Source of the DNA: Leifsonia sp. C5G2 | GTDB lineage: Bacteria > Actinomycetota > Actinomycetes > Actinomycetales > Microbacteriaceae | Assembly: GCF_013359685.1 (NCBI RefSeq) | Contig: NZ_JABFMV010000013.1 | Coordinates: forward strand, 62,001-126,000 | DNA: 64,000 nucleotides | Direction: 5' to 3' | Shown here: piece after piece, positions 1 to 64,000 of the stretch | How the letters are laid out: every line of letters begins with the position of its first letter | Numbering within the stretch: position 1 is the first letter of the stretch | The notes under the pieces: model-generated | The model's input: only the letters and a program-made list of their open reading frames with translations | Database searches by the model: none | Told to the model about the DNA's origin: nothing | Position numbers and translations under genes: made by a program

Positions 1-90
1 GAACCACGTCAAATCGTCGTCCGTGCCGGTCTCACGGCCGCGCACCAGGTGGGTGGCGATGAACAGGTCACGGGCGGATGGGACGCTCAT
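1..90 (-). CDS. N-terminal fragment of an unidentified protein, cut by the window edge
   Basis: An ATG at 88-90 on the minus strand is preceded by GGAGGG three to eight bases away and opens a frame that stays open to the window edge (30 codons visible). The visible residues, MSVPSARDLFIATHLVRG and onward, do not identify a family. The next gene on the same strand begins 27 bases upstream, so the two could be cotranscribed. Function unknown. Confidence 0.55.
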   Translation of the reverse strand, partial: MSVPSARDLFIATHLVRGRETGTDDDLTWF

Positions 91-116
91 CCCTCCACCG
101 TAGGGCCGTGCTGGTC

Positions 117-782
117 TCAGACCCGCGCGACCCCCGCGATGTGCGTGTTGAACGGGACGAACGGCGTGCGCAGCCGGTAGCGCTCCACCTCCACCTCGGC
201 GAACCCGGCGGCGCGGATGGCGCCCTCCAGGTCGCGCTCGCACGAGCAGCCCTCGAAGGTCCACGCCCACGGGCGGCGCAGCACGCGCTGGGTGGCGCGC
301 GTGGCGGTGCCATCGGGGGCGGCGACGTGCTCGGCGAAGCGGAAGCTGCCGCCGGGGCGGAGGATGCGGCGCACCTCGGCGAGCGCGGCGGCCGGGTCCG
401 CGACCGAGCACAGCACGAGCGACGAGATGACGGTGTCGGCGCTCGCGTCCGGCAGGCCGGTGCGCTCGGCCGTCCGCTCGTGCAGGTCGAGCCGGATGCC
501 GTGGCGGCGGGCTGCTGCCCGAAGGCCCGCGTGCATGGCGCGGTTGGGTTCGATCGCGACCAGGGTCGCACCCGCGGGCAGGTACGGGAGGTTGGCGCCG
601 ACGCCCGGGCCGAGTTCGACGACGCGGTCCCCCAGCCCGGCGAAGACGCGCTGCTTGCGGGGACCCAGTTCCGCATCCAGGTACGGGCCCATCGCGCGGA
701 AGAACGCGGCGTTGAAGCGGCCACGCCCGGCGTGCTGGCGGAAGCCGGTGTCGGATCCGGTGTCGGCGATGCTGTCGGTCAT
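117..782 (-). CDS. class I SAM-dependent methyltransferase
   Basis: A 221-residue soluble protein with the SAM-binding motif I VVELGPGVGANLPYLP near residues 52-67, an acidic residue ending strand 2 (VAIEPN), and the later motif LRPGG near residue 140, in the order expected of a Rossmann-fold methyltransferase of the Methyltransf_11/UbiE-like group. The N-terminal stretch FNAAFFRAMGPYLDAELGPR resembles small phospholipid- or quinone-type methyltransferases. The substrate cannot be read from sequence. The start is an ATG with CAGAGT six bases upstream, so it may be leaderless. It lies between a partial gene and a hydrolase/LuxR gene, all on the minus strand. Confidence 0.85.
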   Translation of the reverse strand: MTDSIADTGSDTGFRQHAGRGRFNAAFFRAMGPYLDAELGPRKQRVFAGLGDRVVELGPGVGANLPYLPAGATLVAIEPNRAMHAGLRAAARRHGIRLDLHERTAERTGLPDASADTVISSLVLCSVADPAAALAEVRRILRPGGSFRFAEHVAAPDGTATRATQRVLRRPWAWTFEGCSCERDLEGAIRAAGFAEVEVERYRLRTPFVPFNTHIAGVARV

Positions 783-825
783 GCGTCCACTCTGGCCGCG
801 CGCCGCGGGCCGGGCAGGCGTGGAG

Positions 826-1860
826 TCACCCCACTTCGCCGCGGCCGGCCTCCTGCTGCTCGACGAACCAGGCCGCCACCTGCGCGCGCGACCGGAACCC
901 GAGCCGCAGCAGGATGCGCTCCACGTGCCCCTCGGCGGAGCGCTCGTCGATGCCGAGCCGGGCGGCGATCTGCCGGTTGGTGCAGCCCTCGGCGATGAGG
1001 GCGGCGACCTCGCGCTGCCGCGGGGTCAGCGCCCCGGGGGCGGTCCGCGCCACCCGCAGACCGAGGAAGCGGCGGATGGCCGCCACCACTTCCGGCGCGT
1101 CTCCCGCCCACGGGAGGTGCGAGCGGCCCGGCAGCACCGCGAGTTCCGCACCCGGGATGCAGCCCGCCAGCGCCTCCGCCTGGGCGACGGGGGCCGCGCG
1201 GTCGTGCACGCGGTGCACCACCAGGGTCGGCGTGCGCACCGAGCCGAGCAGGTCGCCGACATCGAGCCGGTAGCTCAGGGCGAGCAGCGCCCGCGCGGTC
1301 TGCGCGTCGGACGACTCCCGCTGGTAGCGGCCGAAGCGGGCCCGGACGGCGGCCGGGGCGTCGGGGGCGAAGATGTCGGTCAGCACATCCGAGCCGAGAC
1401 CCCAGTGCGACTCCACCAGGCCCAGCACGTGCTCGCGGGCGCTCGGGGGCGACACGGCGTCGCCGGAGACCCAGCCGCCGTACAGCACGAGCCGGCGGAC
1501 GGTTCCGGGATGCGCGGCCGCCCAGGCCACGGCGACCAGCGCCCCGACGGACGCACCGACGAGGTCGAACGGCTCGGGGCCGAGCGGCGCGACGACGGCG
1601 GCCAGCTGCTCGAGTTCGTACTCCAGCGACGGCGGCCTCCCGGTCGCCGGCGACAGGCCGCAGCCGGCGCGGTCGTAGCGGACCAGCCGGACGCCGTCGG
1701 CGAGCCCCTCGAGGAACGCGCGCTCGGGCGGCAGCTCCCAGCCCCGTTCGAGGTGGCTGAGCCAGCCCGAGACGTACACGACGGGTCGGCCCTCGCCGAC
1801 GGAGGCGACGGCCAGCTCGGTGCCGTCGGTCGTCGTGACCCGGCTCAGGCGCTGCTGCAC
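826..1860 (-). CDS. alpha/beta hydrolase fused to a C-terminal LuxR-type helix-turn-helix
   Basis: The first ~260 residues are an alpha/beta hydrolase: a nucleophile elbow GASVG with Ser near 104, an Asp region (HRVHD) and a catalytic His (GRSHLPW). The last ~65 residues are a LuxR/GerE DNA-binding domain beginning [15 protein letters not shown] and continuing [10 protein letters not shown]. Such fusions are a recognised regulator class in which the hydrolase domain may sense or process a small ligand; that is inference. I chose the GTG at 1858-1860 because the conserved hydrolase N terminus starts there; the frame continues upstream only as low-complexity codons over the neighbouring gene. 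Target genes are unknown. Confidence 0.82.
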
Positions 1861-1906
1861 GCGACCATTCTGGCGGGAACACGCCGGGGCGGCACCGGCA
1901 TTCTCG

Positions 1907-2974
1907 CTAGCGCAATGCGCCCGGCAGCCCCGCGACGAGCTCGGCGAACACGTCCGCGGCGTCATCGTGACGCGCCAGTCCTGCGCTCTGTCCCATCCAC
2001 AGGGAGAGCAGGTCCGCGTCGCCACGCTGCGACGCGGCCCGACGGAAGACGCCGGTGAGGATGTTCTGCAGCGGGAACGGCGCGATGGCACCCGACTGCT
2101 CGATGGTGCGGACGGCGCGGTTCGGCAGGCCGCGCGCCGAGCGCCCGCTCATGGCCCGCGTCAGCACGGTCTCGTGCGCCTGCGCCGACCGGATGCGGTC
2201 GCGGTGCACCGCAGGCGCGACCGACTGGCGGGTGGCGAGGAAGGCCGAGCCGACCTGCACGGCGCTCGCGCCGAGGGCGAACGCGGCGGCGACCCCGCGG
2301 CGGTCCGCGATGCCTCCCGCGGCGATGACGGGGACGTCGACGGCGTCGACGACCTGCGGGATGAGCGAGAAGCTCCCCACCAGGCTCGACTCGGAGTCGG
2401 CGAGGAACGACGGGCGGTGCCCGGCCCCCTCGGCTCCGGAGGCGACGACCGCATCCACGCCGCCCTCCTGCAGGGCGACCGCCTCGGGCACCGTCGTCGC
2501 GGTGCCGACCACGCGGATGCCGCGGCGGTGCGCCTCCTCGACCAGCTCGGGCGACGGGACGCCGAAGACGAAGCTCAGGACGGCCGGGCGCGCTGCGAAC
2601 GCGGCCGCCAGCTGCTCCTCGAAGCCCGGGAGGGGCGCGACCGGCCACACGGGCACTTCGGCGCCGGTCTCCGCGAACAGCGGACGGAGGGCGTCGACGG
2701 CCCGGTCGTAGTCGCCGCGATCGAAGCCACCACCCGGCGCGGGCTCCCCCGCCCGCCGGAACGGAAGCCACAGGTTGAGGGCGAACGGGCGCGAGGTCCG
2801 TTCGCGCAGCTCGCGGGTCACCTCGACGATGCGGTCGGGCCCGAGGCCGTAGAGGCCGAACGAGCCCAAGCCGCCTGCCTCGCTGACTGCCGCCGTCAGC
2901 TCGACCGACGACATCCCGCCGAACGGTCCGAGCACGATCGGCGTCTCGATGCCGAGCAGGCTGGTCAGGTCCAT
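1907..2974 (-). CDS. nitronate monooxygenase-like FMN-dependent oxidoreductase
   Basis: A 355-residue TIM-barrel flavoprotein of the nitronate monooxygenase / FabK family (NMO). Visible landmarks are the N-terminal [20 protein letters not shown] strand with the Gly-rich turn, AGGIADRRG near residue 210, and the phosphate-binding segment [17 protein letters not shown]. Members oxidise alkyl nitronates or act as NADPH-dependent flavin oxidoreductases; which applies here cannot be decided. I chose the second ATG (2974) because AAGGAGGG lies about ten bases upstream of it, whereas it would abut the first ATG at 2983. Confidence 0.85.
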
Positions 2975-3069
2975 CGGGAGCATCCCTCCTTCGCCGCGGA
3001 GCCGTTGCGGTGACGCAACTGCCGCGCACGATCCTAGCGCGGGTCTGGCCGGGCGGCGTGCCTCGGAGC

Positions 3070-3075
3070 TACCCT
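3070..3075 (+). promoter_or_regulatory. -10 element of a leaderless-type promoter
   Basis: TACCCT ends six bases before the GTG at 3082. At that spacing transcription would begin at or next to the start codon. It supports the GTG rather than the upstream ATG at 3010. No clear -35 is visible. Confidence 0.45.
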
Positions 3076-3081
3076 GCGGGC

Positions 3082-3435
3082 GTGGACGACGACGACGACC
3101 CGGTGGTCAGCAACCCCGCGCACTACTCGGTGCTGTGGGAGAACGACCGCGTCCGGGTGCTGCAGTACCGGGACGAGCCGGGCGACCGGACCACCGAGCA
3201 CCGGCATCCCGACTCCGTCATGGTCACGCTGAGCGCGTTCTCCCGCCGCCTCGAGTCGGGCGGCCGCAGCGCCGACGTCGAGCTGCCCGCAGGACAGGCG
3301 GTCTGGATCCCGGCGCAGACGCACGCCGGAAGCAACACCGGGGACACGCCGACCCGCACGATCATCGTCGAGCTCAAAGGCGACGCCGGCGAGCGCGACC
3401 ACGACGGAACGCTCGGCCCGACGGTCCCGGGCTGA
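3082..3435 (+). CDS. small cupin-like protein
   Basis: A 117-residue protein with a single cupin-type beta barrel pattern: LWENDRVRVLQYRDEPGDRT, then TEHRHPDSVMVTLSAF and WIPAQTHAGSNTGDTPTRTIIVELK. The HRHP segment and the later His in QTHAGSN are at positions that bind metal in cupins. Function unknown. The frame is open from 3010, but the GTG at 3082 follows a -10 element by six bases and starts at the conserved part. It is divergent from the NMO-like gene and precedes a membrane protein gene by 45 bases. Confidence 0.72.
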   Translation: MDDDDDPVVSNPAHYSVLWENDRVRVLQYRDEPGDRTTEHRHPDSVMVTLSAFSRRLESGGRSADVELPAGQAVWIPAQTHAGSNTGDTPTRTIIVELKGDAGERDHDGTLGPTVPG

Positions 3436-3480
3436 CGCCGCCCCTTCCCGTAGGGGCCGCTCGTGGCGTCCAATAGGGGC

Positions 3481-4104
3481 ATGGGATCCCGCACAGCGAC
3501 CATGCGCCGGGCCGCGACGGCGGTCGCCTCCGCCACGGCGGCGGGCGTCGTCGGCGCCGGCCTGGTGGCCCGCCGCACCCGATCGGCCTCCACCCGGCCG
3601 ACCGCCGTCGGCGCCGTCGTGCTCGGCGCCGCCGCGGGCGTCGTCGGAACGCTCGCCTTCGACCTGTGGCTGTACCTGCAGTACCGGCGGGGAGGCGGCA
3701 CCGAGCCCTTCTCCGACTGGGAGTTCTCTGCCGATGTCACCGGGTGGGAGTCGGCCCCCGCACCGGCGCAGGTCGGGCGGCGGATCGTCGACGGACTCTT
3801 CGAGACCCGGCTGCCGGACTCCCGTGCGGCCCTCGTGAACAACGTCGCGCACTGGGCGTACGGCATCTCCGGCGCGACCGCGTACGGACTGCTGGCCGGC
3901 TCGCTGCGCAGGCCGCGGGCGGCGTACGGACTGCTGCTCGGCGCCGGGATGTGGCTCTCCGGCTACGTCATCCTCCCGCCGATGCACCTCTACAAGCCGA
4001 TCACCGAGTACGACTCGGCGACCCTCGGCAAAGACCTGCTGGCACACCTCGTCTACGGCACGACCACCGGCGCCGCCTACGCACTGCTCCGCGGGAGGCG
4101 CTGA
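3481..4104 (+). CDS. putative membrane protein, family not identified
   Basis: A 207-residue protein with hydrophobic helices near residues 10-28, 38-60, 126-145 and 150-165, and a shorter one near the C terminus. Gly/Ala-rich packing (AVVLGAAAGVVGTLAF) and the segment FDLWLYLQYRRGGG resemble the DUF1440/YagU-type inner-membrane proteins, but the match is not firm. The ATG at 3481 is chosen; the upstream in-frame GTG at 3463 overlaps the promoter area. It ends 14 bases before a convergent membrane protein gene. Confidence 0.7.
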   Translation: MGSRTATMRRAATAVASATAAGVVGAGLVARRTRSASTRPTAVGAVVLGAAAGVVGTLAFDLWLYLQYRRGGGTEPFSDWEFSADVTGWESAPAPAQVGRRIVDGLFETRLPDSRAALVNNVAHWAYGISGATAYGLLAGSLRRPRAAYGLLLGAGMWLSGYVILPPMHLYKPITEYDSATLGKDLLAHLVYGTTTGAAYALLRGRR

Positions 4105-4118
4105 GCCGCGCGGACGCG

Positions 4119-4595
4119 TCACTGATGGGTGATGGTGAGTTCCGCCGAGCTGAACGGGAACGGGAACAGGACGGTGCCACCGCCGGTCAGCGACTCGGGC
4201 CGCACCAGCATGATCCAGGTCAACCCGACCGCCGCGGACACCAGCACGACGGCGACGATGACGATGGCGGTGCGGTCCAGGATGCGGTTCGCCGCCTCCA
4301 GAGTCTCCGCACGCCGCGCCACCCGGCCGATCGCGACGAACACGATCACAGCGAGCGCGGCGTACACCGCCCAGCTCGGACGCAGCGCGAGGTTCGCGCA
4401 CGTCGCCTGGGTCACGGCGCCGTCGGCGGACGTTCCTCCGCCGGAGCACGAAGCGGCGCTCCCGCTGCTGAGCACCGTGTAGGCGAAGGCGGCGATGCCG
4501 GTCGTGACGATCAGCCTCCGGACGCGCATCAGGATCGGGCCGGCCGGCAGCCGGGACAGCAGCCCCGTGTCGATCGTGGGCGTCATGGTCGGCAT
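4119..4595 (-). CDS. small integral membrane protein of unknown function
   Basis: 158 residues with three hydrophobic segments: about residues 25-48, 72-90 (WAVYAALAVIVFVAIG) and 108-130 (AIVIVAVVLVSAAVGLTWIM). Two Cys residues lie in the loop between the first two helices (AASCSGGG and TQATCANL) and could form an extracytoplasmic disulfide. The start ATG is preceded by GAGGGGGA with suitable spacing. No family recognised. Confidence 0.68.
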   Translation of the reverse strand: MPTMTPTIDTGLLSRLPAGPILMRVRRLIVTTGIAAFAYTVLSSGSAASCSGGGTSADGAVTQATCANLALRPSWAVYAALAVIVFVAIGRVARRAETLEAANRILDRTAIVIVAVVLVSAAVGLTWIMLVRPESLTGGGTVLFPFPFSSAELTITHQ

Positions 4596-4668
4596 CGCGT
4601 CCCCCTCGCGTCGTAACGGAAACGATCCTGGCAGACCACGAGCCGGAGCGGAACCGCCGGGCCGCTGG

Positions 4669-4674
4669 TAGCAT
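4669..4674 (+). promoter_or_regulatory. -10 element of a leaderless-type promoter
   Basis: TAGCAT ends seven bases before the ATG at 4682 of the VOC-family gene. The gene has no Shine-Dalgarno sequence, as expected if the mRNA starts at the ATG. Confidence 0.5.
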
Positions 4675-4681
4675 CCGGCGC

Positions 4682-5119
4682 ATGGCCATCCACCTCGAGA
4701 ACGTCGGCATCGCGGTCCGCGACCTGGAGGAGGCGGTCTCGTTCTTCACCGACCTCGGGCTGACGGTGGTCGGCCGCGACACGGTGAGCGGCGAGTGGAC
4801 GGACACCGCCGTCGGCCTCGACGGCAACCACGCGAGCATCGCCATGCTGCAGACGCCCGACGGGCAGGGCAGCATCGAGCTGTTCGAGTACCTCCACCCC
4901 GACGCGATCGAGACGGAGCCGACGCTGCCGAACGAGATCGGGATGCACCGCGTCGCGTTCTCGGTCGACGACATCGACGAGGCGCTCGCGATCGCGGCGA
5001 AGCACGGCTGCCGTCCGCTGCGCGGGGTCGCGAACTACCGCGACGTCTACAAGCTGACCTACCTGCGCGGCCCGAGCGGCATCCTCGTCATGCTGGCGCA
5101 GGACCTGACGAAGGGCTGA
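4682..5119 (+). CDS. VOC-family (glyoxalase/epimerase-like) protein
   Basis: A 145-residue protein with two beta-alpha-beta-beta-beta vicinal-oxygen-chelate modules. The first begins HLENVGIAVRDLEEAVSFF, and the second contains GMHRVAFSVDDIDEALAIAA and GPSGILVMLAQ. His near residue 3 and Glu in SIELFEYL are at metal-ligand positions of the fold, and the overall length and first module resemble methylmalonyl-CoA epimerases. It could equally be a lactoylglutathione lyase-like or resistance protein. It overlaps the convergent stress protein gene by 32 bases at the 3' ends. Confidence 0.8.
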   Translation: MAIHLENVGIAVRDLEEAVSFFTDLGLTVVGRDTVSGEWTDTAVGLDGNHASIAMLQTPDGQGSIELFEYLHPDAIETEPTLPNEIGMHRVAFSVDDIDEALAIAAKHGCRPLRGVANYRDVYKLTYLRGPSGILVMLAQDLTKG

Positions 5120-6008
5120 CGGCCACGGCCCGCGCGATCACGACGGGCAGGCGGGCGCGCAGCAGGACGTCGTGACCGACCGACCCGAGCACCACGCGCT
5201 TCACGCCGCGCCGGTCGTGGGTGCCCAGCACGAGCATCCGTGCGCCGCGCGCCTCAGAGACGAGGCCGTCGGACGCTGCCGCTTCGACCACGCGCGCGCG
5301 CACGACGAGCCCGGGATGCCTACGGAGGGCGCGGTCGGCGGCGGCCGTGACGATCCGTCCCCGCGCGTCGTCCGTCGCGGCCGGACCGGCAGCGCGGCGC
5401 CCGTTGCGGACCGCGCCGACGGCGTATCCGGCGTACACGACCACCAGCGGCTCCCCGAGTCGCGCGGCCTCGTCGCCCGCGAAGTCCACCGCCGGGCCGG
5501 TGGGAGGCTCCCCGTCGACGCCGACGACGATCCCGCGACCGTGGCCCCGCCAACCGTGCGGGACCGCCACCACGGTGCATGCCGCCGCGGACGCCACCCT
5601 CGCCGCGATCGACCCGGCCAGGGCGCGCTGCGTCCGCGCGGCGGGCGGGGTGCCGACGACCAGGAGCAGCGCCCCGGCGGAGGCGGCCACGACGTCGCGT
5701 CCGGCGTGCCCGAACAGGACACGGCTGCGGATCTCCGGCTCCGCTCGCGCCGGGTCGGCGTCCGCGTGCTCCAGGTGCAGGGCGGCTCGGGCGCGCCGCA
5801 GCGCGTAGCGCTCCTCCTCCGCGACGAGCGCGCGCCCGGCGAGCGTCAGCATCCGCCCGGACTGCTCCCCGCTGTCGGAGAAGGAGCGCTCGACGACGTG
5901 GATGAGCTCCAGCCTCGCCGGCATCCACGCGGCGCGGGCGGCGGCCCAGTCGAGGGCGGCGCGGTGCTCCGGCTCCCCGTCCACCGCCACCATGATCGTG
6001 TCCGCCAT
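5088..6008 (-). CDS. tandem-domain universal stress protein
   Basis: A 306-residue protein made of two Usp domains. Each begins with the strand and acidic residue of the fold (MVAVDGEPEH near residue 6; IVVGVDGEPPTGPAVDFA near residue 158). The C-terminal domain carries the ATP-binding pattern G-2x-G-9x-G-S (GTHDRRGVKRVVLGSVG); the first domain has a weaker version without the middle Gly (GTPPAARTQRALAGS), so ATP may bind only one half. The start ATG is preceded by GGAGGGG at good spacing. It is divergent from the TMEM175-like gene 150 bases away. In actinobacteria such proteins typically respond to starvation, hypoxia or oxidative stress. Confidence 0.9.
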   Translation of the reverse strand: MADTIMVAVDGEPEHRAALDWAAARAAWMPARLELIHVVERSFSDSGEQSGRMLTLAGRALVAEEERYALRRARAALHLEHADADPARAEPEIRSRVLFGHAGRDVVAASAGALLLVVGTPPAARTQRALAGSIAARVASAAACTVVAVPHGWRGHGRGIVVGVDGEPPTGPAVDFAGDEAARLGEPLVVVYAGYAVGAVRNGRRAAGPAATDDARGRIVTAAADRALRRHPGLVVRARVVEAAASDGLVSEARGARMLVLGTHDRRGVKRVVLGSVGHDVLLRARLPVVIARAVAVSPSSGPAPA

Positions 6009-6158
6009 CGGCCCCTCCGCGCATCCGCCGTGACACCACAACGGTAGCCTCCCGGCGCGCCCACGGCACGGTCGCGTGCCATCCCGGGCCGCCGCGGGCA
6101 GAATCGTCGCGAGCGCGCACGTTCGGGGCGCGCCGCGACCCGCAGCGACGGAGGAACC

Positions 6159-6761
6159 GTGTCCAAGGTCAGGCTGGAAGCGTTCAGCGACGGCGTGCTG
6201 GCGGTCGCCATCACGCTCCTCGTGCTCGACCTGCACCTGGAGCCGAGCCGGGAGCAGAGCCTGCTCGCGCAGCTCCTCGCCGCGTGGCCGTCGTTCGCCG
6301 CGTACGTCGTCAGCTTCCTCGTGATCGGCGTGATCTGGGTCAACCACCACTCGATCCTCCGCCTGACCACGGCCGTCGACCGGCTCCTGCTGTTCTGGAA
6401 CCTCATCCTGCTGATGTTCGTCACGGCCATCCCGTTCACGACCTCCACGCTCTCCGGCGCACTCGTGGAGGGCGACTCCGCCGACATCCGGGTCGCCGCC
6501 GTGCTGTACGGGGGCGCGTGCACGGGCTTCGCGGTCGCGTTCACGTTCCTGTACGGGCGCATCACGCTGGGCGCGGTGCGTGCGGGTGCGATGCAGCCCC
6601 CGGCCCGGCGCGCCGCGCTGCTGCGGTTCGGGGCGGGGACGCTGTTCTATCCGCTGCTCACCGTCGTCGGCGTGCTCTACGCCCCGGCCATGCTCGTCGG
6701 CTTCGCGGCGCTGAGCGTGTACTACCTGTTCAATCAGACCGGGACGGTGGAGTCCGCGTAG
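6159..6761 (+). CDS. TMEM175-family (DUF1211) integral membrane protein
   Basis: 200 residues. The N-terminal helix RLEAFSDGVLAVAITLLVLD carries the FSD pore signature of the TMEM175 potassium-channel family. Further helices lie near residues 40-60, 75-95, 105-128, 145-165 and 170-190. Bacterial members form tetrameric K+-permeable channels; activity here is inferred. It starts at GTG, 150 bases from the divergent universal stress gene. A second, diverged family member lies at 59.1 kb. Confidence 0.85.
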   Translation: MSKVRLEAFSDGVLAVAITLLVLDLHLEPSREQSLLAQLLAAWPSFAAYVVSFLVIGVIWVNHHSILRLTTAVDRLLLFWNLILLMFVTAIPFTTSTLSGALVEGDSADIRVAAVLYGGACTGFAVAFTFLYGRITLGAVRAGAMQPPARRAALLRFGAGTLFYPLLTVVGVLYAPAMLVGFAALSVYYLFNQTGTVESA

Positions 6762-6827
6762 CAACACCTGCGTAGCTTCGCGACCGTGTTGCGACCGGCG
6801 ACGCTGGCCTACGAAGCCTCTGGTCGC

Positions 6828-6833
6828 TAGTGT
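6828..6833 (+). promoter_or_regulatory. -10 element of a leaderless-type promoter
   Basis: TAGTGT ends seven bases before the GTG at 6841 of the DUF2971 gene, which lacks a Shine-Dalgarno sequence. Confidence 0.4.
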
Positions 6834-6840
6834 CCCGTGT

Positions 6841-7752
6841 GTGACGGACGAAGATGTACCGGCGGTGATCTACCACTACACCTCAATGGCGAACCTCCTG
6901 AGCATCCTGCGCAATCGAGAACTCTGGGCGAGCGATTTCCGCTATAGCAATGACGCAACAGAAACCAAGTACGGCCGCGATGCGTTAGTTGAGAAGATTC
7001 GCGCCCTCGCTCAGGAGTACCGCTCGCAACCGCCCACCTCTCCAGACGACAGACCGGATAGTCATAACAATCCCGCGTACTTTGCAAACATCTTCGAGGA
7101 AATCGCCACCGAGCAGGCCGAGCTCAAACGAGATTCGACACCGTTCGGAGTCGCTTTCTCGAAATCGGGTGACCGGTTGAGTCAATGGAGGGGCTACGCA
7201 GCTTCTAACGGCTGCTCCATCGGCATCGACAAGCGGAAGCTCATACCCGAGCCGCCGGACTTCCAGATGGACTACGAGTTCCTTGAGGTGGGTTACGGAT
7301 ATGCGGGAATCGACGCCGCATACGCGAGCATCCGGAGTGTAGTGGCACCGGTCGGAAGGACTTCGTCTAGCTTCGATCCTGAACGGAACCATGACATCAG
7401 GAGCAAGAGCTTCGCCTCACGCGCATTCTTGGCGGTCAAGGACCCCAGCTTCGAAGAAGAGCAGGAAGTCCGACTTCTGCTTTCGACGCCCCCATACCGC
7501 GGCGCCGAGGGTCACGACTCCTCAACCGATCGGGGTGAATTGTGTTTCCGGACGAGTCCCACGGGACTCGCGGTTCCCTATTGGAAGGTGCCGATAGATC
7601 CAGCGGGCATCCGAGAGATATATGTGGGCCCGGGAGTACACAAGGAGCGCAACATCGCGGCACTTCACGACTACTTTGAGCGGAGGGACTCGAAGTGGTT
7701 CGATTCATCCGTTAGTCCAGACATCCGCCCATCAGCGATCCCATTCCAGTAG
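6841..7752 (+). CDS. DUF2971 domain protein, probably acquired
   Basis: A 303-residue soluble protein. The N terminus YHYTSMANLLSILRNRELWA followed by SDFRYSNDATE is the hallmark of DUF2971, and the later segments FSKSGDRLSQWRGYA and SRAFLAVKDPSFEEEQEVRLL fit the same family. The biochemical role of DUF2971 is not established; proteins of this type often occur in variable genome islands and near phage-defence genes, which is background, not proof. The gene is visibly poorer in G+C than its neighbours and uses A/T-ending codons freely, suggesting horizontal transfer. It stands alone between a TMEM175-type gene and a convergent reductase gene. Confidence 0.78.
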   Translation: MTDEDVPAVIYHYTSMANLLSILRNRELWASDFRYSNDATETKYGRDALVEKIRALAQEYRSQPPTSPDDRPDSHNNPAYFANIFEEIATEQAELKRDSTPFGVAFSKSGDRLSQWRGYAASNGCSIGIDKRKLIPEPPDFQMDYEFLEVGYGYAGIDAAYASIRSVVAPVGRTSSSFDPERNHDIRSKSFASRAFLAVKDPSFEEEQEVRLLLSTPPYRGAEGHDSSTDRGELCFRTSPTGLAVPYWKVPIDPAGIREIYVGPGVHKERNIAALHDYFERRDSKWFDSSVSPDIRPSAIPFQ

Positions 7753-7794
7753 CCTGCCTCGCACACCGCGTGGGTTCGACCATCGAAATGCGAC

Positions 7795-8382
7795 TCATCC
7801 GTCGGATGATCGCGCTTGGTCGGAGTCGGCGTAGCGCAGCCTCCGGTACTCCTCGTAGACCACCCGCCCGCCGAAGGTCCGCGTGCCGACCAGGGCGAGC
7901 GGCAGCCGGTGGTCGAGGTCGGGCCAGTAGCGGGTGCCCCGGCCGATGACCACGGGGTAGCGGAACAGCCGGTACTCGTCGACGAGGTCGAGCCGGATCG
8001 CCTCTGCGGCGAGGTCCGCTCCCCCGATCGAGACGTCGCCGTCGGCCGAGGCCAGGGCGGCCGTTACCTCCTCCTCGACGGAACCGGTCGCGAGGCGGGC
8101 GTTCCCCTCCACCTGGGTCAGCGTCCGGCTGAAGACGACCTTCGGGAGGGCGGACCAGCTCTCGGCGAAGGCCACCCCCGACCGCGGAGCCCGCAGCGAC
8201 GGGTCCGTGTCCCACACCCGCATCGTCTCGTACAGCCGGCGCCCCAGCAGGTAGCCGCCCAGCCGCGCGACCTGACCGGCCTGGAACCGGAACTGCTCGT
8301 CGCCCGGCGCCGTGAAGTCGAACGCGCCCTCGTCGTCGGCGATGAAGCCGTCCGCCGAGACCCCCATCGAGTAGATCAGCAC
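7795..8382 (-). CDS. dihydrofolate reductase / RibD C-terminal family protein
   Basis: About 195 residues matching the RibD_C/DHFR-like fold: LIYSMGVSADGFIADDEGAF at the start, GGYLLGRRLYETMRVWDTD, then DVSIGGADLAAEAIRLDLVD and the strand YPVVIGRG. These proteins bind NADPH; those outside riboflavin operons have unknown substrates. The frame is open upstream to an ATG at 8457, but the family normally begins at the LIYSM segment and the divergent small gene's leader occupies the upstream part, so I favour the GTG at 8380-8382. The start is uncertain. Confidence 0.78.
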   Translation of the reverse strand: MLIYSMGVSADGFIADDEGAFDFTAPGDEQFRFQAGQVARLGGYLLGRRLYETMRVWDTDPSLRAPRSGVAFAESWSALPKVVFSRTLTQVEGNARLATGSVEEEVTAALASADGDVSIGGADLAAEAIRLDLVDEYRLFRYPVVIGRGTRYWPDLDHRLPLALVGTRTFGGRVVYEEYRRLRYADSDQARSSDG

Positions 8383-8455
8383 GGGATCACGGTAGTGCGC
8401 AGCGGGCGCGGAATGAAGCCTCCGCTCGTATAGTGCACGTATCGAAGGGAGCGAC

Positions 8456-8593
8456 ATGGCCAGGCACAGGCGGGAGCAGGAGGCGTCGGACGCCGCGGAG
8501 GCGGAGGCCCTGGCGGCCGTCCGCGCGACCGAGTCCGACGACTCGTTCGTCGACGCCGACGAAGACCTCGAGGCCGAGGAGGAGCGCGACTAA
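8456..8593 (+). CDS. very small acidic hypothetical protein (45 aa)
   Basis: An ATG preceded by AAGGGAG with five bases spacing opens a 45-codon frame ending at TAA. The product starts basic (MARHRREQ) and becomes strongly acidic (SFVDADEDLEAEEERD). It has no membrane segment or recognised motif. Good codon usage and ribosome site support translation; function unknown. It is divergent from the reductase gene and is followed 13 bases later by a long inverted repeat. Confidence 0.55.
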   Translation: MARHRREQEASDAAEAEALAAVRATESDDSFVDADEDLEAEEERD

Positions 8594-8605
8594 GCACCCC
8601 GCAGC

Positions 8606-8668
8606 CGTCAGCTCCGGAGTTCTTCGCGTTTCCGGCGGCGTGTCGGTCGAACAAGTCCGGAGCTGATG
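8606..8668 (+). repeat. imperfect inverted repeat upstream of the MFS pump (operator or terminator)
   Basis: Arms at 8606-8626 and 8648-8668 match at 18 of 21 positions, with a perfect core CAGCTCCGGA/TCCGGAGCTG, separated by 21 bases. It lies 13 bases after the small acidic ORF and about 80 bases before the MFS start. As RNA it would fold as a terminator-like hairpin without a T tract; as DNA it could be a paired operator for the pump. The sequence alone does not decide. Confidence 0.4.
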
Positions 8669-8749
8669 GCGGGGGATGTCCGGACGGTCGATCAGGAGAG
8701 GCGGACGATGGATCGGGTGCGGGAGGCGGACGGGCTTCAGGCTGGTCGT

Positions 8750-9961
8750 ATGAGCGTCGAGACCTCCCCTGTGCCGGACACCGCCTCCGTCCCCGCCGCG
8801 CGTCCGGACGACCGTGCGTCGTGGGGCGGCGTCGTCGCGCTGATGGCCGGCGTGTTCGCCCTGGTGACCGCCGAGTTCCTCCCGGCGAGCCTGTTGTCGC
8901 CGATCGCCTCCGGCCTCCACATCACCGAGGGGACGGCGGGACAGGCGGTCACCGCCACCGCCCTGATCGGTGTGGTGGCGGGCCCCGCGATCGGGCCGCT
9001 GTTCCGCCGGCTCGACCGGCGCACCCTCCTGGTCGGGCTCGCGGTGCTGGCCGCGCTGTCCAACATCCTGGTGGCCATCGCGCCGCAGTTCTGGGTGCTG
9101 CTGATCGCGCGTGTGCTGCTCGGGATCGCGATCTCCGGGTTCTGGTCGATGGCCGTCGCCGTCGCCGCCCAGCTGGTGCCGCCCGCGCACCTCGGCCGGG
9201 CAATGATGATCGTCAACACCGGCGTCTCGCTGGCCACCGTGGTGGCCGTGCCGCTCGGCGCCTTCCTCGGCGCCCTCTGGGGCTGGCGCGCGGTGTTCGT
9301 GCTGGTGGCCGTCATGTCGGTCGCCGCCGCCGTGGCGCAGCGGTTCCTCCTGCCGCGGGTGACGCCCGCCCAGGGCTCCGGGGTCCGGGCGCTCTTCACG
9401 GCGCTGCGGTCGCCGGTCATGCTCGTCGGGCTGCTCGGGATCGCGCTGCTCGCCGGCGGCCACTTCGCCGGCTTCACCTACATCCGGCTGGGCGCGGCCG
9501 ACATCCCGGGTCTGACAACGGCCGGTCTCGCCGCTCTGCTCGCCGCCTACGGCCTCGGCGGTTTCGCCGGCAACCTCGTGGCGGGAGTCGTCGCCGACCG
9601 GAGGCTGCGCACCGGGCTCGTGGTCATGCCCGCCGTGCTCGGGGCGGCGGTGACGGTGTTCGCACTGCTGCCGAATCAGGTCCCGCTCGCCATCGCCGCC
9701 GTCGTGCTGTGGGGCTTCGCGTTCGGCGGCGTCCCGACGCTGGTGCAGACCTGGGCGGCACGCGTCGAGCCGGAGCGGATGGAGGCGGCGGGCGGACTCG
9801 TGGTCGCCGCGTTCCAGCTCGCGATCGCCCTCGGCGCGGCGGCGGGCGGCCTGCTGGTCGACGGTGCGGGCGTCAAGGAGGCGCTGGTCGCCGGCGGCAT
9901 CGTCGCGGTGCTCGGTGGCGTGCTGCTCAGCACGGCGCGCCGCCGGCGCACGGACGGCTAA
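8750..9961 (+). CDS. MFS efflux transporter (DHA1-like)
   Basis: About 403 residues with twelve predicted transmembrane helices and the MFS loop motif after helix 2 (GPLFRRLDRRTLL). The opening GVVALMAGVFALVTAEFLPA, with TAEF at the end of helix 1, is typical of arabinose-efflux/chloramphenicol-resistance-type DHA1 exporters. The frame is open from 8666, but the ATG at 8750 begins just before the first helix and is preferred. A convergent AraC-family gene overlaps its end by four bases and may regulate it. Confidence 0.85.
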   Translation: MSVETSPVPDTASVPAARPDDRASWGGVVALMAGVFALVTAEFLPASLLSPIASGLHITEGTAGQAVTATALIGVVAGPAIGPLFRRLDRRTLLVGLAVLAALSNILVAIAPQFWVLLIARVLLGIAISGFWSMAVAVAAQLVPPAHLGRAMMIVNTGVSLATVVAVPLGAFLGALWGWRAVFVLVAVMSVAAAVAQRFLLPRVTPAQGSGVRALFTALRSPVMLVGLLGIALLAGGHFAGFTYIRLGAADIPGLTTAGLAALLAAYGLGGFAGNLVAGVVADRRLRTGLVVMPAVLGAAVTVFALLPNQVPLAIAAVVLWGFAFGGVPTLVQTWAARVEPERMEAAGGLVVAAFQLAIALGAAAGGLLVDGAGVKEALVAGGIVAVLGGVLLSTARRRRTDG

Positions 9962-10845
9962 GCCGAGAGCGCGGCCGCGGCCTCCCGTCGCCAGGTCGCC
10001 GGGCTCTCCCCGGTGTGCCGGCGGAACGCGCGGCTGAACGCGACGTCGGAGCTGTAGCCCAGACGGGATGCGACATCGGCGACGCTCAGCCGTCCGTCGC
10101 GCAGCAACTGCGCGGCCTGCTCCATCCGCACGGTGGTCAGGTAGCGGTTGGGCGAGTCGCCCACCAGCTCCCGGAACCGCTCTGCGAACACGGTGCGGGA
10201 GGCGCTCGCGACGCGGGCCAGCCGCTCCACCGTCCACGGCTCCCCCGGCGCCTCGCGCATCGCGGCGACGGCCCGGGCGATGTGCGGGTCGCGGACGCTG
10301 ACCAGCCACTGGTCGGGGGCGCATCCGTTCTCCACCCAGGAGCGGACGGCGGCGGAGGCGATGATGGTCGCGATCCGGCTCGCCATCAGGCAGTTTCCGG
10401 TCCGCATCCGCCCGAACTCGATGCCGAGCGTCTGGATCAGCGGCCCCATGGACGGCTCGCGCACGACGAACCCGCACGCGCCGAACGACTCCGGCAGCGC
10501 GAGGGTGAACGGCTGCCCGGAGGTGCTGGCCGCGGCGAGCTCCCCGGAGGCGACGACGGCGTCCTCGCTCGCTGTGACCCGGTGCGCCCCGGCGCGCGGC
10601 AGCATCAGGAAGTCGCCCGCGGTCAGCCTGACCGGCAGCGCACACCCGGCGATCTCGACGGAGCCGGAGACCACGTAGTGGAAGCGGACCGAACCGGCGG
10701 GCACCGCGGTGCTGCGGCCGGCGGCGAGCGCCGTCTGCGCGAAGCCCAGCAGGGTCCAGTCCAGGCGCAGCAGGAGACCCTCGAGGTCTTCCAATACCGG
10801 GCGGACGGGCGACTCTGCGGTGGCGGCGCTCGCGGTCTCACTCAT
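9958..10845 (-). CDS. AraC-family transcriptional regulator with cupin sensor domain
   Basis: 295 residues. The N-terminal half is an AraC_binding-type cupin (VRFHYVVSGSVEIAG and LTAGDFLMLPRAGAHRV). The C-terminal ~100 residues hold two HTH motifs: WTVERLARVASASRTVFAER and VADVASRLGYSSDVAFSRAF followed by TGESPATWR. The family usually activates an adjacent gene, and the convergent MFS efflux gene is the obvious candidate. The ATG at 10845 is chosen because the preceding in-frame codons lie in a non-conserved leader; its ribosome site is weak. Confidence 0.87.
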   Translation of the reverse strand: MSETASAATAESPVRPVLEDLEGLLLRLDWTLLGFAQTALAAGRSTAVPAGSVRFHYVVSGSVEIAGCALPVRLTAGDFLMLPRAGAHRVTASEDAVVASGELAAASTSGQPFTLALPESFGACGFVVREPSMGPLIQTLGIEFGRMRTGNCLMASRIATIIASAAVRSWVENGCAPDQWLVSVRDPHIARAVAAMREAPGEPWTVERLARVASASRTVFAERFRELVGDSPNRYLTTVRMEQAAQLLRDGRLSVADVASRLGYSSDVAFSRAFRRHTGESPATWRREAAAALSA

Positions 10846-10984
10846 GAGAGGTCGAACCGCGCGGCCGCGGCGGTCATTCCCCTGCGCTCGGTAGCGGGGA
10901 GGCGAAGGGCCCTGCTCCGCCGACCGCGGACCGCAGTATCCTGGCGGCGTCCGGAGCGCCCGGCGCCGGATCGAGGGGGTCACC

Positions 10985-11638
10985 ATGATCGAGCCCGGAA
11001 CGCCGGCGGCGCCGCGCGTGCCCCTGTGGGCGCCCTACTACGGCGCCTCGTTCGGCGAGGCGTTCGTCCGCTACTGGAAGAAGTACGCACGGTTCGACGG
11101 GAGGGCGAGCCGCAGCGAGTACTGGTGGTGGGCGCTCGCCGACGCGCTCATCGTGTTCGGCCTTTATCTGGTCGTGCTGGCCGGCGCGATGGTCGGCTCG
11201 CGCGTCGACTCCGAGGGCAGCTTCACGCCGGGACCGGGGATCGCGGTCGGCGTGATCCTGCTCGTCGGCTGGTGGCTCGCCACCGTGGTCCCGGGACTCG
11301 CACTCGCGGCGCGACGGCTGCACGATGTCGACCTGAGCGGGCTCTTCCTGCTGCTCCTGCTCATCCCGAGCCTCGGCGGCTTCGCGATCCTGGTCATGAC
11401 GCTCCTCCCGCCCAACCCGCGCGGCGCCCGGTTCGACCGCCCGGACGGCGAGATGCCCGGCTACGTCGCGCCCACTCCGGGGGCATACTCGACGCCGCAG
11501 GACTACAGCCGCCCGCAGGTCCCCCTCCCGTACGCCGGTCCGGCCGGCGGCCAGCCGCTCTACGCGGCACCGCCGCCCCGGCCGCCGGCCGCGCCCGCTC
11601 CGCCGCCGGAGGAGCCGACCGGCGACGCTCCGCGCTGA
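10985..11638 (+). CDS. DUF805 membrane protein
   Basis: 217 residues. After a short N-terminal tail comes FDGRASRSEYWWWALADALI, the diagnostic DUF805 motif, then helices near residues 58-77, 85-105 and 118-138, and the conserved AARRLHDVDLSG between helices. The last ~70 residues are a Pro/Tyr/Ala-rich cytoplasmic tail. DUF805 proteins are small inner-membrane proteins of unknown activity. The gene is preceded by a TATCCT element about 40 bases upstream. Confidence 0.85.
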   Translation: MIEPGTPAAPRVPLWAPYYGASFGEAFVRYWKKYARFDGRASRSEYWWWALADALIVFGLYLVVLAGAMVGSRVDSEGSFTPGPGIAVGVILLVGWWLATVVPGLALAARRLHDVDLSGLFLLLLLIPSLGGFAILVMTLLPPNPRGARFDRPDGEMPGYVAPTPGAYSTPQDYSRPQVPLPYAGPAGGQPLYAAPPPRPPAAPAPPPEEPTGDAPR

Positions 11639-11666
11639 CTCCGGATCGAACTCCGACTGCACTCAC

Positions 11667-11672
11667 TAGAGT
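11667..11672 (+). promoter_or_regulatory. -10 element of a leaderless-type promoter
   Basis: TAGAGT ends six bases before the ATG at 11679; no Shine-Dalgarno sequence precedes this gene. Confidence 0.5.
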
Positions 11673-11678
11673 CTCCTC

Positions 11679-11933
11679 ATGGGGGAACCGGGGACCGATG
11701 CGCGTTGGTTCCGTGTCGCCTTCGGGCGGCCGCGCATCCGCAGCGGCATCGTCTGGCTCGTCATCGCCGTGTGCTGGCTCGTCGTCACGGTGGCCGAGGG
11801 AACGAATCCCTGGGGTTACCTCATCGCCGCCATCTGGGCGATCACCGGATCCGTGATGCTCACGATCGCGGTGCGCGACCAGCGCCACGGCCGCGGTGCG
11901 TACGCGCCGCCCGCGGGTGGGTCCGAGGACTGA
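11679..11933 (+). CDS. small two-helix membrane protein, hypothetical
   Basis: 84 residues with two hydrophobic helices near residues 24-41 (GIVWLVIAVCWLVVTVAEG) and 46-64 (GYLIAAIWAITGSVMLTIAV), and short charged ends. No family recognised. Its promoter is leaderless-type. It sits between the DUF805 gene and a hemerythrin gene on the same strand. Confidence 0.6.
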   Translation: MGEPGTDARWFRVAFGRPRIRSGIVWLVIAVCWLVVTVAEGTNPWGYLIAAIWAITGSVMLTIAVRDQRHGRGAYAPPAGGSED

Positions 11934-12018
11934 GGGCGAGGAGGATCTCCCCGGCCTGTACCGGGGTACCGTGCACCGCAGACGGGCACCGGCGCGGGAC
12001 GCCGAGGAAGGAGTCACC

Positions 12019-12534
12019 GTGGACATCACTGAGGTCATCCTCTCCGACCACCACGAGCAGCGTCGTATGTTCGCGATGCTGGAGGAGATCGACACGTCGG
12101 ATCGGGACGCGCTGTCGGCGGTCTGGGGCCGCCTCCGGATCCTGCTGGAGGTGCACGCGAAGGCCGAGGAGATCCTCTTCTACCCTCGGCTGGTGAAGCT
12201 GCAGCGAGACCTGGTCGAGAAGGAGTCGCCGCAGGAGGAGACCGAGGACGCCATCCACGACCACAACGAGATCCGCGACGCGATCGCGGGCGTCGACGAT
12301 CACGAGGTCGGATCGATCGACTGGCTGAAGGCGATCGCGGAGGTCAACGAGGTCAACAGCGACCACATGGCGGAGGAGGAGCGCCAGGGCCTCACCGACA
12401 TCCGACGGCACCTCGACCGCGACGAGCGGCACCGGATGGCGGTGGCCTTCCTCGCCTTCGAGTCCCGCCATGCCGCGGCCGGCGTGATCCCGCGCGACGA
12501 GGACCCGGAGGAGTACGTGGAGGAGCACTCCTGA
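12019..12534 (+). CDS. hemerythrin (HHE) domain protein
   Basis: 171 residues forming a four-helix HHE cation-binding domain. Diiron-ligand candidates appear in order: His in ILSDHHEQ, His/Glu in LEVHAKAEEILFYP, His in DAIHDHNEIRDA, and His/Glu in SDHMAEEERQGL. Such proteins bind O2, NO or iron, or repair iron centres; the exact role is not readable. The GTG at 12019 is chosen because AAGGAG lies six bases upstream and the domain starts just after. It is convergent with a methyltransferase gene 13 bases downstream. Confidence 0.85.
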   Translation: MDITEVILSDHHEQRRMFAMLEEIDTSDRDALSAVWGRLRILLEVHAKAEEILFYPRLVKLQRDLVEKESPQEETEDAIHDHNEIRDAIAGVDDHEVGSIDWLKAIAEVNEVNSDHMAEEERQGLTDIRRHLDRDERHRMAVAFLAFESRHAAAGVIPRDEDPEEYVEEHS

Positions 12535-12547
12535 GCGACGAAGCTCC

Positions 12548-13153
12548 CTACTGGACGGCCCGCCGCCGAGCCACGATCGCACCCTGGGGGCGGGCGCCCG
12601 CCTGCACCCGCTCGTACGTCTCCACCACGTCGAACCCGGCGCCACCCACCTCTGAAGCGAGGAGGGGCACCGGCCAGCGGTAGCCGTCGACCACGGCGTG
12701 CGGGAACCGCTCCAAGGCCGGCCCGGTGAAGAACCCGACGAGCAGGCCCCCGCCAGGACGCAGTACCCGGGCGAATTCGCGCAGCGGCGTCTGGATGTCG
12801 TCCGGCTCCTGGTGGATCAGCGAGTACCACGACAGAACGCCGCCGATCGACGAGCTCTCGGCGTCAAGCCGGTCGAAGCCGCCGACATCGAACCGGACTC
12901 CGGGATAGCTCTCTCGTGCCCGGGAGATGAACTCGGGCACCAGGTCGACGCCGCGGACGTCCTTCCCGCGCGACGCGAGGTGATCAGTCCACTGCCCTGG
13001 ACCGCATCCCGCATCGATCACCGGGCCCACGAGGGAATCCGCCCAGGCGGACACGAGATGCAGATCGGCGTGATGCACCGGTTCCATGGAGCCGAACAGG
13101 TCGATGTATTCGGCCGACCGACGCGCGTACGCATCCCTCACCCCACTCGACAC
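12548..13153 (-). CDS. class I SAM-dependent methyltransferase
   Basis: About 201 residues of a Methyltransf_11-type enzyme: YARRSAEYIDLFGSMEPVH at the N terminus, motif I VIDAGCGPGQWTDHLA, the acidic residue in VRGVDLVPEF, and the post-motif LRPGGGLLVGFF. The substrate is unknown. The start is uncertain: the frame is open to 13285, and I take the GTG at 13153 because similarity to the family begins there; the GTG at 13141 is also possible. It is convergent with the hemerythrin gene. Confidence 0.82.
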   Translation of the reverse strand: MSSGVRDAYARRSAEYIDLFGSMEPVHHADLHLVSAWADSLVGPVIDAGCGPGQWTDHLASRGKDVRGVDLVPEFISRARESYPGVRFDVGGFDRLDAESSSIGGVLSWYSLIHQEPDDIQTPLREFARVLRPGGGLLVGFFTGPALERFPHAVVDGYRWPVPLLASEVGGAGFDVVETYERVQAGARPQGAIVARRRAVQ

Positions 13154-13223
13154 GACGTCCAGCTTAGGCACCGACGGCAGCGGTCGGGCGAACGCTGGCG
13201 ACGAGCCGGTGCGGGCGATCTCC

Positions 13224-13565
13224 TCACGCCGCCGCGGGCACCGCGTCCGGGCGCTTGTGCGGCAGGAACCCGGAGACGACCGCACCGCCGAGGGCGACGA
13301 CGACGAGGACCATCATCGCGAGGACGTAGCCTCCGGCCCGCTCCCCCGCGCCGAAGCCGAGCACCGTCGCCACGATCGCGGTGCCGAAACTCGACCCGAG
13401 GTTGGAGACGCTGCGGGAGAGGCCGGAGATCTCGCCCTGCTGCGCCTAGACCGGAGGGATGAGCAGGGCGGTTCCCGCGCCCTCCAGGATCGAGTTGCCC
13501 AGGATGAGCAGCCCGAGTCCGGGCGACAGCGCGCTCATCACCGCGCCGACCCCGTAGACGCCGTG
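13224..13565 (-). pseudogene. MFS transporter remnant with internal deletion and amber stop
   Basis: Read on the minus strand, YGVGAVMSALSPGLGLLILG and ...EGAGTALLIPPV (a helix-4/5 region of drug-exporter MFS proteins) is followed directly by TAG at 13446-13448, then in the same frame by GEISGLSRSVSNLGSSFGTA and a final helix ending in TGA at 13224-13226. In intact family members these two motifs lie in opposite halves of the protein, so some 250 residues appear deleted at the TAG. No intact N terminus is present. This is a decayed gene; the neighbouring 530 bases contain nothing else convincing on this strand. Confidence 0.72.
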
Positions 13566-13655
13566 CTCACCGCGACCGAGTTGATCGCCGGAGTCATCGT
13601 GTTCGCCTGGCTCACGGTCTTCCTGCGCGTGAGCGGGGCCGCGGCGCGGGTCTAG
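13563..13655 (+). CDS. possible 30-residue single-helix peptide or fragment
   Basis: A GTG-started frame encodes one hydrophobic helix (ELIAGVIVFAWLTVFLRVSG) and ends with TAG. It has no Shine-Dalgarno sequence and lies at the edge of the transporter remnant on the opposite strand. It could be a real membrane peptide, the C-terminal fragment of a deleted gene, or chance. Weak support. Confidence 0.2.
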   Translation: MLTATELIAGVIVFAWLTVFLRVSGAAARV

Positions 13656-13695
13656 GGTGGTCGGCGATTCGGCATGTCGATCCGGGAGGTCGTCG

Positions 13696-14361
13696 ATGAA
13701 GCTGCTGCTCACCTCGGGTGGTGTCACGAACCAGGGCATCAGCGATGCGCTGACCGGGATGCTCGGCAAGCCGATCGGCGAGAGCGACGCCCTGTTCATC
13801 CCCACCGCTCAGTGGGGGCAACCCGCGTGCAGCCCGCAGACCGTCTGGAGGTCGACGGCAGGACGAGGTGACAGCAGCCTCGTCGGCCTCGGCTGGCGAT
13901 CGGTCGGCGTGCTCGAGCTGACCGCGCTGCCGGGCATCGACGACGAGCGCTGGATGCCGTGGGTGCGCGAGGCGGACGTGCTGCTCGTCGACGGCGGGGA
14001 GGCCCGGTGCCTCGCGACCTGGCTGCAGCGCTCGAAGCTCGCCGACCTGCTGCCCGAGCTCACCGACACGGTCTGGGTCGGAGTGAGCGCGGGCAGCATG
14101 GTGCTGACGCCGCGCGTCGGCGGCGAGTTCCTCGACTGGCAGCCGGACGGCCCGGACGACACGCTCGGCCTCGTCGACTTCTCGATCTTCCCCCACCTCG
14201 ACTACCCGGGATGGACCGGCAACACTCTCGAGGCGGCCCGGCGCTGGGCGACGCGCATCCCCGGCCGGTCGTACGCGATCGACGACCACACCGCGATCGC
14301 CGTGGTCGACGGGAGCGTCGAGGTGGTCGGCGAGGGGAACTGGGAGCGGTTCGATCACTGA
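13696..14361 (+). CDS. PepE-like peptidase (family S51)
   Basis: 221 residues. The strand before the nucleophile and the elbow VWVGVSAGSM place the catalytic Ser at about residue 131, as in dipeptidase E/cyanophycinase enzymes. LLVDGGEARCLATWL and FSIFPHLDYPG (likely catalytic His) fit the family. S51 peptidases hydrolyse Asp-X dipeptides. The start ATG has GGGAGG six to seven bases upstream. It is a stand-alone gene just after the decayed transporter. Confidence 0.83.
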   Translation: MKLLLTSGGVTNQGISDALTGMLGKPIGESDALFIPTAQWGQPACSPQTVWRSTAGRGDSSLVGLGWRSVGVLELTALPGIDDERWMPWVREADVLLVDGGEARCLATWLQRSKLADLLPELTDTVWVGVSAGSMVLTPRVGGEFLDWQPDGPDDTLGLVDFSIFPHLDYPGWTGNTLEAARRWATRIPGRSYAIDDHTAIAVVDGSVEVVGEGNWERFDH

Positions 14362-14407
14362 CCCGGAATCAGCCGCGAGGACGACGCGCGCGTTCACCTG
14401 AGGTTCC

Positions 14408-14413
14408 TATGCT
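14408..14413 (+). promoter_or_regulatory. -10 element of a leaderless-type promoter
   Basis: TATGCT ends six bases before the ATG at 14420. This spacing selects that ATG over the GTG at 14414 (inside the TSS region) and over the further start codons at 14423 and 14426. Confidence 0.5.
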
Positions 14414-14419
14414 GTGGCC

Positions 14420-14983
14420 ATGGTGATGCGAACGGTGGATCGGCTGGTCCCCTGGATCGTCGGAGCACTCGTGGCGACGGTGGCGATCGGCGCGGTGTAC
14501 GGGGTGGTCCAGCAGGGCGACAGATCGTCGGCCGACGACGCCCCGCAGGCGCTGATCTCGCAGCTGGTCTCGGTGTCGGGCAGCGACACCCCGGGTGCGG
14601 CGCAGAGCCCGCGCGTGAACGTCGCGGAGAGCCGCATGCCGTTCTACGTCGTCTACAACGCCGACGGACGACCGATCGCGGGCGACGGCTACCTCGACGG
14701 CAAGCGCGCGCGCATCCCCGAGGGCGTGCTGCAGAACACGGTCGCCAACGGCTCCGACCACCTCACCTGGGAGCCTCAGCCGGGGGTGCGGCTGGCCCTG
14801 ACGACCGCCCGGGAGGGCCAGGTCGTGATCGCGGCGGGCCAGTCTCTGTCCGCCTTCGAGCAGCGCACCGACCGCCTCGGCCTGCTGCTCCTACTCGGCT
14901 GGCTGCTCACCCTCGCGGCGCTCGCCTGCGGGGCCGTGCTCCACGTCGTCCTCGGCCGCCGCCTCGACCGTCCGAGCCCCTGA
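14420..14983 (+). CDS. membrane protein with an extracytoplasmic domain between two helices
   Basis: 187 residues: a first helix near residues 10-30 (WIVGALVATVAIGAVYGVV), an ~100-residue external domain, and a second helix near residues 148-172 (LLLLLGWLLTLAALACGAVL). The external domain contains YVVYNADGRPIAGDGYLDGK and VRLALTTAREGQVVIAAGQS, a layout like the sensor part of a histidine kinase. No HAMP, kinase or other cytoplasmic domain follows, because the protein stops 15 residues after the second helix. It could be an accessory sensor or a truncated kinase. Function unknown. Confidence 0.68.
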   Translation: MVMRTVDRLVPWIVGALVATVAIGAVYGVVQQGDRSSADDAPQALISQLVSVSGSDTPGAAQSPRVNVAESRMPFYVVYNADGRPIAGDGYLDGKRARIPEGVLQNTVANGSDHLTWEPQPGVRLALTTAREGQVVIAAGQSLSAFEQRTDRLGLLLLLGWLLTLAALACGAVLHVVLGRRLDRPSP

Positions 14984-15003
14984 CGGCAGCGCGGCGACGC
15001 GCG

Positions 15004-15009
15004 TAGTCT
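15004..15009 (+). promoter_or_regulatory. -10 element of a leaderless-type promoter
   Basis: TAGTCT ends six bases before the ATG at 15016; no Shine-Dalgarno sequence is present. Confidence 0.5.
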
Positions 15010-15015
15010 CCGGGC

Positions 15016-15942
15016 ATGGTGAGGCGGGTTCGTGGTGCCGTGTGCGCGGTCCTTCTGGCGCTCGCGCTGTGCGCGTGCAGCGGCGGCGCGGTGCCGACTC
15101 GCTCCGGGAGTCAAAGCAGCGACACCGGGAGCAGCCCGTCGCCGTCGCCGGGCGCGATCCAGCACGTCGTGGTCGTCGTCGAGGAGAACAAGCCTGCGCA
15201 GTCGGTCGTTGGCAACCCGGCGGCGCCCTACCTGAACGGGCTCGCGCGGTCGTTCGCGCAAGCGAGCCACTACTCTGCCGTGGCGCATCCCAGCCTCCCC
15301 AACTACCTGGCGCTGACCAGCGGCACGACCGCGGGCATCACCACCGACTGCAACCCGCCGGGCGGATCGTGCCTCGACACCGGCCCGAACCTCGCGCAGG
15401 CGCTCGACCGGGCCGGGCGGAGCTGGCGGATGTACGCCGAGAGCATGCCGGCGCCCTGCACTACGGCCAACACCCCGCTGTACGCGGTGAAGCACAACCC
15501 CTTCCTGTACTTCCCCAGGGTCACCGCCGACCCGGCCTACTGCCGCAGCCACGACGTCCCCTACGACCGGCTGGCGAGCGACCTGGCCACGACCACGTCC
15601 CTGCCCGACTTCGCCTTCATCAGCCCGAACCTGTGCGACGACATGCACGACTGCTCCATCGCCCAGGGGGATGCGTGGCTGCAGAACAACATCCCGCGCA
15701 TCCTGGAGTCGCCCGCCTTCACCCGGCAGCGCTCGCTCCTGGTGATCACCTTCGACGAGGGGGACTCGGCGGACAACATCGTGGCCTGCATCTTCGCCGG
15801 GCCCGCGGCCCGGCCGCGGACCGTCGCGTCGCAGTCCTTCACCCACTACTCGCTGCTGCGCACCATCGAGGACGCGTGGGGGCTCCCGCCGCTAACTTCG
15901 GAGGTCGCCCGTGCGACACCGATGACGAGCATGCTGCGCTGA
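15016..15942 (+). CDS. secreted phosphoesterase (acid phosphatase-like lipoprotein)
   Basis: 308 residues. The signal peptide VCAVLLALALCAC ends in a lipobox with Cys near residue 22, so the mature protein should be a membrane-anchored lipoprotein. The remainder matches the phosphoesterase family of phospholipase C/acid phosphatases: VVVVEENKPAQSVVG, AHPSLPNYLALTSG, PDFAFISPNLCDDMHDCS and LLVITFDEGDSADN supply the Asp, Glu, Asn and His metal and substrate ligands. Several Cys residues probably form disulfides. It likely releases phosphate from organic esters outside the cell. Confidence 0.85.
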   Translation: MVRRVRGAVCAVLLALALCACSGGAVPTRSGSQSSDTGSSPSPSPGAIQHVVVVVEENKPAQSVVGNPAAPYLNGLARSFAQASHYSAVAHPSLPNYLALTSGTTAGITTDCNPPGGSCLDTGPNLAQALDRAGRSWRMYAESMPAPCTTANTPLYAVKHNPFLYFPRVTADPAYCRSHDVPYDRLASDLATTTSLPDFAFISPNLCDDMHDCSIAQGDAWLQNNIPRILESPAFTRQRSLLVITFDEGDSADNIVACIFAGPAARPRTVASQSFTHYSLLRTIEDAWGLPPLTSEVARATPMTSMLR

Positions 15943-16086
15943 GACACGGGTCACTCCGCCCGCGTCCATCTGTCAACCGGGTCACCCGGCGGGATTCGCG
16001 CCTACGGTGCGTGCGGTAGCGGAGCGACGCCCGAATCGGGATGGATGAGCGCCGCCCCTCGTATCCATCGATGGAGGGAAGAAGCA

Positions 16087-17241
16087 ATGAAAGCAGTCGT
16101 GTATGACGGGCCGCGTCAGGTCAGCGTCCAGGATGTCCCGGATGCCCGGATCGAGCGGCCGACGGACGTCCTCGTGCAGATCACCTCGACCAACATCTGC
16201 GGGTCCGACCTGCACATGTACGAGGGCCGGACGGACTTCGAGACCGGGCGCTGGTTCGGCCACGAGAACCTCGGCCGGGTCGTCGAGGTGGGCTCGGGCG
16301 TGGACAAGGTGCAGGTGGGCGAGTACGTCGTGCTGCCGTTCAATGTCGCGTGCGGGCATTGCAAGAACTGCGAGCGCGGCCTCACCAACTACTGTCTGAC
16401 CGCCCAGCCCAAGAAGGAGTGGGCCGGAGCAGCATACGGCTTCGCCGACATGGGACCGTGGGCAGGCGGGCAGGCCGACCTGCTGCGCGTGCCGTGGGGC
16501 GACTTCAACTGCCTGCGGCTGGGAGAGGACGCCGGGGAGAAGCAGTCGGACTACGTGATGCTGGCCGACATCTTCCCGACCGGATACCACGCCACCGAGA
16601 TGGCCCAGGTGAAGCCGGGCGATCAGACCGTGATCTACGGCGCCGGTCCGGTCGGCCTCATGGCCGCGTACTCGGCCACGCTCAAGGGCGCGAGCCGGGT
16701 CATGGTGGTGGACCGCCATCCCGATCGCCTGAAGCTGGCGGAGGAGATCGGGGCCATCGCGATCGACGACTCGAAGGTCGACCCGGTGGAGGCCGTCACC
16801 GAGCTGACCAGGGGGCTCGGAGCCGACAACGGCTGCGAGTGCGTCGGCTACCAGGCGCACGACGTGCAGGGCCACGAGCACCCCAACATGACGCTCAACC
16901 GGCTGGTGCAGTCGGTCCGGTTCACCGGCACGATCGGCGTTGTCGGCGTCTACGTCCCGCAGGACCCCGGCGCGTCCGACGAACTGGCGAAGCAGGGCGA
17001 GGTGGTCTTCGACTACGGCCAGTTCTGGTTCCGCGGACAGACGATGGGCAGCGGGCAGGCGCCCGTGAAGAAGTACAACCGGCGGCTGCGCGACCTGATC
17101 GCCGCGGGCAAGGCGACCCCGTCCTGGATCGTCAGCCACGAACTCAGCCTGGATGAGGCCCCCGACGCGTACGAGCACTTCGACAACCGCGACGACGGCT
17201 GGACGAAGGTCGTCCTCCACCCGGCGGGCGCGAACGCCTGA
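16087..17241 (+). CDS. zinc-dependent alcohol dehydrogenase, formaldehyde dehydrogenase-like
   Basis: 384 residues of the medium-chain dehydrogenase family. Catalytic zinc ligands are Cys38 (NICGSDLHMYEG), His59 and Glu60 (WFGHENLG); the structural zinc lobe has Cys89, 92, 95 and 103 (CGHCKNCERGLTNYC). The NAD site is VIYGAGPVGLMAAYSA with the acidic VDRHPDR. Length and the insert near residues 155-170 fit glutathione-independent formaldehyde dehydrogenases, but the substrate is inferred. I chose the ATG at 16087 (GGAGGGAAGAAGC upstream); the GTG/ATG frame open from 16045 is not conserved. A strong hairpin follows the stop. Confidence 0.87.
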   Translation: MKAVVYDGPRQVSVQDVPDARIERPTDVLVQITSTNICGSDLHMYEGRTDFETGRWFGHENLGRVVEVGSGVDKVQVGEYVVLPFNVACGHCKNCERGLTNYCLTAQPKKEWAGAAYGFADMGPWAGGQADLLRVPWGDFNCLRLGEDAGEKQSDYVMLADIFPTGYHATEMAQVKPGDQTVIYGAGPVGLMAAYSATLKGASRVMVVDRHPDRLKLAEEIGAIAIDDSKVDPVEAVTELTRGLGADNGCECVGYQAHDVQGHEHPNMTLNRLVQSVRFTGTIGVVGVYVPQDPGASDELAKQGEVVFDYGQFWFRGQTMGSGQAPVKKYNRRLRDLIAAGKATPSWIVSHELSLDEAPDAYEHFDNRDDGWTKVVLHPAGANA

Positions 17242-17256
17242 CGGCGGAGTGAGCCG

Positions 17257-17288
17257 CGGCGGCGCCCGGAACTCTCCGGGCGTCGCCG
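17257..17288 (+). terminator. hairpin after the alcohol dehydrogenase gene
   Basis: Thirteen-base arms (17257-17269 and 17276-17288) pair with one G-T wobble around a six-base loop, starting 16 bases after the stop codon. There is no T tract, as is common in high-G+C actinobacteria. Confidence 0.6.
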
Positions 17289-17330
17289 TCCGACGGGAAT
17301 CGCCCGCGGCACTCCACGGTTGGCCCTGAC

Positions 17331-18027
17331 ATGGATCTCGATTTCACGAATCGCGTCGCCCTGGTCGTGGGCGGCACCGGCTTCATCGGCTCGGCGGTCG
17401 CCGACCGGCTCCGCGCCGAGGGCGCGACCGTGGTCGTCGCCTCCCGCAGCGCGGGCGACGGCGCAGGGGACGTCGAGCACGTGACGCTGGACGCCTCCGA
17501 CGAGGACAGTGTGCGCCGCGCCGTCGACAGCGTGCTGGAGCGCCACGGGCGCATCGACGCCCTGGTGGTCACCGCCGCACCGCCCGCGCAGACCCTCGAC
17601 CCGGCGCGCAGCTCGGACCCCGAGCAGATCCTGAAGGCCGTGGACGGGAAGGCGCTGGCGTTCCTGCGCGTCGCCGCCGCCGCGATCCCGTCGATGCGGG
17701 AGGCCGGCTTCGGCCGGATCGTCGTCATCAGCGGCCAGAACGCCTACTTCACCGGCAGCATCGCTGCGTCGGTGCGCAACGCCTCCACCATCCTCATCGC
17801 GAAGAACCTCGCCGACGAGCTGGCCGGCACCGGTGTCGCGGTCAACGTCGTCAACCCCGGGGCTCGTGACGACCACGCCCGATGCGACGGTCGCGCCGGG
17901 CCGCGGCGGCGAGTCGTCGCCGGAGCAGATCGCGGACCTCATCGCGTTCCTCGCGTCCCCGCGCTCGGTGGTCAGCGGCGAGTCCATCTCGGTCGCGCAC
18001 CGGGTGCTCGGCAGCACCCTGCTCTAG
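17331..18027 (+). pseudogene. short-chain dehydrogenase with a one-base frameshift
   Basis: The frame from ATG 17331 encodes an SDR: NAD-binding VALVVGGTGFIGSAVADRL, VVISGQNAYFTG, and LADELAGTGVAVNVVNPG. Immediately after NPG the family sequence jumps one base to the frame LVTTTPDATVAPGRGGE and ends with VVSGESISVAHRV at 18027, as an SDR should. The shift lies in CCCCGGGG at 17855-17862, where one extra G explains it. Unshifted, the frame runs nonsensically into the next gene. The usual Tyr of YxxxK is not visible, so this was an atypical SDR even when intact. A sequencing error in the G run is possible. Confidence 0.75.
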
Positions 18028-18080
18028 GGGCGTCGCGCCGTAGGCTGAGAGCGCCCGCACGCCCGAGCCGGAAGGACCCC

Positions 18081-18968
18081 ATGCGCCCCGAACTCCCCGT
18101 CGACTCCTGGCAGGCCACCCGCGAGACGCTCCACCTGTGGACGCAGATCGTCGGCAAGATCCGGATGGCCCTGACGCCGCCGGTGAACCACTGGTGGCAC
18201 GTGACTCTTTACCTGAGCGCGCGCGGACTCAGCACCGGTCCCATCCCGGTGCCCGCCGGCATCCTCGACCTGGAGTTCGACTTCGTCGAGCACGAGCTGG
18301 TCGTCCGCACGAGCGACGGCGGGCGGCGCACGGTTCCGTTCGCCGGCCAGTCGGTCGCTTCGTTCTACGAGGCGACGCTGGACGCCCTCGGTGAGCTCGG
18401 CGTCGAGGTGCGCATCCACCCGGTCCCGAACGAGGTCGAGGTCGCGATCCCGTTCGCGGAGGACACCGGGCACTGCACCTACGTTCCGGAGCATGCGCAG
18501 GCGTTCTGGCGGCAGCTGATCGACGCCGAGCAGAACTTGCAGCGCTTCCGCTCCGACTTCGTCGGCAAGGTCAGCCCCGTGCACTACTTCTGGGGCGCGA
18601 TGGATCTGGCGGTCACGCGGTTCTCCGGGCGGACCGCACCGCAGCATCCCGGCGGCGCACCGAACTGCCCCGACAGCGTGATGCACGAGGGGTACTCGCA
18701 TGAGCTGAGCAGCGCCGGCTTCTGGCCCGGCGGCGGGGCCGAAGGGGCGTACTACTCGTACGCGTACCCGGCACCGGAGGGCTACGCGGACGCCCCGGTG
18801 CCGGAGGGAGCGTACTTCAGCGCGGAGCTGGGCGAGTTCCTGCTGCCGTACGAGGTCGTGCGCCGCTCGGCCGACCCGGATGCGCTGGTGCGGGCCTTCC
18901 TGCAGGCCACCCACAGCGCGGCGGCCGAGCTGGGGCGGTGGCCGGGCGAGCTCGAGGTGACGCGGTGA
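18081..18968 (+). CDS. DUF5996 family protein
   Basis: 295 residues starting LPVDSWQATRETLHLWTQIV, with MALTPPVNHWWHVTLYLSAR soon after, the diagnostic start of DUF5996. Other features are HYFWGAMDLAVTRFSGR, PDSVMHEGYSHELSSAGFWP and a C-terminal region rich in aromatic residues. The conserved His, Trp and Asp residues suggest an enzyme, but no activity is known. The ATG at 18081 has GGAAGGA seven bases upstream. Its stop overlaps the GTG of the next gene (GTGA), so translation is coupled to a membrane protein and an exporter. Confidence 0.85.
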   Translation: MRPELPVDSWQATRETLHLWTQIVGKIRMALTPPVNHWWHVTLYLSARGLSTGPIPVPAGILDLEFDFVEHELVVRTSDGGRRTVPFAGQSVASFYEATLDALGELGVEVRIHPVPNEVEVAIPFAEDTGHCTYVPEHAQAFWRQLIDAEQNLQRFRSDFVGKVSPVHYFWGAMDLAVTRFSGRTAPQHPGGAPNCPDSVMHEGYSHELSSAGFWPGGGAEGAYYSYAYPAPEGYADAPVPEGAYFSAELGEFLLPYEVVRRSADPDALVRAFLQATHSAAAELGRWPGELEVTR

Positions 18969-19615
18969 GCGACGGCGCTGCCGGGCTTCCGGACGCGGCC
19001 GACTCGGCCGCGTCCTTGGGCGACCGCCCGCTCGCCTTCTACAACGCGCTGCTGACCGAGCACTTCGTGCTGGAGTCGGCGCGCGGCATCACGGTCAGCG
19101 AGTCCAGCAGCCGCGCGTCCCTCTATCTGATGACGCTGTCCAGCGCGCTCGTCGCCTTCGGCTTCCTCGGCGTGATCATCCCGGTGGTCGTCATCCTCGG
19201 CGTCTTCACCTACGAGCGGCTGGTGCAGACCTCGCTGGAGGACGTCGCCGCCCTCGCCTCGATCCAACGCATCCGCCGCTACTACGCGGGTCTCCTCCCC
19301 GGCGCCGACGCATACTTCCCGATGCCGGCGGGACGGGCCCCCAACGAGCTGCTGGAGATCGGCCAGCGGGGATACCGGCGCGGCGTGTTCTTCACGATCT
19401 CCTCCGCCATCGCGATCGTCAACTCCATGGTCGCCGGCGTCGGGGTCTCGCTGCTGGTCTACCTGCCGTCGCGCACCCTCCCGCTCAGCATCGCGGTCGG
19501 TGTCGCGGCGGCCATCGTGCTCATCGTCGTCCACGGGGCCTACCAGGAGACCCGCTACGGGAGGCTGCGCGACCTGCTGACCGCCGACCCGACCTCCACG
19601 ACCGGCCGCTCGTGA
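18965..19615 (+). CDS. four-helix membrane protein of unknown function
   Basis: 216 residues with four hydrophobic segments, near residues 52-78 (LYLMTLSSALVAFGFLGV and IIPVVVILGVFTY), 140-165 and 168-192. Between them lies an amphipathic region with AALASIQRIRRYYAGLLPGA. The pattern resembles small actinobacterial proteins with paired N- and C-terminal helical hairpins. It starts at a GTG overlapping the DUF5996 stop and its own stop overlaps the MFS start, forming a tightly coupled three-gene operon. No function assigned. Confidence 0.72.
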   Translation: MSDGAAGLPDAADSAASLGDRPLAFYNALLTEHFVLESARGITVSESSSRASLYLMTLSSALVAFGFLGVIIPVVVILGVFTYERLVQTSLEDVAALASIQRIRRYYAGLLPGADAYFPMPAGRAPNELLEIGQRGYRRGVFFTISSAIAIVNSMVAGVGVSLLVYLPSRTLPLSIAVGVAAAIVLIVVHGAYQETRYGRLRDLLTADPTSTTGRS

Positions 19616-21219
19616 CCGGGCAGCCCACGGCCGCGCCGGCCGCAGCGGCGGCGCCCACCGTCTCCCCCTGGGCGCCGCTAGCCCGTACGGTGTTCCGCAC
19701 GCTGTGGTTCGCCCAGCTGGGCAGCAACATCGGCACCTGGATGCAGACGGTCGGCGCGCAGTGGTTCCTGGTGGAGGCGCACGCCGACAGCATCGTCATC
19801 GCTCTGGTGCAGACGGCGAGCCTGGCGCCCGCCGTGCTGTTCTCGCTGCCGGCTGGTGTGCTCGCCGACTCCTTCGACCGCCGCAAGCTGCTGATCTGGG
19901 GGTCCGTGGCCAGCGCCGTGCTCGCTGTGGCCCTCACGGTCGTGACGGCGGCGGGCGCGCTGACCGCTCCGCTGCTGCTCGGAGTGACGCTGCTGCTGGG
20001 GGTCGCCTCCACGCTCACCTCACCGGCCTGGCAGGCCATCCAGCCGGAGCTCGTGCCCCGGGAGGAGGTGGTCGCCGCCGCCGCGCTCGGCGGTGTGACT
20101 GTCAACGGCGCCCGCGCCATCGGCCCCGCTCTGGCGGGTGTCGCGCTCTCACTGTTCGGCACGGCCGTCGTCTTCGGCATCAACGCACTGAGCTTCGTCG
20201 TCGCGGTGGTCGCGCTGATCTGGTGGCGCCGGCCGCCGCAGCAGGGACTCGACGACCGCGAACGGTTCCTTCCGGCCCTACGCGCCGGGGTCCGCTACAC
20301 GCTCTCCGCCCACCTGGTGCGCCGTATCCTGCTGCGGTCCGTGCTGTTCGCCCTCCCCGCGAGCGCACTGTGGGCGCTGCTGCCGCTGACCGCGACGCGG
20401 CTCGGGTTGAACTCGAGCGGGTACGGCCTGCTGCTCGGCGCGCTGGGCGTCGGCGCAGTGGCGGGCGTGTTCCTCCTGCCGCTCGCGCGGAAGCGCGTCA
20501 GCGACAACGCGATCATCGCCGCCAGCGCCGTGCTGTTCGCGGCCGGGTCGGTCGCCGCCGCCTTCGCCCCGTTCGCCGTCGCCCTGGTCGTGCTCGCCAT
20601 CGCGGGCTTGGCGTGGATCGGGACGCTGACCGTGCTCAACGCCGCGCTGCAGCTGACCCTGCCGCAGTGGGTGCGCTCGCGGGCGGTCTCGGTCTACATC
20701 CTGTTCTTCATGGGGTCGATGGCCGTCGGCTCGTTCGCCTTCGGCCTGCTGGCGCAGGGCCTCGGCACGACGGCTGCGCTGGTGATCGCGGCCGTGCTGC
20801 TGCTGGCCGTGGCGGGCAGCGTCGCGATCCTGCCGCTCCTGCCGGGCACCTCCACCATCGACCGCAGCATCGCGAACTCCTGGCCGGAGCCGATGCTCGT
20901 CTTCGAACCGGAGCCGACCGACGGGCCGGTGCTGATCGAGATCGCCTATCGGGTGCCGCAGGCGGACCAGGCGGCGTTCGAGGCGGCGATCCGCCGCGTC
21001 GGCGACAGCCGGCGGCGCACCGGCGGCTACCGCTGGCGGCTGTACCGCAGCGGCGAAGACGCCGAGACCATGCTCGAGACCTTCCTCGTCCCGTCCTGGG
21101 GCGAGTTCGCGCGGCAGCGCACCCAGCGTTTCACCGGCCGAGACCGGGAGCTGTGGGATGCGGCGCGCGCATACTGCGAAGGCGACCCGGTCGAGCGGCA
21201 CTTCTTCCACGCCGCCTGA
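19612..21219 (+). CDS. MFS transporter of the MFS_3/EntS type with C-terminal ABM-like domain
   Basis: 535 residues. Residues ~20-415 form a twelve-helix MFS exporter beginning FRTLWFAQLGSNIGTWMQTV, with the loop motif GVLADSFDRRKLL. After the last helix comes a ~100-residue soluble domain (VLIEIAYRVPQADQAAFEAA through FLVPSWGEFARQ) with the beta-alpha-beta pattern of antibiotic-biosynthesis monooxygenase-like ferredoxin folds. This architecture is known for the MFS_3 (DUF894) family, which includes enterobactin exporters; the substrate here is unknown. The GTG start overlaps the previous stop. Confidence 0.83.
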   Translation: MTGQPTAAPAAAAAPTVSPWAPLARTVFRTLWFAQLGSNIGTWMQTVGAQWFLVEAHADSIVIALVQTASLAPAVLFSLPAGVLADSFDRRKLLIWGSVASAVLAVALTVVTAAGALTAPLLLGVTLLLGVASTLTSPAWQAIQPELVPREEVVAAAALGGVTVNGARAIGPALAGVALSLFGTAVVFGINALSFVVAVVALIWWRRPPQQGLDDRERFLPALRAGVRYTLSAHLVRRILLRSVLFALPASALWALLPLTATRLGLNSSGYGLLLGALGVGAVAGVFLLPLARKRVSDNAIIAASAVLFAAGSVAAAFAPFAVALVVLAIAGLAWIGTLTVLNAALQLTLPQWVRSRAVSVYILFFMGSMAVGSFAFGLLAQGLGTTAALVIAAVLLLAVAGSVAILPLLPGTSTIDRSIANSWPEPMLVFEPEPTDGPVLIEIAYRVPQADQAAFEAAIRRVGDSRRRTGGYRWRLYRSGEDAETMLETFLVPSWGEFARQRTQRFTGRDRELWDAARAYCEGDPVERHFFHAA

Positions 21220-21244
21220 CCGGGCCGCCTCCGCGGCTTCGCGG

Positions 21245-21613
21245 TCAGTAGCTGTAGCTCGACCCGCTCGACGCGGCGATCACGCCGGCGACGATCGCGA
21301 AGATCACGAACAGGACGACGAACGCGATGTAGACGTAGCCGATGATGAGGCCCGCGATCGCGAGCCCGCGGCCGTTCTCGCCGGTGCGCTTGATCTGGCT
21401 CAGCGCGATGTGTCCGCAGATCACGCCGGCGAGCGGGAAGACGAAGGCGCCGATCAGCGAGATGATCGCGAGCACGTTGGTGCCGGCCGGCTGTGTCGGG
21501 TACGGCGTGTACGCCGGCTGCTGCTGGTAGCCCGGCTGCTGCGGGTAGCCCGGCTGCTGCGGGTAGCCCGGCTGCGGGGCGGGCGGGTAGTTCTGCGGGT
21601 TCTGGTCGGTCAT
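21245..21613 (-). CDS. DUF4190 membrane protein with Pro/Gln-rich N-terminal repeats
   Basis: 122 residues. The first ~45 residues are a disordered tail with three imperfect repeats of PGYPQQ type. Then comes the DUF4190 domain: NVLAIISLIGAFVFPLAGVI, the conserved CGHIALSQIKRTGENGRGLA loop, and a second helix. Such proteins are small two-helix membrane proteins of unknown role, common in actinobacteria. The ATG has AGGAG about ten bases upstream. It is convergent with the exporter operon. Confidence 0.83.
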   Translation of the reverse strand: MTDQNPQNYPPAPQPGYPQQPGYPQQPGYQQQPAYTPYPTQPAGTNVLAIISLIGAFVFPLAGVICGHIALSQIKRTGENGRGLAIAGLIIGYVYIAFVVLFVIFAIVAGVIAASSGSSYSY

Positions 21614-21649
21614 GGTGAGGTGTCTCCTGTCGGGTGAGGTGGATGCGGT

Positions 21650-22033
21650 CTACGGCTGCGAGATGCTCTCGGCCAGCACGCCCGCCTGGTGGAGGGCGGC
21701 GCCGACCGCGTTGGCGGTCTGCTCGAACGCCGTGTTCGTCTTGGCGGCGCCGATGGCTCCGCCCTTCAGCGCCCCGCCGGTCATGTTGCGGTTGAGGCGC
21801 GCGACGAGCCGGCCCTGCTGGTCGACCATGAAGTCGACGACGAAGGACATATGGAAGTTCTTGCCTGCGAGACCGCCCAGCCACACGGTGGCGGCAGCGC
21901 TTCCCCGCTTGGCGAGCAGCCCGCCGGCGGGCGTGGTGGTGACCGTGAAGCCCTCGCCGTGGAGGGTGGAGGCGACGAGGTGCTTGGCGGCCTCGTGGTC
22001 ACCGAGGAGGAAGAAATCGTGGGCAGAGGCCAT
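21650..22033 (-). CDS. hypothetical protein, 127 aa
   Basis: The sequence begins MASAHDFFLLGDHEAAKHLV, and the middle carries beta-rich segments (GFTVTTTPAGGLLAKRGSAA, HMSFVVDFMVDQQGRLVARL) followed by a Gly/Ala-rich helix (GGALKGGAIGAAKTNTAFEQ). There is no signal peptide or clear transmembrane helix. No family recognised. It starts 36 bases upstream of the DUF4190 gene on the same strand with a GGGGGAA ribosome site, so the two are likely cotranscribed. Confidence 0.65.
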   Translation of the reverse strand: MASAHDFFLLGDHEAAKHLVASTLHGEGFTVTTTPAGGLLAKRGSAAATVWLGGLAGKNFHMSFVVDFMVDQQGRLVARLNRNMTGGALKGGAIGAAKTNTAFEQTANAVGAALHQAGVLAESISQP

Positions 22034-22152
22034 GGCGGTTCCCCCGGGTCGATGGTCGGATGCGCGCCGACGTCGGCACGATCCGTCACTCTAGCGAGTA
22101 TCCGGCTCTCTTCGCATCCCGCTGGGCCAGCAGGATGCCGGGACGGCCCCGG

Positions 22153-22839
22153 TCAATTGCTCAGGAAGAGCACGCTGATGAGCAGGGCGATGATGAACGT
22201 GCTGAACGCGAAGGCGATGTAGGTCTGCCCGGTGACGACGCGGCGGGCGCGGGTGGTGAGGATGTTGACGTCCGACGACGAGAACGTCGTCGCGATCTGC
22301 GCCGACAGATAGTAGAAGTCGGCGAACACGGGGCCGTCTCCCCCGTCGCCCGGCAGCTCGACCGAGCGCTGCTCCGCGTCCAGCCGGGCGTAGTGCACCG
22401 CGTAGGAGGTCACCGTGACCAGCCAGGAGCTGACGACGACGGCGAAACTGAGGATGTTCGCCAGCACGCTGTCCAGCAGCCCCGGCAACACCAGCACGGC
22501 GCCGACGGCGATGGTCGCGAGCACCGACCATTGGGCGTTGATCGTCGGGAGGGTGCGGATCGGACCCGCGGTCGCGGCGATCCACCGGGCGAGGGTGCGT
22601 CTGTCCACCCGGCCGAGGAGGGCGTGCGTCATCACGAGGAACCCGACCGAGTACGCGATCCAGAAGACGAACGCCGTGACCGCGACCGTGTCGGCGGTGA
22701 AGCGCACGCGGGCGAAGGAGGCGTAGGCGAAGAATGCGACGAGGGTGACGACGGCGGCCACACCGAGGGCGGCCAGGTTCCTGTGTCCGTCGGCGACGAG
22801 GTACGGCACCTTCTCCGTATCCCCCGGGGCCGAGCTCAC
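22153..22839 (-). CDS. DUF1345 family membrane protein
   Basis: 228 residues with about five helices: ALGVAAVVTLVAFFAYA (near residue 20), VTAFVFWIAYSVGFLVMTHA, SVLATIAVGAVLVLPGLL, FAVVVSSWLVTVTSYAVHYA and a final IALLISVLFLS. The C-terminal signature DFYYLSAQIATTFSSSDVNI is that of DUF1345. Function unknown. Translation starts at a GTG overlapping the TGA of the upstream SDR gene. Although the frame is open further upstream, that part is the SDR gene read out of frame. Confidence 0.78.
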   Translation of the reverse strand: MSSAPGDTEKVPYLVADGHRNLAALGVAAVVTLVAFFAYASFARVRFTADTVAVTAFVFWIAYSVGFLVMTHALLGRVDRRTLARWIAATAGPIRTLPTINAQWSVLATIAVGAVLVLPGLLDSVLANILSFAVVVSSWLVTVTSYAVHYARLDAEQRSVELPGDGGDGPVFADFYYLSAQIATTFSSSDVNILTTRARRVVTGQTYIAFAFSTFIIALLISVLFLSN

Positions 22840-23618
22840 CACACGCTGTCGCCGCGCAGGACGACGTCGCTTCCGCCGTCGACGTAGACGATCTGCCCGC
22901 AGAGGTGCGTGTTCTCCTCGCTCGTCAGCCACGCCAGCAGGCGCGCGACGACGATCGGCTCGGCGATCCCGTTCAGCGGCATGGGCACCAGCCCCAGGAG
23001 CGCGTGACGCGCCTCCGGTGTCGCGATCAGGTCCGCGGTCATCGGCGTGGCGATGATGCCGGGCGCGACGGCGTTCAGCGGGATGCCTGCACCGGCCCAC
23101 TGCTCGGTGGCGGCCTGTCGGCGCACCCACTTGTCGAGCCCGAGCTTCGTCGAGGAGTAGATCTGGGCACCCGTCGTCGCGGGATCCTGCGCCAGCTCCC
23201 CGGCGCGGGCCAGCGCAGCCATCTCGTCGCCCGACGCGAGCAGGGCGACCAGTTCGGCGTCCGTCGGCATCAGAGCGGCCATGGAGGAGACCAGCACGGC
23301 GCGCGGCGCCGGCGAGCCGGTCAGCAGGGGCCGCAGGCCGTCGAGCGTGGCGAGCGTGCCGAAGTAGTTGACCGCGACGGTCGGCGGGGCGGCGACCGCG
23401 AGTCCCGCGATCGCGAGCACCGCATCCACTGGTCCGTCGTGCACGCTCCGGACGCCGTCCGCCAGGCTCGCGCGGCCCTCCGCGGTCGACAGGTCGACGA
23501 CCACCTCGGCGTCGTGGATGTCGACCCCGATCACGCGCTCGCCCCGGCTCTCCAACAGCTCCTTCGTCGCCCGTCCGATCCCCGAGGCGGCACCGGTGAC
23601 GACCGAGACACGAGACAT
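22836..23618 (-). CDS. SDR family oxidoreductase (3-alpha-hydroxysteroid dehydrogenase-like)
   Basis: 260 residues. The coenzyme site is VVTGAASGIGRATKELLE, strand 2 ends VIGVDIHDAEVVVDLS, and the catalytic set is Ser in AVLVSSMAA with Tyr and Lys in QIYSSTKLGLDKW. The C terminus GQIVYVDGGSDVVLRG is typical. The short spacing and wording resemble 3-alpha-hydroxysteroid dehydrogenase/coniferyl-alcohol dehydrogenase-like SDRs; the substrate is uncertain. The ATG has a GGGGGA ribosome site. It overlaps the downstream DUF1345 gene by four bases. Confidence 0.87.
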   Translation of the reverse strand: MSRVSVVTGAASGIGRATKELLESRGERVIGVDIHDAEVVVDLSTAEGRASLADGVRSVHDGPVDAVLAIAGLAVAAPPTVAVNYFGTLATLDGLRPLLTGSPAPRAVLVSSMAALMPTDAELVALLASGDEMAALARAGELAQDPATTGAQIYSSTKLGLDKWVRRQAATEQWAGAGIPLNAVAPGIIATPMTADLIATPEARHALLGLVPMPLNGIAEPIVVARLLAWLTSEENTHLCGQIVYVDGGSDVVLRGDSVW

Positions 23619-23724
23619 GACTCCCCCTCTCCACGACGCCGCCCGCGCCCGTGCGGCCCTGGCGTCAGGGTAGCGAGGCGGCGTGGCGGTGGCTACGACT
23701 CATCTGCACTCCGACCGGTCCGCC

Positions 23725-24828
23725 TCAGCCGCGGAAGCGCCGGGCGAGTTCCGCTCCGGCGGCCCGGGCCCAGCGGTGCGGGTCGGCCATCGTCTCCGCC
23801 GCGCCACCCGCGAGCTCCGTCAGCGCGACGGCGTCGGCGAAGCCGTCGGTCGGCGCGGCGATCGCGCCCGCGACCAGAAGCGCCGGGACCCCGGCTTCGC
23901 CCGCCCGCGCGGCCACGTAAGCCGGGACCTTGCCTGCGGCGGACTGGCTGTCGAACCGGCCCTCGCCGGTGATGACCGCGTCGGCCCCGGCGATCGTCGC
24001 GGGAAGTCCCATCGCGTCGCCGACCGCCGCTGCGCCCGGCGCCATCCTCGCGCCCCAGAGCAGCAGGCCGAAGCCGGTGCCGCCGGCGGCGCCCGCGCCC
24101 GGCTCGTCCGGATCGACGGCGGCTCCGGACGTGCTCAGCACGTCGGCCAGGCGGCGCAGCCCCGCCTCCAGCACCGGCACATCCGAGGGGGCCGCGCCCT
24201 TCTGCGGCCCGAACACCGCTGCCGCGCCTTCTGGACCCAGCAGCCGGCTGGTGACGTCGCTCAGGATGCGCGCACCGCCGTGGGGAAGCGGGACCAGACC
24301 CGACAGGTCCACGCTCGCGAGAGCCGCCAGCCCGCGGTTTCCCGGCGGGACGTCCCGTCCGACCGCGTCGAGGAAGCGCGCACCGAGCGCCGAGAGCGCG
24401 CCGGTTCCGCCGTCGGTCGAGGCGCTTCCGCCGATCGCGAGCAGCAAGCCGGTGGCGCCGGCGGCGAGCGCGTCCGCGACGGCCTCCCCGAACCCGATCG
24501 TGTGGGCGTCGAACGGCGCGAGCGTCCGCATCCGGCCGAGTCCGCTGGTCGCCGCCAGTTCGACGAGCGCCGTTCCGTCCGGGAGGAGCAGCCAGGCCGC
24601 CTCTATCGGGACGCCATCCGGTCCCGTCACCCGCACGGGATGCGCGACCGCCTCCGGGACCGCGGCGGCGAAGGCGTCGAGGGTGCCCTCCCCGCCGTCG
24701 GCCATGGGCGCGGGCACGAGCCTGTCGTGCGGCCGCTCCGACCGCCACCCCTCGGCGAGCGCACCCGCGATTTCAGTGGCGGAGGCGGAGCCCTTGAACG
24801 AGTCGGGCGCGACGACGATGACGCTCAC
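23725..24828 (-). CDS. glxK: glycerate kinase
   Basis: 367 residues of the GckA/GlxK-type glycerate kinase family. The N terminus VIVVAPDSFKGSASATEIAG, the central LLAIGGSASTDGGTGAL, and near residue 285 VITGEGRFDSQSAAGKVPAY are all diagnostic. It phosphorylates D-glycerate with ATP, feeding glyoxylate or serine-derived carbon into glycolysis. The start is a GTG with a TAGGCT element six bases upstream (leaderless). It stands alone; a 22-codon remnant of a second copy lies at 26.25-26.31 kb. Confidence 0.92.
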   Translation of the reverse strand: MSVIVVAPDSFKGSASATEIAGALAEGWRSERPHDRLVPAPMADGGEGTLDAFAAAVPEAVAHPVRVTGPDGVPIEAAWLLLPDGTALVELAATSGLGRMRTLAPFDAHTIGFGEAVADALAAGATGLLLAIGGSASTDGGTGALSALGARFLDAVGRDVPPGNRGLAALASVDLSGLVPLPHGGARILSDVTSRLLGPEGAAAVFGPQKGAAPSDVPVLEAGLRRLADVLSTSGAAVDPDEPGAGAAGGTGFGLLLWGARMAPGAAAVGDAMGLPATIAGADAVITGEGRFDSQSAAGKVPAYVAARAGEAGVPALLVAGAIAAPTDGFADAVALTELAGGAAETMADPHRWARAAGAELARRFRG

Positions 24829-24834
24829 GTACCC

Positions 24835-24840
24835 AGCCTA
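24835..24840 (-). promoter_or_regulatory. -10 element of a leaderless-type promoter
   Basis: On the minus strand TAGGCT ends six bases before the glycerate kinase GTG at 24828. Confidence 0.45.
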
Positions 24841-24881
24841 GGAGAGTCCTCACGCTGCGGCCTTGCCCGCCGCCGGGGCCG

Positions 24882-25574
24882 TCACTCCGCGATCCGGATG
24901 CGGGTCATCGTCCGCTCGGTGGCCATCGACCAGAAGGTGTCGGCGATCGTCGCAGGGGGAATGGCGGTAGGACTCGCGGTGGCCGTACCCCCGACGGACC
25001 CTGCGATGGTGATCTCCCCGACATAGACGCCGTCTGCGCGCAGGCGCTCGGCGAGGATGCCGACGAGCTTCGTCTTCGCAGCGTTCTCCAGGCTCACGCC
25101 GTCGTTGTCGAGGAACCTGGAGTATGCATCGGCCTCGGAGGTCGCCTCGCCGAGAGCGCCATTCGCGACCAGGATAGCCGCCGAACCGCTCGACCTCGTC
25201 AAATCGCCGAGGACGGCCTGAACGCAGGCGAGCAGGCCGGCGATGCTCACGTCGAAGACGCGCTCGATCTCCTCCGGCGGCGTCTGCAGGACATCCGACA
25301 CCCCGCCGCTCCGGAACGCCGTCCACAACAGGGCGGTCGGCGAGCCGAGCTGCGTCCTGATGTCGTCGACGGCGCTTCGGATGGACGAGATCTCCGACGC
25401 GTCCGCCCGGAAAGCCCGCGCCTCGATCCCCTCGCGGGACAACAGCTCCACCCCGGCGGCGAGCCGTTCACGATTGCGCCCGACCAGCGCCACCGAGTAT
25501 CCCTCTCGGCCGAACCGCTCGGCCGTCGCCTGCGAGATGCCGGGACCGTAGCCGAAGACGATCAAGACGCCCAC
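24882..25574 (-). CDS. atypical SDR/Rossmann-fold oxidoreductase
   Basis: 230 residues. The nucleotide site VLIVFGYGPGISQATAERFG is a GxGPG variant of the SDR glycine motif and is followed by VALVGRNRERLAAGVELL. LVANGALGEATSEADAY occupies the catalytic-loop position, but the Tyr of YxxxK is replaced (SLENAAKTKL keeps a Lys), so classical SDR chemistry is doubtful. The GTG start has AGGAG six bases upstream. It is divergent from a TetR gene and the two share a perfect 34-bp palindrome, so it is probably the regulator's target. Confidence 0.8.
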   Translation of the reverse strand: MGVLIVFGYGPGISQATAERFGREGYSVALVGRNRERLAAGVELLSREGIEARAFRADASEISSIRSAVDDIRTQLGSPTALLWTAFRSGGVSDVLQTPPEEIERVFDVSIAGLLACVQAVLGDLTRSSGSAAILVANGALGEATSEADAYSRFLDNDGVSLENAAKTKLVGILAERLRADGVYVGEITIAGSVGGTATASPTAIPPATIADTFWSMATERTMTRIRIAE

Positions 25575-25593
25575 TGTTCACTCCTACTGCTCG

Positions 25594-25627
25594 GAAGTTC
25601 AATCGGAGGATCCTCCGATTGAACTTC
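25594..25627. promoter_or_regulatory. 34-bp perfect palindrome, probable TetR operator
   Basis: The left arm GAAGTTCAATCGGAGGA is mirrored exactly by the right arm, with its centre between 25610 and 25611. It lies 19 bases upstream of the SDR start and 34 bases upstream of the TetR start. A TetR-family dimer pair could bind here and control both genes. Confidence 0.75.
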
Positions 25628-25661
25628 AGACGATAGCCGCCGGGAGTAGGATCCGCAATGT

Positions 25662-26243
25662 ATGACCGCTGTCGACCCCCCACCGAGAGCTCGGATCGCC
25701 GAGGCGCGACGCAACCGCGAGACGCTCCTCGCGGTCGCGGCCCGCGCGTTCGCCACTCGGTCCGGGCGGGTCCCGCTGGAGTCGATAGCCCGAGAGGCCG
25801 GCGTGGGCATCGCGACGCTCTACCGGCATTTCCCGACTCGGGAAGCGCTCGTCTCGGCCGTCTACCAGGACCAGGTGGAGCGTCTGGGGATCGCCGCGGA
25901 TGCCCTGCTCGCCGATCTGCCTCCCCACCGCGCCCTCCGCGAGTGGATGGACCGGTTCGCCGAATGGGCGGCGACCAAGCTCGGGATGATCGAGAGCGTG
26001 GGTGCGATCGTCGCCTCCGGCGATCTGAGGTACGACGAGATGCGAGCCAGGCTCGTGGCTGTCGTCGATCGCTTCCTGACGGCCGGCAGGACGGCCGGCG
26101 ACATCCGCTCCGACGCAGACCCTCACGATGTCGCTGCTCTGCTCGCCGCGGTCCTCGGCGCGGACGCCCCACCCGCCCAGCGGTCCCGCATGCTCGACAT
26201 CATCGCCGACGGACTCGAGGCCGGCCCAGTCCTCCGGCGATGA
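25662..26243 (+). CDS. TetR family transcriptional regulator
   Basis: 193 residues. The N-terminal DNA-binding domain is ETLLAVAARAFATRSG followed by VPLESIAREAGVGIATLYRH and FPTREALVSAVY; the ligand-binding half has segments typical of the TetR_C SbtR-like group (WMDRFAEWAATKLGMIESVG). The ATG at 25662 is preceded by a TAGGAT element ten bases away and by GGGAG. It is divergent from the atypical SDR gene across the palindrome and is likely its repressor and autorepressor. Confidence 0.9.
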   Translation: MTAVDPPPRARIAEARRNRETLLAVAARAFATRSGRVPLESIAREAGVGIATLYRHFPTREALVSAVYQDQVERLGIAADALLADLPPHRALREWMDRFAEWAATKLGMIESVGAIVASGDLRYDEMRARLVAVVDRFLTAGRTAGDIRSDADPHDVAALLAAVLGADAPPAQRSRMLDIIADGLEAGPVLRR

Positions 26244-26248
26244 CTGAG

Positions 26249-26314
26249 GCCGCCTCGCGCGACCGCGGCCGCATAGTCCGGGCCCTTGCCTGCGGCGGAT
26301 TGGCTGTCGAACCG
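26249..26314 (-). pseudogene. short remnant of a second glycerate kinase gene
   Basis: Minus-strand codons read RFDSQSAAGKGPDYAAAVAR, matching the active-site segment RFDSQSAAGKVPAYVAARAG of the intact glycerate kinase at 23.7-24.8 kb; the DNA is nearly identical over about 35 bases (CTTGCCTGCGGCGGA and GGCTGTCGAACCGGCC). Neither start nor end survives. It fills the gap between the TetR and LacI genes. Confidence 0.65.
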
Positions 26315-26326
26315 GCCGAGAACCGC

Positions 26327-27349
26327 TCAGCGAGGCCGGCTCGTACTGTCGCGCACCTTGAGCTCGGGCTGGATCAGCGGGATCGTGGCGGATGCCTCCC
26401 CGCGCAGAGCGCGGAGCACGCTCTCGACGGCGAGCCGGCCGACCTCGGTGAAGTCGAGGCGGACGGTGGTCAAGGCGGGCTGGAAGAAGGCCGACTCGTC
26501 GCGGTCGTCGAAACCGACGACGCTCACGTCGCCGGGAACGCCGATCCCGCGGTCGTGGAGGGCCTTCATGACGCCGAGCGCCATCACGTCGTTGATCGCC
26601 AGCACGGCGGTGATGGATCGATCGGCGGCGATCTCGAGGCCGGCGCGATACCCGGCCTCCGCCGACCAGTCCTCCGACGCGAATTCGGCGGGGACGGGGC
26701 GCCCGGCGAGGGCGAGCTCGGTCTGCCAGCCGTGCCGGCGCGCCTCCGACGCCATCCACCCCTGCGGGCCGCCCACGAAGTGCACCGTACGGTGACCGAG
26801 GTCGAGGAGGTGACGGGTGGCCAGCTGGGCCCCCAGGGTCTCGTCGATGGAGATCGTGGTCGGCCCGGCGGGCGAGCCCTGCTCGAAGCGGACGACCGGG
26901 ACATCCGCGTCGAGCCGCTGCAGGACCTCCGTCGCCGCGGTCATGGGCGCGAGGACGACGATCGCGTCGACTCCTCCCTCGACGAGGGAGTCCAGCCCGG
27001 CCCTGATACTGGCCTGGTCCACCTCCGCGATGCTGACGAGGCTCGTGGAGTAGCCGTTCCTGCGGGCCTCCTCCGAGATGCCGAACAGCGCCAGCGCCGG
27101 ACCGTGGACGGAGAGCGCATAGCTGAGCACCCCGAGATTCATCGACCGGCTGGTCGCCAGGGCCCTGGCGGCCGAGTTGCGGCGATAGCGCAGCTGCGCC
27201 ATCGCCGCCTCCACCCGGTCGCGGATCTCAGGGGAGACGTTGCTGTGCCCGTTGACCACGCGCGAGACCGTCTGCTGCGACACCCCGGCGAGACGGGCGA
27301 CATCCACCATGCGTGCCGCGCGCGGCGCGGCCGCTCTCGTCTCGGTCAT
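26327..27349 (-). CDS. LacI family transcriptional regulator (first of two paralogs)
   Basis: 340 residues. The HTH is MVDVARLAGVSQQTVSRVVN with hinge helix RRNSAARALA, followed by a periplasmic-binding-protein-like sugar domain with VDAIVVLAP, ITAVLAINDVMALGVMKAL and VSVVGFDDRDESAFFQPALT. It is closely similar throughout to the LacI gene at 30.8-31.9 kb, so one probably arose by duplication. It lies at the downstream end of the catabolic cluster, separated by a very strong hairpin, and has its own CATAAT element six bases before the ATG. Confidence 0.9.
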   Translation of the reverse strand: MTETRAAAPRAARMVDVARLAGVSQQTVSRVVNGHSNVSPEIRDRVEAAMAQLRYRRNSAARALATSRSMNLGVLSYALSVHGPALALFGISEEARRNGYSTSLVSIAEVDQASIRAGLDSLVEGGVDAIVVLAPMTAATEVLQRLDADVPVVRFEQGSPAGPTTISIDETLGAQLATRHLLDLGHRTVHFVGGPQGWMASEARRHGWQTELALAGRPVPAEFASEDWSAEAGYRAGLEIAADRSITAVLAINDVMALGVMKALHDRGIGVPGDVSVVGFDDRDESAFFQPALTTVRLDFTEVGRLAVESVLRALRGEASATIPLIQPELKVRDSTSRPR

Positions 27350-27355
27350 CCCCCA

Positions 27356-27361
27356 ATTATG
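27356..27361 (-). promoter_or_regulatory. -10 element of a leaderless-type promoter for the LacI gene
   Basis: On the minus strand CATAAT ends six bases before the ATG at 27349, so this LacI gene can be expressed separately from the operon upstream. Confidence 0.4.
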
Positions 27362-27406
27362 GCCGCGACCGGCCCGGCGCCCCGAAGCGCCCGGCCGGTC
27401 GCGGCC
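27361..27406 (-). terminator. 20-bp hairpin after the gluconate-dehydrogenase-like small subunit
   Basis: Arms 27361-27380 and 27387-27406 pair at 19 of 20 positions around a six-base loop, 13 bases after the stop of the small-subunit gene. It should terminate or trim the catabolic operon before the last LacI gene. Confidence 0.65.
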
Positions 27407-27419
27407 CTGCGGACCGCGC

Positions 27420-28136
27420 TCAGCGGTTCCCGTAGCGCAGCACGGCCGGGTGCTGCTCGTACGGCCACTCGGCCTCCGGGATCATGTACTCGAGCGTCGT
27501 GTAGCTGCCGTCCATGGTGGCGGCCAGCGACGGCGGCCCGGGGAAGCCGATCACGCGCCAGCCGACGCGGTTGTCGTTCCCGCCGTACACCGGGTCGCCG
27601 TAGAAGCCCTGCCGGGTGTTGAGGACCAGGAGCGGGAAGAACTCCAGGAAGTCCTCGTTCACCGGCTGGTTGCCCGCGGGCGCTCCCCCGCTCCCCTGGC
27701 CGTCCGACTCGGCGAAGACGAACTTCGCCGGCTTCTCCTTCTTCGAGATGATCTCGAGGACGGTGTCCTGCTGATCGTCGTCGAGGTCGACGAAGTCGGC
27801 GCCGAACCGCTCGGCGGCGATGCCGTCGAGCTCGACGATCCCCTCGCGGTAGAACGTCTGCCGGCTCTCGATGCGCTCCTGCCAGGCCTTCTCCTCGAGC
27901 CCCTCCATGCGGAGGAACCCTTTCCCGTCAGCGGCCGGGAAGACGAACTGCGTCCCCGCCAGCATCCGGTCGATGAAGCGCACCACCCCCGCCTCCTTCG
28001 CCCCCGGGTGGTGGTCCGTCGGAATGATGCGCGCAGTGGCGGCCTCGACAGTCGCCCACTCGTGCTCCGTGAAGAACAGCGGCCCATCCGTGTCTCGTGC
28101 CGAGATCGGTACGGTGACCCATTCTGCCTGTCCCAT
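27420..28136 (-). CDS. gluconate 2-dehydrogenase subunit 3-like protein
   Basis: 238 residues. LFFTEHEWATVEAATARIIP followed by TDHHPGAKEAGVVRFIDRML is the signature of the gluconate 2-dehydrogenase subunit 3 family; NEDFLEFFPLLVLNTRQGFY and YGGNDNRVGWRVIGFPG complete it. This subunit normally accompanies a GMC flavoprotein and often carries a Tat signal for export of the pair. No Tat or Sec signal is present here, so the complex appears cytoplasmic. It lies 31 bases downstream of the GMC gene. A GAGGAG ribosome site precedes the ATG. Confidence 0.85.
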   Translation of the reverse strand: MGQAEWVTVPISARDTDGPLFFTEHEWATVEAATARIIPTDHHPGAKEAGVVRFIDRMLAGTQFVFPAADGKGFLRMEGLEEKAWQERIESRQTFYREGIVELDGIAAERFGADFVDLDDDQQDTVLEIISKKEKPAKFVFAESDGQGSGGAPAGNQPVNEDFLEFFPLLVLNTRQGFYGDPVYGGNDNRVGWRVIGFPGPPSLAATMDGSYTTLEYMIPEAEWPYEQHPAVLRYGNR

Positions 28137-28167
28137 TGTTTTCGTCGTCTCCTCTGAGGTCGGCCGG

Positions 28168-29817
28168 TCAGTCGGTCCAGCCGTGGCGGTCCACGGCGAT
28201 GATGCGATCGGCGCAACGCCAGGCGTTCGCCATGATCGTGAGCGCGGGGTTGATGCCCGTCGCCGTCGGGAAGAAGCTCGCGTCGAACACGTAGAGGTTG
28301 GGGACCTCGTGCGAGCGGCACCACTTGTCCACGACCGACGTCGCCGGGTCGTTGCCCATGCGCGCGGTGCCGAGCTCGTGCGAGGTGTTCCCGGTGATGC
28401 GCTCCATGTTGACGGGCACGACCTTGGATGCCCCCGCGGCCTCCAGGATCTCGCCGTTCTTCTTCACCTGCCACTTCTCCTGGGCGAAGTCGTTCTGGTG
28501 CGGCGTGTGCGTGATGCGCGCGACCGGGAGGCCCCAGGCGTCCTTCACCGTCGGGTCGAGGTCCACACGGTTCGACTCCACGGGGAGGTCGTGCAGCAGG
28601 ATCCCGATCTTCATGCTGTAGTTGAACAGGTCGCGGTCGGCGTCCTTGGCGGCCTGGCCCCAGGTCGGGCGGCCGGGGAAGCTCCAGTTCACGGGGTGAC
28701 CCAGCATCGACGGGAAGATGAGCGACCCGAGGATGTGCCCGCGCGACTCGTCCGTCTCGTAGAAGTCGAACGAGCACAGGTTCATGTAGTGCCCCGACCA
28801 GCCGTAGAGCGGGTCGTGCAGCTCCTTGTCGAAGAGCCCGACCGAGAACGAGTACTGGTGGAACGTCGCGTTCTTGCCGACCTGCCCGCTGCCGTTGCCC
28901 AGCCCGTCCGGGAACAGCGCGGACTTCGACATGAGCAGCAGGCGCGGGGTCTCGATGCCGCCGCCGCAGACGATGACGGCCTTCGCGTTCTGCACGAACT
29001 CGTTGCCGTTCTCGTCCTGATAGCGCACGCCGGTCGCCTTGCCGGTCTTGTCGACGAGGATCTCGCTGACGTAGCAGTCGGACCGCAGGTCGTAGAGACC
29101 CGTGTTGACCGCATCCGGGATGAAGCTGATCAACGTCGACGACTTGCCGTTGCCCGGGTCCGGGTACTGCTGCCAGAAGCCGTTCTCGCTGAACGGCTTG
29201 CGGCCGCGGTACGGCTCGGTCACCATGCCCTGGGGCATGGGGAAGGTGCTGTGCCCCATCTTGTTCATCGCGGTCGCGAACTTGCGGCCGATCTGGCTGA
29301 GCGGAGCGGGCTTGGTCGGGTAGTCCCGGCTGCGGCGGCCCTCCCAGCGGTTGGCTCCACCGAGGCCGGACGTGCCGAACTCCCACTCGACCCGGGTGTA
29401 GTAGGGCTCGAGGTCGTCGTACGTGATCGGCCAGTCGACCAGGCTCGCACCCTCGACGTCGCCGTGCAGCGAGCGGAGACGGAAGTCGTTCTCGGTCATC
29501 CGGGGCACCATCCCGCCCCAGTGCGTGGTGCCGCCGCCGACGACCTGCGGTGTCGCCGAGAAGTTGGTGATGACGGCTTCCTCGCTGTCGTTCTGACGGT
29601 ACGTGCGCGGCTTGAGCTTGGGGTCCTGCCAGATGAAGTTGCGGTTGAGGAACTTGAGCTCGTCGCCGGACGCGTGCTCGGGCTTCAGCCACGGGCCGCG
29701 TTCGAGGCCGACCACGCGGAGGCCCGCTTCGGTCAGCACCTTCGCGGCGGTCGCGCCGCCGGCGCCGGCGCCGACGATCACGACGTCGACCGGCTCGGGG
29801 TTCTTGAGGGTGGTCAT
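28168..29817 (-). CDS. GMC family FAD-dependent oxidoreductase
   Basis: 549 residues. The FAD site is VDVVIVGAGAGGATAAKVL with the acidic VGLERGPW; GGGTTHWGGMVPRM is the second GMC signature; the C-terminal active-site region has TSHELGTARMG and then NPALTIMANAWRCADRI. Together with the adjacent small subunit it resembles gluconate/glucoside 3-dehydrogenase-type enzymes that oxidise a sugar hydroxyl to a ketone. No signal peptide is seen. AAGGAAGG precedes the ATG. The neighbouring sugar transporter and LacI regulators support a sugar or glycoside substrate. Confidence 0.88.
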   Translation of the reverse strand: MTTLKNPEPVDVVIVGAGAGGATAAKVLTEAGLRVVGLERGPWLKPEHASGDELKFLNRNFIWQDPKLKPRTYRQNDSEEAVITNFSATPQVVGGGTTHWGGMVPRMTENDFRLRSLHGDVEGASLVDWPITYDDLEPYYTRVEWEFGTSGLGGANRWEGRRSRDYPTKPAPLSQIGRKFATAMNKMGHSTFPMPQGMVTEPYRGRKPFSENGFWQQYPDPGNGKSSTLISFIPDAVNTGLYDLRSDCYVSEILVDKTGKATGVRYQDENGNEFVQNAKAVIVCGGGIETPRLLLMSKSALFPDGLGNGSGQVGKNATFHQYSFSVGLFDKELHDPLYGWSGHYMNLCSFDFYETDESRGHILGSLIFPSMLGHPVNWSFPGRPTWGQAAKDADRDLFNYSMKIGILLHDLPVESNRVDLDPTVKDAWGLPVARITHTPHQNDFAQEKWQVKKNGEILEAAGASKVVPVNMERITGNTSHELGTARMGNDPATSVVDKWCRSHEVPNLYVFDASFFPTATGINPALTIMANAWRCADRIIAVDRHGWTD

Positions 29818-29859
29818 TGTCTGTCCTTCCTTGTGACGTTCTGTTCTGGGGTGCGCCGG

Positions 29860-30801
29860 CTAGGCGAGCACCCCGGCGCGGCCGAGGCGCGCGATCGGCA
29901 GCAGTTCGTCCCAGAGCGCGTCGGGGACGGCGAACTCGGCGAGCTCCACGGTCTGGGCGACACGCTTCGGCTCGGACATGCCGACGATCGTGGAGGTGAC
30001 CCGCGGGTCGCGCAGCGAGAACTGCAGGGCGGCCGCGGCGAGCGGGACGCCGAACTCGGCGCAGAGCGCCTCCATCCGGCGCACACGTTCGAGCACCTCG
30101 TCGGCGACCGGTGCGTAGCAGTAGGTGGGGACGGCGTCCGGGCCCTTCACGAGCATCCCGCCGCCGAACGGCGCCGCGTTCACGAACGCCACCCCGCGCG
30201 CCTGCGCGTCGTCGAGCAGGGGCTCGGCCGACTGATCGACGAGAGTGAACCGGTTGTGGCTGATGACCGCGTCGAAGGCCTCCGTCGCGAGGTACTGCAG
30301 TTCGAGGTCGATCGGGCCGCCCGCGACGCCGAGGTGGCCGATGACCCCTTCGTCCCGCAGCGCGATCAGCGCCTCCAGCGGGCCGCCGGGGCCGACGCCC
30401 TCCTCGAAGCTGATCTTCTCGGGGTCGTGGAGGTACACCAGCGGAAGGTGGTCGAGGCCCAGGCGCTCGAGGCTCTCCTCGACGGACCGGCGCACCCGGT
30501 CGCCGGAGAAGTCGGTGGTGCCCGGGACGGGGTCGACCTTGGTCGCCACCAGGTAGCCCTCCGGCACTCCGCCGTTCTCGCGGATCGCCTGCCCGATGCG
30601 CTTCTCGCTGTCGCCGCCGCCGTACTCGTTGGAGGTGTCGATGAAGGTGAACGGCCCGTCGAAGACGCGACGGATGGTCGCCACCGCCGTCTCGGTGTCC
30701 ACTTCGTAGCCGTACTGCGCGGGGAAGCTGCCGAGGGCGCTCGTCCCGACGCAGACGTCGGAGACGGTCAGCCCGGTGCGCCCGAGTTTCTTGATGGTCA
30801 T
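29860..30801 (-). CDS. aldo/keto reductase
   Basis: 313 residues starting KKLGRTGLTVSDVCVGTSAL. Catalytic residues are visible in the usual order: Asp and Tyr in FIDTSNEYGGGDSE, Lys in LVATKVDP and His in LVYLHDPEK. NADPH-site residues lie near the C terminus (VTSTIVGMSEPKRV). The sequence resembles the D-threo-aldose 1-dehydrogenase/L-fucose dehydrogenase branch. It sits between the LacI and GMC genes and probably reduces or oxidises the sugar intermediate handled by the operon. Confidence 0.87.
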   Translation of the reverse strand: MTIKKLGRTGLTVSDVCVGTSALGSFPAQYGYEVDTETAVATIRRVFDGPFTFIDTSNEYGGGDSEKRIGQAIRENGGVPEGYLVATKVDPVPGTTDFSGDRVRRSVEESLERLGLDHLPLVYLHDPEKISFEEGVGPGGPLEALIALRDEGVIGHLGVAGGPIDLELQYLATEAFDAVISHNRFTLVDQSAEPLLDDAQARGVAFVNAAPFGGGMLVKGPDAVPTYCYAPVADEVLERVRRMEALCAEFGVPLAAAALQFSLRDPRVTSTIVGMSEPKRVAQTVELAEFAVPDALWDELLPIARLGRAGVLA

Positions 30802-30832
30802 GCGCTTCGCTTTCTCTCTGGGGTTCTCTGGT

Positions 30833-31873
30833 TCAGGGGGTTCGTGAGGGCGGCGCCGCGCTCTGCCGGACGACGAGCGTCGGGCTGACCCGCGGGAGCG
30901 GGCCGGCCTGGCCGCCGCGCATCAAGTGCAGGATGCGGTCTACCGCCAGCCGTCCGACCTCTTCGAAGTCGAGCCGGATCGTGGTCAGCGCGGGGCAGTA
31001 GTACTGCGACTCGGGGACGTCGTCGAAGCCGACGACGCTGACGTCCTCCGGCACCCGCAGGCCCGCGTCGGTGAGCGCCTTGATGACGCCGAGCGCCATC
31101 TGGTCGTTGGCGACGAACACCGCCGTGATCGCCGGGTTCTCCGCGATCTCGACTCCCGCGGCGTACCCGGAGCGGGTCGACCAGTCCCCGGCGAACACCT
31201 GGTTGGTCACCCGCCCCTCGGAGGCGAGGGTCTGCGCCCAGCCGCGGAGGCGTGCGTCGCTGCCCAGCCAGCCGCCGGGCCCGGCGACCTGCCAGACCGT
31301 CTCATGGCCGAGGTCCAGCAGGTGCCGCGTGGCGAGCTCCGCCCCGGAGACCTCGTCGGTCGCGACACTCCGCGTGCCCTCCGACGCGCCCGGCTCGAAG
31401 AAGACGAGGGGGACGCCGGCGTCCAGCCCCGAGATGGCCTCGAGCGCGGCCTGCACCGGGGCGAGCACCACGATCCCGTCGACCGAGTCCTCCACCAGGT
31501 GTTCGAGCGCCGCCTTCATGGCCGCCCGGTCCACGTCGCCGAGGGTGACGAGGTTGGTCGCGTAACCGGCCTTTCTCGCTTCGTCGGCGATCCCGCTCAG
31601 AGCCACGGACGGTCCGTACTGGGCGAGGCCGAAACTCACGATCCCGATGTTCATCGTCCGGCCGTTGGCCAGGGCGCGAGCGGCGGGGTTGCGGCGGTAG
31701 CGGAGCTGCTGGATGGCGGTCTCCACCCGGTCCCGGACATCCGGGGCCACGTTGGGACTCCCGTTGACGACCCGGGAGACGGTCTGCTGCGAGACCCCGG
31801 CGAGCCGTGCGACGTCGATCATCCTGGCACCGCGAGTCGTCGACTGCTTCTCGTTGCTCGAAGGTGCCGACAC
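30833..31873 (-). CDS. LacI family transcriptional regulator (second paralog)
   Basis: 346 residues: HTH MIDVARLAGVSQQTVSRVVN, hinge RRNPAARALA, and a sugar-binding core with VDGIVVLAP, ITAVFVANDQMALGVIKAL and VSVVGFDDVPESQYYCPALT. It starts at a GTG only four bases after the permease stop, so it is part of the transporter operon. It is likely the local repressor, responding to the imported sugar. The strong likeness to the LacI protein at 26.3 kb suggests overlapping ligands or operators. Confidence 0.9.
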   Translation of the reverse strand: MSAPSSNEKQSTTRGARMIDVARLAGVSQQTVSRVVNGSPNVAPDVRDRVETAIQQLRYRRNPAARALANGRTMNIGIVSFGLAQYGPSVALSGIADEARKAGYATNLVTLGDVDRAAMKAALEHLVEDSVDGIVVLAPVQAALEAISGLDAGVPLVFFEPGASEGTRSVATDEVSGAELATRHLLDLGHETVWQVAGPGGWLGSDARLRGWAQTLASEGRVTNQVFAGDWSTRSGYAAGVEIAENPAITAVFVANDQMALGVIKALTDAGLRVPEDVSVVGFDDVPESQYYCPALTTIRLDFEEVGRLAVDRILHLMRGGQAGPLPRVSPTLVVRQSAAPPSRTP

Positions 31874-31877
31874 CGGA

Positions 31878-32945
31878 TCAGCTCGCTGCCCGTGCGGTCC
31901 GGCGGCCGAAGCGCGACCGGAAGAATCCGGAGATCCTCTGGACGCCTCCCGCGGAGGAGAGGAAGACGGCCACGACGATCACGGCGCCCTTGATGACGAG
32001 CTGCGGCTCGGACGAGATGCCGACCAGGTTCATGACGTTGATGATCGTGGCCAGCACGAACACACCGATGACGGCGCTGATGGGATCGCCCTTGCCGCCC
32101 ATCAGCGAGGCGCCGCCGACCACCACGGCCGCGATCGCATCCAGCTCGTAGCCGACACCGATGAGCGAACTGCCCTGGCGCAGCTGGGCGGCCGCGATCA
32201 GCCCCGCGAGGCCGGCGAGGAGTCCGGACATCGTGTACGTGATGATGAGGTTCCGGGCGACGGGGAGGCCCGAGAGCCGGGCGGCCTCCGGGTTGCCGCC
32301 GATCGCGTAGAGCGAGCGGCCGAAGGTGGTGAACTTCGCCACGAGTGCCGCGAGGATCATCACGACGAGGAAGATCATGACGGGGTTCTGCAGGCCGAGG
32401 CTGGTGCCGCGGGCGAACAGGTCGATGAAGGTCTGGTCGGTGATCTGGATGAGGCTGGTCGACTGGATGATGTAGCTGAAGCCCTTGACGGCGCTCATCA
32501 TGGCGAGCGTCGCGATGAACGGCGGGATGCGCAGCCACACGACCAGGAGCCCGTTGATGAGCCCGGCGATGCCGCAGCAGAACAGTGTGAAGGCCACCGA
32601 GAGCCCCGTCGCCATCCCCGCCTGCAGGGTGAGTGCGACGATCACGGTCGACATCGCGAGGATCGATCCCACCGACAGATCGATGCCGCCGGTCAGGATC
32701 ACGAAGAACTGGCCGACCGCGAGCACCGCCACGATGGACGCCGCCGCGATCACGTTCTCCGCGTTCCTCAGCGTGAGGAAGTCGGCGGAGACGTAGTAGC
32801 CGATGACGATGATCACGACGAGGACGAGCAGGAGGTAGCTCTTCGGGAGGAGGCGTTTGAGGACGCCGCCCCACGTCGATCGCGTGGGCGTGGCCGGGGA
32901 CGATCCCGTCGTCTGCGGCGGCTCTTGGAGGGTCTTGTTCGACAT
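31878..32945 (-). CDS. sugar ABC transporter permease (RbsC-like)
   Basis: 355 residues with eight or more helices, for example LLLVLVVIIVIGYYVSADFL and VIAAASIVAVLAVGQFFVIL. The family signature GGIDLSVGSILAMSTVIVA is clear, and the C-terminal half contains the repeat AIAAVVVGGASLMGGKG, which contacts the ATPase. It belongs to the BPD_transp_2 (ribose/xylose/galactoside) group. It lies between the ATPase and LacI genes in the operon. Confidence 0.9.
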   Translation of the reverse strand: MSNKTLQEPPQTTGSSPATPTRSTWGGVLKRLLPKSYLLLVLVVIIVIGYYVSADFLTLRNAENVIAAASIVAVLAVGQFFVILTGGIDLSVGSILAMSTVIVALTLQAGMATGLSVAFTLFCCGIAGLINGLLVVWLRIPPFIATLAMMSAVKGFSYIIQSTSLIQITDQTFIDLFARGTSLGLQNPVMIFLVVMILAALVAKFTTFGRSLYAIGGNPEAARLSGLPVARNLIITYTMSGLLAGLAGLIAAAQLRQGSSLIGVGYELDAIAAVVVGGASLMGGKGDPISAVIGVFVLATIINVMNLVGISSEPQLVIKGAVIVVAVFLSSAGGVQRISGFFRSRFGRRTARAAS

Positions 32946-32984
32946 TGTCTTTCCCGTCGTTGGGTTTCTGTGAGTGGAGGAGGC

Positions 32985-34493
32985 TCAGGCCAGCAGCTGG
33001 AGGATCCGCTGCCCCTGGGGATCGATCTCGTCGTGATCGAATTCGGCGACGACACGCCCGCGCGCCATCACGAGGACGCGGTCGCACATCATCGCCTCGG
33101 AGATCTCGGAGCTCGCGATCACGACGGTTCCGCCCGAGCGGGCGAAGTCGCGGATCAGCTCGTACATGTCCTCCTTGGCGCCGACGTCCACGCCGCGGGT
33201 CGGCTCGTCGCAGATGAGGAGCCGGGAGGACCGCACCAGCCAGCGGGCCAGGATGCCCTTCTGCTGGGTCCCGCCGCTCAGCGTCTTCATCGGCTGGTTG
33301 ACGCTCGAGACCTTCATCCCGAGCCTGGCCACCATGTCCTGGGCCGCACGCTTCTCGCGCTTGCCGTCGATGACGGAGAGCCGGCTGAACATCGGCATGC
33401 TCGCGAGGGTGATGTTGCCGGCGACGCCCATGTCGGGGATGAATCCCTGCGCCTTCCTGTCCTGCGGGAGCAGGCCGATCCCGCGCCGGATGGCGTCGCG
33501 GGGCGAGCCGAACTCGACCGGCTTGTCGTCCATGCGCAGTTCGCCGTCGGTCTTCTTCCGGGCGCCGGCCAGCAGGCTGGCCAGCTCCGACTGGCCGGAC
33601 CCGATGAGGCCGGCGATGCCCAGCACCTCGCCCTGGTACAGGTCGAAGTCGATGTCGGCGACGCGGTCGTCCTCGCCGAGGCCGCGCGCCGAGAGGAGTA
33701 CGGTGTCGGTGCGTCCCGCCCCGAGCCGGGGGCTCCGCTCACCGCGCAGGGCCGCGTCGGCGATCGAGCCCTCGAGGCTCTTGCCCACCATGGCGGTCAC
33801 CACGTCGGCCGGCTTGGTATCGGCCGTCTCCAGATTGGCCGCAGTGACGCCGTCGCGCAGCACGGTGACCGCATCGCAGAGGCTGTAGAGCTCGTCCATC
33901 CGGTGAGAGATGTAGAGGAGCGTCACTCCCTCGGCGGCCAGCCGCCGCAGCACGGTGAAGAGCCGCTCGACATCCGGGAGCGGGAGCGTGGAGGTGGGCT
34001 CGTCGAGCAGCAGGACCCGCGCGTCCTTGTGGAGCGCCTTCGCCAGCTCGACCGCCTGCTGCTCCGCCACCGAGAAGCTGGAGACCGGCTGCCGCACGTC
34101 CAGGTCGAAACCGACGCGGGCGAGGGCTTCGCGTGCCTTGGCCTGCATCGACGCCCAGTCGACGACCGCCCCCTTCTTCGGAAGCGTGCCGAGGAAGATG
34201 TTCTCGGCCACGGAGAGCGACGGCACGAGGCTCAGCTCCTGGTAGATGGTGTGGATGCCCGCGGCCTGCGCATCCGTCGGCTCACGGAACCGCACCACCT
34301 CTCCGCCCAGCCGGATCGTCCCGCCGTCCGGGGTCTCCGCCCCGGAGAGGATCTTGACGAGCGTCGACTTGCCTGCGCCGTTCTGCCCGGCGAGAGCGTG
34401 GATGCTTCCGCGCTTGACCGAGAAGCTGACCCCCTTGAGCGCCTGGACTCCCAGGTAGCCCTTGGTGATGCCCTCGAGCTGAAGCTCGTCCAT
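32985..34493 (-). CDS. sugar ABC transporter ATP-binding protein (RbsA/MglA-like)
   Basis: 502 residues with two nucleotide-binding domains, as in RbsA. The first has Walker A GQNGAGKSTLVKILSG, signature SVAEQQAVELAKAL and Walker B VLLLDEPTSTL. The second has a degenerate Walker A GLIGSGQSELASLLAG, signature LSGGTQQKGILARWL and LLICDEPTRGVDVGAK. The degenerate second site is normal for this family. GAGGAAAC precedes the ATG. A 14-bp hairpin separates it from the binding-protein gene. Confidence 0.92.
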   Translation of the reverse strand: MDELQLEGITKGYLGVQALKGVSFSVKRGSIHALAGQNGAGKSTLVKILSGAETPDGGTIRLGGEVVRFREPTDAQAAGIHTIYQELSLVPSLSVAENIFLGTLPKKGAVVDWASMQAKAREALARVGFDLDVRQPVSSFSVAEQQAVELAKALHKDARVLLLDEPTSTLPLPDVERLFTVLRRLAAEGVTLLYISHRMDELYSLCDAVTVLRDGVTAANLETADTKPADVVTAMVGKSLEGSIADAALRGERSPRLGAGRTDTVLLSARGLGEDDRVADIDFDLYQGEVLGIAGLIGSGQSELASLLAGARKKTDGELRMDDKPVEFGSPRDAIRRGIGLLPQDRKAQGFIPDMGVAGNITLASMPMFSRLSVIDGKREKRAAQDMVARLGMKVSSVNQPMKTLSGGTQQKGILARWLVRSSRLLICDEPTRGVDVGAKEDMYELIRDFARSGGTVVIASSEISEAMMCDRVLVMARGRVVAEFDHDEIDPQGQRILQLLA

Positions 34494-34535
34494 GTTTCCT
34501 CTTCACTTCCTCGTGACGTGCGTGTGGTGGAGCCG

Positions 34536-34573
34536 GTCGCTGCGCCCGGACCGATGACACCGGGCGCAGCGAC
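34536..34573 (-). other. intercistronic hairpin between binding protein and ATPase genes
   Basis: Perfect 14-base arms (34536-34549 and 34560-34573) surround a ten-base loop, 21 bases after the binding-protein stop. Such hairpins commonly stabilise upstream mRNA or cause partial termination, giving more binding protein than ATPase. Confidence 0.65.
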
Positions 34574-34593
34574 TCCGTGTGGCGCGTTCGCGC

Positions 34594-35667
34594 CTAGCCG
34601 TTCGCCCGGACGTAGGTGTCGCTGGGCTTGTAGTAGTCCTTGGCGTTCTCGGGCGTGACGACGGTGGTCTTGATGAAGACCTCCTTGCTCGGGCACGCCT
34701 TGGTGTCGCCGTTGTAGGCGGCGACGGCCATCTTCACGGCCTCCACCCCCTGGTCCCACGGCTGGTTGGAGGCGGTGGCCTGCATCGGGCCGGTGGGGTT
34801 GTCGACCATCTCCTTGACGACGTTCATGCCGCCGTCGTAGCCGGCGACGATGACGCCGTCGCCCCAGATGCCGGCCTGCTGGAGGCCCTGCTCGATGCCG
34901 CCCTGCATCACGTCGCTCATGCTGAACACGACCTTGAGGTCGGGGTTCGCCGTCGCGACGTCTCGGATCGGAGCGAGCGCCTTGTCCGGCTTCCATTCGC
35001 CGTACTTCGTCTCGAGCTTCTTCGTGGTGACGCCGGGGTGGTCCTTCATGACCTTGTCCCAGCCCTTCATGAAGCCGTTGAAGCGGAGGTCGCTGAGCAC
35101 GTCGCCGGGGAAGCCGCCGATGCCGACGACCTTCATCTCGCCCGTCTCGCCGAACTTGGCGAGCGCCTTCTTCGCGGCGACCTCGCCCGCCAGCGAGCCC
35201 GTGTAGCCCTGGTCCTCCGCGACGTAGCAGTACATGTCGGGAACCAGCGACTTGTCGAGGTTCGAGTTGACCGTGACCAGGGGCACCTTCGCGCCCTGCA
35301 GCGCAGCGACGGAGGCGCCGACGCCGATGGGGTCGTTCGGGTTCATGATGACGACGTCGACGTTCTTCGTGATGAGGGTCTGGACATCGGCGTTCTGGCG
35401 CACGGTGTCGCCGTTGGCGTCGAGCAGCTGGATGGTCGCGCCGAGCTTCTTGGCCTCGGCCTGGCCGCCCTCGACGAGGGTCTTCCACCAGTCGCTTCCG
35501 CTGATGCCGCGCTGGCTCCAGCCGATGACCAGGCCTTTGCCGGTCTTCTTGTCCGTCTGAGAGGCGGCCCCATCGGTGCCGCCTCGGGCGCAGCCGGTGA
35601 AGAGCACGGCGGTGACCGCCGCGATTCCGGCGACTTTGAGCAGGGTTCGGGAACGGGTGCTGATCAT
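34594..35667 (-). CDS. sugar ABC transporter substrate-binding lipoprotein
   Basis: 357 residues. The signal peptide VAGIAAVTAVLFTGCA ends in a lipobox with Cys near residue 26, indicating an external lipoprotein. The mature part is a Peripla_BP_4 (ribose-binding-like) protein: GLVIGWSQRGISGSDWWKTL, NVDVVIMNPNDPIGVG, LVTVNSNLDKS and VIVAGYDGGMNVVKEM. The pocket-lining region with paired Trp and the Asn/Asp residues suggests a polar sugar or polyol. The ATG has AAGGAAG nine bases upstream; codons upstream of it belong to intergenic DNA and the amidase gene. Confidence 0.9.
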   Translation of the reverse strand: MISTRSRTLLKVAGIAAVTAVLFTGCARGGTDGAASQTDKKTGKGLVIGWSQRGISGSDWWKTLVEGGQAEAKKLGATIQLLDANGDTVRQNADVQTLITKNVDVVIMNPNDPIGVGASVAALQGAKVPLVTVNSNLDKSLVPDMYCYVAEDQGYTGSLAGEVAAKKALAKFGETGEMKVVGIGGFPGDVLSDLRFNGFMKGWDKVMKDHPGVTTKKLETKYGEWKPDKALAPIRDVATANPDLKVVFSMSDVMQGGIEQGLQQAGIWGDGVIVAGYDGGMNVVKEMVDNPTGPMQATASNQPWDQGVEAVKMAVAAYNGDTKACPSKEVFIKTTVVTPENAKDYYKPSDTYVRANG

Positions 35668-35751
35668 GTTTCCACTTCCTTGTGAGGTGATCGGAGCAGG
35701 GGTGGAGCTTGGGGGTGGGGCATGTGGAGCGGGATGGTGCGGGATGGTGCG

Positions 35752-35804
35752 GGCGGCGGCGTCCCGGATGGGGAGGACGGCAAGGTCCGCGGGACGCCGC
35801 CGCC
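35752..35804 (-). other. long intercistronic hairpin between amidase and binding protein genes
   Basis: Perfect 15-base arms (35752-35766 and 35790-35804) surround a 23-base loop, beginning seven bases after the amidase stop. A direct repeat of GGGATGGTGC (35731-35750) lies beside it. It may act as an attenuator, processing site or terminator within the operon. Confidence 0.6.
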
Positions 35805-35810
35805 GGTCGC

Positions 35811-36896
35811 TCAGTCGAGCGGGGTGAAGACCCCGCGCTCCTCGAGCAGCTTGATGTTGCGGGCGCGGGTGGCGCGCTCGCGGGCCAGCCAGTCCTCCCC
35901 GGGAGGGGCGTCGAGGTACTGGTTCTTCGGGTAGATCGGCTTCTCGTAGATCGCCGCGTACTGCTCGGTGCGGAGGTCCTTGAAGCCGTTGAAGACGCCG
36001 TTCGCCTGGCGGTCGCGACGCAGTGCGTCGATGTCGATCGTCGTGCTGACGAAGGTGTCGCCCGCCGTGACGCCGGGCGTCTCGGTGATGATCTTGCCGC
36101 GCTGGTTGACGATCATCGAGCGGCCGCCGAAGAGGTCGTTGATGACGCCGTCCGGCCCGAGCTCCGGGCCGAGGTTCGGTGCGACCACGATGGCGTTGTT
36201 GAAGAGCGCGTGCGCCTTGTTCTGCACCTCCCACATGCCCTGAGAGGTCTGCGGCTCGATGAGCGTGGCGCGGATGATGACCTCGGCGCCGTTCATGGCG
36301 AGCCCGCGGGCGATCTCGGGGTACGCACCCTCGTGGCAGATGACGTAGCCGATGTTGCCGATGTCGGGGGTCTTGGCCACGGGGTAGATCGCGTCCATGA
36401 CGTTCCCGTTGCCCTTCTTGACGATCCACTCGTCCCACAGGTCGTGGGGGTTGGTGGTGCCGAGGGTGCCGCCCTCGAATCCGTCCGAGGTCGCCTTCGC
36501 ACGGCGGTAGATCACGTCGCCGTTGGGGTCGATCATGAAGGCGCAGTTGAAGTAGCGATCCGGGAAGTCGTCGTCCGCGACCAGGTACAGCTCGCCGGCG
36601 ATGTAGGTGTTCAGTTCACGAGCGGCCTTGCCGAGCTCGTCGGTCTCGGGCCCGGGGATGGTGCGGGCGAACTTCTTCTCGTATTCGCGGTCTCCTGCGT
36701 GGAACGCCATGTGCATGCCCTGGATCGCCATCTCCGGGATGACCACCAGCTTGACCGGGTAGCCCTCGGTCGCCGCGACGCCGACCGCCGTCTTCATGAA
36801 CTGGATGATGCGCTTGGTGTTCTTCAGCGCGTCTTCCGGCTCCACGATCGGGATCTGCAGCGGCGAGAGCGCTACGACTGTGTACGGCTCAGTCAC
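35811..36896 (-). CDS. carbon-nitrogen hydrolase (amidase/nitrilase superfamily)
   Basis: 361 residues. The Glu-Lys-Cys triad is visible: Glu55 in VVIPEMAIQG, Lys134 in YRRAKATSDG and Cys187 in GYVICHEGAYPE. The long form with NPHDLWDEWIVKKG and a C-terminal extension resembles aliphatic amidases/formamidases rather than short nitrilases. The substrate is unknown. The GTG at 36896 is chosen because AAGGAG precedes it and the upstream ATG at 36932 overlaps the promoter -10. It heads the operon of the sugar transporter and oxidoreductases, suggesting that an amide-bearing sugar or amine is processed. Confidence 0.87.
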   Translation of the reverse strand: MTEPYTVVALSPLQIPIVEPEDALKNTKRIIQFMKTAVGVAATEGYPVKLVVIPEMAIQGMHMAFHAGDREYEKKFARTIPGPETDELGKAARELNTYIAGELYLVADDDFPDRYFNCAFMIDPNGDVIYRRAKATSDGFEGGTLGTTNPHDLWDEWIVKKGNGNVMDAIYPVAKTPDIGNIGYVICHEGAYPEIARGLAMNGAEVIIRATLIEPQTSQGMWEVQNKAHALFNNAIVVAPNLGPELGPDGVINDLFGGRSMIVNQRGKIITETPGVTAGDTFVSTTIDIDALRRDRQANGVFNGFKDLRTEQYAAIYEKPIYPKNQYLDAPPGEDWLARERATRARNIKLLEERGVFTPLD

Positions 36897-36930
36897 GTCC
36901 AACTCCTTCGTTGTTTGGGTTCGTGGGGCC

Positions 36931-36958
36931 ATGTTAGCGCACTATCACTGCGTGTCAA
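36931..36958 (-). promoter_or_regulatory. sigma-70-type promoter of the catabolic operon
   Basis: On the minus strand, -35 TTGACA (36953-36958) and -10 TAACAT (36931-36936) are separated by 16 bases, one of the best promoters in the window. The spacer contains CGCA-N7-TGCG, a possible repressor half-site pair. The surrounding 36.9-37.1 kb is unusually A/T-rich and holds no other gene. Confidence 0.7.
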
Positions 36959-37148
36959 ACGGCAATTTTCCGACCCCGGGACCAACCGACAATGCAACCG
37001 CATCCGTCCGACAAACAAGCCGTTCTACCCAGTAAATTGCTGGTCAAGGGATTTTTCCAAGAGTTGAATAGCCATCGTTTTTCGAAGAGCGCCGCACGGA
37101 ATCGCGTGAATCAGCAAACGGGTGAGCGCACTCACAACATGCGCGACC

Positions 37149-37472
37149 TCAGAGGTGGCGGAGCTCCCTGCGCAGCTCGCCGGCGATGCCGGGGCCGACC
37201 GCGAGGTCCGAGAGACCCAGCTCGATCAGTGCCAACCGGGCGCGCAGGACGACCGATCGCGGGAGGCCCGTCGACTGCGCAATCCCGGCGTGGCTCAGCG
37301 TGCAGACCCCGGCCTCCGTGGCGCGCGACACTTCGCACCGGGCCACCGCGAGCACGACGTCCCGATCGATGGCCATCGTGCCGAGAAGGTGTTCCGCGCG
37401 TCCGGACGTCAGGGCGCGACCGACGGCGGCGAGCCAGTCGTCGCGCCCCGCGAAACGGGAGCTCTCCACCAC
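37149..37472 (-). CDS. small helix-turn-helix protein, function unknown
   Basis: About 107 residues. The N-terminal part (DWLAAVGRALTSGRAEHLLG and MAIDRDVVLAVARCEVSRAT) precedes a winged-helix-like segment, LSHAGIAQSTGLPRSVVLRA then RLALIELGLS, that looks like an HTH. It starts at a GTG immediately after the stop of the zinc-ribbon gene, so the two are translationally linked. The pair may be a regulatory or plasmid/phage-derived module; no family is assigned with confidence. Confidence 0.55.
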   Translation of the reverse strand: MVESSRFAGRDDWLAAVGRALTSGRAEHLLGTMAIDRDVVLAVARCEVSRATEAGVCTLSHAGIAQSTGLPRSVVLRARLALIELGLSDLAVGPGIAGELRRELRHL

Positions 37473-37473
37473 C

Positions 37474-37725
37474 TCAGCGCCAGAGGAGGCGGGCAATGCG
37501 CCAGCGCGCCCACCAGCGCGGCGCCGGCCGGCCGTCATCGACCTGCTCGCTGTCTCGCGGCGCCTGCTGCACCCGCAGGAAACCGACGAAGTCGCACCGC
37601 GAGCAGCACCACAGATGGCTGTGGACGGCGAGGCCGACCCCGTAATACGGATTGCTGAACACGACCGCGCGTGACCCGCAGCGCGGGCACGTCCGGGGTC
37701 GTACAGGGGGTCTCGACTCAGGCAT
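37474..37725 (-). CDS. small zinc-ribbon protein
   Basis: 83 residues with two CxxC pairs, TCPRCGSRAVVFSNPYYGVG and WCCSRCDFVGFLRVQ, forming a probable zinc ribbon; the remainder is Arg/Trp-rich (RWWARWRIARLLWR). The N terminus PESRPPVRPR is basic. Function unknown; it may bind nucleic acid. It immediately precedes the small HTH gene. A strong hairpin lies 57-95 bases upstream of its start. Confidence 0.6.
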   Translation of the reverse strand: MPESRPPVRPRTCPRCGSRAVVFSNPYYGVGLAVHSHLWCCSRCDFVGFLRVQQAPRDSEQVDDGRPAPRWWARWRIARLLWR

Positions 37726-37781
37726 CGGGGGCCGGCCGCTGGATTCTGTGATGCATTCGTTCCGCCTCGGGATGTCACTGG

Positions 37782-37820
37782 CGCGGTGGCCCTCCCCACC
37801 CGAAGGAGAGGGCCACCGCG
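37782..37820. other. 13-bp perfect hairpin in a divergent intergenic region
   Basis: Arms CGCGGTGGCCCTC (37782-37794) and GAGGGCCACCGCG (37808-37820) pair perfectly around 13 bases. It sits in the 275-base region between the zinc-ribbon gene and the AraC gene, so it cannot terminate either; it may be an operator or the terminator of a lost gene. Confidence 0.5.
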
Positions 37821-37988
37821 GGATCGCCGATCCCTAGCTCTCGACGACGGCTCCACGCTATGCGGGCCGATTCGAGGCCGGATATCCACTCGACGCGGGT
37901 CACTATCCGATCGACGCGGATCACCCGCGCCCGCGCATGCTCGTCTGAACGAACCCACAGACGTCCGATGCGATTTAGTTAGTGCACA

Positions 37989-37994
37989 TACAAT
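37989..37994 (+). promoter_or_regulatory. -10 element of a leaderless-type promoter for the AraC gene
   Basis: TACAAT ends six bases before the GTG at 38001. The preceding 30 bases are A/T-rich. No Shine-Dalgarno sequence is present. Confidence 0.55.
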
Positions 37995-38000
37995 CAACCG

Positions 38001-38981
38001 GTGCCCCCGGAGTTCGACATGTTCAGGAGCGGACGCGTCGCGTCCGCCCGCGGTGTCGACGAGGCGCGCCACACGCTCTCCCAGGTCTTCCTGCCGGTCG
38101 ACTTCCCCGCCGCCGGCACCGCCGACACCATCGACTTGACTCTGAACGCCGTAGTCGTCGGCCGGACGACGTGCGGCTTCATGCGGTTCGGAGATGCCGT
38201 GCTCATCGAGACCGCGGAAGCCGAGCACTATCACGTCGACATCCCCACGACCCGGCGCGCGAGGATGCAGGCAGCCCTGTCGGCCCCGGTCTACGGAACG
38301 ACCCAGACGGCAGCCGTCTTCATGCCGGGCAGGCCGGTCACCCTCGACTGCAGTGAGCGCTTCTCCCAGCTGTCCCTGATGTTCCCGCGCGACCAACTCG
38401 TGCTCGAACTGGAGCACCTGATCGGCGAACCGGTCGCCCGCCGGCTCGAATTCCGCGCCGAACTGCCCCTGGCCGGCTCCGGAGGGCAGTCGATGCTCCA
38501 GGCCGTCCGCATGATCGACCGCGCGGCCGCGCAGGCGGACGGCCCACTGACCCATCCGCTCGCCGCGCAGCGCCTGGAGGAGATGCTGATCCACAGCCTG
38601 CTGTTCGGGCAGTCGCACAACTACACGGACAGGCTGACGGTGCCGTCCCCGTCGCCCGGCGCCCGGCCGGTGACGCGCGCGGTGGAGCTCCTGCGCAGCG
38701 ACCCGGGTCGTCCGTGGACCGTCGCCGAGCTGGCCGAGGAGGTCTCGGCGAGTGTCCGCAGCCTGCAGGAAGGGTTCAGCCGATCGCTCGGGACCACCCC
38801 GATGGCGTATCTGCGCCGGCTGCGGCTCGAGGAGACCCGCCGCGACCTCTCCGAGGCCGTGCCCGGGACGGTCAGCGTGACCGAGGTCGCCTCCCGGTGG
38901 GGTTTCGTGCATCTCGGCCGATTCGCCGCGGCGTACGCGCGGGCGTTCGGGGAGCGGCCGTCGGAGACCCTCCGCCGCTGA
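38001..38981 (+). CDS. AraC-family regulator with AraC-binding-like N-terminal domain
   Basis: 326 residues. The N-terminal ~190 residues (LSQVFLPVDFPAAGTAD, MRFGDAVLIETAEAEHYHVD, SAPVYGTTQTAAVFMPG) match the AraC_binding_2 sensor type. The C-terminal HTH pair is RPWTVAELAEEVSASVRSLQ and VSVTEVASRWGFVHLGRFAA with YARAFGERPSETLR. It has a leaderless GTG start. Relatives often activate oxidative or aromatic-degradation genes; here no obvious target is adjacent, since the flavoprotein gene converges on it 13 bases away. Confidence 0.88.
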   Translation: MPPEFDMFRSGRVASARGVDEARHTLSQVFLPVDFPAAGTADTIDLTLNAVVVGRTTCGFMRFGDAVLIETAEAEHYHVDIPTTRRARMQAALSAPVYGTTQTAAVFMPGRPVTLDCSERFSQLSLMFPRDQLVLELEHLIGEPVARRLEFRAELPLAGSGGQSMLQAVRMIDRAAAQADGPLTHPLAAQRLEEMLIHSLLFGQSHNYTDRLTVPSPSPGARPVTRAVELLRSDPGRPWTVAELAEEVSASVRSLQEGFSRSLGTTPMAYLRRLRLEETRRDLSEAVPGTVSVTEVASRWGFVHLGRFAAAYARAFGERPSETLRR

Positions 38982-38994
38982 GCCCGGCCGCCGG

Positions 38995-40647
38995 TCAGAA
39001 CCGGCAGCCGCCCGTGGCGAGATAGTCGTGCACCATCCTCACGACGCTGGCGCCCTCGCCGACGGCGGCGGACATGCGCTTGACCGATCCGCTGCGAGCG
39101 TCGCCGACGGCGAAGACGCCGGGCACCGAGGTCTCGAACGGCTGAGTCCGATCGTCCGGTTCGCCGTGGCGCGGGCCCGTGAGAAGGAACCCGCGTTCGT
39201 CGCGCTGGATCCCGGGACCGAGCCAGTCCGTGGCAGGGACCGCACCGATGAAGACGAACAGGTGCGCGGTGGCGAGTTCCTCGCGGTCACCCGACGGCCG
39301 GTGCTCGACCGTGACGGTCTCGAGACGGGAGCCGCCGGCGGCCTCGACCACCTCGCTCTGCAGGTGCACCGTGACGCGGGGATTCTCCTCGACCTGCACC
39401 ACCAGGTACCGGGACATGTCCTTGCCCAGGTCCGCACCGCGCACGACGAGGTGGACGCGAGACGCGGTCGCGGCGAGGAACACGGCCGCCTGCCCTGCCG
39501 AGTTCCCGCCGCCCACCACCACGACCGGGTCCGTTCCGCACTCCCGGGCCTCGTTGACCGTGGCCGCGTAGTAGACGCTCGTGTACTCGAAGCGCTCCAG
39601 GTTCCTCGCCGCCAGACGGCGGTACTCCATACCGGTCGCGACGACGACGGCACGCGGGGACAGAGTCGTGCCGTCCGTGAACCGCACGGTCAGCCCGTCG
39701 TCGGCCGGAGCCAGGTGCTCTGCGGCGGCCGGCGCGAACACCGTCGCACCGAACTTTGCGGCCTGGAGCCGGGCGCGCTCGGCGAGCTCCGCGCCCGAGA
39801 TCCCGGCGGGGAAGCCGAGGTAGTTCTCGATCCGGGCGGAGCGGGCGGCCTGGCCTCCGGTGGCGACCGCATCGGAGAGCACGACCGACAGGCCGTCGGA
39901 GGCGCCGTAGACGGCCGCGGCGAGTCCCGCCGGCCCGGCGCCAACGACCAGCAGCTCGCAGGACGGCCCGGGACGCGCGTTCGCGATGCCGAGCGCCGCG
40001 GCGACCTCCGCGACGGACGGATGCCGCAGGATGCGCGAGCCCCCGACGATGACGACGGGGAGATCGGCGACGTCGAGGCGCAGCCTCTGCGCGATCGTCT
40101 CGGCGGCCCGATCGCCGTCCAGGTCCAGGAGCCGGTGCGGTATCCGGTTGCGGGCGGCGAGGTCGAGCAGCCGGCGCGTGTCCGGCGAGAAGCGCGAGCC
40201 GACGATCCGGAGCCCGGCTCCCGCTCCGATCGCCAGCGACCGCCGGATGAGGTAGGCGCGCAGGATGACGTCGCCGAGCACCGGGTCGCTCGTGACGATG
40301 CGCTCGAGCGCCGGGATCGGTACGGCCAGCACCGAGCCACGCTCGAGCGCTGCGATCGAGACGAAGGAGGGCTGGCCCTCCAGCAGCCCGATGTCGCCGG
40401 CGAACCGGCCCGGACCGTGCACCTCGATCTGCCGGCCGTCGCCGTCGGTGACGGCGATCCGGCCCTCCAGCACCGCGAAGAAGGAGTCGAGCGGCTCGCC
40501 CGCCCTCACGAGCACCTGGCCCTCCGCGACCTCCACCGTCGTGCCGTGCTCCCGCAAGGACTGCAGCTGAGGCGGGGTCAGCCGGGGGTAGGCGCCGAGG
40601 GCGTCGGGCGTCTCCTGCGGCGGAGGAGCTGTCGGAGGATCGCTCAC
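38995..40647 (-). CDS. thioredoxin reductase-like flavoprotein with N-terminal cyclic-nucleotide-type domain
   Basis: 550 residues. Residues ~35-150 form a cNMP-type beta barrel (GTTVEVAEGQVLVRAG, GDIGLLEGQPSFVSIAAL), though the phosphate-binding Arg expected after GE-x-A-L is absent. Residues ~155-240 look like a thioredoxin-fold domain. Residues ~245-545 are a TrxR-type FAD/NADPH module: LLVVGAGPAGLAAAVYGA, VVVVGGGNSAGQAAVFLA and VFAVGDARSGSVKRMSAAVG. Where TrxR has CATC, this protein reads YYAATVNEA, so both redox Cys are missing. It is the last gene of the stress operon; its GTG overlaps the zinc-finger stop. Confidence 0.87.
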   Translation of the reverse strand: MSDPPTAPPPQETPDALGAYPRLTPPQLQSLREHGTTVEVAEGQVLVRAGEPLDSFFAVLEGRIAVTDGDGRQIEVHGPGRFAGDIGLLEGQPSFVSIAALERGSVLAVPIPALERIVTSDPVLGDVILRAYLIRRSLAIGAGAGLRIVGSRFSPDTRRLLDLAARNRIPHRLLDLDGDRAAETIAQRLRLDVADLPVVIVGGSRILRHPSVAEVAAALGIANARPGPSCELLVVGAGPAGLAAAVYGASDGLSVVLSDAVATGGQAARSARIENYLGFPAGISGAELAERARLQAAKFGATVFAPAAAEHLAPADDGLTVRFTDGTTLSPRAVVVATGMEYRRLAARNLERFEYTSVYYAATVNEARECGTDPVVVVGGGNSAGQAAVFLAATASRVHLVVRGADLGKDMSRYLVVQVEENPRVTVHLQSEVVEAAGGSRLETVTVEHRPSGDREELATAHLFVFIGAVPATDWLGPGIQRDERGFLLTGPRHGEPDDRTQPFETSVPGVFAVGDARSGSVKRMSAAVGEGASVVRMVHDYLATGGCRF

Positions 40648-40910
40648 CACACGTAGTCCTCGTCGAAGTAGCACCACATCCAGCTCTCGCCCGGCTCCAG
40701 CGAGCGGACGATCGGATGCCGGTCGTTGAACGCGTGCGCGCGTGCGTGCTTCATCGGCGAGGAGTCGCAGCAGCCCACCTTGCCGCAGGTCAGGCACAGC
40801 CGCAGGTGCACCCACGGGGTGCCGAGGGCCAGGCAGTCCTCGCACGCGCCCGGCGTGCGCGGGACCACCGACCGGATGAAGGCGATGTGCGGATCAGTTC
40901 GAACGGCCAT
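40644..40910 (-). CDS. UBP-type zinc finger protein
   Basis: 88 residues that are almost entirely a zf-UBP domain: CEDCLALGTPWVHLRLCLTC, GCCDSSPMKHARAHAF, then HPIVRSLEPGESWMWCYFDE. All expected Cys and His ligands are present. In eukaryotes this domain reads free ubiquitin C termini; bacteria lack ubiquitin, so the ligand is unknown and may be another exposed protein C terminus (inference). GGAGGGG precedes the ATG. It overlaps the thioredoxin gene by 17 bases and the flavoprotein gene by four. Confidence 0.88.
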   Translation of the reverse strand: MAVRTDPHIAFIRSVVPRTPGACEDCLALGTPWVHLRLCLTCGKVGCCDSSPMKHARAHAFNDRHPIVRSLEPGESWMWCYFDEDYVW

Positions 40911-41400
40911 GGGTCGCCCCTCCTTCGCCGGCGTCTCCGGCCGATGTCTTCTCCCGGGCGCGCTGCGCCATCGCGTCATCGAACCAGCGACGCAGGACGG
41001 CGACGGGAGCGGCGCCGGCCTGGCGGGCGATGACCTCGCCGTGGTCCAGGATCATCAGGGTCGGCACGGCCTGTACGGCGAAGCGCGACGACAGACGGGG
41101 CGCCCGGTCGACATCCACTTTCACCAGCTTCACCTCGCCCGCCCGCTCGGTGGCCAGCTCCTCCAGCACCGGGCTGACCATCCGGCAGGGCCCGCACCAG
41201 GTCGCCCACATGTCGACGATCACCGGAGGGTCCGCCTTCTCGGCGATCTCGGCGAACGTGTCGTCGAGGGCGTCCACGATCCACGGGAGCGGGCGGTGGC
41301 AGTTCGCGCACCGGGGCCGCCCGCTCGCGGCCACCGGGACGCGGTTCTTGCGCCCGCAGTTCGGGCAGCGGACCACTCGTGTCGCGTCGACGGCGCTCAT
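40894..41400 (-). CDS. thioredoxin with N-terminal zinc-binding motif (TrxC-like)
   Basis: 168 residues. Cys12/Cys15 (RCPNCGRKN) and Cys31/Cys34 (PRCANCHRP) form a zinc site as in thioredoxin 2, followed by a thioredoxin fold with the active site [11 protein letters not shown] (Cys68 and Cys71) and cis-Pro in [11 protein letters not shown]. It reduces protein disulfides; Zn-containing forms are redox-sensitive. ATGA overlap with the ClpB stop makes it part of the chaperone operon. The ~25-residue C-terminal tail is Ala/Gly/Glu-rich. Confidence 0.92.
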
Positions 41401-44048
41401 ACCGGCGCCTGCGCTTCCGCGTCGGCCTGCTCCGGCGCCCCGACCGCGTCGACGACGATGTCGCCGTCCCGCACGTCGATCCGCACGGTCGAACCGTCGC
41501 GCACCGTCCCGGAGAGGAGCGCCCGGCCCAGCCGCGTCTCGATGTCGTGCGAGATGTACCGGCGCAGCGGCCGGGCGCCGTAGAGCGGGTCGTAGCCGCG
41601 CTCCGCGATCAGCCGCCGCGCCTCCGGCGTGACCTCGATCTCGATCTGGCGTTCGGCGAGGCGCCGCGCGAGGTCGTTCATCAACAGGTCGACGATCGCC
41701 TCGATCTGGTCCAGACCGAGCGGGGCGAAGACGATGATGTCGTCGACCCGGTTGAGGAACTCCGGGCGGAAACGGCCGCGCAGCTCGGCGAGCACCAGCT
41801 CCTTGACGTCCTCCGGGATCGCGCCGGCACCGTCCCGCGCGCCGGTGAGCAGATGCTCCGCGCCGATGTTGGAGGTCATGATCACGATGGTGTTGCGGAA
41901 GTCGACCGTGCGCCCCTGGCTGTCGGTGATCCGGCCGTCGTCGAGCACCTGCAGCAGGGTGTTGAAGACGTCCGGGTGCGCCTTCTCGATCTCGTCGAAG
42001 AGGACGACGCAGTACGGCCGGCGCCGCACCGCTTCCGTGAGCTGGCCGCCCTCGTCGTAGCCGACGTACCCGGGAGGCGCGCCGACCAGCCTGCTCACGG
42101 TGTGCCGCTCCTGGTACTCGCTCATGTCGAGCCGGATCATCGCCGACTCGCTGTCGAACAGTGCGCCCGCCAGGGCCTTCGCGAGCTCGGTCTTGCCGAC
42201 GCCGGTCGGCCCCAGGAAGATGAACGACCCGATCGGCCGCCGGGGGTCGCGGATGCCCGAGCGCGCCCGGATGATCGCCTCGGTGACCAGCCGCACCGCC
42301 TCCTCCTGGCCGACCACCCGCTCGTGCAGCACCTCGTCGAGCTTCAGCACCTTCGCGCGCTCGCCCTCCTGCAGCCGGGCGACCGGGATGCCCGTCCACG
42401 CGGCGACGATCTCGGCGATCTCCTCCTCGGTGACCACCTCGCGCAGCAGCCGCTGCCTGCCCTGCTTCGCCTGCAGCCGCTGCTCCTCGGCGGCCAGCTG
42501 GCGTTCGAGCTCGGCGAGCCGGCCGTAGCGCAGCTCGGCCGCGCGGTTGAGGTCGTAGCTGCGCTCGGCGTCCTCGGCCTCCCGGCGCACCTGCTCCAGC
42601 TCGCTCCTGAGCTCCTGCACCTTGCGGATGGCCTGGCGCTCCGCCTCCCACTGGGCGCGTTTCGCGTTCGCCTCGGCCCGCAGGTCCGCGAGTTCGCGGC
42701 GCAGCTCCTCCAGGCGGATGCGGCTCGGCGTGTCCTTCTCCTTCTCCAGGGCCGCCTCCTCGATCTCGAGCCGGGTCACGCGCCGGGTGAGCTCGTCGAG
42801 GTCGGCCGGCATCGAGTCGATCTCGGTGCGCAGCCGGGCGCAGGCCTCGTCGACGAGATCGATGGCCTTGTCCGGGAGGAACCGGTCGGTGATGTACCGG
42901 TGCGAGAGCGTCGCGGCCGCGACGAGCGCGTTGTCCTGGATGCGCACGCCGTGGAAGACCTCCAGGCGCTCGCGCAGGCCGCGCAGGATCGAGATGGCGT
43001 CCTCGACGCTCGGCTCGTCGACCATGACGGTCTGGAAGCGCCGCTCGAGCGCGGCGTCCTTCTCGATGTGCTGCCGGTACTCGTCCAGGGTGGTGGCCCC
43101 GATGAGGTGCAGCTCGCCGCGGGCGAGCATGGGCTTCAGCATGTTCCCCGCATCCATCGCGCCCTCGGTCGCCCCGGCGCCGACGAGGGTGTGGAGCTCG
43201 TCGATGAAGAGGAGGATGCGCCCCTCGGCGGCCACCACCTCGGCGAGCACCGCCTTCATCCGCTCCTCGAACTCTCCGCGGTACTTGGCTCCCGCGACGA
43301 GAGCGGCGAGGTCCAGCTGGAAGATCGTCTTGTCGCGGAGCCCCTCCGGGACATCGGTGCGGACGATCCGCTGCGCCAGGCCCTCGACGATGGCCGTCTT
43401 GCCGACGCCGGGCTCGCCGATCAGCACCGGGTTGTTCTTCGACTTGCGCGACAGGATCTGGATGACGCGGCGGATCTCGGTGTCGCGCCCGATCACCGGG
43501 TCGAGCCGGCCGGCACGAGCGTCGGCCACCAGGTCGCGGCCGTACTTCTCCAGCGCCTCATACGTCTGTTCCGGAGTCGCGGAGTTCACGTGCTGGTTCC
43601 CCCGCACGGCGGTCAGGGCGCTGAGGAAGCTCTCCCTCGTCACCCCGTTGCCCTGCAGGATGCGCGCAGCCGGTCCGCCGGCGGGATCGTCGGCGAGCGC
43701 CAGCAGCAGGTGCTCGACCGACACGTAGGAGTCCTTCAGCCGGTTCGCCTCCCGCTCGGCCCGGTCGAGCGTTGCGGCCAGGCTCTTCGACAGGAACACC
43801 TGCCCCGGCGTCGCCCCCGGGCCGGTCGTGCGCGGCTTCCGCTCGATCGCCTGCTGCACCTCGCCGAGCAGGCCGGCCAGGTCGACGCCGGCCGCCTCCA
43901 GGAGCCGCGGGATCAGGCCGCCCTCCTGGGTGAGCAGGGCGAGCAGGAGGTGCTCGTTCTCCGTCTCGGTCTGCCCGTTCCGGCTCGCGATGCTCTGGGC
44001 CTCCTGCAGCGCCTCCTGAGACTTCTGGGTCAGCTTGTTCATCTCCAT
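41397..44048 (-). CDS. clpB: ATP-dependent disaggregase ClpB
   Basis: 883 residues. The N domain ([35 protein letters not shown]) is followed by AAA1 with Walker [20 protein letters not shown] and pore loop [17 protein letters not shown], a coiled-coil middle domain (about residues 400-525), and AAA2 with [19 protein letters not shown] and pore loop [12 protein letters not shown]. The presence of the M domain and absence of an IGF loop identify ClpB rather than ClpA/ClpC. With DnaK it rescues aggregated proteins. The ATG at 44048 has AAGGGAG eight bases upstream and overlaps cbpM by ten bases. Confidence 0.95.
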
Positions 44049-44356
44049 GGCGGAGTCTCCCTTCTGGGACGGACGACCGTTCGCCGTCCCTCGAGCACGT
44101 CGATGCGGGCGAGGAGGTCGGTCACGAGGGCGACGGCGGCGTAGTTGAGCGACAGGTCGGCGTGCAGCCGGACGACCCGGCGCACCTGCTCCGGCGCGTC
44201 CGGAGCGAACCACAGCCGGCCCGACGCGTCGGTGCGGGCGCTCACGAGCCCCAGCTCGACGAAGCGCAGGACCAGCTCGGGATGCACGCCCGACGCGACG
44301 GCGACCATCCCGAGGTCGAAGCGGGGCGGGAGCGCGGGAAGCAGCGGGGAGCTCAT
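44039..44356 (-). CDS. cbpM: chaperone modulator CbpM (MerR-like)
   Basis: 105 residues: [38 protein letters not shown], then [20 protein letters not shown] and [13 protein letters not shown]. This is the CbpM pattern, a MerR-type helical protein that binds the J domain of CbpA and modulates it. In many actinobacterial dnaK operons the equivalent slot is held by the repressor HspR; the sequence here fits CbpM better, but the two are related and DNA binding cannot be excluded. It overlaps both neighbours (4 and 10 bases). Confidence 0.82.
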
Positions 44357-45297
44357 GACGACGACCTCGGATCGTAGGCGGACTCGCGCTTCAGCTGCTC
44401 GAAGAGCTCGCGCTCGCGGTCGGTCAGGTGCGGGGGAACCATGATCTTGACCCTGGCGAACAGGTCGCCGGGCTTCCCTCCGGGCTGCGGCATCCCCTGG
44501 CCCTTCAGGCGCAGGCGGCGGCCGCTCGACGAACCGGGAGGGACGCGCACGGTGATCGGGCCGCCGGGTGCCCGTGTGGAGACGCTGGCGCCGAGGGCCG
44601 CCTCCCACGGCGAGATGAGGAGGTCCATCTCGATGTTCTTGCCGTCGAGGCGGAGCCGCCGGTCGGGTCTGACCTTCAGCGTGATCACCAGGTCGCCCGC
44701 CCCGCCGTCCTGTCGCCCCGGCCGTCCGCCGCCGGAGACCCGGATGCGCTGGCCGTCGAGAGCCCCGGGCGGGATCCGGATCTCGAAGGTCTGGCGCTCG
44801 CCGTCGGGGCCGGCGAGGACGACCGTGCGGGGACCGCCGTGGAAGGCCTCCTCGACCGTCAGCTCCAACTCGGCCTCGGAGTCCATGCCGCGCCGCGACC
44901 CGAAGACATCGCCGAACAGGTCGTCCCAGTCGACGGAGGCTCCGCCCGGACCGGCTCCCGCCTGCGCGCTGGACCAGCTGAAGCCCGACGCGCCGGGGCG
45001 CGCTCTGCTGCGTCCGCCACCTCCGCCGCCCGCACCGCCGGCGCTTTGCGACGCGTACTCGCGCTCGGCGCCCGCGTAGCGGCGGAACTCCGGACCGAAC
45101 CGGTCGTACTGCGCGCGCGACTCGGGGTCGCTGAGCACGTGGTACGCCTCGCTGATCTCCTTGAAGCGGTCCTCCGCACCCGGCTGCTTGTTCACATCCG
45201 GGTGGTACTTCCTGGCGAGCTTCCGGTAGGCGCGCTGGATCTCCTTGGCGTCGGCCGACCGCGAGACCCCGAGCAGCTGGTAGTAGTCGTCCGCCAC
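44353..45297 (-). CDS. cbpA: DnaJ/CbpA-type co-chaperone without zinc finger
   Basis: 314 residues. The J domain occupies residues 1-70 ([20 protein letters not shown], with HPD in [11 protein letters not shown]), followed by a Gly/Ser-rich linker containing GGAGGGGGG and two beta-sandwich substrate domains ([57 protein letters not shown]). No CxxCxGxG repeats are present, so it is a class II J protein of the CbpA type. It starts at GTG, four bases after grpE. It delivers clients to the DnaK encoded upstream. Confidence 0.92.
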
Positions 45298-45301
45298 GGC
45301 G

Positions 45302-45838
45302 TCACTCCTGCGCCGGGGTGACGACGACGCCGGCCGGCCGCAGCAGCCGTTCCGGCTCGCCGAACCCGATCCGTGCGACCGCCACCACCGTGCGGGGCGG
45401 CACGTCGTCGCGCTCCACCACCGAGACGACCTCATGGATGCGCGGGTCGAACGGCACACCCGTCGCGTCGATGCGCGGGTAGCCGAGGTGCTCGAGGGCG
45501 ACGACCGCCTGCTCCCGGATCGACTCGATCCCGTCGGTAAGGAGGTCCTTCACCTGCCGCGCATAGCTCACCGCATCCGTCAGGCCGTCCACGACCGGGA
45601 GGAAGACGGAGGCGGCACGAGCGCGCTCGGCGTCGCGGGCCAGGGCGACTTCGCGCGCCGCCCGCTTGCGGACGTTGTCCAGGTCCGCGGCCGCACGGCG
45701 CCAGCGGTCCTCCAGCTCCGCCAGGCGCACGTCGCGCTCGTCCGGCGGCTCCGCGGCCGGCTCTTCCGTCGCGCCGGACGTGCCGTGGGTGGCGGACTCC
45801 TCCGCGCCTCCCGCGTCGTGCGCCCCCGGGGTGTCCAT
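45302..45838 (-). CDS. grpE: nucleotide exchange factor GrpE
   Basis: 178 residues. An acidic, disordered N-terminal tail leads into the long helix [20 protein letters not shown] and the beta domain with [31 protein letters not shown] and [20 protein letters not shown]. It catalyses ADP release from DnaK. GAGGAG precedes the ATG. It lies 13 bases after dnaK and four bases before cbpA. Confidence 0.93.
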
Positions 45839-45851
45839 GTCCCGACGCTCC

Positions 45852-47732
45852 TCAGTCGCGATCGAAGTCGGCGTCGACGACGTCGTCGTCGCTGTCCTCG
45901 GCTGTGGGCTCGCCGCCCGGCGCGGAGGATCCCTGGGCGGGGCGGGCGACCGACAGCGCAGCGTCGACCTGCCGCAACTCGCTCGTCAGCTCCCGGGCCT
46001 CGGAGGCGGGGACCTCCCGTTCGACGGCCTCCCTCGCCTGACCGACGAGCAATTCGGCGCGCGACCGCTCGTGCGCCGGGGCCGCGTCGCCGTGCTCCGC
46101 CAGCGCGCGTTCGACCCGGTAGGCGGCGGCGTCCAGCTCGTTCCTCGCGTCGATGTCCTCGCGCAGGCGCTGGTCCGCGGCTCGGTTCTGCTCGGCCTCC
46201 CGCACCATCCGGTCGATCTCCGCCTGATCCAGAGTGGTGGTGCCGCTGATGGTGATGCCCTGCTCCGCTCCCGTGTCCTTGTCGCGCGCGGTGACGTTGA
46301 GGATGCCGTTCGCGTCGATGTCGAAGGTGACCTCGATCTGCGGCTCGCCCCGGGGAGCCGGCCGGATGCCCGTCAACGTGAAGCGGCCGAGCACGCGATT
46401 GTCCGCGGCGCGCTCGCGCTCTCCCTGCAGCACGACGATCTCGACCGAGTCCTGGTTGTCCTGCGCGGTGGAGAACACCTCGCTCCGGCGCGCAGGGATC
46501 GTGGTGTTGCGCTCGATGATCGGCGTCATCACCCCGCCGCGCGTCTCGACGCCCAGCGAGAGCGGGGTGACGTCCAACAGGAGGACGTCGCTGACCTCGC
46601 CCTTCAGCACGCCGGCCTGAATGGCCGCGCCGATGGCGACGACCTCGTCGGGGTTCACGGTCATGTTGGGGTCTTTGCCACCGGTGAGGCGCTTGACGAG
46701 CTCCTGCACCGCAGGGATCCTGGTGGAGCCGCCCACCAGGATGACCTCGTCGATGTCATTCTCGGTGACCTTGGCATCCTCCATCGCCCGGCGCACCGGG
46801 CCGAGGCAGCGCTCGATCAAGTCGGCGGTGATGTTCTCGAAGGTGGCGCGCTTGAGCGTGGTCGTCAGGTGCTTCGGCCCGGCCGCGTCCGCCGTGATGA
46901 ACGGCAGGCTCACCTGGGTCTGGCTCACGCTGCTCAGCTCGACCTTCGCCTTCTCCGCCGCCTCGAACAACCGCTGGAGGGCCTGCGGGTCGTTGCGGAG
47001 GTCGATTCCGTTCTCCTTCTGGAACTCGTCCGCCAGGTAGTCGACGATGCGGCGGTCGAAGTCGTCGCCGCCGAGGTGCGTGTCGCCCGCGGTCGAGCGC
47101 ACTTCGACGACGCCGTCCCCGACGTCGAGCAGGCTGACGTCGAAGGTGCCGCCGCCGAGGTCGAACACCAGGACCGTCTCGTGCTCCTTCTTGTCCAGCC
47201 CGTAGGCCAGGGCGGCCGCGGTCGGCTCGTTGATGATCCGCAGCACCTCGAGACCGGCGATGCGCCCCGCATCCCTGGTCGCCGTCCGCTGCGCGTCGTT
47301 GAAGTACGCCGGGACGGTGATGACCGCCTCCGTCACCTTCTCGCCGAGGAACTTGGCCGCGTCGTCCGCCAGCTTCCGCAGCACGAGCGCGCTGATCTCC
47401 TCCGGCGCGTACAGTTTGCCGCGCACGTCGAACCGGGCCTCGCCGTTCGGACCCGCCACGATGTCGAAGCCGACCGCCTTGGCCTCCTCCTCGATCTCGT
47501 CGAAGGACCGCCCGATGAAGCGCTTGGCCGAGGAGATCGTGCCCTTCGGGTTCAGGATCGCCTGACGGCGCGCGAGCTGGCCGACCAGGCGCTCCCCCGT
47601 GTCGGTGAACGCGACGACGGACGGCGTGGTGCGAGCGCCCTCGGCGTTCGGGATGACCCGCGCCTCACCGCCCTCCCACACCGCGATCACCGAGTTCGTC
47701 GTGCCGAGATCGATGCCGACTGCCTTAGCCAT
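45852..47732 (-). CDS. dnaK: molecular chaperone DnaK (Hsp70)
   Basis: 626 residues. The ATPase domain opens [20 protein letters not shown] and has [19 protein letters not shown] and [13 protein letters not shown]; the substrate domain begins [20 protein letters not shown]; the C-terminal lid ends in the acidic tail [12 protein letters not shown]. It is slightly short in the C-terminal tail compared with E. coli. Sequence such as [17 protein letters not shown] in the lid differs from typical housekeeping copies, and the gene order (hsp20 first, clpB in the same operon) suggests a second, stress-specific Hsp70. AAGGAG precedes the ATG. Confidence 0.95.
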
Positions 47733-47759
47733 GAACCCTGCTCCTTCGTGGTCCTGTCT

Positions 47760-48206
47760 TCACTCGTCCGGCGGCACGTCGCCGCCGGGGTCGTCCGTGT
47801 CGTCCGCTTGCGGCGAGATCTCCACCCGGCGTGCCGTGCTCGACTCGTCCACCGGGACGAGCAGCGTCAGCACCCCGCTGCCGAGGTGCGCCGTGAGCCT
47901 CGAACTGTCGAGGCTGTCGCCGAGGAAGAGCCGGCGCACGAACTCCCCGCGCGGGCGCTCATCGACCAGAACGAGGTCGTCGGGGGCGAACTTCGGCCGC
48001 CGCTGAACCGTGATGGTGAGCACGTTGCGCTCGACGCTCACGTCGATGTCGCGGATGTCGACCCCCGGCACGTCCGCGATGACGACGTACTGGCCTCCTC
48101 GCCGGTAGGCCTCCAGAGGTACCGCGTACGTACGCCGGTTGGCGCCGAGCGCCTGCTCGACGGCACGATCGACGTCCCGCGGAACGTCGAACCGCATCAG
48201 ACTCAT
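47760..48206 (-). CDS. small heat shock protein Hsp20
   Basis: 148 residues. After MSLMRFDVPRDVDRAVEQA comes the alpha-crystallin domain: GQYVVIADVPGVDIRDIDVS, VERNVLTITVQRRPK, and FVRRLFLGDSLDSSRLTAHL with GVLTLLVPV. The acidic tail lacks an obvious IxI motif. It holds unfolded proteins for DnaK/ClpB. Two starts have ribosome sites: ATG 48206 (GGGAGG) and GTG 48251 (GGAGG at ideal spacing), the latter adding 15 residues. It is the first gene of the stress operon. Confidence 0.88.
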   Translation of the reverse strand: MSLMRFDVPRDVDRAVEQALGANRRTYAVPLEAYRRGGQYVVIADVPGVDIRDIDVSVERNVLTITVQRRPKFAPDDLVLVDERPRGEFVRRLFLGDSLDSSRLTAHLGSGVLTLLVPVDESSTARRVEISPQADDTDDPGGDVPPDE

Positions 48207-48270
48207 CTCGCCTCCCGCCGATCGCTCGATCTGCACTATGCGCCGGGCCACGCTTTTCCTCCTGGACCGG

Positions 48271-48294
48271 CCGGGGCGAAGAATCCCGCCCCGG
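48271..48294. promoter_or_regulatory. inverted repeat in the hsp20 leader region
   Basis: Eight-base arms CCGGGGCG/CGCCCCGG around AAGAATCC lie 19 bases upstream of the longer hsp20 start, between the stress operon and the divergent PucR-type gene. It could be an operator or an RNA hairpin close to the ribosome site. It does not match the HAIR (HspR) or CIRCE (HrcA) consensus. Confidence 0.45.
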
Positions 48295-48339
48295 GTTGCA
48301 CTGTCAGGGGCAGCGGGCGAGGACTACCATGGGCGGCAA

Positions 48340-50013
48340 ATGGACGCGTCGAGTTCTCCGAACTCCGTCGCACAGGCCGACCCTGGAGCGGAAGCAGAAC
48401 CGGGTCTGTACGACGTCTTCAGGGTGGGCTCCGCGATGTTCGAGCGTCCCTCCGTCCGGCGGACCATGCGTCTGGCCTGCACCGCGGCGGAGGAGATCGC
48501 GGGGTGCGCTGTGCGGGCCGCCTACGTCGCCTCGCAGGGGCGCCTCGTCCGGTACTCGGGCAAGGAGGACCGGCGACTCGATCACCTCGTCGAGGCCCGA
48601 GGCGGCACCAGCGGAGCAATCGGCGGCGACGGCGCCTGGCGCTTCGCGCTCTTCTTCCGGGGAACCGGTAAAGTGCGCGGCGCCTTCGCACTGGAGGCGG
48701 CGGGCGAACCGTCCCGTGCGAGCGTGCGCCTCCTCCTGGCGCTGGCGGAACCGACAGGCGCCGCACTCGCGGCCGCCGAGCTGATCGACCGCGAACGCCG
48801 CCAGGCCAGGGAACTGCGCCGGCTCGGGAAGGTCAACGAGTCGTCCACTCTCGCGATGGCGGCCACCATCGTGCAACTGAACGCGCAGCAGCAGATCCGC
48901 GATGAGATCGTCGCCGCGGCCCGATCGGGCAATGGCGAGGGCCAGATCGTCGAGACGGTGAGCAGGATCACCCGGCGATCGATCGTGCTGCAGGACTCGT
49001 TCGGGAACGAGCTCGTCTACGCCGGCGTCGCGGATCCCACGGCTCCGGCCGGCAGGACCACGGCCGCCGGCAATCTCTCGACGGCCGACCGGTCGACGTC
49101 CGGCTGGCGCAGAACGACGATCAGCTCGCGGGGAGAGACCCTCGGCGTCTTCGGCATCTACGACCCGGAGGACACCCGGAGCGAGGACGACCGCTTCGCC
49201 GTCGAGTATGCGAGTGGGACCATCGCGGTCGAGCTGGCCCACCGCCGCAACGTCGCAGAGGTCGAGCTCCGGCTCGGTCGCGACCTCGCGGACGACCTCG
49301 TCTCGGGAGGCGAAGTCGTCGACGCCCTCGCGCGCGCTGAGGCCCTCCACTTCGACCTCGGAGGCCTCCACCGGGCGATGCTCGTCACCTGGGAGACGCC
49401 CACCCCGAACGGCGTCGACGTCAGCGCGGCGGTCCGCTACCAGCTCACGGTGATGCACATTCCGTCGCTGATCTCCCGGCGCCCGGAGGCGACCCTCGCG
49501 GTCGTCGCGGACGGCCACGACCTCTCCCGGCTCTACGAGGGTCTCTCCGCCGCCCTGACCAGCGTCCGGGGCACGATCGGCATCGGCGGGCGCTGCGAGG
49601 CGAGGGATCTTCCGCGCTCGTACGCCGAAGCCCGCCGGGCGCTGCGCATCCGGGTGGAGTCGCGTCAGCCCCTCGGGCTGACGAACCACGACGACCTCGG
49701 CCTGCTCCGCATCCTCGACACCTCGGACGAGGGAGCGAGGCTGGAGCGGTTCATCGGCGAGTGGCTCGGCCCCCTCGTCGAGTACGACCACCTGCATCAT
49801 TCCGAGCTCGTCCGCACCCTGACCGTCTACCTCGACTCCGGCGGGAACTACGATCGCACGGCGGCTGAGCTCGTCATCCACCGCAGCACCCTGCGGTATC
49901 GTCTCCGGCGTATCCGGGAGGTGGGCGAGCGCGACCTCTCCGATCCGGAGTCCCGGCTGAACCTGCACGTTGCCGTCCGGGCCCGGGCAGCGCTGGCCGA
50001 CCAGCTCCGGTGA
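48340..50013 (+). CDS. PucR/CdaR-type helix-turn-helix regulator
   Basis: 557 residues. The N-terminal ~190 residues have no firm family (GLYDVFRVGSAMFERPSVRR); a GAF-like region follows (ETVSRITRRSIVLQDSFGNE, TLGVFGIYDPEDTRSEDDRF). The C terminus has the GGDEF-like PucR region and the HTH_30 domain YLDSGGNYDRTAAELVIHRS followed by TLRYRLRRIREV. Such regulators respond to small metabolites. The ATG at 48340 follows TACCAT by nine bases. It is divergent from hsp20, so it may influence the stress operon, though that is inference. Confidence 0.85.
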   Translation: MDASSSPNSVAQADPGAEAEPGLYDVFRVGSAMFERPSVRRTMRLACTAAEEIAGCAVRAAYVASQGRLVRYSGKEDRRLDHLVEARGGTSGAIGGDGAWRFALFFRGTGKVRGAFALEAAGEPSRASVRLLLALAEPTGAALAAAELIDRERRQARELRRLGKVNESSTLAMAATIVQLNAQQQIRDEIVAAARSGNGEGQIVETVSRITRRSIVLQDSFGNELVYAGVADPTAPAGRTTAAGNLSTADRSTSGWRRTTISSRGETLGVFGIYDPEDTRSEDDRFAVEYASGTIAVELAHRRNVAEVELRLGRDLADDLVSGGEVVDALARAEALHFDLGGLHRAMLVTWETPTPNGVDVSAAVRYQLTVMHIPSLISRRPEATLAVVADGHDLSRLYEGLSAALTSVRGTIGIGGRCEARDLPRSYAEARRALRIRVESRQPLGLTNHDDLGLLRILDTSDEGARLERFIGEWLGPLVEYDHLHHSELVRTLTVYLDSGGNYDRTAAELVIHRSTLRYRLRRIREVGERDLSDPESRLNLHVAVRARAALADQLR

Positions 50014-50014
50014 C

Positions 50015-52642
50015 TCAGGGGGCGCTCCCGAAACGGAACACGCGCGGGTCCTCCCCCGGCCCGGCGACGAGGGACTCCGCGACCTGGACACGGAGCAGGG
50101 AGCCGTCGCGGCCACGGATGTCGTCGAACACACCGAGGGCCAGCCCCGTCCCCTCCACCGGCGAGAGCCCGTCGCGCCGTTCCGGCTCTCGGTGACAGCG
50201 CAGCGTCGTCCTGCGGTCGAAGAGGATCGCCTCGTCGTCGAGCGCCCCGGTCTCCACGACGGTGACACGGTCGAGCGCCTCGGTGAATTCGGCCGGGAAC
50301 CCGCGAACCGCTTCGCCCCTGCCGCCGTACGGGGCGATCAGGATGAAGTGCTCGGCCTGCGCCCGCAGGTCCATCGCGATGTCGTGGAGGGATGTCGCGG
50401 TGCGATCGAGCCGGGTGCCGTCCACCTCCCGGAGGATGGCGACGAGCCTCCGCTCCTCCGCGTCCGTGAACGCGTCGGCGATCATCCGGCCCAGCGCGTC
50501 GGTGCCGGCGTCGTCTCCGGCGGGACCCGCGTCGACGAAGGAGCGGCGGGGGACCGAGAAGTTCATGCCGAGGACCGGGTGATGCTCGCCGCTGCCGTCG
50601 AACGCTTCCGGCTCATCGGGGAGCAGCTGCGCGAGACCCCCTCGCTCCGCCAGCGCCGCCCGGAGGGAGCCGGCGAGCGCCTCGATCCTCGGCCCCGACA
50701 CCGGGGCGCGCGCGAGCCGCTCGTCCTCTGCGGCATCCCACTCGCCGAGCTCCTCCTGGAGGCTCCGCCTGAGGTGGCCTTCCGCGGTGCCGGTCGTGCC
50801 GCTCGTGTCCGGGATCAGCCGGAGGAGCCGCCCGTACTCGGCGGCCGTCTCATCGTCCTCCGCGTCCGGCAGCGTTCCGGACGTGCCGACGAGCGCCGCC
50901 AGCTGGGCGCGATCGAGGAATCCCGGCAGGGTCGCCCTGTCGCCGCCGCTCTCCCATCTGTCCCACCGGATGAACGGCGCGCCGACGTCGATCACGTCCC
51001 GCGCGGCGAAGATGTCGTGCCAGGATCCGTCCGGACGCACGACCGCCTCGAGGCCCGAACCGGACGGAGCGCGCCGGTCGCCCGTCTCCGCGAGGTACGC
51101 GAGCCAGGCGGAGAGGACGAGGAGACCGGCGCGGGCGTGGACGCGGGTGCGGCCGTCCAGGCCGGACTCGACGACACCGCGGAGCTCGGCGGCCGCCATC
51201 GCGGCGGCGTCCGGCCGCCCCGCGTCGACCGCCAGTCCGACCAGCTCCACCATCGCCCAGACCGCGTGCGTCCCCAGTACGCCCGGCTCCTCCGCGGACG
51301 GGTCCGTGTACGCGATGAGATCACGGACGCACGCGACGATGCGCACCGGCAGTTCCTCGAACTCCGGCCCACCCTGTCGGAGGATGTCCGACCATTGCCG
51401 CGTGAAGCTCCGCAGGCACTCGTCGACGTACTCGGTGGAGCCCGTCGCCGGGGCCTCGAGGGCACGGACCGTCGCCGCGCTGATGAAGACGTGCGCGACC
51501 TGGGGAGACAGCAAGGCGTCCCGTTCCACCTCGCCGATGGTCTGGAAGAGTCCGATGCCCCGCGCCAGCGAGCCTCGCGGAGGGGTGATGCCGCGGTCGA
51601 GCTCGGTCATCCAGGCGCCGCGCACGATGTGGCCGAGCAGCTCCAGTGCCCGCTCGGCGGTGTCCAGGGCGCCCGAGCGCAGGGTGGTACCGATGGCGTC
51701 CTTCAGGGTGGCGATCTCACGCTCGGTGTCCTCGTAGGGGGTGACCGCCTCACGCGGTTCGACCGAGATGCTCGACTGCAGCAGCCGGACCACCCGCGCG
51801 GCGGTCCGGGGGTCGAGGCGGGCCGACGTGACGACCCGGAACGCCGTGTCCCCGAGCCTGGTGCGGTCGCCCGGGTGGATGTCGAGCAGGATCCGCGGCG
51901 ACGAGTAGTCGTCCACGGGGCCGTGCTCGGACGACCCGCGGGCGGTCGCCGCCAGGCCCAGCGAGCCGCTCGCCTGGCGGACGGCCTTCGACCGGATGGC
52001 CTTGACGACCCTCCCGGCCTGCGGGACCGGAACGTTCAACGTCGAGGCGGCGGGTCCGAACGGACGGGCGGCCTCTTCCGGCGCGAGCAGCTCGCTCACC
52101 CCCTTCGCCGCGTCGGCGTAGCGGCGCGTCACGCGGTCGAGGCGATCGGACAGCGTCTCGACCAGCGAGGACCGCACCACCTCGTCGAGCCGGGAGGGAT
52201 GCCCGAAGAGGTGGGTGAGTCTGGACGTCGAGACCAGGAGCAGGGCGGCGGTGGCCACGAACCAGGCGAACGAGAGGATGACGCCGCCGGCGCTCGGCAG
52301 CCAGATCGTTTCGAGGGTCATGACCGCATTGGAGACCAGCCCCACGGTGACGAACCAGCTCGCGCCGATGTAGGCCAGGATCCGCTTGCGTGACGTCCCG
52401 ATCGCGAGGGGCGCCTCCGCGAACAGCTGGGCGGCGATCGTCAGGCCGGCGAAACCGACGGAAAGGAACGTCGTCTGCACCGTCCAGAGCACCGCATCGG
52501 AGCCGGACACCGGGGGGAGGTGCCGGCGCACCCAGGCGGGATCTCCCCCGTAGTGGAAGACGCAGAGCAGCGCCACGCTGACGACCAGCGCCACCGTCAC
52601 GAGGGCGACCTCGCGCCGCCAGGGGCCGGACGATTCCTTCAC
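50015..52642 (-). CDS. large membrane-anchored protein of unknown function (875 aa)
   Basis: Four hydrophobic helices lie in the first ~145 residues: VALVTVALVVSVALLCVFHY (about 10-30), LWTVQTTFLSVGFAGLTIAA (about 50-72), ILAYIGASWFVTVGLVSNAV and GVILSFAWFVATAALLLVST. The following ~730 residues are soluble and largely helical, with FFxx-free segments such as DAIGTTLRSGALDTAERALE and SPQVAHVFISAATVRALEAP. No catalytic motif or family was recognised. It starts at a GTG overlapping the stop of the 129-residue acidic protein, so the two are translationally coupled and may work together. Confidence 0.75.
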   Translation of the reverse strand: MKESSGPWRREVALVTVALVVSVALLCVFHYGGDPAWVRRHLPPVSGSDAVLWTVQTTFLSVGFAGLTIAAQLFAEAPLAIGTSRKRILAYIGASWFVTVGLVSNAVMTLETIWLPSAGGVILSFAWFVATAALLLVSTSRLTHLFGHPSRLDEVVRSSLVETLSDRLDRVTRRYADAAKGVSELLAPEEAARPFGPAASTLNVPVPQAGRVVKAIRSKAVRQASGSLGLAATARGSSEHGPVDDYSSPRILLDIHPGDRTRLGDTAFRVVTSARLDPRTAARVVRLLQSSISVEPREAVTPYEDTEREIATLKDAIGTTLRSGALDTAERALELLGHIVRGAWMTELDRGITPPRGSLARGIGLFQTIGEVERDALLSPQVAHVFISAATVRALEAPATGSTEYVDECLRSFTRQWSDILRQGGPEFEELPVRIVACVRDLIAYTDPSAEEPGVLGTHAVWAMVELVGLAVDAGRPDAAAMAAAELRGVVESGLDGRTRVHARAGLLVLSAWLAYLAETGDRRAPSGSGLEAVVRPDGSWHDIFAARDVIDVGAPFIRWDRWESGGDRATLPGFLDRAQLAALVGTSGTLPDAEDDETAAEYGRLLRLIPDTSGTTGTAEGHLRRSLQEELGEWDAAEDERLARAPVSGPRIEALAGSLRAALAERGGLAQLLPDEPEAFDGSGEHHPVLGMNFSVPRRSFVDAGPAGDDAGTDALGRMIADAFTDAEERRLVAILREVDGTRLDRTATSLHDIAMDLRAQAEHFILIAPYGGRGEAVRGFPAEFTEALDRVTVVETGALDDEAILFDRRTTLRCHREPERRDGLSPVEGTGLALGVFDDIRGRDGSLLRVQVAESLVAGPGEDPRVFRFGSAP

Positions 52643-53028
52643 TTGCGGCTGAACTTCGCCGCCAGCTCCTGGGCCTTCCCCTTCACTTCCGCTTCCACCC
52701 GCTGGGCGAGCTGCTGGAGCCGGCGGAGCGGACGGATCAGGGCGGCGTGACGGTGACTCGGCTCCTCGCTCGTCTCCTCCAGCGGCACAACGAACTCGTC
52801 GTCGGCCACCGAGACCACGAACGCGGAGTCGTCGGGGTTGAGGGCGATGCTCACCGGCACGGCCTCCCCCGAGTCCGGGTCCACGGCGACGGCGTTGACC
52901 GCGATGTCGACATGCTCGCCGTCGTCGACCTCGACGAGGACGATGTCGGTGAGAGGCCCTCCCTCCAGTTCGAGGACGAACTCGTCCTGCGCGGGCGTCC
53001 GCTTCCCGTCGTTGCTGTCGCCGGCCAT
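52639..53028 (-). CDS. acidic 129-residue protein coupled to the large membrane protein
   Basis: A beta-rich, strongly acidic first part (DEFVLELEGGPLTDIVLVEV, VDIAVNAVAVDPDSGEAVPV, DSAFVVSVADDEFVVPLEE) is followed by a basic, helical C terminus (ALIRPLRRLQQLAQRVEAEV). No family recognised. AAGGAG lies six bases before the ATG. Its TGA overlaps the GTG of the 875-residue membrane protein gene, suggesting a defined stoichiometry between the two products. Confidence 0.7.
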   Translation of the reverse strand: MAGDSNDGKRTPAQDEFVLELEGGPLTDIVLVEVDDGEHVDIAVNAVAVDPDSGEAVPVSIALNPDDSAFVVSVADDEFVVPLEETSEEPSHRHAALIRPLRRLQQLAQRVEAEVKGKAQELAAKFSRK

Positions 53029-53141
53029 GGTGGCTCCTTCGATCGTCGCTGGTCCGTGTCGGTGGGCACGCTACGCGCGGCCCGCGCGGCGGCCATGCCA
53101 CCCGCGGACGAATCGCGGGCCCGGGAGTTCACCTCCCAGGG

Positions 53142-53459
53142 CTACTCGCCGGAGTCCTCCTCGTGCTTGACGGCGAGGAGGTCGACCGTGCTCAGCTCGG
53201 GGTCCTTCGCCAGCAGGGACGGCCCCACCTCCGCGAGCGCCTTCGGGATGGCGCCGCCCAGGTGCGCTTCCCGCGCCGCTTCGTCGGCGAAGCTGTCGAA
53301 GATGCCGAAATGCGTCTCGTCGAGCTGGAACGCGTACCACGTGCGCGTGCCGGGCTCGAGGTCGACAAGGGTCTTGCCGCCGATCAGGAACTCCCTGAGT
53401 TCCGCAGCTCTGTCGGGCTTCGCTTCGAGCAGCGCGAGTACACCCAGTGTGAGGTCCAT
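53142..53459 (-). CDS. ABM-domain protein, putative quinol monooxygenase-like
   Basis: 105 residues with the ferredoxin-like antibiotic-biosynthesis-monooxygenase fold: DLTLGVLALLEAKPDRAAEL, REFLIGGKTLVDLEPGTRTW, YAFQLDETHFGIFDSFADEA and AARE.AHLGGAIPKAL-like helix. Members are cofactor-free quinol oxygenases or redox-stress proteins of uncertain activity. AAGGAGAG precedes the ATG. It lies between the acidic protein gene and the DUF1931 gene. Confidence 0.82.
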   Translation of the reverse strand: MDLTLGVLALLEAKPDRAAELREFLIGGKTLVDLEPGTRTWYAFQLDETHFGIFDSFADEAAREAHLGGAIPKALAEVGPSLLAKDPELSTVDLLAVKHEEDSGE

Positions 53460-53504
53460 CTGATTCTCTCCTTTGCGGACGAGCGCCCCGTCGGGGCGCC
53501 CCGG

Positions 53505-53954
53505 TCAGAGGAGCAGGTCGAAGACGCGGGTGGCCTGTTCCCAGTGGCGGCTTTGCGGGTTCTTCGTCTTCTCGTCCAGGATCCGGAACGTCCGGGCCAG
53601 CGCGACGCCGAGTCCGCCGGCGATCTGCGGAAGCCTCTCCCGGGTCTCGTCGCTGTAGGCGAGATCGAGCGGGGGTCGCCTCGTCACCTGTTCGAGGATG
53701 GCATCCATCGACACGTCCTCGTCGATCGACTCGAACGCGTGGATGGACTCCTGCAGACCTTTGGTGATCGGCAGGTCCTGGGGCTCGACGACGTCGCGGC
53801 CGTTGGCCTTCGCGTTCGCCACGCCGCGCAGCAGCAGGTCGTAGATCTTGTCGTTGACGAACTCGTCGAAGCGCCGGAGGTCGTCCTTGTCCACGTCGAG
53901 ACTGGCGGCCAGGCGGAAGAAGCGTTCGAACTTTGCGATACCGAAGAGTTCCAT
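53505..53954 (-). CDS. DUF1931 double histone-fold protein
   Basis: 149 residues starting ELFGIAKFERFFRLAASLDV, then DKDDLRRFDEFVNDKIYDLL, DLPITKGLQESIHAFESIDE, LAYSDETRERLPQIAGGLGV and FRILDEKTKNPQSRHWEQAT. This matches DUF1931, whose structurally known member from Aquifex (Aq_328) contains two histone folds in one chain. The role of such proteins in bacteria is unsettled; DNA binding is a reasonable guess. It belongs to the minus-strand run of stress-type genes here. A weak GGGAG lies upstream of the ATG. Confidence 0.87.
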   Translation of the reverse strand: MELFGIAKFERFFRLAASLDVDKDDLRRFDEFVNDKIYDLLLRGVANAKANGRDVVEPQDLPITKGLQESIHAFESIDEDVSMDAILEQVTRRPPLDLAYSDETRERLPQIAGGLGVALARTFRILDEKTKNPQSRHWEQATRVFDLLL

Positions 53955-54047
53955 GATGTCCGTGCTCCCGTCGCGCCGGAAGTATCCCGATGGGATGGCG
54001 CGACGCTGTCACCGTACTCCGGCTGCGCCAGAAGTCGAGGCCGGAGG

Positions 54048-54079
54048 GCGGCGACCGGATCCGAGGATCCGGTCGCCGC
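54048..54079 (-). terminator. 15-bp hairpin after the secreted repeat protein gene
   Basis: Arms GCGGCGACCGGATCC (54048-54062) and its exact complement (54065-54079) lie 20 bases downstream of the stop codon at 54099, on the minus strand, with no T tract. Confidence 0.6.
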
Positions 54080-54098
54080 AGCAGGCGTTACCCTCGGG

Positions 54099-54668
54099 TC
54101 AGCGCCCCAGGACCGCGCCCAGGTCGCTGGTCCCGTTGAGACCCTTCAGGGCGTCGTTCACGGTCCCGTCGACCGAGTCGGTGACGGATGCGCCGAGGTC
54201 GCTCAGCGAGGTGCCCGTCGTGTTGCCCGAGCCGACCGGAGCCGTGACGTCGGTGCCGTTGCCGGCCGACGTGTCGTTCCCGGAGCCGACCGGGGTGGTG
54301 TTGCCGCTGGCGATCGGGGTCGAGTCGTTGCTCCCGACCGAGTTGCCGTCGGCCTGGTTGCCGCTGGCGACGGGGTTGCCGCTCGCGACGGGGCCGACGG
54401 TGTTCCCGCTGGCGTTGCCGCTGGCGACGGGACCCTCGACGAGGGGACCCACCGTGACCGGGGCGGACACGCTGTGCAGGATGTCCGACACGCTCAGGTA
54501 GTCGAGCGTGCGCGGGGCCACGGCCGTCGTCGCGGTCGTGGTGGGTGCGGTGTCGGTGTTGCTCCCCGTCTCCGCGTTCGCCGGAAGGGCGAGACCTCCC
54601 ACGATCAGACCGGAGGCGACGACAGCCGCTCCGCCCAGGATCCCGACGCGCTTGGTGACGTTGTTCAT
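54099..54668 (-). CDS. secreted low-complexity protein with Ser/Gly/Asn repeats
   Basis: 189 residues. The signal peptide MNNVTKRVGILGGAAVVASG leads through GLIVGGLALPANAET to a probable cleavage after ANA. The mature protein is Thr/Ser/Gly/Asn-rich, with about eight copies of ASGN- or GSGN-like units between residues 85 and 155 (for example GPVASGNPVASGNQADGN), and ends in a helical stretch, DGTVNDALKGLNG. It resembles exported surface or matrix proteins. AAGGGAG precedes the ATG. No cell-wall sorting motif is seen. Confidence 0.7.
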   Translation of the reverse strand: MNNVTKRVGILGGAAVVASGLIVGGLALPANAETGSNTDTAPTTTATTAVAPRTLDYLSVSDILHSVSAPVTVGPLVEGPVASGNASGNTVGPVASGNPVASGNQADGNSVGSNDSTPIASGNTTPVGSGNDTSAGNGTDVTAPVGSGNTTGTSLSDLGASVTDSVDGTVNDALKGLNGTSDLGAVLGR

Positions 54669-54898
54669 TCCGAACTCCCTTGCGTTGTGCGGCCGGGTCT
54701 GTTCCCGGCCGTCGGGAGTGGTCCGGAGGCGGGCGCCGCACGGATGGGACGATGTCCCCCGATGGAGGGGTTTCCCAGGTTTCTCCGGCGGCTCGGCACG
54801 CGGGACGACGGCAGCCGCGACTGCTGCATAGCCACAGGGAAGCCCCGTTCCTATACTTGCGGCCGAACGGCAGTCACCACGGTTTCAGGAGGTCCGAC

Positions 54899-55501
54899 AT
54901 GACCGATTCATCATCCACTCCCGCCGACCAGTCCGGCGCAGACGACACCGTCAGCGTGCGCGCGGCGGGCGTCAGCGACGGCGCCTACACCCTGCTCGCC
55001 GCCGACTTCGCGGACACGGACATCGCGATGGAGGCGTACGAGGAGCTCAAGAAGGTCGAGGACGGCGCGACCGTCAAGATCGACGGGGTCGTCGTCGTCC
55101 GGCGGGACGCCGGCGGCAAGCTCGAGGTGCAGAAGGCGACCGACCACAGCACCCGCGAGGGACTCGCCTGGGGCGCGGTCGGCGGTGCCGTCCTCGGCGT
55201 CCTGTTCCCGCCCTCGATCATCGGCAGCGCCCTCGTGGTCGGCGCCGGCGGCGGGATCTTCGGCAAGCTGCGGGAGCGCCACCACAAGAAGGAGCTGGCG
55301 AAGGAGCTCGAGGACTCGATCGAGCCCGGCCACTCCGGCATCATCGCCCTCGTCTCCAACCCCGGCGAGGTCAAGATCCGCAAGGCGCTCGAGAAGGCCG
55401 ACCACATCGTCGAGAAGGCGATCGACGATGCGGCGGCGGCCGACCTCAAGGCGGCGGGCAAGGACGCGTCCAGCGCGGGCGGCTCGGGCGACGACAAGTA
55501 G
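54899..55501 (+). CDS. DUF1269 family protein
   Basis: 200 residues. AYTLLAADFADTDIAMEAYE, VKIDGVVVVRRDAGGKLEV, then the Gly-rich region EGLAWGAVGGAVLGVLFPPS and SALVVGAGGGIFGKLRERHH are the DUF1269 landmarks; the Gly-rich part may insert in or lie on membranes. The C terminus (DAAAADLKAAGKDASSAGGS) is disordered. DUF1269 genes are frequently stress-induced. AGGAGG stands seven bases before the ATG and a TATACT element about 46 bases upstream. Confidence 0.85.
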   Translation: MTDSSSTPADQSGADDTVSVRAAGVSDGAYTLLAADFADTDIAMEAYEELKKVEDGATVKIDGVVVVRRDAGGKLEVQKATDHSTREGLAWGAVGGAVLGVLFPPSIIGSALVVGAGGGIFGKLRERHHKKELAKELEDSIEPGHSGIIALVSNPGEVKIRKALEKADHIVEKAIDDAAAADLKAAGKDASSAGGSGDDK

Positions 55502-55517
55502 CCGGGATCTCATCCCC

Positions 55518-55523
55518 TAAGCT
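55518..55523 (+). promoter_or_regulatory. -10 element of a leaderless-type promoter
   Basis: TAAGCT ends seven bases before the ATG at 55531; no Shine-Dalgarno sequence is present. Confidence 0.45.
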
Positions 55524-55530
55524 CCGAAGC

Positions 55531-56436
55531 ATGAGGGATGTCATCCTGGTCTCCGGGGGCGCTGCGGTCACCCCGTTCACCACCCCGGAGCGTGCTGCTC
55601 GCCGGGGTCTCGCGGCGGGCAACACCATGACGGCGCTCCGCGCGCGCCTGCTGTCGGCGGGAGCACGCACCTTCACCGCGCCGGCACGCGTGGGCGCGGG
55701 AACCGTGACCGAGGACACCGGGTGGGAGGGGTTCGGCGACGTCCCGTTCGAGCTCCCCGCCGAGCTGACGATCAATGCCGTCGGGACCCTGGCGGACGCC
55801 GGGACCTCCCTGCACGCCTTCCTCGGCCACCTGGCGGCGGAGTACGGGGTCACCGAGGCGGTGCTCGTCGGCCACTCCATGGGCGGGCTCTTCTCACGAG
55901 CCGCGATCGCCCGCAGCAGGACGCACGGCTCCCCCGTCGCCATCCGCGGGCTGGTCACCATCGGCACGCCCTGGACCGGCTCCCTCCTCGGCGACCACCT
56001 CGCCGGCTCCATCACCCTGGAGGACGCCCACCACGACCCCTTCACCGAGCGGATCCTGACCGAATCCGTCCGCTTCGCCCACGAGAACTCGCAGGGCGCC
56101 GCCGAGCAGGTCAGCGCGCCGTACCTCAACGGCCCGGCGGGATGGAACGCCGCCCAGGCCGGTGTGCTGGACGGCATCCCCGTCACGGTCGTCGCCGGCG
56201 ACTACTTCTCCGCCTACGACAGTCCTGACACGCTGTGGCCCCACGACGGACTGGTCGCGACCACGAGCGCGTCGGCGGTCGGAGTGGAGGCGCCCGTGAT
56301 GGGTCCCCCGCAGCGCGCGGTGTTCCCCGACGTGCACAGCATCTTCTTCGCCGACGCGGTCGGCCTGCCGTGGGAGCGGGCCCTCACCTGGGATCCGGCC
56401 GTGGCAGACGTCGTCGTCGACGCCGTCCGGGACTAG
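55531..56436 (+). CDS. alpha/beta hydrolase, lipase-like (PGAP1-type)
   Basis: 301 residues. The nucleophile elbow AVLVGHSMGGLFSRAAIA gives the catalytic Ser near residue 118; LVTIGTPWTGSLLGDHLAG is the strand after it, typical of PGAP1-like lipases/esterases; a likely catalytic His lies in FPDVHSIFF and an Asp in LWPHDGLVAT. No signal peptide is present. The substrate is unknown. The promoter is leaderless-type. It follows the DUF1269 gene by 29 bases. Confidence 0.83.
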   Translation: MRDVILVSGGAAVTPFTTPERAARRGLAAGNTMTALRARLLSAGARTFTAPARVGAGTVTEDTGWEGFGDVPFELPAELTINAVGTLADAGTSLHAFLGHLAAEYGVTEAVLVGHSMGGLFSRAAIARSRTHGSPVAIRGLVTIGTPWTGSLLGDHLAGSITLEDAHHDPFTERILTESVRFAHENSQGAAEQVSAPYLNGPAGWNAAQAGVLDGIPVTVVAGDYFSAYDSPDTLWPHDGLVATTSASAVGVEAPVMGPPQRAVFPDVHSIFFADAVGLPWERALTWDPAVADVVVDAVRD

Positions 56437-56565
56437 GTCATCCGCACGACGGGAGGCGATGTCCCGGTGGCCCAGCGCCCACGGGACTTTCGGCCCGGGC
56501 GGACGGTCGCCCGCTTGCGAGTCTTGATCGCCAGGTGAAGGTCGCAGGCGAACGAGGGAGACGAG

Positions 56566-57018
56566 TTGGAGCAGCAGGTTCCTGTCGAGGTGATCGAGGA
56601 GATCCCGACCCGGCCGAACTGGTTCGCCGTCCGCGCCGATCGTGCGCGCGCCCGACGCGCGGAGAAGCTGTTCAACGAGCAGATGCAGCAGCTGGCATAG
56701 CTGACCCGCTCGCTGGACTTCGATTCGGGATTCGGGGCCATCAGCCTCGAACTCATCGGCCGCTCCGATGTCCCCCTGATCGAGGCCGACGTCCTCCGCG
56801 GATACGACGAGTACGCCGATGCGGTCGTCCTGCTGCAGGAGCGAATGGCCGAGCGCGATGGGACCGGCCTGCAGGATGAGGTCTCGCGCTGGCACGGAGT
56901 GGGCCAGGTCATCGGCCGCCACCTCGACGTCTGCGAGCCGCCCATCCGTCGCACGATCGAGGCGCAGCTCGCCGCCGACCAGGAGTGGCTCGACCGGATG
57001 CGACACCAGTCCCGGTGA
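56566..57018 (+). pseudogene. coding region interrupted by an in-frame amber codon
   Basis: A TTG with GAGGGAG at good spacing opens a frame encoding VEVIEEIPTRPNWFAVRADR and ending at TAG (56698-56700). The same frame continues without another stop for 105 codons to TGA at 57018, with coding-like composition (DVPLIEADVLRGYDEYADAV, WHGVGQVIGRHLDVCEPP, IRRTIEAQLAADQEWLDRM). The two halves read as one 150-residue helical protein. It is most simply a nonsense-mutated gene; a two-gene arrangement is less likely because no start site follows the TAG. No family recognised. Confidence 0.5.
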
Positions 57019-57058
57019 CGGGAGGTCGACTCGCGAGCACGTGCGACACGGCTCGCAC

Positions 57059-57673
57059 TCATTCACCCACATGAACGGCGAGCGCCAGCTCAGGATAGTC
57101 GACGACCACTCCGTGCTGGTCGACCTTCAGATCGGCGGCAAAGCCTCCGTCCGGAACCTCGTAGCGAACCGCCCCGCCCAGCGAGCTGTAAAGCTGCTCG
57201 CTCCGGAGTACCCGCAGACTCGGTACATCGACCCAGGCGACGACGATCCGCTGTGCAGGGACATCGGTGCCGGTGAGGCCCAGCCGGCGAATCGGCATCG
57301 TGTTCGTCAGAGGGCACAAGCCGAGATCGCAGTCCAGCGCGCCATTCAGCGACGCCGGGTCGAACTCCGACGAGCTTGCTGTCGGGTCCTCCCCCTCGGC
57401 GATCCGGCGCGAAGCCCACACACCGCGGCGATCCCTCGTCAGGTCCAGAGAGCGGAACCAGCGGTGACCGTGCGCGGCGACAGTCAATCGCCGGGTCACC
57501 CACCCCTTGTCCACCTCGAGCCTCCAGGACGTCGCGTACTCCTCGGTGACCGACGAACCGTGCGCGAGCATCGAGTCGTGACCGAACTGCACGACAGCGT
57601 CGTCCACCCGGGTCACGTCGTCTCGGCCGCGCCACATGTACCGCCGCGGGGAGTCGTTCTGGCCGATCGACAT
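57059..57673 (-). CDS. putative glycolipid-binding (DUF1089-type) protein
   Basis: 204 residues, beta-rich: MWRGRDDVTRVDDAVVQFGH, YATSWRLEVDKGWVTRRLTV, WASRRIAEGEDPTASSSEFD, LDCDLGLCPLTNTMPIRRLG and VVAWVDVPSLRVLRSEQLYS. The segment with DLGxxPLTNTMPIRRL is characteristic of the family annotated as putative glycolipid-binding. True ligands are unknown. It lies 73 bases downstream of the ArsR gene on the same strand and is probably cotranscribed with it. Confidence 0.8.
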   Translation of the reverse strand: MSIGQNDSPRRYMWRGRDDVTRVDDAVVQFGHDSMLAHGSSVTEEYATSWRLEVDKGWVTRRLTVAAHGHRWFRSLDLTRDRRGVWASRRIAEGEDPTASSSEFDPASLNGALDCDLGLCPLTNTMPIRRLGLTGTDVPAQRIVVAWVDVPSLRVLRSEQLYSSLGGAVRYEVPDGGFAADLKVDQHGVVVDYPELALAVHVGE

Positions 57674-57746
57674 AGTCAGTTGAGTCCGTTCTTCACAGCC
57701 CGTACCGTCGGGGACGCCGGACCGGCAATCTGCTGCCCGCCCACGA

Positions 57747-58073
57747 TCAGCTCCCCGAAGCGGCGCCGATTATCGCCTCGAGCAGCCCTGGGAACCGCGA
57801 AGCGAGTTCGTCGTCGCGGAGCGAGGTCCACCGACGGTTGCCGTCCTCGCGCTGACGGATCACGCCGGCCTCGCGCAGCACCTTGAAGTGATGACTGAGT
57901 GTGGACGGAGCGACGTCGACATCGAAGGTGCCGCAGGCGCGCTCGGGAGATGCCCAGAGCGTGCGGACGATGGTCATCCGGGTGGGATCGGAGAGAGCGT
58001 GCAGGACGTCGAGGACGTCGAAGTTCGCGGAGTCGGGGTGCGCCAGCACCTTTCGTCGCTGCGATCTGGGCAT
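57747..58073 (-). CDS. ArsR family transcriptional regulator
   Basis: 108 residues. The winged helix reads VLDVLHALSDPTRMTIVRTL, VAPSTLSHHFKVLREAGVIR and QREDGNRRWTSLRDDEL. No Cys metal-site pair of the ArsR/SmtB type is present, so it is more likely a non-metal sensor. The ATG at 58073 is chosen because GGAGG lies five to six bases upstream. It is divergent from the CPBP protease gene; two short palindromes between them are likely operators. Confidence 0.88.
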   Translation of the reverse strand: MPRSQRRKVLAHPDSANFDVLDVLHALSDPTRMTIVRTLWASPERACGTFDVDVAPSTLSHHFKVLREAGVIRQREDGNRRWTSLRDDELASRFPGLLEAIIGAASGS

Positions 58074-58102
58074 GCATTCCTCCTCGGCGTGCGTCAAGCG
58101 TA

Positions 58103-58135
58103 ACAAGTTGTACTATGTTTGTCATTCGACGAATG
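58103..58135. promoter_or_regulatory. candidate ArsR operators: two short palindromes
   Basis: ACAAGTTGT (58103-58111) and CATTCGACGAATG (58123-58135) lie in the A/T-rich divergent region. The second sits inside the spacer of the rightward promoter and just upstream of a leftward one (ATGACA-N17-TACGCT), so one bound dimer could block both directions. Confidence 0.5.
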
Positions 58136-58147
58136 TCGAAATACTAA
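58119..58147 (+). promoter_or_regulatory. sigma-70-type promoter of the CPBP protease gene
   Basis: -35 TTGTCA (58119-58124) and -10 TACTAA (58142-58147) are separated by 17 bases. Transcription would begin near 58154, leaving a ~130-base leader before the ATG at 58282; a second TATAAC element lies near 58203. The 58.08-58.28 kb intergenic region holds no gene. Confidence 0.55.
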
Positions 58148-58281
58148 GCATCGACTGCTCCACCGACTCCCAGCTGCCCCTCCTTGGCCGGCACGTCCTC
58201 TGCTATAACTTCTCCCTGAGAGACCTCACACGCCGTGTTCTCTCGACTCTGGGGGCATCGAACGACAGAAAGGCATGACAC

Positions 58282-59079
58282 ATGAAACGCCACCCCCTGG
58301 TCGTGTTCTTCATTGCGGCATTCGCCTTCCCCTGGCTGATCTGGGGGACCACCCTCGCTCAGCAGGCCGGACTGATCGGTTGGCATATCCCGGAGGCGCT
58401 CGGGTTCTGGATCGGCCTCCCGCTCGCCACGTACGGCACAGCCGCGCTCACCGGCGGATGGCCGGCCGTCAGAGATCTCCTGCTGCGACTCATCCGCGTC
58501 AGAGTGCACCCGCTCTGGTACGTCGTCGCGGTCGGGCTCCCCGCCGCCATCGCGGCAGCCGCGGTCGGCTTGGGATTCCTCCTCTCGACGCCCGCGGCGA
58601 TCGGCACCCTGCTCCCGGCGAGCGCACTCGTGGGCGCGCTCCTGCTCAACTGCTGGGAGTGGTTGATCACCGAGGAGACCTCCTGGCGGGGATACGCCCT
58701 TCCCCGGCTTCAGCGCCGCTTCGACCCGCTCACGGCCTCGCTCATCCTGGGCGTTCTGTGGGCCCTCTGGCACCTGCCGCTGTTCTTCATCAGCGACAGC
58801 TTCCAATCGCGTATCCCCTTCGTCGGCTTCGCCCTCTCCACCGTCGCGACGTCGGTGTTGATCGGGTGGCTGTTCAATCACGCGCGCGGCAGCGTCCTGC
58901 TGGTTGCGCTCTTCCACGGCTTCACGGATGTGTCGATCGCATTCACCGGAGTTCTGACTTCCGGGCCGGTGCTCTTCTGGGTGACCGTGAGCATCCAGAT
59001 CATTCTCGCCGCGGCCGTCTCGGTCGACCTGTTCCGGCGCGACCGCGAGTCGCCAGAGCTTCCCGCTACCACAACCTGA
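58282..59079 (+). CDS. CPBP family intramembrane metalloprotease
   Basis: 265 residues with about eight helices. The diagnostic motifs are Glu131-Glu132 with Arg136 (ITEETSWRGYALPRL), His164 (WALWHLPLFF) and His212 (FHGFTDVS), which form the CPBP/Abi active site. Bacterial members modify exported peptides or confer self-immunity to bacteriocins; the substrate here is unknown. The ATG has GAAAGG about eight bases upstream. The promoter region is shared with a divergent ArsR regulator. Confidence 0.88.
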   Translation: MKRHPLVVFFIAAFAFPWLIWGTTLAQQAGLIGWHIPEALGFWIGLPLATYGTAALTGGWPAVRDLLLRLIRVRVHPLWYVVAVGLPAAIAAAAVGLGFLLSTPAAIGTLLPASALVGALLLNCWEWLITEETSWRGYALPRLQRRFDPLTASLILGVLWALWHLPLFFISDSFQSRIPFVGFALSTVATSVLIGWLFNHARGSVLLVALFHGFTDVSIAFTGVLTSGPVLFWVTVSIQIILAAAVSVDLFRRDRESPELPATTT

Positions 59080-59110
59080 TCGATCCGCGAGACAGCGTAC
59101 GGAGGCGAGC

Positions 59111-59743
59111 GTGAGGATTCACGACACCTACCTGAAGACCATGGTCGAGACGCGAGACATGGACCGCCTCGTGTTCTTCAGCGACGCGGTCTTCGCCATC
59201 GCGATGACCCTGCTCATCGTCGAGCTGCGCATTCCGGACGTACCGGGCGCCGAACTCGGACCGGCGCTGACGGCCTTGATTCCCGGGTACCTGACCTTCG
59301 TGCTCAGCTTCGTCGTGGTGGGGATCGCCTGGATGTCTCACCACCGGAAGTTCCGCGTGATCATCCGCCAAGACCGCAACCTCCCGCGGATCAACCTCCT
59401 TCTGCTGCTGTTCGTGGCGACAGTGCCCCTGCCCACGGGAATCCTCGGAAGCTACGGGGACACCGTCCCCGCGGTGTGCCTCTACGCAGCAACGATTTCG
59501 GCCCTAGGATTCTCCCTCACCCTGATCTGGGTGCACAGCCGCCGCCGGGGCCTCATCGACGAAGCGCTGCCCGAAGTCGTATACCGGTACGTGCTCGTGC
59601 AGTCCCTGCCCGTCCCCACCGTGTTCGCATTCTCCATTCCGCTGGCCCTCCTCGCTGGTGCCACTGCCGCTGAGATCGCGTGGGCCGCATCGTTCCTGTT
59701 CGCTGTGGTCGTCCGACTGACCTATGGACGGCGCCAGGTATGA
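59111..59743 (+). CDS. TMEM175-family (DUF1211) membrane protein
   Basis: 210 residues. DRLVFFSDAVFAIAMTLLIV carries the FSD signature and six helices follow (FVLSFVVVGIAWMSHHRKFR, LLLLFVATVPLPTGILGSYG and others). The His-His between helices 2 and 3 is shared with the family member at 6.2 kb, but the two are otherwise diverged. A K+-conducting channel role is inferred from the family. The GTG has GGAGG five bases upstream and lies 31 bases after the CPBP gene, likely in one operon. Confidence 0.85.
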   Translation: MRIHDTYLKTMVETRDMDRLVFFSDAVFAIAMTLLIVELRIPDVPGAELGPALTALIPGYLTFVLSFVVVGIAWMSHHRKFRVIIRQDRNLPRINLLLLLFVATVPLPTGILGSYGDTVPAVCLYAATISALGFSLTLIWVHSRRRGLIDEALPEVVYRYVLVQSLPVPTVFAFSIPLALLAGATAAEIAWAASFLFAVVVRLTYGRRQV

Positions 59744-59829
59744 AGGACGGCCCGATCGAGCCGGCCAGGGAACCTCGCAGCGAGCGCGACGCATGGAGTG
59801 GGCGCCGGTTCGGTATGCTGCGGACCCCC

Positions 59830-59886
59830 ATGCCGACGCTCTCACATCTGCCCCCGCTCGCCGACAACGAAGGACTTGCCGCATGA
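59830..59886 (+). CDS. possible 18-codon leader peptide before the DUF4865 gene
   Basis: ATG at 59830 lies 10 bases after a TATGCT element (59814-59819) and encodes MPTLSHLPPLADNEGLAA, ending in a TGA that overlaps the next ATG (ATGA). Such coupling could deliver ribosomes to the DUF4865 gene. Support is weak; the gene's own AAGGA site also exists. Confidence 0.25.
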   Translation: MPTLSHLPPLADNEGLAA

Positions 59887-60458
59887 TCGCCGCCCAGTAC
59901 GAGATCGTCCTCCCAGCCGACTACGACATGGAGGTCATCCGGCGCCGCGTGCGCGAACGCGGAAGCGCGCTCGATGCCCGGGTAGGGCTCGGATTGAAGG
60001 CCTACCTCGTCCGAGACGTCGCCGACGGATCAGCCGTCAACTCCTACTCCCCGTTCTACCTCTGGCGCGAGCCCGCCGCCCTGGCCGCATTCCACTGGGG
60101 CGGTCAAGGCTTCTCCGGAATCGTTCGTGACTTCGGCCGACCCGTCGTGCGCACGTGGGTCGGTGGAGGGTTCGCACGCGGTGTCGCATTCCCGGCGTCG
60201 CCCGCTTACGCTCTCGTGCGCACACGGTCGATTCCGCCCGCGGTCGATCCGGTCGAGACCGCGCAACTGCTGTCCCAGCGCAGTGTCGACAGTCTCGGGG
60301 AGAACGTGCACTCGCGCGCCTGGGGCATCGACCCGAGCGGGTGGCAGTCGGTCGAGTTCACCTTGCTCGCACAGCATCCCGGCGGGGCCCCAGACCCCGA
60401 GGCGACTCTCTATTCCGTGCTGCACCTCTCATCACCGGAGATCGAGGCCCTGCAGTGA
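59883..60458 (+). CDS. DUF4865 family protein
   Basis: 191 residues: YEIVLPADYDMEVIRRRVRE, LGLKAYLVRDVADGSAVNSY, YLWREPAALAAFHWGGQGFS and GIVRDFGRPVVRTWVGGGF are the DUF4865 landmarks, giving two related alpha-beta halves similar to antibiotic-monooxygenase or putative mono-oxygenase ydhR-like folds. Activity unknown. AAGGA lies ten bases upstream of the ATG. It follows the TMEM175 gene by 140 bases with its own -10-like element. Confidence 0.82.
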   Translation: MIAAQYEIVLPADYDMEVIRRRVRERGSALDARVGLGLKAYLVRDVADGSAVNSYSPFYLWREPAALAAFHWGGQGFSGIVRDFGRPVVRTWVGGGFARGVAFPASPAYALVRTRSIPPAVDPVETAQLLSQRSVDSLGENVHSRAWGIDPSGWQSVEFTLLAQHPGGAPDPEATLYSVLHLSSPEIEALQ

Positions 60459-60543
60459 CAGCCGACCATTCCGTTTCCTCGCCAGTCCTCACTTCCTCGT
60501 CCTTGACCCGCACCCCATCGCCGGCTGCGCAGACGGGAGGGCG

Positions 60544-62706
60544 TCAGTCCACTGCCGTCGCCTCCACCAGCCACACCGTGTCGGGATAGGACACCGGCGC
60601 CAGCAGACCGGCGCGTTCGAGAGCCGCGCCGGTGAGCACGACACCGTCGGCGCCGGCTGCCCACGGCGGCATCGGCGCCTCACCGCGCGGCGCTCCCCAC
60701 GGCAGGAGCCGCACGCGGTAGCGGCGATCGGCGGCGAGGCCACGCAGGGTCACCCGCCCGATCGGCGCGACGTCGGACCGGCCGACGTATGCGAGCGAGA
60801 ACAGCGCTCGGGCGCGGTCGGGCGCGACGACGCCGCTCACCAGCAGGGAGGCGTCCACCTCGTCCATCCGCACCAGCTCACCGCCGTGGAGCAGGTCGCG
60901 CTCGGCTCGGTGGAAGGCGATCCAGTCCTTCAGCTCGGCGAGCTCGGCGGCGGTCGCGGCGGTGAGGTCCCATTCGATGCCGAAGTGGCCGAAGAGGGCG
61001 GTGGCCGCCCGGAAGCCCAGCGTGTGCACGCGGTGCGTGGTGTGCGAGCGGCCCGAGGCGACATGAGCCCCCAGAAGCTCGGGAGGGAGCAGCTGCTGCG
61101 TCCACCGCATCATGCCCTGCCGCTCCAGCGGGTCGATGCAGTCGGACACCCAGACGCGGTCGGTACGCTCGATCACCCCGAGGTCCACGCGGGCGCCTCC
61201 GGAGCTGCACGACTCGATCTCGAGCCCGGGGAAGCGCGCCTTCAGCTCGTCCATCAGCCGGTAGACGGCGAGGGTCTGCGCGTGCACTCCCGGTCGGCCG
61301 CTCGGGGCGATGCCCGCATCCACGAGGTCGCGGTTGTGGTCCCACTTGATGTAGGCGATGTCGTTGTGCGCCAGGATGTCGGACATCCGCTCCAGGATGT
61401 ACGCGTACGCCTCCGGCAGCGCGAGGTCGAGCACCTGCTGGCGCCGCGCCTCCACCGGGAGTCGCCCGCCGGTCTGGAGGACCCAGTCGGGATGCGCTCT
61501 GGCCAGGTCGGACTCCGGGTTCACCATCTCGGGCTCGAACCACAGGCCGAACTCCATGCCGAGCGACCGGACATGGTCGATCAGCGGCGTGAGCCCGTGC
61601 GGCCAGACGTCCTCGTCGACGTACCAGTCACCGAGGCCGGCATCGTCGTTGCGGCGGTGCCGGAACCAGCCGTCGTCGAGCACGTACCGCTCCACGCCCA
61701 GCTCCGCCGCGCGGTCCGCGAGCGCGGTGAGCTTCGCCAGGTCGTGATCGAAGTAGACCGCCTCCCAGACGTTCAGCGTCACCGGGCGCGGCCGCCGAGG
61801 ATGCCGGGGCCGGGCGCGCAGCATCCGGTGGAGCCGGTGCGCCTGGTCGTCGAGCCCGTCGCCGTACACTCCGTAGACCCACGGCGTCCGGTAGCTCTCG
61901 CCGGGCTCGAGCACGAGCTCGCCCGGGAGCAGCAGCTCGCCCCCGCCGAGCACCTGCTCGCCGCTGGAGAGCCGCTCGGCCCAGTGGCGGTGGTCGCCGC
62001 TGAAGCCGACGTGCAGCCCCCAGACCTCGCCGCGGGCGAAGCCGAACCCGGACTCGCCGACGGTGAGCAGGGTCGCGGCGTCCGCACCGGTGCGGCCGCG
62101 GCGGCCCTCGCGCAGATGCGCGCCCACGGTCAGCGGCGAGCGCTGGGGGGACCGCTCCTTGCCCCAGCGGCCGGCGAAGTCGAGGACCTCGCGGGCGCGC
62201 GGAGGCACCGGGAGGGCGAGGGACAGCTCGTCGAGGCGGTAGCGGTCGCCCTCGTTCGTGAGGGTGGCCGCCAGCCGCAGCACCCCCTCCGGAGTCAGCT
62301 CCACGTCGAGGTCGAGCGCGAGCCGGGCGTGGTCGTCCCGCGCGGAGATGCGCACAGTGCCGCCGGGCACGGTCAGGAGGCCCGCGTTCGGGGCGGCGCC
62401 GGACGCCTCCACACCGGTGACGCGGAAGAGCGGCGACCACGCACCGCCGTCGTCCCGGTTGCCGCTCAGCCCCGGGCGCCCCAGCCAGCCCGTGTGCTGC
62501 TCGGGCAGCACCGAGAGCCGTACCGGCACGTCGGGCGTGTTGGGCACCACCGGATGGGCGCCGGCGGCGACGATCGCCGCCGCATCGGCCGCGTCGATCC
62601 CGCCGAGCGCCGCCCCCCAGTGGGCCACGGCCGGCAGCCGGTCGCCGGCGACGTCGAGCAGCACACTCACCCCGCCCGCGGTCAGATGGATGCTCTCCAG
62701 GGACAC
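60544..62706 (-). CDS. alpha-galactosidase, glycoside hydrolase family 36
   Basis: 720 residues. The N-terminal beta-supersandwich is followed by a TIM barrel with ERYVLDDGWFRHRRNDDAGL, the nucleophile Asp in YIKWDHNRDLVDAGI, the SCSSGGARVDLGVI loop, and the acid/base Asp in VWVSDCIDPLERQ; GAHVASGRSHTTHR also fits GH36. It releases terminal alpha-galactose from melibiose, raffinose or galactomannan fragments in the cytoplasm (no signal peptide). The GTG has AAGGAGGA seven bases upstream. It lies directly after the sugar-binding protein gene. Confidence 0.93.
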   Translation of the reverse strand: MSLESIHLTAGGVSVLLDVAGDRLPAVAHWGAALGGIDAADAAAIVAAGAHPVVPNTPDVPVRLSVLPEQHTGWLGRPGLSGNRDDGGAWSPLFRVTGVEASGAAPNAGLLTVPGGTVRISARDDHARLALDLDVELTPEGVLRLAATLTNEGDRYRLDELSLALPVPPRAREVLDFAGRWGKERSPQRSPLTVGAHLREGRRGRTGADAATLLTVGESGFGFARGEVWGLHVGFSGDHRHWAERLSSGEQVLGGGELLLPGELVLEPGESYRTPWVYGVYGDGLDDQAHRLHRMLRARPRHPRRPRPVTLNVWEAVYFDHDLAKLTALADRAAELGVERYVLDDGWFRHRRNDDAGLGDWYVDEDVWPHGLTPLIDHVRSLGMEFGLWFEPEMVNPESDLARAHPDWVLQTGGRLPVEARRQQVLDLALPEAYAYILERMSDILAHNDIAYIKWDHNRDLVDAGIAPSGRPGVHAQTLAVYRLMDELKARFPGLEIESCSSGGARVDLGVIERTDRVWVSDCIDPLERQGMMRWTQQLLPPELLGAHVASGRSHTTHRVHTLGFRAATALFGHFGIEWDLTAATAAELAELKDWIAFHRAERDLLHGGELVRMDEVDASLLVSGVVAPDRARALFSLAYVGRSDVAPIGRVTLRGLAADRRYRVRLLPWGAPRGEAPMPPWAAGADGVVLTGAALERAGLLAPVSYPDTVWLVEATAVD

Positions 62707-62727
62707 GCGGTCCTCCTTCTCACGTCA

Positions 62728-62758
62728 GGACGGGGCAGGCGATGCGCCTGCCCCGTCC
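62728..62758 (-). other. 14-bp intercistronic hairpin between sugar-binding protein and alpha-galactosidase
   Basis: Arms GGACGGGGCAGGCG (62728-62741) and its exact complement (62745-62758) begin 24 bases after the binding-protein stop and end just before the alpha-galactosidase ribosome site. Likely partial termination or mRNA protection favouring the binding protein. Confidence 0.65.
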
Positions 62759-62782
62759 ATCTTCGTCGCCGTCAGGCGCTGG

Positions 62783-64000
62783 TCAGCCCTTCACGGGGAT
62801 GGACTGCGCCTTCAGCGCCTTGACCGTCGACTCCTGCGCCGACTTCAGCGCGTCGGTGAGGGTGCCGCTGCCGCTGACCGCCCCCTTGAAGCCGTCCGCG
62901 ACATCCGCGTACGTCTGGGTCATGGTCGGGCCCCAGGTGAAGTCGGGCTTGACCTGCGACGACGCCTTCGCGAACACGTCGTAGATCTTCTGGCCGCCGT
63001 AGAAGTCGACGCCCTGCTGCAGCGCGGGCAGCTTGAGGCCGTCCTTCGTCGCCGGGTACAGGTTGGCCGCCTTGTTGAGGGCGATGAGCGCCTCGTCGGA
63101 GGTGTTCAGCCACAGCGCGAACTTGGTCGCCTCGTACAGGTGCTTCGAGCCGCTGAAGGCGACGACCGAGCTGCCACCCCAGTTGCCGGCCGCGGCGTCG
63201 CCCGCCGCCCACTGCGGGGCCGGAGCGACGGCCCAGTCGCCCGCGGTGTCGGGGGCGCCGGACGAGATGGAGTTGGCGCCCCACACGGCCGAGTTCCACG
63301 TCCAGGCCTGGCCGGAGTTGTAGGCGTTGTTCCACTCGTCGGTCCACGCCGGGACGGTCGAGACGAGGCCGTCCTTGATCATGCCGTTCCAGTAGTCCGC
63401 GACCTTCGTGGACTCGCTGCTGGTCAGGTCCACCGTCCAGTCCTTGCCGTCGTTGGCGAACCACTGGCCGCCGGCCTGCCAGACGAAGCCGGCGAACTGG
63501 TTGATGTCGGTCTGCGAGAAGTTGGTGATGTAGCCGCCGAGAGCGCGGATCTTCTTCGCGGCCTCCTTGTACTCGTCCCAGGTCTTCGGCACGGCGATGC
63601 CGTTCTTCTCGAAGAGGTCCTTGCGGTAGAACATGGCCATGGGGCCGGAGTCCTGCGGGATGCCGTAGACGCTCTTGTCCGAGCCGAGCGAGACCTGGTT
63701 CCAGGTCCAGTCGACGAACTCGCTCTTGGCCTTGACGACCGCGGAGCAGGCGCTCAGGTCCTCGAGGGCGTTCTGCACGCGGAAGTTCGGCAGGGCGTCG
63801 TACTCGACCTGGCCGAGGTCGGGCGCGTTGCCGGCCTTCACCTCGTTGAAGAAGTTCTTGTAGGTGCCGTTGTTGCCGTTGGGGCCCTCCTGCACCTTGA
63901 CCTGGATGTCGGGGTTCTTCTCGTTCCAGAGCTTCACCACGTCGGCCATGCCGGGGACCCACGTGGTGAAGTCGAGGGTGACCTTGCCCTTCGTGGGCTC
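62783..64000 (-). CDS. sugar ABC transporter substrate-binding protein (SBP_bac_1), 5' part outside window
   Basis: The frame is open from the window edge (405 residues visible, lacking the start and signal peptide) and ends at TGA 62783. VTLDFTTWVPGMADVVKLWN, then NPDIQVKVQEGP, FYRKDLFEKNGIAVPKTWDE, LGGYITNFSQTDINQFAGFV and WGGSSVVAFSGSKHLYEATK are typical of family-1 carbohydrate-binding proteins (MalE/MsmE-like). Its direct linkage to an alpha-galactosidase suggests alpha-galactosides such as raffinose or melibiose. No permease genes lie between the two; they must be upstream or elsewhere. Confidence 0.9.
   Translation of the reverse strand, partial: EPTKGKVTLDFTTWVPGMADVVKLWNEKNPDIQVKVQEGPNGNNGTYKNFFNEVKAGNAPDLGQVEYDALPNFRVQNALEDLSACSAVVKAKSEFVDWTWNQVSLGSDKSVYGIPQDSGPMAMFYRKDLFEKNGIAVPKTWDEYKEAAKKIRALGGYITNFSQTDINQFAGFVWQAGGQWFANDGKDWTVDLTSSESTKVADYWNGMIKDGLVSTVPAWTDEWNNAYNSGQAWTWNSAVWGANSISSGAPDTAGDWAVAPAPQWAAGDAAAGNWGGSSVVAFSGSKHLYEATKFALWLNTSDEALIALNKAANLYPATKDGLKLPALQQGVDFYGGQKIYDVFAKASSQVKPDFTWGPTMTQTYADVADGFKGAVSGSGTLTDALKSAQESTVKALKAQSIPVKG

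Follow-up and report, generated by a model that had tools for sequence, protein, structure and literature searches.

The locus and its genes

The window, that is, the whole stretch of 64,000 nucleotides from Leifsonia sp. C5G2 that was analysed, holds two overlapping genes at positions 50015-53028, which had originally been described as encoding a membrane protein and a small acidic partner. These coordinates are correct and the strand is minus. The genes at the locus are as follows.

50015..52642, minus strand: large protein gene, 875 aa, GTG start (open reading frame, homologues and AF2 model)
52639..53028, minus strand: small acidic protein gene, 129 aa, ATG start, TGA stop
53142..53459, minus strand: small ABM-like protein, 105 aa (Pfam ABM, E 9.5e-4, short of the curated cut-off)
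53505..53954, minus strand: DUF1931 protein, 149 aa (Pfam PF09123, E 3.5e-56)
48247..50013, plus strand: PucR-type regulator (Pfam HTH_30 and GGDEF_2; start codon provisional)

Translation of the window bears out a four-base overlap, GTGA, between the stop of the 129-aa reading frame and the GTG start of the large one at 52642. Both reading frames are real genes, since they are kept in homologues. The DUF1931 gene is the first of four same-strand genes that include the large gene, and the ABM-like gene upstream is possibly part of the same transcription unit. The PucR-type regulator gene and the large gene converge in the four genomes of the genus in which more than a fragment of the latter is present.

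The small protein is indeed acidic overall (27 D+E vs 12 K+R, pI 4.4), and it is two-sided, with a pI of 4.05 for residues 1-92 and of 11.7 for residues 93-129. It has no match in PADLOC-DB 2.0.0 at E <= 5. Its matches in other libraries are all below threshold (PF16450, E 0.013; HAMP, 0.18; PyCsp, 0.1); we take them as chance and do not assign an identity from them.

Architecture of the large protein

The large protein consists of four transmembrane (TM) helices followed by about 730 residues; on the four N-terminal helices, hydropathy and the predicted structure agree. The predicted topology is N-in/C-in, which would place the long C-terminal part probably in the cytosol. The following regions can be distinguished.

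52202..52624, minus strand: four TM helices, residues about 7-147 (model helices, hydropathy, K/R counts)
51818..52057, minus strand: small beta-rich domain, residues about 196-275 (model strands)
50882..51817, minus strand: helical, repeat-like region, residues about 276-587 (model)
50018..50707, minus strand: predicted HK97/encapsulin-fold domain, residues about 646-875 (full-length and domain-alone models)

The AF2 models were built from an alignment of only 10 rows. With the whole chain as query, Foldseek ranked armadillo/HEAT-like solenoids first; their TM-scores are low, and they reflect the general arrangement only. The VIA list for the full model barely probes the N-terminal two thirds and says little on known folds there.

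A predicted HK97 fold without relatives in sequence

The last 230 residues or so have a clear predicted fold, the encapsulin-type HK97 fold. In the full-length model this domain matches 2e0z with a VIA Z of 14.1 (196 residues aligned, rmsd 3.0). Folded alone, it reached a pLDDT of 83.7 and a pTM of 0.76, and the VIA Z dropped to 12.9 (193 aligned, rmsd 3.9). Foldseek with the domain alone gave 112 matches at E <= 1e-3, the best at 6.6e-9, and all of the 50 listed among them are titled encapsulin, virus-like particle, nanocage or phage capsid. The first rows of a further list of structural matches are mostly capsid and head proteins. Encapsulins and the Pyrococcus virus-like particle head the structural matches; among phage capsids, HK97 scored Z 11.7 and 11.0, and the P22 procapsid 12.2. 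Note that the full-length VIA list also contains two helical-repeat rows, matching other regions, at Z 11.3-11.5, so VIA Z alone is not selective.

The original prediction had placed the large protein in no recognised family. This holds for sequence libraries, as Pfam, NCBIfam and PADLOC all lack a credible match, and fails for the C-terminal fold. The protein has no match in PADLOC-DB 2.0.0 at E <= 5; the Actinopolyspora homologue, the only one scanned against PADLOC, gave a marginal match (E 0.0098). Pfam searches of 10 full-length members returned chance-level matches, save one to CitMHS (E 0.0013) in a single member, which we do not credit. The encapsulin and capsid families Linocin_M18 (PF04454) and Phage_capsid (PF05065) matched none of 10 members at E <= 10, in a scan in which HMMER's filters discard most weak matches, and searches with the same two models found nothing in the window's genome. 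The best sequence match in the PDB (E 0.013) is likewise not credited.

Profile-profile comparison gave no significant match either. Aligned with hhalign, the C-terminal family gave P 0.77 against 23 encapsulins and P 0.49 and 0.19 against two small capsid sets, values worse than those of several reversed controls (down to 0.041). The encapsulin comparison used 23 of 24 loci, a partial match (L074) being dropped; the capsid comparisons started from 15 loci, which yielded 10 sequences, and 6 of these made up the two sets. We therefore claim no sequence homology to encapsulins, and because sequence profiles give no support, the assignment of the fold rests on the predicted structure.

The possibility that the domain is the major capsid protein of a prophage finds no support in sequence: a tblastn search of 50,697 phage records found no relative of the large protein, viral contigs held none of the C-terminal domain, and PHROGs gave the domain chance-level matches (E 0.3 and 0.48). 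Plasmid records yielded no relative, and no phage head or packaging genes were noticed among the called neighbours of the loci.

Distribution of the two genes

Homologues of the large protein aligned over the full length, with 20-53% identity, were found at nine loci outside the genus, in records of Humibacillus, Cellulomonas, Micrococcaceae, Actinopolyspora, Nocardia, Demequina, Microbacterium, Jiangella and Nocardioides. The fold was predicted for the window's protein, and these homologues are tied to it by the full-length alignment. In a class-wide sampling, the large gene was present in 3 of 394 genomes, the window's own included. The class-wide and phylum-wide genome searches scored only 2-3 candidates per genome, and the scan of genome contigs relied on two peptide patterns taken from the TM helices' region, which makes it blind to relatives of the HK97 part alone. 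Two weak phylum-wide profile matches were rejected as chance or, for the first, a shared beta-sandwich; their reading frames are presumably a thymidine phosphorylase (the first) and an HflX-like GTPase.

Within the genus, the two genes have one and the same set of carriers, 5 of 28 genomes including the window's, and these are scattered on a tree built from a shared gene (five changes for five carriers). In two congeners, the large protein is retained over its first ~580 residues, and everything after about residue 581 is missing, HK97 domain included. For seven closer homologues, the identity to the window's protein is 36-44% in the HK97 domain vs 56-63% in the TM part; among eight closer members, variability in other parts (linkers, beta domain) equals or exceeds that of the HK97 domain.

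At the nine outside loci, the large gene has a GC content of 0.585-0.622 vs a mean of 0.614 to 0.728 for its neighbours. Its GC3 is the lowest among called genes longer than 300 nt at six of these loci and ranks 1-3 at eight; in the window's genus it is 0.92. A first codon-usage model missed the large gene at all nine loci, and a second model was then used. Neighbourhoods were called by this codon-usage script, which may miss small genes and misplace starts; for example, the called starts at two loci (L042 and L045) cut the first TM helix and are possibly wrong. Taken together, the large gene is most likely a horizontally spread, single-gene actinobacterial membrane protein.

The translational coupling had been taken to imply that the two proteins are stoichiometric partners. 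In addition to the GTGA overlap in the window, the shared presence in the same scattered genomes of the genus speaks for such a partnership. On the other hand, in the four other genomes the genes are not adjacent and lie about 0.8, 1.2, 2.0 and 8.8 kb apart with other genes between them, and one of the carriers (G005) has an intact small gene, with the large gene nearby reduced to an N-terminal piece. Furthermore, the flanks of the nine outside loci, searched up to 8 kb, hold no homologue of the small gene (best E 1.1). Weak matches of the small gene in two genomes of other genera (G028 and G032) were not credited, and the former lies within what we take to be a release-factor-like gene. The co-occurrence within the genus is explained by linkage, because both genes sit in one accessory stress region. 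An obligate stoichiometric pair is thus highly improbable, and the small protein is a passenger or neighbour in a stress island and not a conserved partner.

Gene neighbourhoods

In the genus, the large gene lies in an accessory stress region, with genes for CsbD, DUF1931 and ABM-like proteins nearby; it adjoins an accessory set that reads as HSP20-DnaK-GrpE-DnaJ-HspR-ClpB. A second DnaK is present in the window's genome. No defence genes stand beside the large gene there.

Outside the genus, clear defence genes flank the large gene at two of the nine loci, as a raw count. In Jiangella it adjoins a CBASS set (cyclase, HORMA, TRIP13, NucC), and in Demequina an AbiH gene, found by Pfam, for which PADLOC gave nothing. 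A third locus has a weak LmuA-like match (E 1.2e-6), and 10 further neighbours compared with PADLOC gave one marginal match. By eye, no neighbour common to all nine loci was seen among our gene calls that could be a conserved cargo gene. The gene ychF lies near the large gene at three of the nine.

Possible functions

The patchy spread, the foreign base composition and the defence genes beside two of nine copies suggest an anti-phage role, either sensing of phages or interference with their capsids. The reading that we consider most likely, with a probability of roughly 40%, is that of a membrane-anchored HK97-fold protein which spreads as a single gene and, at the membrane, recognises the assembly of phage heads or poisons it. 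The lower conservation of the HK97 domain than of the TM part is in its favour. Against it count the small number of loci with clear defence genes, the stress setting and the GC3 of 0.92 in the genus, the equal or greater variability of the linkers and the beta domain, the two congeners without the HK97 domain, and the lack of sequence-profile support for the fold. Architecture and fold are here those of the predicted structure. The four TM helices would hold the cytosolic beta domain and helical repeat, and these would carry the HK97-fold domain at the C-terminus, on the cytosolic side of the inner membrane. The N-terminus of an encapsulin points into the shell. An ordinary closed shell is unlikely for the large protein, because about 640 residues and a membrane anchor at the N-terminus would not fit inside; therefore, capsomer-sized assemblies or co-assembly with incoming capsid proteins may be expected. 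The TM module might act as the effector. More tentatively, a captured capsid-fold domain, held at the membrane by the four-helix module, could sense or poison head assembly by co-assembling with the phage capsid protein, which would make it a new kind of immune protein, spreading as a single gene among actinobacteria.

The main rival to the anti-phage reading is a membrane scaffold in stress, that is, a membrane-bound relative of encapsulins whose HK97 lattice or patches sequester cargo, or shape or protect the membrane or damaged proteins together with chaperones. The surroundings of the gene in the genus, with the adjoining chaperone set and the second DnaK in the genome, are what such a role would suggest, and the best fold matches are encapsulins, not phage capsids (the differences in Z are small). 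However, inspection by eye of the called genes at the nine outside loci, part of which were scanned, showed no stress-type neighbours, no conserved cargo gene was seen, and in two congeners the HK97 domain is gone and the remainder retained. We rate this role as somewhat less likely. The loss of the HK97 domain in the two congeners would leave a working core if the domain were a device for oligomerisation into five- or six-membered rings, serving a DUF2254-like transporter or channel that is gated by the beta domain and the helical repeat. Like the large protein, DUF2254 membrane proteins have N-terminal TM helices followed by a region that matches weakly and collinearly, with TM helices, beta domain and helices in similar order; the beta-rich domain possibly resembles the corresponding part of DUF2254, a likeness that is suggestive only. 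We know of no established function for DUF2254. In an hhalign comparison with 15 of 16 loci (one weak locus, L036, being dropped), residues 249-341 matched DUF2254 with P 0.0084, vs 0.16 and 0.2 for singly reversed controls and 0.012 for the doubly reversed one, which keeps the relation; the next-best alternative alignments had P 0.053 and 0.094. Still, the hhalign probability of 5% is under any accepted threshold, and the Pfam model (PF10011) matches none of 10 members at E <= 10. In the window's genome, the PF10011 search found a different gene over the cut-off and did not match the large gene, and no solved relative of DUF2254 was found in the PDB by sequence at E <= 1. The DUF2254 sequences used, cut back to near where the Pfam match begins, have 416-465 residues and leave no room for an added HK97 domain. 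All in all, we find the oligomerisation device improbable.

Comparison with known systems

Judging from the predicted structure, the cell may keep a part resembling a virus shell at its inner membrane, perhaps as a means against phages. An HK97 fold that ends a long membrane-anchored arm would, if true, put a virus-derived building block to a new use, and with it one could test whether bacteria employ capsid folds against phages or cover their own membranes with shell-like coats. The case also illustrates how much sequence searches miss, given that Pfam and PHROGs yield no credible match and the predicted fold is clear. In the open-licence literature of PMC, we found no membrane-anchored HK97-fold protein of such architecture.

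With encapsulins, which are grouped in Families 1-4 (Andreas and Giessen 2021, PMC8346489), the large protein shares its predicted HK97 fold and the fact of being a cellular, chromosomal protein. It differs from them in its length of ~880 aa, in the N-terminal four-helix anchor and helical region ahead of the HK97 domain, and in having no Pfam match and no conserved cargo gene that we could see. In the portion of PMC8346489 on which we draw, cellular HK97-fold proteins are free shell proteins, apart from a few with C-terminal TM helices. The only TM-bearing encapsulins there are Mesorhizobium Family 3 proteins, whose C-terminal extension is predicted to hold 4-5 TM helices (PMC8346489), whereas those of the large protein are at the opposite end. 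With the HK97-fold major capsid proteins of phages (PF05065 and others), the domain has its predicted fold in common; unlike them, it has no sequence match and is fused to a membrane protein. CapRel SJ46, a fused toxin-antitoxin, is triggered by the phage major capsid protein, to which its C-terminal domain binds (PMC9712102). The abstract of that paper mentions neither a capsid fold nor a membrane anchor, and the likeness to the large protein is in the proposed logic only: in both cases, a protein of the cell would meet the capsid protein of the phage.

Two overlapping genes

The region of interest (positions 50015-53028) holds two open reading frames on the minus strand, and the GTGA overlap between them was confirmed. 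Both are genes, because their homologues keep the frames. The parts of the large protein listed below are taken from a predicted model.

50015-52642, minus strand: large gene, 875 aa, GTG start
52639-53028, minus strand: small gene, 129 aa
Residues 196-275 of the large protein: small beta domain
Residues 276-587 of the large protein: helical region

The first part of the small protein is acidic and its short end is basic. Hydropathy agrees with the four N-terminal helices originally proposed for the large protein, and nine other homologues have hydrophobic stretches in the same region; in the loci L042 and L045 the start codon that we chose cuts the first helix. Both ends of the membrane part are probably cytosolic, which the K/R counts fit mildly (N-terminus 3, loop 1 2, loop 2 3, loop 3 0, stretch after TM4 3).

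The original prediction saw in the two proteins stoichiometric, translationally coupled partners. We had to abandon this reading: none of the nine loci outside the genus has a small-gene homologue within the flanks examined (best E 1.1). Among the 28 genomes of the genus, five have the large gene, and the same five have the small gene. The two are adjacent in none of the four congeners, where the gap is about 0.8 kb (G019), 1.2 kb (G005), 2.0 kb (G023) or 8.8 kb (G003). The genes in between, with names partly from scans and otherwise presumed, are YtfJ-like, CsbD, DUF1931, ABM-like, TetR or sugar-metabolism-like. In G005, the large protein is reduced to about 106 residues, followed by an unrelated frame that we take to be hydrolase-like, while the small gene is intact. 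Since the genes lie apart in four congeners and one large gene is broken, the overlap is a local arrangement. The feature common to the two genes is an accessory region.

The truncated G005 gene lies in L014:7357-9350, together with DUF1931 matches in two pieces and an opposite-strand DEAD-box-like frame that reads through; we read this stretch as a decaying copy of the locus.

Predicted fold of the large protein

We folded the full-length protein with AlphaFold2 from a 10-row alignment (mean pLDDT 73.6, pTM 0.57). In VIA-align, residues 644-875 of this model matched encapsulins best (Pyrococcus virus-like particle 2e0z, Z 14.1 over 196 residues, rmsd 3.0), with HK97 at Z 11.7; two helical-repeat rows, for other regions, stood lower in the list (Z 11.3-11.5). 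Foldseek against viral models gave first rows dominated by capsid and head proteins (best E 5.6e-4). Against the PDB, the whole chain returned helical-repeat proteins throughout, with low TM-scores.

Residues 588-875 folded alone reached a confidence above that of the full model (pLDDT 83.7, pTM 0.76). Foldseek found 112 PDB matches at E<=1e-3 (best 6.6e-9), and the best 50 of the 112 are all titled encapsulin, virus-like particle, nanocage or phage capsid; we assume that each of these 50 has the HK97 fold. The TM-score of the best row is moderate (0.48 by query, 0.57 by target). In VIA, 2e0z scored Z 12.9 (rmsd 3.9), most encapsulins 11-12.5 and HK97 about 11. The predicted C-terminal domain thus very probably has the HK97 fold.

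At the level of sequence, searches of Pfam, NCBIfam and PADLOC with the large protein, at E up to 5, came back empty. Ten aligned members gave just nine single-member Pfam matches at E up to 10 (best CitMHS, 0.0013). The earlier statement that it belongs to no recognised family thus stands for these libraries and gives way at the level of predicted fold. Comparing its profile with those of 23 encapsulins and of small capsid sets yielded P 0.19-0.77, with reversed controls down to 0.041 and shallow profiles, so that sequence homology of the domain to encapsulins or capsids is unsupported by this comparison. Searches of the window's genome with PF04454 and PF05065 found nothing.

Residues 249-341 align collinearly and weakly with the DUF2254 family of membrane proteins, at P 0.0084 against 0.16 and 0.2 for singly reversed controls, which suggests that the N-terminal half may be DUF2254-like. 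We know of no established function for DUF2254, and a PDB search found no solved relative. Knotted models have been predicted in the family, according to the part of PMC11184937 that concerns it.

Distribution and conservation

The large gene is rare, patchily spread and actinobacterial. It occurs in 5 of 60 related genomes, the window's own counted among the 60, all five of one genus (the window's, G003, G005, G019 and G023), and in 3 of 394 genomes of a class sample, its own included. In a family sample of 299 its own genome alone carries it, the four congeners presumably lying outside the sample. A pattern scan of 84,980 species genomes found nine loci, and all nine copies align over the full length, with identities to the window protein of 48-53% (seven loci), 37% and 20% over the alignment; the last two are the outside matches of the class sample. 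Relatives were absent from phage records, from plasmid records (queried with the Humibacillus homologue) and from viral contigs (queried with the C-terminal domain). A phylum profile search of 396 genomes returned the own genome and two matches at E 6e-4, which we rejected as relatives after inspection.

Between the window protein and its seven closer relatives, identity is 36-44% in the HK97 part, 56-63% in the membrane part and 57-66% in the first helical part. Over all pairs of these eight members, the values are 56% for the HK97 part, 67-68% for the membrane and first helical parts and 48-51% for the beta domain and linkers.

The large protein ends at 593 aa in G003 and at 631 aa in G023; similarity to the window protein stops at residue 580-581, and no further pieces were found at these loci at E 1e-5. 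The C-terminal domain is therefore separable from the remainder, as would fit a modular sensor or scaffold, but also a domain that these two genomes can do without.

Genomic context

In the genus, the neighbours of the large gene are heat-shock and stress genes. The adjacent ClpB shares 95% identity with the corresponding proteins of G003, G019 and G023, and forms in G021 and G010 reach 90% and 83%. Each of the 28 genus genomes also has other Clp-type matches. On a tree of a Clp-type gene common to them, the five carriers require five changes (500 of 500 shuffles were as low), that is, they do not cluster. The same regulator, at 61% identity, is present in G021, where neither the large nor the small gene lies in the 20 kb examined. 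Given the scattered carriers and this lone regulator, the region seems to be moved or lost often.

An accessory heat-shock/redox cluster (window 45852-48251 and L019:996-10207) contains what we take, some names being our assumption, to be cNMP-binding disulfide oxidoreductase, zf-UBP, thioredoxin, ClpB, HspR-like, DnaJ, GrpE, DnaK and HSP20 genes. It is extra to a second DnaK elsewhere in the same genome, is scattered across the genus and appears to be a transmissible stress-tolerance locus of actinobacteria.

Outside the genus, the GC content of the large gene is 0.585-0.622 (neighbours' mean 0.614 to 0.728). Its GC3 is the lowest of called genes >300 nt in six of nine loci, second and third lowest in two others, and sixth of 11 on the Humibacillus contig. 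In three loci from different actinobacterial groups (L042, L043 and L045, near 5100-8000) it lies 0.2-1.8 kb downstream of what is presumably ychF, which suggests a possible insertion hot spot.

Some neighbours hint at an anti-phage role. In Jiangella, a CBASS set (cyclase, HORMA, TRIP13, NucC) starts 0.7 kb from the 3' end of the large gene; in Demequina, the next gene upstream is AbiH by Pfam, with no PADLOC match; and in Nocardia a weakly LmuA-like protein lies about 3.6 kb away. A PADLOC scan of other neighbours gave no match for three and for nine of another ten, the tenth being marginal.

The Jiangella stretch also encodes a 992-aa protein with dsRNA-binding, RNase III-like and HATPase domains (L047:1917-4895), adjoined by a presumably response-regulator-like gene. 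In L043:11091-11967, two same-strand frames 3' of the large gene, the second with a DUF559 nuclease-like piece, are possibly a decayed defence gene.

Possible function

The N-termini of encapsulin and phage-head subunits are on the inside of the shell. By our own arithmetic on assumed sizes, about 60 arms of about 70 kDa would fill about 5000 cubic nm, more than the roughly 4200 that a 20-nm cavity offers. Since a membrane-bound N-terminal arm of 640 residues on each subunit would be too bulky for the inside of a small closed shell, the protein would realistically form membrane-associated rings or patches, or else assemble together with a different HK97-fold protein. Such partners would most obviously come from infecting phages, and the large protein might then sense or poison capsids while tethered to the membrane.

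Because of the mixed-assembly option and the horizontal spread, we rank a membrane-tethered capsid sensor or poison first, at a probability of roughly 0.35 to 0.4. A stress scaffold, for which the heat-shock and stress genes beside the large gene in the genus speak, comes second and is rather doubtful, and a ring-forming transporter, in third place, is unlikely.

Comparison with known systems

For a capsid sensor there is a precedent in CapRel, through which bacterial immunity is known to be able to read a capsid protein directly (PMC9712102). The HK97 fold is known in cellular proteins; its predicted arrangement on a membrane-anchored arm appears to be new, as we found no protein of this architecture in the open-licence PMC literature. 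Encapsulins comprise four families, and in the members with transmembrane helices described in the consulted part of PMC8346489 these form a C-terminal extension, whereas those of the large protein are N-terminal.
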